The position numbers and the translations under genes are program-made. A DNA stretch of 17,708 nt. Origin: Rhodoferax sp. (GTDB lineage: Bacteria > Pseudomonadota > Gammaproteobacteria > Burkholderiales > Burkholderiaceae_C). Below the pieces are notes generated by a model. It worked only from the letters and a program-made list of their open reading frames with translations, searched no databases and was not told the DNA's origin. The stretch lies in NCBI GenBank assembly GCA_029946045.1, contig JAQSDS010000399.1, positions 1-17,708 on the forward strand, written 5' to 3'. Positions within the stretch are counted from its first letter, which is position 1. Every line of letters begins with the position of its first letter. This document shows, one piece after another, positions 1 through 17,708 of this stretch.

Positions 1-528
1 GCCGGCGAACACGGCAAGGGCTTTGCTGTGGTGGCCGCCGAGGTGCGCAAACTGGCCGAGCGCAGCCAGGTGGCAGCGCAGGAAATTGGCGAAGTGGCTG
101 GCAACAGCGTGGGTCTGGCTGAAAAAGCCGGCAAGCTGCTGGCCGAAATTGTGCCCAACATCCGCAAGACATCGGACCTGGTGCAAGAGATCACGGCGGC
201 GTCGACCGAGCAGTCCAGCGGCGTCGGTCAGATCAACTCGGCAGTGGGCCAGTTGAACCAGGCCACACAACAAAACGCGTCCAGCTCCGAAGAACTGGCC
301 GCGACCGCCGAAGAAATGAGCGGTCAGGCTGAGCAGTTGCAGCAAACCATGTCCTTCTTCAAGCTCGACAGCCACAGCGGGCAGGGTGGTGCGGCGCACT
401 TCCAGGTGCGCAAAAGCAGTGCCAGCAGCAAAGTACCCAAGGCTGGCGCTGGCAAGCCGGCTATCTTGCAGTCCCATGCAGCGGCATCTGGCGAAGCCCT
501 GGATGAATCCCAATTCACCAAATTTTGA
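1..528 (+). CDS. Methyl-accepting chemotaxis protein, C-terminal part (5' end outside window)
   Basis: This is the last 175 residues of a chemoreceptor; the frame is open from base 1. It begins with [20 protein letters not shown], the segment just after the conserved signalling tip of the MCP cytoplasmic hairpin that contacts CheA and CheW. The rest is the descending coiled coil, rich in Ala, Glu and Gln, with the pairs that CheR methylates and CheB/CheD deamidate. After the helix ends (MSFFKL) there is a flexible tail of about 50 residues ending in ESQFTKF. The last five, QFTKF, fit the pattern x-[HFYW]-x-x-[HFYW] of the pentapeptide that tethers CheR and CheB. The shared segment is nearly identical to the C-terminus of the other MCP at 10061-13156, so the two are paralogues. 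cheW follows 52 nt downstream, probably in the same operon. Sensor domain and ligand cannot be seen. Confidence 0.97.
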
Positions 529-536
529 AGCATTGC

Positions 537-560
537 GGGACAGATCTTTAGCTCTGTCCC
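537..560 (+). other. Perfect 8-bp hairpin between mcp and cheW
   Basis: GGGACAGA (537-544) and TCTGTCCC (553-560) form a perfect stem with an 8-nt loop, 8 nt after the mcp stop codon. No T-tract follows, so it does not look like a complete intrinsic terminator. It could stabilise the upstream message or set unequal expression of mcp and cheW. The cheW ribosome binding site starts 10 nt later. Confidence 0.55.
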
Positions 561-580
561 CAACTGATTAGGAGAAAGCC

Positions 581-1132
581 ATGAACGCATTGGTAAAAGC
601 TGACAGCAAGGGGCCGCCAAATCATGTGACAGCGCAAGCGGCTGTGGAAGAAAAACAGTACCTGACCTTCATGCTGGGGGGCGAGATGTTTTCGCTCAGC
701 ATCCTCTGTATAAAGGAGATCATCTGGTATGCCAACCTGACCGAGGTGCCGATGATGCCCGCGTGTATTCGCGGCGTCATCAACCTGCGTGGTGCTGTGG
801 TGCCGGTGATGGACTTGTCCAACCGCTTTGGCAAACCCAGCACGCCCGTGGTCAAAAGCACGTGCATCGTGATTGTGGAGGTGCCTACGGCGATTGAGGG
901 CGAGCACCAGAACATGGGTGTGGTGGTGGACTCGGTGCAGGCGGTGCTGGAAATCCCGACCAGCGAGATCGAACCCGCGCCTAGTTTTGGCGCCAAGATC
1001 AGGCCAGACTTCATTGAAGGCATTGCCAAGGTGGCGGGCAAATTTGTGATCCTGCTCAACGTGGCCCGCGTCCTGTCGATGGAAGAAATCGGGCAACTTG
1101 GGCAGGTGGCCGCCATGGTCGAAGAAGCTTGA
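581..1132 (+). CDS. cheW: Chemotaxis coupling protein CheW
   Basis: This 183-residue protein is a CheW scaffold, which bridges MCPs and the kinase CheA in the cytoplasmic receptor array. From about residue 25 it follows the family pattern: YLTFMLGGEMFSLSI, then IKEII, then MPACIRGVINLRGAVVPVMDL, the last being the most conserved CheW signature, and then a second beta subdomain with GVVVDSV and IEGIAKV. The length is slightly above the usual 150-170 residues because of an N-terminal extension of about 25 residues. The start is fixed by a strong Shine-Dalgarno AGGAGA at 570-575, 5 nt before the ATG. There is no membrane segment or extra domain. It lies between mcp and cheR in one orientation. 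CheV at 9010 carries a second CheW-type domain. Confidence 0.97.
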   Translation: MNALVKADSKGPPNHVTAQAAVEEKQYLTFMLGGEMFSLSILCIKEIIWYANLTEVPMMPACIRGVINLRGAVVPVMDLSNRFGKPSTPVVKSTCIVIVEVPTAIEGEHQNMGVVVDSVQAVLEIPTSEIEPAPSFGAKIRPDFIEGIAKVAGKFVILLNVARVLSMEEIGQLGQVAAMVEEA

Positions 1133-1146
1133 CGACACGCGCACCG

Positions 1147-1174
1147 CGGGCCTGCCTGTCAAAGTGCAGGCCCG
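1147..1174 (+). other. GC-rich 9-bp hairpin between cheW and cheR
   Basis: CGGGCCTGC (1147-1155) and GCAGGCCCG (1166-1174) form a perfect, very GC-rich stem with a 10-nt loop, 14 nt after the cheW stop. No T-run follows, so it is not a standard intrinsic terminator. It may pause polymerase, protect the upstream RNA end, or act with Rho. The cheW-cheR gap of 162 nt is the largest in this operon, so cheR may have its own promoter in the AT-rich stretch 1210-1275, but I could not find a convincing one. Confidence 0.5.
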
Positions 1175-1294
1175 ACTGCCGCCACCTCCTAGGAAATGCG
1201 TGGTCAGGCCGGGTATTTGTAAAAAGTCATCTCGTTTTTAAAGCTTTGGATCAGAGGCAAAAATCAAAAAAACCAGCACTTCGGGACAGACCGC

Positions 1295-2098
1295 ATGAAA
1301 CCCATATCAGACGCAGAATTTTCCCAGTTTCAGCGCTTTATTTTTGAAGCTGCAGGCATCACGATGGCCGACGCCAAAAAAGCCTTGGTCACCGGGCGCT
1401 TGACCAAGCGCCTGGCGCACCATGGTCTGGACGACTTTGGTGCCTATTTCCAATTGCTGGTTTCGGGCCGACACCCTGAAGAAGTGCAGATGGCGGTAGA
1501 TTTGCTGACCACCAACGAGACCTATTTCTTCAGGGAAATGAAGCACTTCGATTTTTTACGTGAGCAGGCGCTGACGGCGCGCAGCCGACCCCAGCCGTTC
1601 CGGCTTTGGAGCGCTGCCAGTTCCAGCGGCGAAGAGGCCTACAGCATGGCTATGGTGCTGGCCGACTGCATGCAGACCACACCCTGGGAGATTGTGGGCA
1701 CCGACATCAGCACCCGAGTGATCGAGGGCGCGCAGCGGGCGCTTTATACCCTGGAGCGCGGGCGGCATATTCCACCCGACTATTTGCGCCGTTTTTGCCG
1801 CAAGGGCACGGGCCAGTTTGACGGGCATTTGCTGATTGACCGCAGCCTGCGAAGCAAAGTGAGTTTTCGTACGATGAATCTGAACGATACGCTGCCGGAA
1901 CAGGGCAAATTCGACATTGTCTTTTTACGCAATGTCATGATTTACTTTAATAACGACACCAAACGCCAGGTGGTTGCCCGGGTGATTTCAACCATCAAAC
2001 CCGGTGGTTATTTTTGTGTGGGGCATTCCGAGAGTCTTAACGACATCACCAACGCCGTGCAAATGGTGGCTCCCGCCATTTACCGTAAGGGAGCCTAA
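1295..2098 (+). CDS. cheR: Chemotaxis protein methyltransferase CheR
   Basis: CheR uses S-adenosylmethionine to methylate glutamates on MCPs during adaptation. The 267 residues show both family domains. The N-terminal helical domain ends with TTNETYFFR (72-80). The methyltransferase domain has WSAASSSGEEAYS (105-117) for SAM binding, GTDIS (135-139), RNVMIYF (212-218) and GHSESL (243-248). Length is close to the usual 270-290. The start has only a weak GGGA at 1283-1286, which suggests modest translation, as expected for an adaptation enzyme needed in low copy. The stop codon region contains the ribosome binding site of cheD, so cheR and cheD are probably translationally coupled. A likely tether partner is the MCP at 1-528, which ends in a pentapeptide-like motif. 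Confidence 0.97.
   Translation: MKPISDAEFSQFQRFIFEAAGITMADAKKALVTGRLTKRLAHHGLDDFGAYFQLLVSGRHPEEVQMAVDLLTTNETYFFREMKHFDFLREQALTARSRPQPFRLWSAASSSGEEAYSMAMVLADCMQTTPWEIVGTDISTRVIEGAQRALYTLERGRHIPPDYLRRFCRKGTGQFDGHLLIDRSLRSKVSFRTMNLNDTLPEQGKFDIVFLRNVMIYFNNDTKRQVVARVISTIKPGGYFCVGHSESLNDITNAVQMVAPAIYRKGA
2087..2093 (+). promoter_or_regulatory. Shine-Dalgarno for cheD inside the end of cheR
   Basis: AAGGGAG lies in the last codons of cheR, 6 nt before a TTG at 2100. This spacing favours TTG 2100 over the ATG at 2121 as the cheD start. The ATG has only AAGGA at 4 nt. Confidence 0.5.
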
Positions 2099-2099
2099 T

Positions 2100-2636
2100 T
2101 TGGCACGGCTCAAGGATTTGATGGATATTTTTCTGCAGCCTGGAGAGCTGTTTGTGGCTGATGCAGGGTTTCAGATTCGGACTATTTTGGGCTCTTGTGT
2201 GTCGATCACCTTGTGGCATCCGATAGCGCGTGTCGGCGGCATGTCGCATTTTTTGTTGCCCATGCGGGGTTCGGTTGTCCCGACGAACATGCTCGATGGT
2301 CGTTATGGGGACGAGGCCTTGCAACTCATGATCAATGACTTGAAGAAAGCCGGGGTTTCCCACAGGCAATGCCATGCCAAGATTTTTGGCGGTGGCAACA
2401 TGTTTCCAGGCAGCACCAGTGCTGCCGGTATCAAGGTCGGACGGCGCAATGGCGAGGCGGCCCGCACTCTGTTGCAAAGCCACGGTATCGAGGTGTTGTC
2501 GGAGAGCCTGTACGGTGTGGGCCACCGACAAATCATTTTCAATGTCAGCAATGGTGACGTCTGGTCGCGCCAGGTCAAGCCGTCTGTGCTTGAAGTCGAC
2601 ACAGAACAAGCTGCCCAGAGCACGACACCCAAATAA
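2100..2636 (+). CDS. cheD: Chemoreceptor glutamine deamidase CheD
   Basis: CheD deamidates specific glutamines on MCPs to glutamates, making them substrates for methylation. The catalytic Cys, His and Thr known for the family are in place. Counting from the ATG at 2121, Thr21 and Cys26 lie in [13 protein letters not shown], and His43 is in GGMSHFLLP. The glycine-rich KIFGGGNMF and the NVSNGD stretch near the C-terminus are also typical. I chose TTG 2100 (178 residues) because a strong AAGGGAG sits 6 nt upstream and the extra residues (ARLKDLMD) read as a normal N-terminus. ATG 2121 (171 residues) is the alternative. The open frame extends further upstream inside cheR, but that part is unlikely to be used. 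cheD starts 1 nt after the cheR stop. In other species CheD also binds CheC, which is not seen here. Confidence 0.95.
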
Positions 2637-2639
2637 GGA
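2635..2639 (+). promoter_or_regulatory. Shine-Dalgarno that decides the cheB start
   Basis: AAGGA overlaps the cheD stop codon (2634-2636) and lies 8 nt before ATG 2648. The earlier in-frame ATG at 2639 would overlap this site, so 2648 is the likely start. The arrangement suggests coupling of cheD and cheB translation. Confidence 0.55.
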
Positions 2640-2647
2640 TGGCCAAC

Positions 2648-3718
2648 ATGACACGAATAAAGGTAATGGTGGTAGACGACTCTGCCGTGGTGCGGCAGGT
2701 GGTGACCGGGCTGTTGTCCGAGGACCCCGAGATCGAGGTAGTGGCCGCCGTGGCCGACCCGTTTTTGGCCATGGCGCGCATGAAAGTGCAATGGCCCGAC
2801 GTGATCGTGCTTGATGTCGAGATGCCGCGCATGGACGGCATTACCTTCCTTAAGAAAATCATGGCTGAGCACCCCACGCCCGTGGTGATTTGCTCGACGC
2901 TGGCAGAAGCGGGGGCCAAGACGTCAATGGAGGCGCTGGCCTCGGGCGCGGTGGCGATCATCACCAAGCCCAAGATCGGTCTCAAGCAGTTTTTGCAGGA
3001 TGGCTCGGACGACATGATCCTGGCTGTCAAGGCCGCCGCGCGAGCCAATGTCAGGCTATTGCATGCGGCAGCGCACAAGAACACGGCCGATGTCATCATG
3101 CCGGCCGCTGACATGCACTCTGCCATGATCCACACCACCGAACGGGTGGTCGCCCTGGGCACCTCCACCGGCGGCACCCAAGCGCTGGAACTGGTCCTGA
3201 CAGGTTTGCCGCGCGTAACGCCGGGCATTGTGATCGTGCAGCACATGCCTGAAAAATTCACGGCGGCCTTTGCCGAGCGGCTCAACGGCCTGTGCCAGAT
3301 TGAGGTCAAGGAGGCCCAAAACAACGACCGTGTGGTCAACAGCCGCGCACTGATTGCGCCGGGTGGCAAACACATGCTGCTGCGCCGCACTGGTGCGCAG
3401 TATTACGTGGAGGTACTCGACGGGCCGTTGGTGAACCGGCATCGGCCTTCGGTCGATGTATTGTTTCGGTCGGTGGCCAAGTGCGCTGGCGCCAACGCGC
3501 TGGGCGTCATCATGACCGGTATGGGTGACGATGGCGCAGCGGGCCTGCTCGAAATGCGCAAGGCCGGCGCGCACACGGTGGCCCAGGACGAGGCCAGTTG
3601 TGTGGTGTACGGCATGCCCAAGGAAGCCGTCAAGCGCGGCGGTGTGGAAAAGTCTGTGCCCCTGAATGCCGTTGGCCGCGAGATCATGCAACAGCTCTCG
3701 GGCGTCATGGTGAGGTAA
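2648..3718 (+). CDS. cheB: Chemotaxis response regulator protein-glutamate methylesterase CheB
   Basis: CheB removes methyl groups from MCP glutamates and is activated by phosphorylation from CheA. From ATG 2648 it has 356 residues. The receiver domain (about 4-120) has acidic Asp10/Asp11, phospho-acceptor Asp56 in [10 protein letters not shown], Thr84 in STLAE and Lys107 in TKP. The catalytic domain (about 165-350) has Ser173 in GTSTGGT, His199 in QHMPEKF and Asp295 in GMGDDGA. The spacing of 26 and 96 residues matches that of the E. coli enzyme triad. All residues needed for activity are present. An in-frame ATG at 2639 would add three residues but overlaps the likely ribosome binding site. 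It is the last plus-strand gene of the operon and converges on the receiver gene ending at 3731, only 12 nt away. Confidence 0.97.
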
Positions 3719-3720
3719 GA

Positions 3721-3748
3721 CGCCCTTGTGCTAAGGGGGGCCAGGGCG
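3721..3748. other. Short convergent gap with possible hairpins
   Basis: The 12-nt gap between cheB and the converging receiver gene falls in a region able to fold. CCCTT (3723-3727) pairs with AAGGG (3733-3737), or CGCCCT (3721-3726) pairs with AGGGCG (3743-3748). There is no T-tract in either direction. The two transcripts probably overlap at their 3' ends. Confidence 0.3.
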
Positions 3749-4231
3749 GCCGGTGTCGTCGCCGCTTCCTTTTGACAGCCAGGGGGCGAGCACCGCCTTG
3801 AGTTTTTCAAGCGAGACGGGTTTGAGCAACACGGCGTCCATACCCACAGCCAGGCAGCGTTGAAGCTCTTCCGGATGCGTGTAGGCCGTGACGGCAATGA
3901 TGGTGCGCCGTGTTTGACCTTGTTTCCTTTCCACCTCACGTATTTTTTCTGTAGCGCCATAACCGTCGAAGCGCGGCATGTGCAGGTCCATCAGAATCAG
4001 TCCTGCCGGTTCTCCACCCAGAACCGCCTCGAATCCTTGCTGACCATTTTGAGCCAGAACAACTTGAACCCCCAACTTTTCCAGCATGAAAAGCATGAGC
4101 CGCTGATGGACTTCGTTGTCTTCGACGAGCAGGACGCGCGGTAAATTTTTCGCGGTTTGGGCTTGCTCCTGGTGTTTGCCCAGATTGTTTGATGTCCGGA
4201 TTTCCGTGCTGGATGGTGCTGGGGAGTTCAT
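3731..4231 (-). CDS. Stand-alone response regulator receiver protein
   Basis: This 166-residue protein is a single receiver domain (about 31-155) with a 30-residue polar N-terminal extension and no output domain. The phosphorylation site is intact: Glu37/Asp38 in LLVEDNE, phospho-acceptor Asp82 in LILMDLHMPRFDG, Thr115 in VTAYT and Lys137 in LLKP. The VEDNE start and MDLHMP motif resemble receivers attached to hybrid kinases more than CheY. I chose ATG 4231 because the longer open frame from 4282 would overlap the end of the upstream sensor gene. From 4231 the gap to that gene's stop is 5 nt. The Shine-Dalgarno is weak, so translation may be coupled. The pairing suggests the receiver works with the c-di-GMP sensor or an unlinked kinase. 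Partner unknown. Confidence 0.9.
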   Translation of the reverse strand: MNSPAPSSTEIRTSNNLGKHQEQAQTAKNLPRVLLVEDNEVHQRLMLFMLEKLGVQVVLAQNGQQGFEAVLGGEPAGLILMDLHMPRFDGYGATEKIREVERKQGQTRRTIIAVTAYTHPEELQRCLAVGMDAVLLKPVSLEKLKAVLAPWLSKGSGDDTGRPGPP

Positions 4232-4236
4232 GTTTC

Positions 4237-7200
4237 TTAAAGGTCGAGCCAGGTATCTTCTGGCACCCATTTTGCCACCCATTGTTGCAGCTCGTGGGCG
4301 GGCATGGGCCGGGCAATGGCGTAGCCCTGCGCCAGATCGCAGCCCATTTTTCGCAGCAGGGTGCCGTGTGCCACGGTCTCTACGCCCTCGGCAATCACTT
4401 CCCGCTTGAAAGCTGAAGCCAGGCCGATGACCCCGATCAGGATGGCCAAGTCGTCAGGGTCGCTGAGCATGTCGCGCACAAAGCTTTTGTCGATCTTGAG
4501 CTGGGTGACACTCAGGCGCTTCAGGTAGGTCAGAGACGAATAGCCGGTGCCAAAGTCGTCAAGCGAACAGCTCACTGCGAGTTGCTTGCAATCGGCTATC
4601 ACCTTTGATACCTGCGCAACGTCTTCGAGCGCACTCGTCTCAAGGATTTCAAGTTCCAGATAGGCGGGGTTCACTTCAGGGTGCGACACCAGCAAGAATT
4701 GAAGCCGAGCGACAAAGTCAGGCTGCTGCAACTGCCGCGCGCCAATGTTGACGCTCACACGCATGTCCAATCCGGCCGTTTTCCAGATGGCGATCTGCGC
4801 CAGAGCGGTGTTGAGCACCCATTCGCCAACGTTGACCGATATTGGGTGGTTTTCAATGACTGGCAGGAACATGTCGGGTGCCAATAATCCGCGTTCCGGA
4901 TGCTGCCACCGGATCAGCGCTTCGACGCCAATGACCTCACCTGTGCGCATGTTCACCTTGGGTTGGTAATGCAGCACAAACTCTTCTTCAGTGAGCGCCT
5001 GGCGAATGCGCTCCAGGCTTTCATAGTGGACCCGCAGACTGCGGTCTTCCACGGCATCGAACACGTTGTAGCGGCCTTTGCCAGCCAACTTGGCCTGGTA
5101 CATGGCCTGGTCGGCTTGACGCAACAACTGATCGGCATCCATCTCCTGGGCTTGTGGGTAGAAGGTAATACCGATGCTGGCGGATACCTGCAAGACCAGG
5201 CCGTTAACCTGCACCGGTCGAGACGCGGCCGCAAGCAGTCGGTTGATCATGGGCTGGCTGGTTTCAATGTCGGCCAGATCGAGCAACACGGCCACAAATT
5301 CATCCCCTCCCAGGCGTGCCAGGGTGTCGCCTTCACGCATGGTTTGCGTCATGGCAGCGGCGAGAGCAACCAATAAATGGTCGCCAACATCATGTCCAAA
5401 GCAGTCATTGACCTGCTTGAAGCCGTCCAGGTCAAGGTAGGCAACAGCGATTTTTTGCTCGCGACGCAGGCACTGCGCCATCGACTGTCCGAGTCGGTCA
5501 GCCAGCAAGACCCGGTTCGGGAGGTTGGTCAGGGTATCAAAATGCGCGATGTGCTCAAGTTGATACTGGTGCTTCTTGAACTCGGTCACGTCAGAAAACA
5601 GAGAAATATAGTGAATGGTTGCACCGCGGTCATCGCGCACGGCACTGATGGTTTGCATAACGGCAAAGGAATCACTATTCTTGCGCCGGTTCCAGATTTC
5701 TCCGTTCCAGTGGCCATCTTCTAGCAGCTTGCGCCACATGGTTTCGTAAAACAGCCTGTCATGAAGGCCCGATTTCAGCAGGCGCGGGTTTTTGCCTAGA
5801 ACTTCGGCGCGGTCAAAGCCGGTGATACGCGTGAACGCTTCGTTGACGTCAACGATGTCGCCGTTCTCCGCCGTGATGATGATGCCCTCGCGGGCATAAG
5901 TGAAGACGCCCGCTGCGAGTTGGAGTTTGGCCTCGGCCAACTTGCGTTCGGTGACATCGCGTGTGACATACAAAACGCAGGGTACGCCGTCAAGTGTCAT
6001 CAGTTGTGCTGATACCAGCGCGGTCAGGAATTGGCCATTTTTCTTCACAAGATCAGTTTCAACCTCTTTGCAAAAGCCGTCCTGCTGCAAGGTATGCATC
6101 AGCGTCTTATGGTCCGCGTTGTGGCGCCAGATGTTGATGTCACGCGTGGTCTTGCCGATGACTTCGTGCTGCGGCCATCCAAGCAATCGGGCAAAACCAT
6201 CGTTGACGTCCAGGTAGTGGCCATCGGCCAGGCGGTTGATGCTGACGCCGTCAGGGCTGGTTTGAAACACGGTACGGTAACGCTCTTCGCTTTGACGCAG
6301 CGCGGCCTCCGCCAGTTTGACATCAGTGATGTCCTGAATGGTTCCGTGCATTTGAACCGGCTGGCCCGCTGCGTCAAAGTCAAGCTTGCCCAGGCCGCGA
6401 ACCCATTTTTCGGCACCGTCGTCGAAGCGAAGGATGCGGTATTCTTTCTCAAAGCGCTGGCCCTTGCCAATAACTTCGGTGTTGAAGTAGTCGCTCATCA
6501 TCGACCGATCGTTGCGGTGTATCAGGTCTTCCCATCCCATGACGGATCGTTCGTAGTCTTTGTCGATACCGAACAGGCTGTCAAGTGCGGGTGAACTTTG
6601 CCAGTTCCCGGTTCGAATATCGAGATGGTAGCTGCCCAGTCCCGCAATGAATTGCGCTTCCCGCAGTGAGATCTGACTCCGGTGTATGGCGCGATCGGCC
6701 CTGCGCTGGTTCACGATTCGCCAGATCGTATCGGCGATCAGGCGTGTGGTTTCAACATCGAGTTCGGTGTAGGCTTGCTGCTTGTTAGCCACGCCGACCA
6801 CCATGTGGATTTGCCCACCCTGGATCACTGGCACGCTGAGAAAACGGATCAATTGCGCATGGCCGTCAGGCAGGCCATGTGCGCCGGCTTCGCTGGCGCA
6901 GTCATTGACCAGCACGGGCGTGCGGCGGCGCAGCGCATCGGCCCAGATGCCAGCTTGCCCGACGCTGTTCGGCGTGGCCGCGACCGGCTGGGCAAAATGC
7001 AGCATCGAGGCGTCTGACCAGGTCAGCATCTCAATGCTTTTCTGGTCATCGAGGACAAAGTGGGCGAAAGCAATTTTGCTCTCGGTCAATGTTTCGACTT
7101 GCGCCAGTCCGTGTTTCAGAAAGGCCTGCTCATCCTGGTTGTCGGCGGCCCCCGCCAAGGCCAGCAATACATTGGAACGCTTGGCAAGAAGCTGAAATCT

Positions 7201-8667
7201 TGCCTCGTTTTGTTTGCGCTCGGTGATATCACGATGAAAAGACTGGATGACCGTTTGGCCGTCAACGTCCGTTAGGCTGGCGGACACCTCCATGGGAAAA
7301 GAATGCCCTTTTTTGTGGATGTGTTCGACCTCGTAGGTCATGGACTCACCCTTCATAAGACGTTGCTTTCTTTCTTCCCAAATCTGGCTAGCGTCCTGGG
7401 TCTGGAAATTTTTGAGATGCATGTGCAGCATATCGTCGGTGCTATAGCCGTGCATGCTGGCAAAAGACTGGTTCACCGCAATCAGCTGGCCGCTTTGGGC
7501 AATCACCATGATGCCGTCAATGGCCCTGTCAAACAGCACACGGTAGCGCTCTTCACGCGCTGTCAGCACAGCCTCGCGTTGCTGCAATGTCGACTGCAAG
7601 CGATTGAAACCCTTGACCAGCTCGCCGATCTCGTCGGGTCCGGAGATGGCAAGTGGCTGCAAAGGTTCATTTTCTTTGGAGAAGGTGGTGAGTTTCCCGG
7701 CGATGATTTGCAGCGGTACCAGCTCGCGTCTGAGCATCCACCAGGTCAGGCCAGCGGCCAGTAACGTCAACCAAAGGGCAGTCCGCAGCATGCGCTCCTG
7801 CATGCTGCGTACCGGCGCAAAGGCTTCGGCGGTCGGCAGCATGGCGGCAACATACCAACCTGCGCTCGGAACATATTTGGTTGAAGCCAGTACCTCGATT
7901 CCGAAAGGATTCAGCATAATGGCCGATCCCTCATAGCCGGCTACGAAGCGATCAATCGCCGGGCTGGTACCCGGGGCTGGCAACACCTCCATGGCACGGT
8001 CTTTGGTACTGGCCGTCACGATCAGCCGGTATTGCGGCGCAATGAGCAAATGACCGCCGGTGCGGCCGTAATTGTTGTCCATCATGGCGTCAAGGAAATT
8101 TTCTGTTTCCAAGTTGATGATCCCGGCAATCGCGCCAATCACCACGCCCTGAGCATCGCGAATGGGTGCTGCCATGCCGATCACGGGTGTCTTCAGTGCT
8201 TTTCCCATGACCGGTTTGCCAATGGTGGTCGCCCCGTTCTTGAGGGCGGCCGCAAGGTAGTCCCGGTCCAGATAGTTCATGCCCAGCCGCTGTGCCGCCA
8301 CGGGCATCGAGGCAATGGCCTTGCCATCGAGGCCGGTGATGAACGCCCCGCCATTAAAGAGCCCCAGAAAAACGGGAAATCCTGCCAGAGCTTGCTGCAA
8401 GCCCGACGGATGGCTCAGCAGCACCGGTCCTGCGGCTGCTGCCAGCTGTTTCAAGGCGACCAGACGTTCGGCAAATCCGTGATCGACGGCCTTGGCAACC
8501 AGTGAGACAGTTGCATGTTGCTGCTCTCCCAACAGGTGCTGCATGTCCTTCTGCAGCATGTGGCTGGCGTAGAAGGCCAGCGACCAAATGCAGGTTAAAA
8601 AAATGACCAGTGTAAAAAGAGTGACTCGGGTTTTGAGTGAGTTCCTCTGTAATCGACTAATAAACAT
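4237..8667 (-). CDS. Membrane c-di-GMP enzyme: Cache-HAMP-PAS-GAF-PAS3-GGDEF-EAL
   Basis: This 1476-residue inner-membrane sensor probably makes or breaks down c-di-GMP. In order: TM helix (about 16-37), periplasmic double-Cache-type sensor (38-290), TM helix (295-313), HAMP (314-368), PAS (372-485), GAF (497-655), PAS_3-like (670-785), two PAS domains (790-910 and 915-1030), GGDEF (about 1037-1205) and EAL (about 1217-1465). GGDEF is intact at 1120-1124, and an inhibitory-site motif REGD lies at 1111-1114. The EAL domain has EAL at 1249-1251 plus SVNIGARQL, LELEILETS, LDDFGTGYSSL, LKIDKSFV, AEGVET and QGYAIARP, so phosphodiesterase activity is likely and dual activity is possible. GTG 8670 precedes ATG 8667. 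AGGG is 6 nt from the ATG, so I chose 8667. A receiver gene follows 5 nt downstream. The ligand is unknown. Confidence 0.95.
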   Translation of the reverse strand: MFISRLQRNSLKTRVTLFTLVIFLTCIWSLAFYASHMLQKDMQHLLGEQQHATVSLVAKAVDHGFAERLVALKQLAAAAGPVLLSHPSGLQQALAGFPVFLGLFNGGAFITGLDGKAIASMPVAAQRLGMNYLDRDYLAAALKNGATTIGKPVMGKALKTPVIGMAAPIRDAQGVVIGAIAGIINLETENFLDAMMDNNYGRTGGHLLIAPQYRLIVTASTKDRAMEVLPAPGTSPAIDRFVAGYEGSAIMLNPFGIEVLASTKYVPSAGWYVAAMLPTAEAFAPVRSMQERMLRTALWLTLLAAGLTWWMLRRELVPLQIIAGKLTTFSKENEPLQPLAISGPDEIGELVKGFNRLQSTLQQREAVLTAREERYRVLFDRAIDGIMVIAQSGQLIAVNQSFASMHGYSTDDMLHMHLKNFQTQDASQIWEERKQRLMKGESMTYEVEHIHKKGHSFPMEVSASLTDVDGQTVIQSFHRDITERKQNEARFQLLAKRSNVLLALAGAADNQDEQAFLKHGLAQVETLTESKIAFAHFVLDDQKSIEMLTWSDASMLHFAQPVAATPNSVGQAGIWADALRRRTPVLVNDCASEAGAHGLPDGHAQLIRFLSVPVIQGGQIHMVVGVANKQQAYTELDVETTRLIADTIWRIVNQRRADRAIHRSQISLREAQFIAGLGSYHLDIRTGNWQSSPALDSLFGIDKDYERSVMGWEDLIHRNDRSMMSDYFNTEVIGKGQRFEKEYRILRFDDGAEKWVRGLGKLDFDAAGQPVQMHGTIQDITDVKLAEAALRQSEERYRTVFQTSPDGVSINRLADGHYLDVNDGFARLLGWPQHEVIGKTTRDINIWRHNADHKTLMHTLQQDGFCKEVETDLVKKNGQFLTALVSAQLMTLDGVPCVLYVTRDVTERKLAEAKLQLAAGVFTYAREGIIITAENGDIVDVNEAFTRITGFDRAEVLGKNPRLLKSGLHDRLFYETMWRKLLEDGHWNGEIWNRRKNSDSFAVMQTISAVRDDRGATIHYISLFSDVTEFKKHQYQLEHIAHFDTLTNLPNRVLLADRLGQSMAQCLRREQKIAVAYLDLDGFKQVNDCFGHDVGDHLLVALAAAMTQTMREGDTLARLGGDEFVAVLLDLADIETSQPMINRLLAAASRPVQVNGLVLQVSASIGITFYPQAQEMDADQLLRQADQAMYQAKLAGKGRYNVFDAVEDRSLRVHYESLERIRQALTEEEFVLHYQPKVNMRTGEVIGVEALIRWQHPERGLLAPDMFLPVIENHPISVNVGEWVLNTALAQIAIWKTAGLDMRVSVNIGARQLQQPDFVARLQFLLVSHPEVNPAYLELEILETSALEDVAQVSKVIADCKQLAVSCSLDDFGTGYSSLTYLKRLSVTQLKIDKSFVRDMLSDPDDLAILIGVIGLASAFKREVIAEGVETVAHGTLLRKMGCDLAQGYAIARPMPAHELQQWVAKWVPEDTWLDL

Positions 8668-8803
8668 CACAAACCCTGTTGTATCTGCGATCTAGCATCG
8701 GCATGAGTGAGAGGCTGGAAAATTATCAAACGTCTGCTCAATCCGGTACCGCCAGAAAAGAAGGCAACTTTGGGTCCATTTTCATAATTCAACAAAACCC
8801 AAG

Positions 8804-8826
8804 CGGGTGAAAATACACCCGTTTTT
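8804..8826 (+). terminator. Rightward intrinsic terminator-like hairpin upstream of cheV
   Basis: CGGGTG (8804-8809) and CACCCG (8816-8821) form a 6-bp stem with a 6-nt loop, followed directly by TTTTT (8822-8826). AAG before the stem can extend pairing into the T-run. It points rightward, yet no plus-strand gene lies to its left before the opposing gene starts at 8667. It could end a small RNA or attenuate the cheV transcript. Confidence 0.55.
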
Positions 8827-8897
8827 GGTGAGCCTTCCTGTCAATGTACGAGTACGAGTGCGAGTGTCACGCGCGCTTTATCCCAAGAGAAGGTAAT

Positions 8898-8917
8898 TTG
8901 GCGTCCAGCTTCGCCAA
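8898..8917. promoter_or_regulatory. TTGGCG-N8-CGCCAA dyad, possible operator for cheV
   Basis: Perfect 6-bp inverted repeat (8898-8903 and 8912-8917) with an 8-nt spacer, about 90 nt before the cheV start. Size and spacing suit a dimeric DNA-binding regulator. It could equally be a weak RNA hairpin. The regulator is unknown. Confidence 0.3.
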
Positions 8918-9009
8918 TCAACCCGGACTTTTGCCCATGAAAATCAGTTCTGGCAAGCCATTGTGGCTAATGCAGGATCAGGCCATCCTCACAATTTGAT
9001 CGAGCAAAC

Positions 9010-9969
9010 ATGAACGAGACGATGCGCGATATCGACGAGCGGACCAATCTGGCTGGAAACAGCATGTTCGAGATGCTGCTGTTTTGTTTGGGCGAAGCAC
9101 CCGGAACCGGTAGGCATGAATTGTTTGGCATCAACGTGTTCAAGGTGCGCGAAATACTGGTCATGCCCGAAATCACTGTCATGGCCAACGCCTCCCCGAA
9201 CGTGATGGGTGTCGCCAATATCCGGGGGCAAATGATCCCGGTGCTGAACCTACCCCGAATCATGGGCTGCAGCCTCGATAAACAGCCTGGTCTGCTGTTG
9301 GTGACCGAGTTCTCCCGCACCACGCAAGGCTTTGCGGTGGAAGATGTGAGTGAGATCGTGCGCCTGGAATGGAAGCAACTGTTGTCCGCTGAGGGAACCG
9401 GCGGCAGCCTCGTGACCAGCATTGCCAAGCTGGATGGCGATGCATCGGACACGCGATTGGCGCAGGTGCTAGACGTCGAACAAATCTTGCGTGATGTATT
9501 TCCCCATGCGACTCTGCAAGTTGACGCAGTGGAACCTGCGTCCCGGGTTGTGTTGCCTCCCGGTTCGGTCATTCTTGCCGCCGACGATTCTGCTGTCGCG
9601 CGCATGATGATCGAAGAGGGCCTGAACAGCATGAATCTGGCTTACATCATGACCAAAAATGGTCAGGAAGCCTGGGATCGTTTGCAAAGTATCGCCGCGC
9701 GCGCAGAAGCTGAGGGCAAACCGATTGTCGAAAAAATTGCCTTGATCCTGACCGACCTGGAAATGCCTGAGATGGATGGTTTTACGCTGGCGCGCAACAT
9801 CAAACAGGACCCGCGTTTCAGACGCATTCCGGTGATTATTCACTCGTCACTGACGGGCACAACCAATGAGGAGCACGTGAAAAGGGTGGGTGCGGATGCC
9901 TATGTGGCTAAATTTGAAGCCGCAGAACTGGCCGAAGCCATCCATAAAGTACTGACGCGCCAGGCTTGA
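9010..9969 (+). CDS. cheV: Chemotaxis protein CheV (CheW-receiver fusion)
   Basis: CheV couples receptors to CheA through a CheW-like domain and is tuned by phosphorylation of its receiver. The 319 residues show the CheW-like domain (about 15-175), with LFGINVFKVREIL and GVANIRGQMIPVLNLP, then a receiver (about 188-317) with Asp192/Asp193 in AADDSAVAR, phospho-acceptor Asp249 in LTDLEMPEMDGF, and VAKFEAAEL, where Lys-Phe replaces the usual Lys-Pro as is common in CheV. Order and length fit the family. ATG 9010 is the first start codon after an in-frame stop (8968-8970). Its Shine-Dalgarno is weak (GAG at 9002-9004). cheV stands alone, away from the cheWRDB operon and convergent with the NIT-type MCP, for which it may be the preferred coupler (inference). 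Confidence 0.96.
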   Translation: MNETMRDIDERTNLAGNSMFEMLLFCLGEAPGTGRHELFGINVFKVREILVMPEITVMANASPNVMGVANIRGQMIPVLNLPRIMGCSLDKQPGLLLVTEFSRTTQGFAVEDVSEIVRLEWKQLLSAEGTGGSLVTSIAKLDGDASDTRLAQVLDVEQILRDVFPHATLQVDAVEPASRVVLPPGSVILAADDSAVARMMIEEGLNSMNLAYIMTKNGQEAWDRLQSIAARAEAEGKPIVEKIALILTDLEMPEMDGFTLARNIKQDPRFRRIPVIIHSSLTGTTNEEHVKRVGADAYVAKFEAAELAEAIHKVLTRQA

Positions 9970-9994
9970 GGAGTTTTGATGGTCTTGTAGGCGT

Positions 9995-10016
9995 GGCACC
10001 TTATGGGAGCGGTGCC
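9995..10016. other. Hairpin between convergent cheV and MCP genes
   Basis: GGCACC (9995-10000) and GGTGCC (10011-10016) form a perfect 6-bp stem with a 10-nt loop in the 91-nt gap where cheV and the MCP gene converge. There is no T-run on either strand. It may mark 3' ends made by processing or Rho. Confidence 0.35.
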
Positions 10017-10060
10017 CTCGCCGCGAATGCCCCCAAACAGCCTTTGCCTTGCGACTCACG

Positions 10061-13000
10061 TTACACCGCGCCAGCGAGCCGGAAAAACGACATGGTCTGC
10101 TGCAGTTGTTCGGCCTGGCCGCTCATCTCTTCCGAGGTTGCAGCCAGTTCTTCCGAACTGGCTGCGTTTTGTTGCGTTGCGTGACTGAGTTGACCAATCG
10201 CGTCATTGATCTGGCTGACCCCGGCGTTCTGCTCAATCGAGGCTGCGGTGATCTCTTGCACCAGGTCAGAAGTCTTTCGGATGTTCGGAATGATCTCGGC
10301 CAGCAGTTTGCCCGCCTTTTCCGCCAGCGCGACGCTGCTTCCAGCGACCTCGCTGATCTCCTGTGCTGCCAACTGGCTGCGCTCGGCCAGCTTGCGCACC
10401 TCCGCTGCTACCACTGCAAAGCCCTTGCCATGCTCGCCAGCTCGGGCCGCCTCGATGGCCGCGTTCAAAGCGAGCAGGTTAGTCTGGGCGGCAATGTCGT
10501 CAATGATGCTGATTTTTTTGGCAATCTGCTTCATTGCTGTGACCGTGGCATCAACCGACTCACCCCCCTCGGCGGCATCGCTTGCAGCCTTGCTGGCCAT
10601 GCCGTCGGTCACCTTGGCATTTTCAGTGTTCTGTGCAATCGAGGCCGTCATCTGTTCAATGGATGCGCTGGTTTCCTCGACACCAGCGGCCTGCTGGCTG
10701 GCTGCCTGAGACAAGTTCTGCGCTGTGGCGCTGATCTCTTCGGATGCGCTGGCCAGGGCACGCGCGCCACCGTTCACATCCGCTACCACCTGCGCCAGCT
10801 TGCTGACCATGTTGTTCGAGGCGGACTTGAGCCCGTCCCAGGCACCCTCGTACTTGCGTTTCATCGAGACCGTCAGGTCGCCGCCCTCCATGGCGCTGAG
10901 CACCCCCTGCAATTCCAGCACCGGCGTGTTGACCGCCACCATCACGTCATTGAGCCCTTCGGCAAGCTTGCGGTAGTCGCCTTGATGCCTGGAGCCGTCC
11001 AGGCGCGCGTCGAGCCGACCCGCTACGGTGGCTTGTGACAAGGCGTTGGCGTCCTTGACCAGGGAGGCAATGGCTCGGTTAACGTTGATCAGGCTCTTGG
11101 CCAAGACGTCGCCTTCGGAGCGAACCCTGATCACCACGCTGAGATCGCCCATCGAAATGGACTGCGCCGCCTTGGCCAGCGCATCGGTGGCCAGAATACA
11201 GGCGTTGAGGTTGCCCTTGATAACGTTGTACTGCCCTTTGTAGTCCGCCGTGATCACCGGCGGGATGTCGCCCATGGCGATCCGGTCGACATAACTTGCG
11301 GTCACATTGAGCGGGTTGACGATGTTGGTGACCACTTCGTTGACGCCGGTGACCAGCTTGTTCCAGCCGCCGACAAACAGACTTGCATCGGCACGCTTGT
11401 CGAGTTCGCCATCCGCGGCGCCCTGGATGATGATGTCGGTCTGCGCCAGCAGGTCGTTCATCATCTTGACCATGTTGTTCAAATTGCCCTTGATAACGTT
11501 GTACTGGCCTCTGTATTCGGTCGTGATGGTCGGTGGAATGATACCCCTGGCCACCTTGTCGACATAGTCGGCGGTCACATTCATTGGGTTGACGATGTTG
11601 CTGATGGCTTCATTGAAACCAGTCACCAGCTTGTTCCAGCCGCCCACGAACAGGGCCGTATCGGCACGCTTGTCGAGTTCGCCATTAGCGGCGCCCCGGA
11701 TGACGATGTCGGTCTGCGCCAGCAGTTCGGTCATCATCTTGACCATGTTGTTCAGGTTGCCCTTGATGACGTTGAAGTCGCCGTTGTAGTTGTCTGTGAT
11801 AACCGGTGGAATGTCGCCCTTGGCGATGCGGTCGACGTAGTTAGCCGCCACGTTCAGAGGACCAATCACAGCATCCAGCGCGCCGTTGACACCGGCAACG
11901 ATGGTCTTGAATTCCCCAGGATGGCGGTCGGCATCGGCGCGGGTGGCGAGGTTACCGGTCATGGCTGCCTCATGTAAGGCATGCGTGTCATCGATCATGG
12001 CCTGCAGGTTAAGGTGAATGTCGGCGACGGCACACTGGAGCTGACCAATCTCGTCGCTTCGCGCCACGACTGGCTTGACGGACAGGTCGCCCAGCGCGAT
12101 GCGGTGCGCAGCTGCGGTGGCATCGCGCACGGCACGCAAGGTGGCATTCAGCAGCCAGACAAAGAGCACTGCCAAGCCAGCCACTATCAGCGTCGACAGC
12201 AGCGAGATGGTGAGGCCCTGGCGTGCGTTTGATCGCAGTGCTTCGGCCTGGCCGGCAATGCCGTTGGCTAAACCGTTTTCAAGCCCCTTCATGGCGTCGA
12301 TCTTGGCCGTGATGGTGGCAAACCAGCTGGCCGGGGCCACACCAAAGTTGCCCTCGGCTGACTTGTCCAGCGCGGTCTGGCGCATCACGGCGGTGCTCTT
12401 GCTTGGCGCATCATCGAGCAGTTTGTTCAGCGCCGTTTGCTGTTCAGCCGTGGCGAAAGTGCGAAAGGACAGCAGGTACTGATCTTGGCTGGTGATGATG
12501 CCGATCAGGCGACGCAGCAGGGCAGTGTCAAGCGCATTGTTAGCCGAAAATGCGGCGTTGAGTGTGGCGCGCTCGCGTCCGGCCTGCTCCTTGGCACTCA
12601 GGAACATCATGTAGGCTGAAAAATTGCGTGTGATCGCGGCATTGTCGAGTGCCGGCGCAATGGCGCTCACACTTGCCAGGTATTGGTCGATGGTGGCAGT
12701 GAAAAATGCAAAGGATGTGGGTCCGGGAAGGCTCAGGTCACTGATTTTTTTGCGCTGGCCGTCGGTTTTTTCAATAAGTTCGTCGGCACTTGCCAGACCC
12801 ATACTGACCGCCGGTGGCAAGCCATTGGCGTCAAGTGCTTTGCGCCTTTGGTTCAGGTCGGCAAGCCGAGCATCGGTATCCTTGCGCTGCTGTGCCAACT
12901 CGGCACTGAATTTTTCTCCCTTGGAGCCGATAAAGCCGGCAGACAGACCGCGCTCCTTTTGAAGTTCATGCACCAGCGCACTGGTTGCCACGGCCACCTC

Positions 13001-13156
13001 TGTCGCGTCGGCAACACGGCGCCCGACACGTATGTCATGCAGACGTCCGTAAATATCGCTCGCCAGGTAGTAAACGATGCCGATCGCAATGCCTGCGAAC
13101 AACAGCAGCAAGCGCACGCGTATGGATCGGAGTCCGAGAGAATTCGACGAGTTCAT
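10061..13156 (-). CDS. Methyl-accepting chemotaxis protein with NIT sensor and extended HAMP repeat region
   Basis: This 1031-residue receptor has TM1 (about 15-35), a periplasmic NIT domain (about 50-300), TM2 (about 314-337), a HAMP (338-390), a long repeated linker (about 390-760) and the MCP signalling domain (about 760-1020). The NIT start is typical: [18 protein letters not shown] at 60-77. NIT domains have been linked to nitrate/nitrite sensing; the ligand here is not proven. The signalling tip around 885-925 reads [20 protein letters not shown], with paired Gln/Glu sites nearby. The linker contains two exact-length 91-residue repeats and part of a third. It ends [10 protein letters not shown] with no CheR tether, unlike the paralogue at 1-528. 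The start has AAGGA 7 nt upstream (13168-13164). Most MCPs are 500-700 residues, so this one is long. No partner gene is close on the same strand except the repeat protein 500 nt upstream. Confidence 0.96.
11204..11854 (-). repeat. 91-residue (273-nt) tandem repeats in the NIT-MCP HAMP region
   Basis: Copy 1 is 11854-11582 (residues 435-525), copy 2 is 11581-11309 (526-616), and copy 3 is partial, 11308 to about 11204 (617-651). The period is exactly 91 residues with no indels. Shared landmarks are NVxAxYVD, GxIPPx[25 protein letters not shown] and [12 protein letters not shown]. Weaker half-units flank the array, such as [16 protein letters not shown] before it and [16 protein letters not shown] after it. 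Pattern and location suggest poly-HAMP-type coiled-coil modules. Confidence 0.9.
12907..12933 (+). promoter_or_regulatory. Sigma-28 (FliA)-type promoter match, antisense inside the NIT-MCP gene
   Basis: TGAATTTT (12907-12914), 11 nt, then GCCGATAA (12926-12933). The consensus is TAAAGTTT-N11-GCCGATAA, so the -10 box matches 8 of 8, the -35 box 6 of 8, and the spacing is exact. It reads rightward, against the MCP gene, inside its NIT coding region. Transcription would start near 12940 and meet the terminator at 13369-13396. The bases also encode the conserved [10 protein letters not shown] on the other strand, so chance remains possible. Confidence 0.4.
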
Positions 13157-13396
13157 AAGGAGTTCCTTCGTATATTTTTCGATGCGGCAGATGTCTGCAG
13201 TGCACGACTCACTACTGAAATGTGAGGCCCATCAAGTTGAGCGCAAAATGCCAATTGCAGCGTGGTAAACCCGGCTTTAATCACTTCCCGAGCAGGCACG
13301 CGAGGCTGTAAGTCGCCTTTTAAGTGTGGCTGGATTGTGAGTCGATGAGAAGCAAGCTAAAAGGATGAGAAGGGCAACTTATTGCCTTCTTTTTTT
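12940..13396 (+). ncRNA. Predicted antisense RNA over the NIT-MCP start
   Basis: Predicted only from a FliA-type promoter match (12907-12933) and a strong rightward terminator (13369-13396) with no plus-strand protein gene between them that I believe. The RNA would be about 455 nt and would cover the first ~72 codons, start codon and ribosome binding site of the MCP plus 240 nt of its upstream region. If real, it would be made when flagellar class 3 genes are on and could lower expression of this receptor. No transcript evidence exists here. Confidence 0.25.
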
Positions 13397-13653
13397 GCAA
13401 CCATCCCCTGGCGGCCGGCGTTTGACCTCGATGAACGCGAGGGTGCGCAAGCCCAATTCAGGGGCATGTGGTGGTGGTTGGGTGTGCCCGCGCCGGGTCG
13501 CGCAGGTGACTATCTTGTGAGCAGGACGCGCTGGTGCTGGGTCAGGCGCGCCGTCAATTTTGTGCGGGTTCGTCCGCCCCGCGCCCCACGTCATTCATTG
13601 CAAATCACGCTGTCTCTGTGATCTGGCCCGCACCAAGTGGTGACGATGTCGCT
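13157..13653. other. Intergenic region between NIT-MCP and the repeat protein
   Basis: This 497-nt gap contains the MCP ribosome binding site (AAGGA, complement of 13164-13168), a GCAGA-TG-TCTGC dyad (13187-13198) about 30 nt upstream of the MCP start, the rightward terminator (13369-13396), and two small dyads near the repeat-protein stop (ATCAC/GTGAT at 13604-13622 and CACCA/TGGTG at 13631-13642). The part 13397-13600 is GC-rich. Open frames of 71-79 codons exist there on both strands, but they match nothing I recognise and have no convincing ribosome binding site. Confidence 0.55.
13369..13396 (+). terminator. Rightward intrinsic terminator without an obvious gene
   Basis: GAAGGGCAA (13369-13377) pairs with TTGCCTTC (13382-13389), with one bulged G and a CTTA loop, followed by seven T (13390-13396). 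In the other direction the run after the stem is interrupted, so rightward termination fits best. All annotated genes within 3 kb to the left point leftward. Confidence 0.65.
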
Positions 13654-14100
13654 TTAGGCAATGGTGTCAATATGCGTGCCCAGGACGGACGCATTCTTGC
13701 GATTCTTCTCGATAAGTTTTGCCTCGTCACGAAACGCAAACATGTTTGCGACCAATTGTTGGCGTTCCGCTGCTCGGCTGGCCGCATTGGCTTGATCGAC
13801 CGCATCGTCTAGCAGGGCTTGTCTGCGTTCAGCCATTCCCTTGGCCGCCGCTGTCTGAGTTGATAAATTGTTGAACACCATCTGATCACGTTCTGTCTGG
13901 CGTCTGGCTGCGTTCGCGTAGTCGGCCGACTCATTGGACACGGTCTGTCTGCGATCAACCATTCGCTTGGCAGCCGCTGTCAGACCTAACAAATTATTGA
14001 ACGCGATCTGATCCCGGTCTGCCAGGCGCCTTGCTGCGTTGGCCTGGACAGCCATGTATGAGTACGTGTATGTGGAGGAGCTTACACCGCTGATGTTCAT
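13654..14100 (-). CDS. Unrecognised 148-residue protein of 21-residue repeats
   Basis: I do not recognise a family. After a 19-residue Ser/Tyr/Thr-rich start (MNISGVSSSTYTYSYMAVQ) the protein is six consecutive 21-residue units (residues 20-145), grouped as three 42-residue pairs. Units share Ala-Ala at positions 3-4, a basic residue at 5, and [DE]-R-x-Q around 9-12, for example ANAARRLADRDQ, ANAARRQTERDQ and TAAAKGMAERRQ. Twenty-one residues is three heptads, so a long charged helix or coiled coil is likely. There is no signal peptide, TM segment or cysteine. The start is well supported by AAGGAG 6 nt upstream (complement of 14107-14112); an in-frame ATG at 14157 lies in AT-rich upstream DNA and is less likely. 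It has its own AT-rich promoter region and lies between a diguanylate cyclase and an MCP. A structural or scaffold role in signalling or motility is possible but unproven. Confidence 0.85.
   Translation of the reverse strand: MNISGVSSSTYTYSYMAVQANAARRLADRDQIAFNNLLGLTAAAKRMVDRRQTVSNESADYANAARRQTERDQMVFNNLSTQTAAAKGMAERRQALLDDAVDQANAASRAAERQQLVANMFAFRDEAKLIEKNRKNASVLGTHIDTIA
13666..14043 (-). repeat. Three 126-nt (42-residue) tandem repeats
   Basis: Copies at 14043-13918, 13917-13792 and 13791-13666, each splitting into two diverged 63-nt halves. The first two copies are closest, and the third has drifted most in its second half. All lengths are exact, with no indels. Confidence 0.85.
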
Positions 14101-14140
14101 TTGATTCTCCTTATGTCGGTACCATGACTTTAGTACAAAA

Positions 14141-14167
14141 ATAATAAAAATCAACAATAAACATCAA
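14141..14167 (-). promoter_or_regulatory. Candidate promoter of the 21-residue-repeat gene
   Basis: On the minus strand, TTGATG (complement of 14162-14167) is followed after 15 nt by TATTAT (complement of 14141-14146). The spacer is short for sigma-70, but the region is strikingly AT-rich compared with its surroundings. A start near 14133 would give a leader of about 33 nt containing the AAGGAG site. Confidence 0.35.
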
Positions 14168-14192
14168 ATAAACGTCTAAAACATCAAATAAA
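14159..14192. repeat. Direct repeat AAACATCAAATAAA, 20-bp period
   Basis: Two identical 14-bp copies at 14159-14172 and 14179-14192, starting about 60 bp upstream of the repeat-protein start. A 20-bp period places both on nearly the same DNA face, as expected of tandem activator or repressor sites. The proximal copy overlaps the candidate -35 box. Confidence 0.55.
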
Positions 14193-14219
14193 TCTTAATT
14201 TAAATAAAATATGCCTAAG

Positions 14220-14248
14220 AAAAAAAATGGGTCACGGAAGGCACGACC
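14220..14248 (-). terminator. Intrinsic terminator of the diguanylate cyclase gene
   Basis: Read leftward, GGTCGTG pairs with TGTGACC-like bases across 14248-14230 (7 bp with two G-U pairs and a 5-nt loop), followed by CA and eight T (complement of 14227-14220). It begins 4 nt after the stop codon of the gene ending at 14253. It separates the cyclase from the repeat-protein gene, which therefore needs its own promoter. Confidence 0.65.
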
Positions 14249-14252
14249 AGGC

Positions 14253-16187
14253 TCAAGGAGCCAGGCAGACCTTGTTGCGTCCGGAGGTCTTTGCCGCATA
14301 CAGCGCAAGATCGACCCGTTTGAACCACACTTCAAGCGGCTCATCAGGTTTCAACTCTGCCGCGCCGAAACTGGCCGTCACCGTACCGACATCGGGGAAA
14401 ACATGGGCAGCGGTCAAGGTGCACAGTTTTTCGGCTAACAGCACGGCCTCTGACGCCGCGCAGTGGGGAATAATCACGACAAATTCCTCGCCACCCCAAC
14501 GCGCCAATACGTCGGATTGGCGCAGCGCGCCGCCGACCAACTTTGTTAACCCGATCAGCACCTGATCCCCTGTTGGATGACCAAAGCTGTCGTTGATCCG
14601 CTTGAAGTGGTCTATGTCAAGAATTAACAGCGACAGTGCGTGTTTGTATCGCAGCGCCCGCGTTCGCTCCGTATTGGCGATTTCTTCAAAGTGACGCCGG
14701 TTCCAGACACCGGTGAGCGTGTCGGTTGTGGCCAGCCTGGCAAGTTCCATGTTGGCACTTTGCAGGGCCTGATTAGCAGCCTCGGTGGCATCTTTGGCTT
14801 GCGCAATTTCCTGCAAAAGGCGCTTGTGCTCCGAAATGTCACGCGTCACGCCAAGTATCTCCACAATGTCATGTTCATTCACCAGCGGATGAGCCATCAC
14901 TTCAGTCCATAGCGTGGAACCGTCATTGCAGCGGTACTCAAGTTCGCCCCTGAAACTTGGCGGCGTCCGCCCAGCTTCCAGATCAGATTGCAGCGTAGAT
15001 AAATACCCTTGGGCAATCACTTGGGAGGCCGGGGTATAAATCTCTTCGATCGTTTGTTGCATGGCCTCAAACGGGGTGAAGCCCCGCACATCCATGATGG
15101 ACGGACTGACGTAGGTGAGCATCCCGCCGGGTGCCATGGTCCAAACCACATCCCTGGCGTTATCAGCCAGAACTCGGTGTCGTTTTTCACTGGCGCGCAG
15201 GGCTTCTTCGGTCCATTTACGCTCGGTGATGTCCTCTTTTACCGCCAGGTAGTGCGTGGCCACACCATGGATGTCCGTGATCGGTGAAATATTGGCCCAC
15301 TCGTAATACAAGGAACCATCTTTCTTGCGGTTCACAAATTCCCCCTGCCATTCACCTCCGGCGCTCAGGGTTTCCCACATGCGATTGTGCGAACCCGGCT
15401 TCGTTTGGTCGGTCTTCAGCATCCGCGGATTGCGCCCCACCACTTCATCAAATTGATAACCTGTAACTTTCGTAAAGCGTGGATTGACGTATTCGATGGT
15501 TCCGGTCAGGTCGGTGATCACAATGGATGCCGGACTTTGTTCAACCGCGCGCGTCAGCTTACGCAGTTCTGCTTCAGCGCGTTTGCGCTGCTCAATTTCA
15601 TTTTTGGAACGTGCCAGGGCCCGCTGGGTGGTCTGGTTGGTGTAATAGGCCAGGCTGCCAGTCATGCCAAATAAGGCCGTGTAAAGCAACCACTGTGTGA
15701 CGCCAACACTATCGTTCACTCTGGGTAAGAGGCCCGAATTTTCTGCCAGGATCAAGACCAAAATCGTCAGCGAACTGACACACATGGCGACCAAAATGCC
15801 TGGCCGTCGATACAGCGTGCCGATCAGGGTGACCCAGAAAACATAGACAGCAGCCATCGGCGTGCGGACGGATCCCAAATTGATGTTGGTCAGTGTCAGC
15901 AGGACAAAAAAGACAAGGACCACGATGCCTTCGACCATGCCTGACTTGCCGCTGCGCAGCAAACGCCGACTCAGTAACAGCAGAACAAACCACAGTGTGG
16001 CGATGAGCAGGACACCGGTGGGGACGTGGCGCCCGATCAGGGCACCAAAAATGACAAGCCCAGTGAAGAAGAGATTGATCAGGATCGTTTGATTAAGCAA
16101 GCCGGCCCGGCGGGACTTTTCTTCGTCGCCGTTGAAGACAGGGGCTTCGCCCCATTGACTGATGGCCTGGATCAAAGGGTTGTTCAT
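14253..16187 (-). CDS. Membrane diguanylate cyclase: six-TM, PAS-PAS-GGDEF
   Basis: This 644-residue protein should make c-di-GMP from two GTP. Six hydrophobic helices (about 33-52, 57-75, 84-104, 109-126, 129-148, 164-182) form an integral membrane sensor of MASE-like type, class not certain. A coiled coil (about 188-210) leads to PAS 1 (211-323), PAS 2 (335-455), another coiled coil and the GGDEF domain (486-642). The active-site motif is GGEEF at 565-569, and an inhibitory-site motif RQSD lies at 556-559, so product inhibition is likely. DIDHFKRINDSFGH at 524-537 is also typical. No ribosome binding site is obvious before ATG 16187, and a hairpin with a T-run ends about 20 nt upstream, so translation may be low or regulated. 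It lies downstream of a degenerate hybrid kinase in the same direction. Confidence 0.94.
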   Translation of the reverse strand: MNNPLIQAISQWGEAPVFNGDEEKSRRAGLLNQTILINLFFTGLVIFGALIGRHVPTGVLLIATLWFVLLLLSRRLLRSGKSGMVEGIVVLVFFVLLTLTNINLGSVRTPMAAVYVFWVTLIGTLYRRPGILVAMCVSSLTILVLILAENSGLLPRVNDSVGVTQWLLYTALFGMTGSLAYYTNQTTQRALARSKNEIEQRKRAEAELRKLTRAVEQSPASIVITDLTGTIEYVNPRFTKVTGYQFDEVVGRNPRMLKTDQTKPGSHNRMWETLSAGGEWQGEFVNRKKDGSLYYEWANISPITDIHGVATHYLAVKEDITERKWTEEALRASEKRHRVLADNARDVVWTMAPGGMLTYVSPSIMDVRGFTPFEAMQQTIEEIYTPASQVIAQGYLSTLQSDLEAGRTPPSFRGELEYRCNDGSTLWTEVMAHPLVNEHDIVEILGVTRDISEHKRLLQEIAQAKDATEAANQALQSANMELARLATTDTLTGVWNRRHFEEIANTERTRALRYKHALSLLILDIDHFKRINDSFGHPTGDQVLIGLTKLVGGALRQSDVLARWGGEEFVVIIPHCAASEAVLLAEKLCTLTAAHVFPDVGTVTASFGAAELKPDEPLEVWFKRVDLALYAAKTSGRNKVCLAP

Positions 16188-16207
16188 AAGATGAGCGAAT
16201 AAGACGT

Positions 16208-16237
16208 AAAAATCTGGAGACCACCAGCCAGACTTTT
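16208..16237 (-). terminator. Terminator-like hairpin just upstream of the diguanylate cyclase
   Basis: Read leftward, AAAAGTCTGG pairs with CCAGATTTTT (10 bp with one G-U pair, 10-nt loop). The stem's last arm ends in a T-run. It lies 45 nt after the kinase stop and 20 nt before the cyclase ATG. It could be a bidirectional terminator or an attenuator for the cyclase. There is very little room for a cyclase promoter after it. Confidence 0.45.
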
Positions 16238-16281
16238 GGGCGAAGCTGACGTCATTCGAGCTAGCTTGATTCTGCGCTATC

Positions 16282-17708
16282 TTAGAGGAATCTGACTCCC
16301 AGGTGTGTCTTCAACGCGTCATAAATTTCACCGAATTCATAGGGCTTGCCGACGGCGCTGTCTATGTTGGCGGAAATGTGGGTGCCATAGTCGTTCTGAT
16401 AGGCACAGTCGGTAACGGCGACGATCTTGACCGCATGGCCGTTTGCGAGCGATCTGATTTTTTGCGATGTCTCAACGCCATCCATTTCCGGCATCTCGAT
16501 GTTCATCAGGATCAAGTGCGGCTGCCACTCCAAAAACATCGTCACGCCTTGGTGACCGTTGCTCGCGATGCGCACTTGCAATCCGGCCAAGTCAAGAATT
16601 TCAGCCAACAATTTCGAGTTTTCAATCTGGGGTTCAATAATCAGGATGCGTTGTTCAGGCTGGCCGGGTGCCAACGCGACCACCTTGCCGTTTTCTCTCT
16701 TGTCGACGTACCTTGCAGGCTCCTGCGGGGACTCAAGAGGCAACTCGACACGGAACAAGACGCCCTTACCGGGGGCACTTTGAGCGCTGATACGCCCCCC
16801 CAACAGCTGCACAAACCGCTGTGACACGAGCAATCCCAGCCCAGTGCCAGCGGGCGCCGTCGGACTGAAGGGCTCAAAAACATTCTCGTGATTAGTCATA
16901 AGGGGGTCAACACCACTGTGCTCGACCTCTATGCTGAATAGTGGCGACACAGCCGGATCATGGCTGGTGCTCGCACGCACGGTGATGCTGCCATGCGCGT
17001 TTAACTGCATGGCGCTGTCGATCAGCTTCATGAGCGTCTGGCGCAGTTTTGATTTATCGCATTGGACGTAAGGCGGAAAGCTTGATGAGGGGTCCAGTGT
17101 CAGGTCCAGGCCCTTTTCCTGGGCCGCGAGCAGCATCCGGGCTGTGACCTCTTGCATCATTTCACGCAAGTCGAAGGTCGATGTGTGTGTCTCCATACGA
17201 CCCGCATCGATTCTGGCCAGATCAAAAAGCTCGTCAACGAAGGTCAACAGTTGAGCACTGCTGCGGACGACATGAACCATATCTTGGCGCTGTTTTTCGA
17301 ACATTTCGGGGTCTTCGCGCAGGCGCAGGACACGCGTCTGAATGGCATTCAGCGGAATGCGCATTTCACGGCTCATATTGACCAGGAACACACTTTTTGC
17401 AAGGCTTGCGGCCTCGGCAGCCTCTTTGGCCTGCGTTAATTCGTTCGTGCGCATGTCCACCACGTCTTCGAGGTGGTGGCGATACATTTCAAATACCTTT
17501 TCATTGTGTTTGCGTTCGGTGATATCTGTCAGAACAATTCGCAACACCGGTATTGCGCCGTTTGTCTGGACCAATAGAGCCAGTAGCTGCACCCAGAATG
17601 GTTTGCCGCCCACTTGCAACATCCTCAGTTCGCAGGTCTGCTGTGCGCTACTTTCCTTGATTCGCTGGTGCATCAGGTAGTAGATGTCCTGATCGTCCGC
17701 AAGGATGA
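16282..17708 (-). CDS. PAS-histidine kinase-receiver hybrid with replaced catalytic residues (5' end outside window)
   Basis: The frame is open to the right edge, so the true start is outside; the first internal ATG (17673) is mid-PAS. Order: end of a PAS domain (to about 17520, ending VLTDITERK), coiled coil, HisKA-like dimerisation domain, HATPase-like domain, receiver. By analogy it would be a BarA/EvgS-type hybrid kinase, but key residues differ. The H-box reads NMSREMRIPLNAI, with Arg (codon 17370-17368) for the phospho-His. The N-box reads LMKLIDSAMQLN, with Ser (17016-17014) for the Mg-binding Asn. The G1 box reads VEHSGVDP instead of VxDTGIGI. The G2 region GTGLGL is kept. The receiver reads LIIEPQIEN and LILMNIEMPEMDG, with Asn (16503-16501) for the phospho-Asp, while Thr and Lys (AVTDCAY, GKPY) remain. 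The frame is intact, so this looks like a maintained pseudokinase and pseudoreceiver, not a decayed gene. Confidence 0.92.
   Translation of the reverse strand, partial: ILADDQDIYYLMHQRIKESSAQQTCELRMLQVGGKPFWVQLLALLVQTNGAIPVLRIVLTDITERKHNEKVFEMYRHHLEDVVDMRTNELTQAKEAAEAASLAKSVFLVNMSREMRIPLNAIQTRVLRLREDPEMFEKQRQDMVHVVRSSAQLLTFVDELFDLARIDAGRMETHTSTFDLREMMQEVTARMLLAAQEKGLDLTLDPSSSFPPYVQCDKSKLRQTLMKLIDSAMQLNAHGSITVRASTSHDPAVSPLFSIEVEHSGVDPLMTNHENVFEPFSPTAPAGTGLGLLVSQRFVQLLGGRISAQSAPGKGVLFRVELPLESPQEPARYVDKRENGKVVALAPGQPEQRILIIEPQIENSKLLAEILDLAGLQVRIASNGHQGVTMFLEWQPHLILMNIEMPEMDGVETSQKIRSLANGHAVKIVAVTDCAYQNDYGTHISANIDSAVGKPYEFGEIYDALKTHLGVRFL

Follow-up and report, generated by a model that had tools for sequence, protein, structure and literature searches.

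A degenerate hybrid histidine kinase with a candidate pseudo-receiver on a contig with chemotaxis genes in a Rhodoferax draft genome

The window analyzed here, a stretch of 17,708 nucleotides, is an entire contig (C399) of a draft assembly of 481 contigs that is 86.7% complete. At one end of it, at 16282..17706 on the reverse strand, lies a degenerate gene of the HisKA-HATPase_c-receiver type with a trace of a PAS domain. It comprises 474 codons plus a stop, its N terminus is cut by the contig end, and its translation contains no stop codon. Three domains are recognized by Pfam, each above its curated cut-off: HisKA (DHp) at residues 104-169 (17200..17397, E 1.8e-07), HATPase_c (CA) at residues 217-325 (16732..17058, E 1.4e-15), and a receiver at residues 354-465 (16312..16647, Response_reg E 3.3e-16), right behind which the chain terminates. 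The scores of the first two are reduced relative to those of a canonical relative, G045a: 31.5 versus 67.7 bits for HisKA and 58.1 versus 88.1 bits for HATPase_c. A PAS-like stretch at residues 17-64 (17515..17658) matches PAS_9 at an E-value of 0.034, its 14.9 bits falling short of the cut-off (27). Because the gene is open to the contig end, its N-terminal sensor lies outside the contig, and an ATG within the PAS-like stretch, at 17673, need not be the start. No contig overlapping this end was seen in the assembly, in which the 25-base string at 17656-17680 occurs once (the last 28 bases lie outside the string). A search for the missing region in the same genome, with the N terminus of the G045 kinase as probe, gave four weak matches (residues 160-302, 30 to 37 bits), one of which is the GGDEF-EAL gene of the window itself. 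Structure prediction from the single sequence was uninformative (mean pLDDT 36.8).

On the forward strand, cheW, cheR, cheD, and cheB (581..3718, Pfam) are 86 to 92% identical to a cluster in the same-genus genome G045 that adjoins a receiver and a kinase. A stand-alone receiver (3731..4282, reverse strand, Pfam), in which the phosphorylation residues are present as judged by eye, lies 12 kb from the degenerate kinase gene, and between the two are a GGDEF-EAL gene, cheV, a receptor gene, a small gene, and a GGDEF gene. The receiver and GGDEF-EAL open reading frames overlap by 46 bases (4237-4282) on the same strand, and the full-length relative of the GGDEF-EAL gene in G045 is found on a separate contig (72% identity). 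The small protein (13654-14157, reverse strand) carries, as judged by eye, roughly three alternating repeat units of the type ANAARR..ERDQ..FNNL..TAAAK..RRQ, and a 95-base stretch of only 30% GC (14158-14252) lies upstream of it.

The next gene downstream of the kinase encodes a PAS-GGDEF diguanylate cyclase (14253..16187, reverse strand, Pfam), for which a GGEEF motif, an upstream RxxD (RQSD), and a hydrophobic N-terminal part were identified by eye. The two genes are on the same strand, separated by 94 bases (16188-16281) within which a consensus scan found neither a terminator-like nor a promoter-like match. The same scan placed a terminator-like hairpin with a T run just past the cyclase stop codon (14230..14248, reverse strand); overall it reported 10 terminator-like sites against 4.4 expected in shuffles. 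From this arrangement, the cyclase gene may share a transcript with the kinase gene. The sensor half of the cyclase protein recurs at 61% identity over 460 residues in a protein of another genome (L076, G096:C154, 5672-8272), the remainder of which matches the kinase and the receiver instead of GGDEF.

The replaced residues were located by alignment with 43 relatives, 18 of which were compared motif by motif, and the catalytic roles that we assign to the aligned positions are those established for histidine kinases. All positions that follow are on the reverse strand. The phospho-His has become Arg (His113Arg, CGT, 17368..17370), and four residues further on, the Thr at the phosphatase position has become Ile (Thr117Ile, ATT, 17356..17358). 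The N-box carries Asn227Lys, Asn231Ser, Lys234Gln, and Phe235Leu (17002..17028), and the G1 box carries Asp263His and Gly267Asp with Gly265 kept (16906..16920). In the receiver, the acid pocket has Asp359Pro (CCC, 16630..16632) beside a retained Glu358, and the phospho-Asp is replaced by Asn (Asp402Asn, AAC, 16501..16503). The G2 box GTGLGL with its three glycines (16831..16848), Glu114, and both Thr432 and Lys454 at the ends of the receiver stretch 16345..16413 are retained. Two further changes, Gly124Thr and Phe125Arg, alter the face of the DHp domain beside the phospho-site.

His113, Asn227, Asn231, Lys234, Phe235, Asp263, Gly267, and Asp402 are each found in all 43 relatives and none of them in the query. 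Column 117 holds Thr in 40 relatives and Ser in 3, and column 359 Asp in 40 and Asn in 3. The original prediction, which named SREMR, DSAMQLN, EHSGVDP, and LMNIEMP as altered motifs and the G2 loop and conserved Thr/Lys as kept, is borne out by the translation at each of these places, the kept features being GTGLGL, Thr432, and Lys454. Its list of losses was incomplete, lacking Thr117Ile, Asn227Lys, Lys234Gln, and Phe235Leu. It had also described IEP as replacing a VDD pair; IEP is indeed present, but the normal acid pair in this sub-family is Glu-Asp rather than Asp-Asp, and only the second acid, Asp359, has been lost. Its central observation, that the phosphorelay is lost at both ends with the frame intact, holds against the alignment and the stop-free translation. 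The protein thus has the HisKA and HATPase_c domains and the absent phospho-His of a pseudo-histidine kinase, together with the receiver fold (Pfam), Asp402Asn, and Asp359Pro of a pseudo-receiver; with His, N-box, G1 box, and receiver Asp all altered, it is not a canonical hybrid histidine kinase.

As to conservation of the Arg and Asn in homologues, which the original prediction had suggested examining, the relatives read carry the normal residues: in addition to the 43 that were aligned, all 5 further relatives are normal at the His, both Asn, the G1 Asp, and the phospho-Asp. These 43 and 5, in which motifs were read, are matches that passed the E-value limits and had a locus. Proteins were searched in 40 relative, 89 genus, 399 family, 399 order, and 369 class genomes; the samples overlap, and the last three were each drawn evenly from a larger set. 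Among the best candidates scored per genome (at most 40 for the relatives, 18 for the genus, and 4 for family, order, and class), a second copy with the replacements of the query was not found. A pattern search of genome contigs, a method that reaches close relatives only, gave 10 matches, including 2 distant relatives and no copy with the same replacements, and matches in a search of 3098 plasmid records were each below 60% identity to the query. The closest relatives found share about 46 to 48% identity with it. As no orthologue with the same replacements turned up among these candidates, conservation of the Arg and Asn cannot be shown, and the degenerate kinase is represented by a single truncated gene of a single draft assembly.

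A gene at the end of a contig in a draft of 481 contigs invites the suspicion of a sequencing, assembly, or binning artefact. The changes are, however, many and scattered through an open coding frame, and several require two base changes, as does Asp359 to CCC, which tells against the sequencing error at key codons that the original prediction had allowed for. The codon-position composition of the gene is also like that of its neighbors (GC3 0.66 versus 0.58-0.79), and the same contig carries the che genes that so closely match those of a genome of the same genus. We regard an artefact of any of these kinds as hardly credible.

The extent of the divergence can be judged against the 94 columns that do not vary among 16 family members. 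Of these, 28 (30%) are changed in the query and 66 are kept, whereas 0 to 6% of invariant columns were changed when each of the 16 was left out in turn as a control. A looser set, of 42 relatives and columns with conservation of 95% or more, gives 14 changed columns out of 56 (25%) in the query, compared with 0 to 12% for left-out members. (Two relatives with near-identical cores, G013b and G013c, are both among the 43; G013c was left out of the tree and of the 16-member and 42-relative sets. The corresponding genes are neighboring hybrid kinases, 4842-7232 and 8628-14075 of L027 (G013:C281), whose HisKA-HATPase-receiver cores are, by eye, nearly the same but whose sensors differ; this resembles a core that was recently duplicated or gene-converted while the sensors were exchanged.) The divergence of the query therefore exceeds ordinary divergence within the family. 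By domain, the changes amount to 11 of 24 family-invariant columns in HisKA, 10 of 31 in HATPase_c, and 6 of 30 in the receiver (residues 353-468). They are concentrated at catalytic positions, where 10 of 18 are changed, as compared with 18 of the 76 invariant columns outside this set (Fisher p 0.019); the 18 catalytic columns are our own choice from general knowledge of histidine kinases and were not picked blind. Within its own genome, the query is the sole exception at the phospho-site among the H-boxes that could be read: 29 HisKA matches were found, and of the 18 that fit the H-box pattern (11 did not), 17 have His and 1, the query, has Arg.

In a maximum-likelihood tree of 43 rows including the query, its sister clade is formed by the kinases G045a and G012, with support of 100/98. 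Both are canonical, belong to the same genus as the query, and lie near che genes. The end branch of the query is long, at 1.08 versus 0.33 and 0.36 in the sister clade. The gene order in G045 is kinase followed by stand-alone receiver and, in the opposite orientation, cheB, cheD, cheR, a receptor gene, cheW, a second receptor gene, and cheA. Downstream of the G012 kinase come a GGDEF gene, a receptor-like gene, another frame, and the first part of a cheA relative that has MCPsignal and Hpt domains (Pfam) and is 69% identical over 306 residues to the G045 cheA. G045a begins with an N-terminal receiver and a PAS domain (Pfam), the counterpart of which in the query would lie off the contig. Several canonical relatives (L023, L024, and L026) have, by eye, a tail past the receiver of the type LTAEMLAVLP, which is absent from the query, G012, and G045a.

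The receiver that directly follows the canonical kinase in G045 is a relative of the stand-alone receiver of the window (65% identity over 127 residues). It is probable that a kinase-receiver pair was split by rearrangement, the direction of change being inferred. Synonymous divergence differs along the cluster. For the che genes, dS between the window and G045 ranges from 0.42 to 2.02 (cheD 0.42, cheR 0.58), whereas that for the receiver is saturated and that for the kinase pair is 2.8, which suggests that the history of kinase and receiver is older than that of the adjoining che genes. The two receivers concerned (3731-4282, reverse strand, and L059:10451-10984) are 60-65% identical, and their saturated dS beside the low values of the nearby cheD and cheR points to different histories in one cluster.

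Such a background raises the question of whether the gene is simply decaying, its role having been lost, perhaps when about 12 kb of genes came to separate kinase from receiver, and no stop codon having been met yet. The long end branch, the changes at 18 non-catalytic invariant columns, the occurrence of the degenerate gene in one genome only, and the adjacency of kinase and receiver in G045 are all in keeping with decay. The original prediction had taken close relatives with normal His and Asp, together with relaxed selection, as the signature of simple decay. The relatives that were read are indeed all normal, though none is closer than about 48%; relaxation, on the other hand, is not shown. 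In a branch codon model (383 codons, 12 sequences), dN/dS on the query branch is 0.19 against a background of 0.117, a difference that is not significant (1.4 lnL). Fixing the ratio at 1 on this branch is worse by 17.4 lnL units on the tree topology and by 18.9 when the query is constrained to pair with G045a. Ratios of 0.12 and 0.3 fall at most 1.7 lnL short of the optimum, and one of 0.4 falls 4.3 short. A two-phase model, in which background selection gives way to neutral decay, is best with a neutral phase of zero under both topologies. A terminal neutral phase of 0.2 changes per codon, with about 3 expected stops, costs 0.7 lnL, and one of 0.4 costs 2.0, so that a short recent neutral phase remains compatible with the data.

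With synonymous sites saturated, the stop-free frame carries more weight than dN/dS. The nonsense/missense opportunity in the gene is 0.046 and the query branch has a length of 1.09 changes per codon in the codon model; a wholly neutral branch would therefore be expected to yield about 14 to 18 stops (a hand calculation over 385 to 474 codons), and none is observed. In 20,000 neutral simulations, a mean of 22 missense changes occurred before the first stop; at least 10 catalytic losses preceded it in 1 run (5e-05), and at least 28 changed invariant columns at a frequency of 0.0011. Taking the dS of the che genes as a clock, a pairwise dN of 0.53 gives a ratio of 0.26 to 1.26, a range that reaches 1, and relaxed selection is thus not firmly excluded. 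On average over the query branch, selection has been purifying. The visible part of the gene does not have the properties of a pseudogene, and the retention under selection proposed in the original prediction, as opposed to pure neutral decay, is upheld by the codon model and by the frame set against simulation. Simple decay is unlikely, although we take it seriously as an alternative.

What, then, might be retained? Without its His, Thr, ATP-pocket residues, and Asp, the protein is unlikely to autophosphorylate, act as a phosphatase, or carry a phosphoryl group. It would be left with the surfaces of a DHp body, a CA fold, and a receiver fold, and as the known dead kinases work through such surfaces, a binding role toward a kinase or a stand-alone receiver is, by analogy, the best reading. 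The scaffold, the inhibitor by heterodimerization, and the cyclase regulator of the original prediction would be candidate forms of a non-catalytic role. We consider it somewhat probable that the protein is a pseudo-histidine kinase with a pseudo-receiver, kept as a folded, dimer-forming binding protein. It would descend from a hybrid sensor kinase belonging to a chemotaxis-linked sub-family, with the autokinase, phosphatase, and phospho-receiver chemistry lost along the way. The sensor part would alter the shape of the DHp/CA/receiver body with no phosphate involved, and this body would bind and tune a partner, either a catalytically active sensor kinase, in the manner of RetS, or a single-domain receiver in its phosphorylated state, as in the case of DivL and DivK. 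The co-directional diguanylate cyclase gene downstream would be a possible co-regulated output. Folding is suggested by the Pfam matches; dimerization, partner, and output are inferred. Against this reading stand the 18 of 76 non-catalytic invariant columns that also changed and the altered DHp face (Gly124Thr and Phe125Arg), which speaks against the protein having simply kept its former receiver partner.

A more specific version is that of a rewired che-linked pair, in which the dead kinase would read the phosphorylation of the receiver by binding and pass the signal to a co-transcribed cyclase, such that a chemotaxis-linked signal would set c-di-GMP without phosphotransfer. We think this improbable. 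Alternatively, the pseudo-receiver or the CA fold could serve as an input domain that senses a small molecule independently of phosphate, for example the c-di-GMP of the neighboring cyclase. The position of that cyclase gene just downstream and the milder alteration of the receiver than of DHp and CA are in line with this, and ShkA offers a precedent in a pseudo-receiver that binds c-di-GMP (PMC7010744). In ShkA, however, the pseudo-receiver is central and the kinase active, whereas the degenerate receiver of the query is terminal and aligns to residues 368-480 of 6qrj. Sensing of this kind appears very improbable.

Comparison with known dead kinases places the query in a wider setting. DivL is not known to have a receiver. 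RetS has its own periplasmic and membrane sensor and keeps the phosphatase position, which is Thr117Ile in the query; sequence similarity between the two is confined to the kinase core, the query's sensor lying beyond the contig end. RcsD combines kinase-like and receiver-like parts without known chemistry and carries an active HPt domain, whereas the query ends right after the receiver and matches the RcsD family with 71.9 of 634 bits, far under the cut-off. RetS (6dk7 and 6dk8) and DivL (4q20) are among the PDB sequence matches of the query, reflecting a general likeness within the kinase family.

Published descriptions show how a dead kinase can act. DivL of Caulobacter has a histidine-kinase fold without the phospho-His, as does the query; it functions with neither kinase nor phosphatase activity, binding the phosphorylated receiver protein DivK and modulating another kinase, CckA (PMC4211667). 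According to the same source, it has Tyr (Ala in one species) at the phospho-site and keeps its H, N, G1, F, and G2 boxes, whereas the query has Arg there, has lost N-box and G1 residues, and contains a dead receiver; it is consequently not a DivL. RetS of Pseudomonas aeruginosa lacks kinase activity and is described as down-regulating GacS through direct interaction (PMC5992135; PMC12189002), and also as acting by phosphatase activity and phosphate uptake (PMC12189002). With neither the H+4 Thr nor the phospho-Asp left in the query, it is mainly binding, among these modes, that would be open to it. A laboratory-evolved ChrS variant is described as helping a paralogous kinase (PMC9491836), and another source mentions a hybrid kinase of Caulobacter that lacks the conserved His (PMC11481889). 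The pseudokinases of PMC6791715 are of another kind.

In a survey, 722 of 76,471 HisKA domains (0.9%) lack the His and 3,111 of 152,269 receivers (2.0%) lack the Asp (PMC12632262). The "undescribed signaling mode" of the original prediction is accordingly not supported, pseudo-histidine kinases such as DivL, RetS, and the ChrS variant having already been described. Like other pseudo-receivers, that of the query retains the receiver fold without the phospho-Asp, but here it is joined in one chain to a dead kinase. A limited literature search of a partial library turned up no bacterial hybrid kinase that we recognized as dead at both ends. The dead histidine kinases in the cited descriptions retain part of their machinery, DivL its other boxes and RetS its phosphatase activity. 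The query is an unusually thorough example of this known class. A kinase that had lost its His, phosphatase Thr, ATP-pocket, and receiver residues together, with the frame kept under selection, would be a clean natural test of signaling through binding only. The sister kinases G045a and G012 share its HisKA-HATPase-receiver core and che-gene vicinity, but are normal at the phospho-His, both N-box Asn, the G1 Asp, and the phospho-Asp. As canonical kinases near like chemotaxis genes, they provide the matched comparison.
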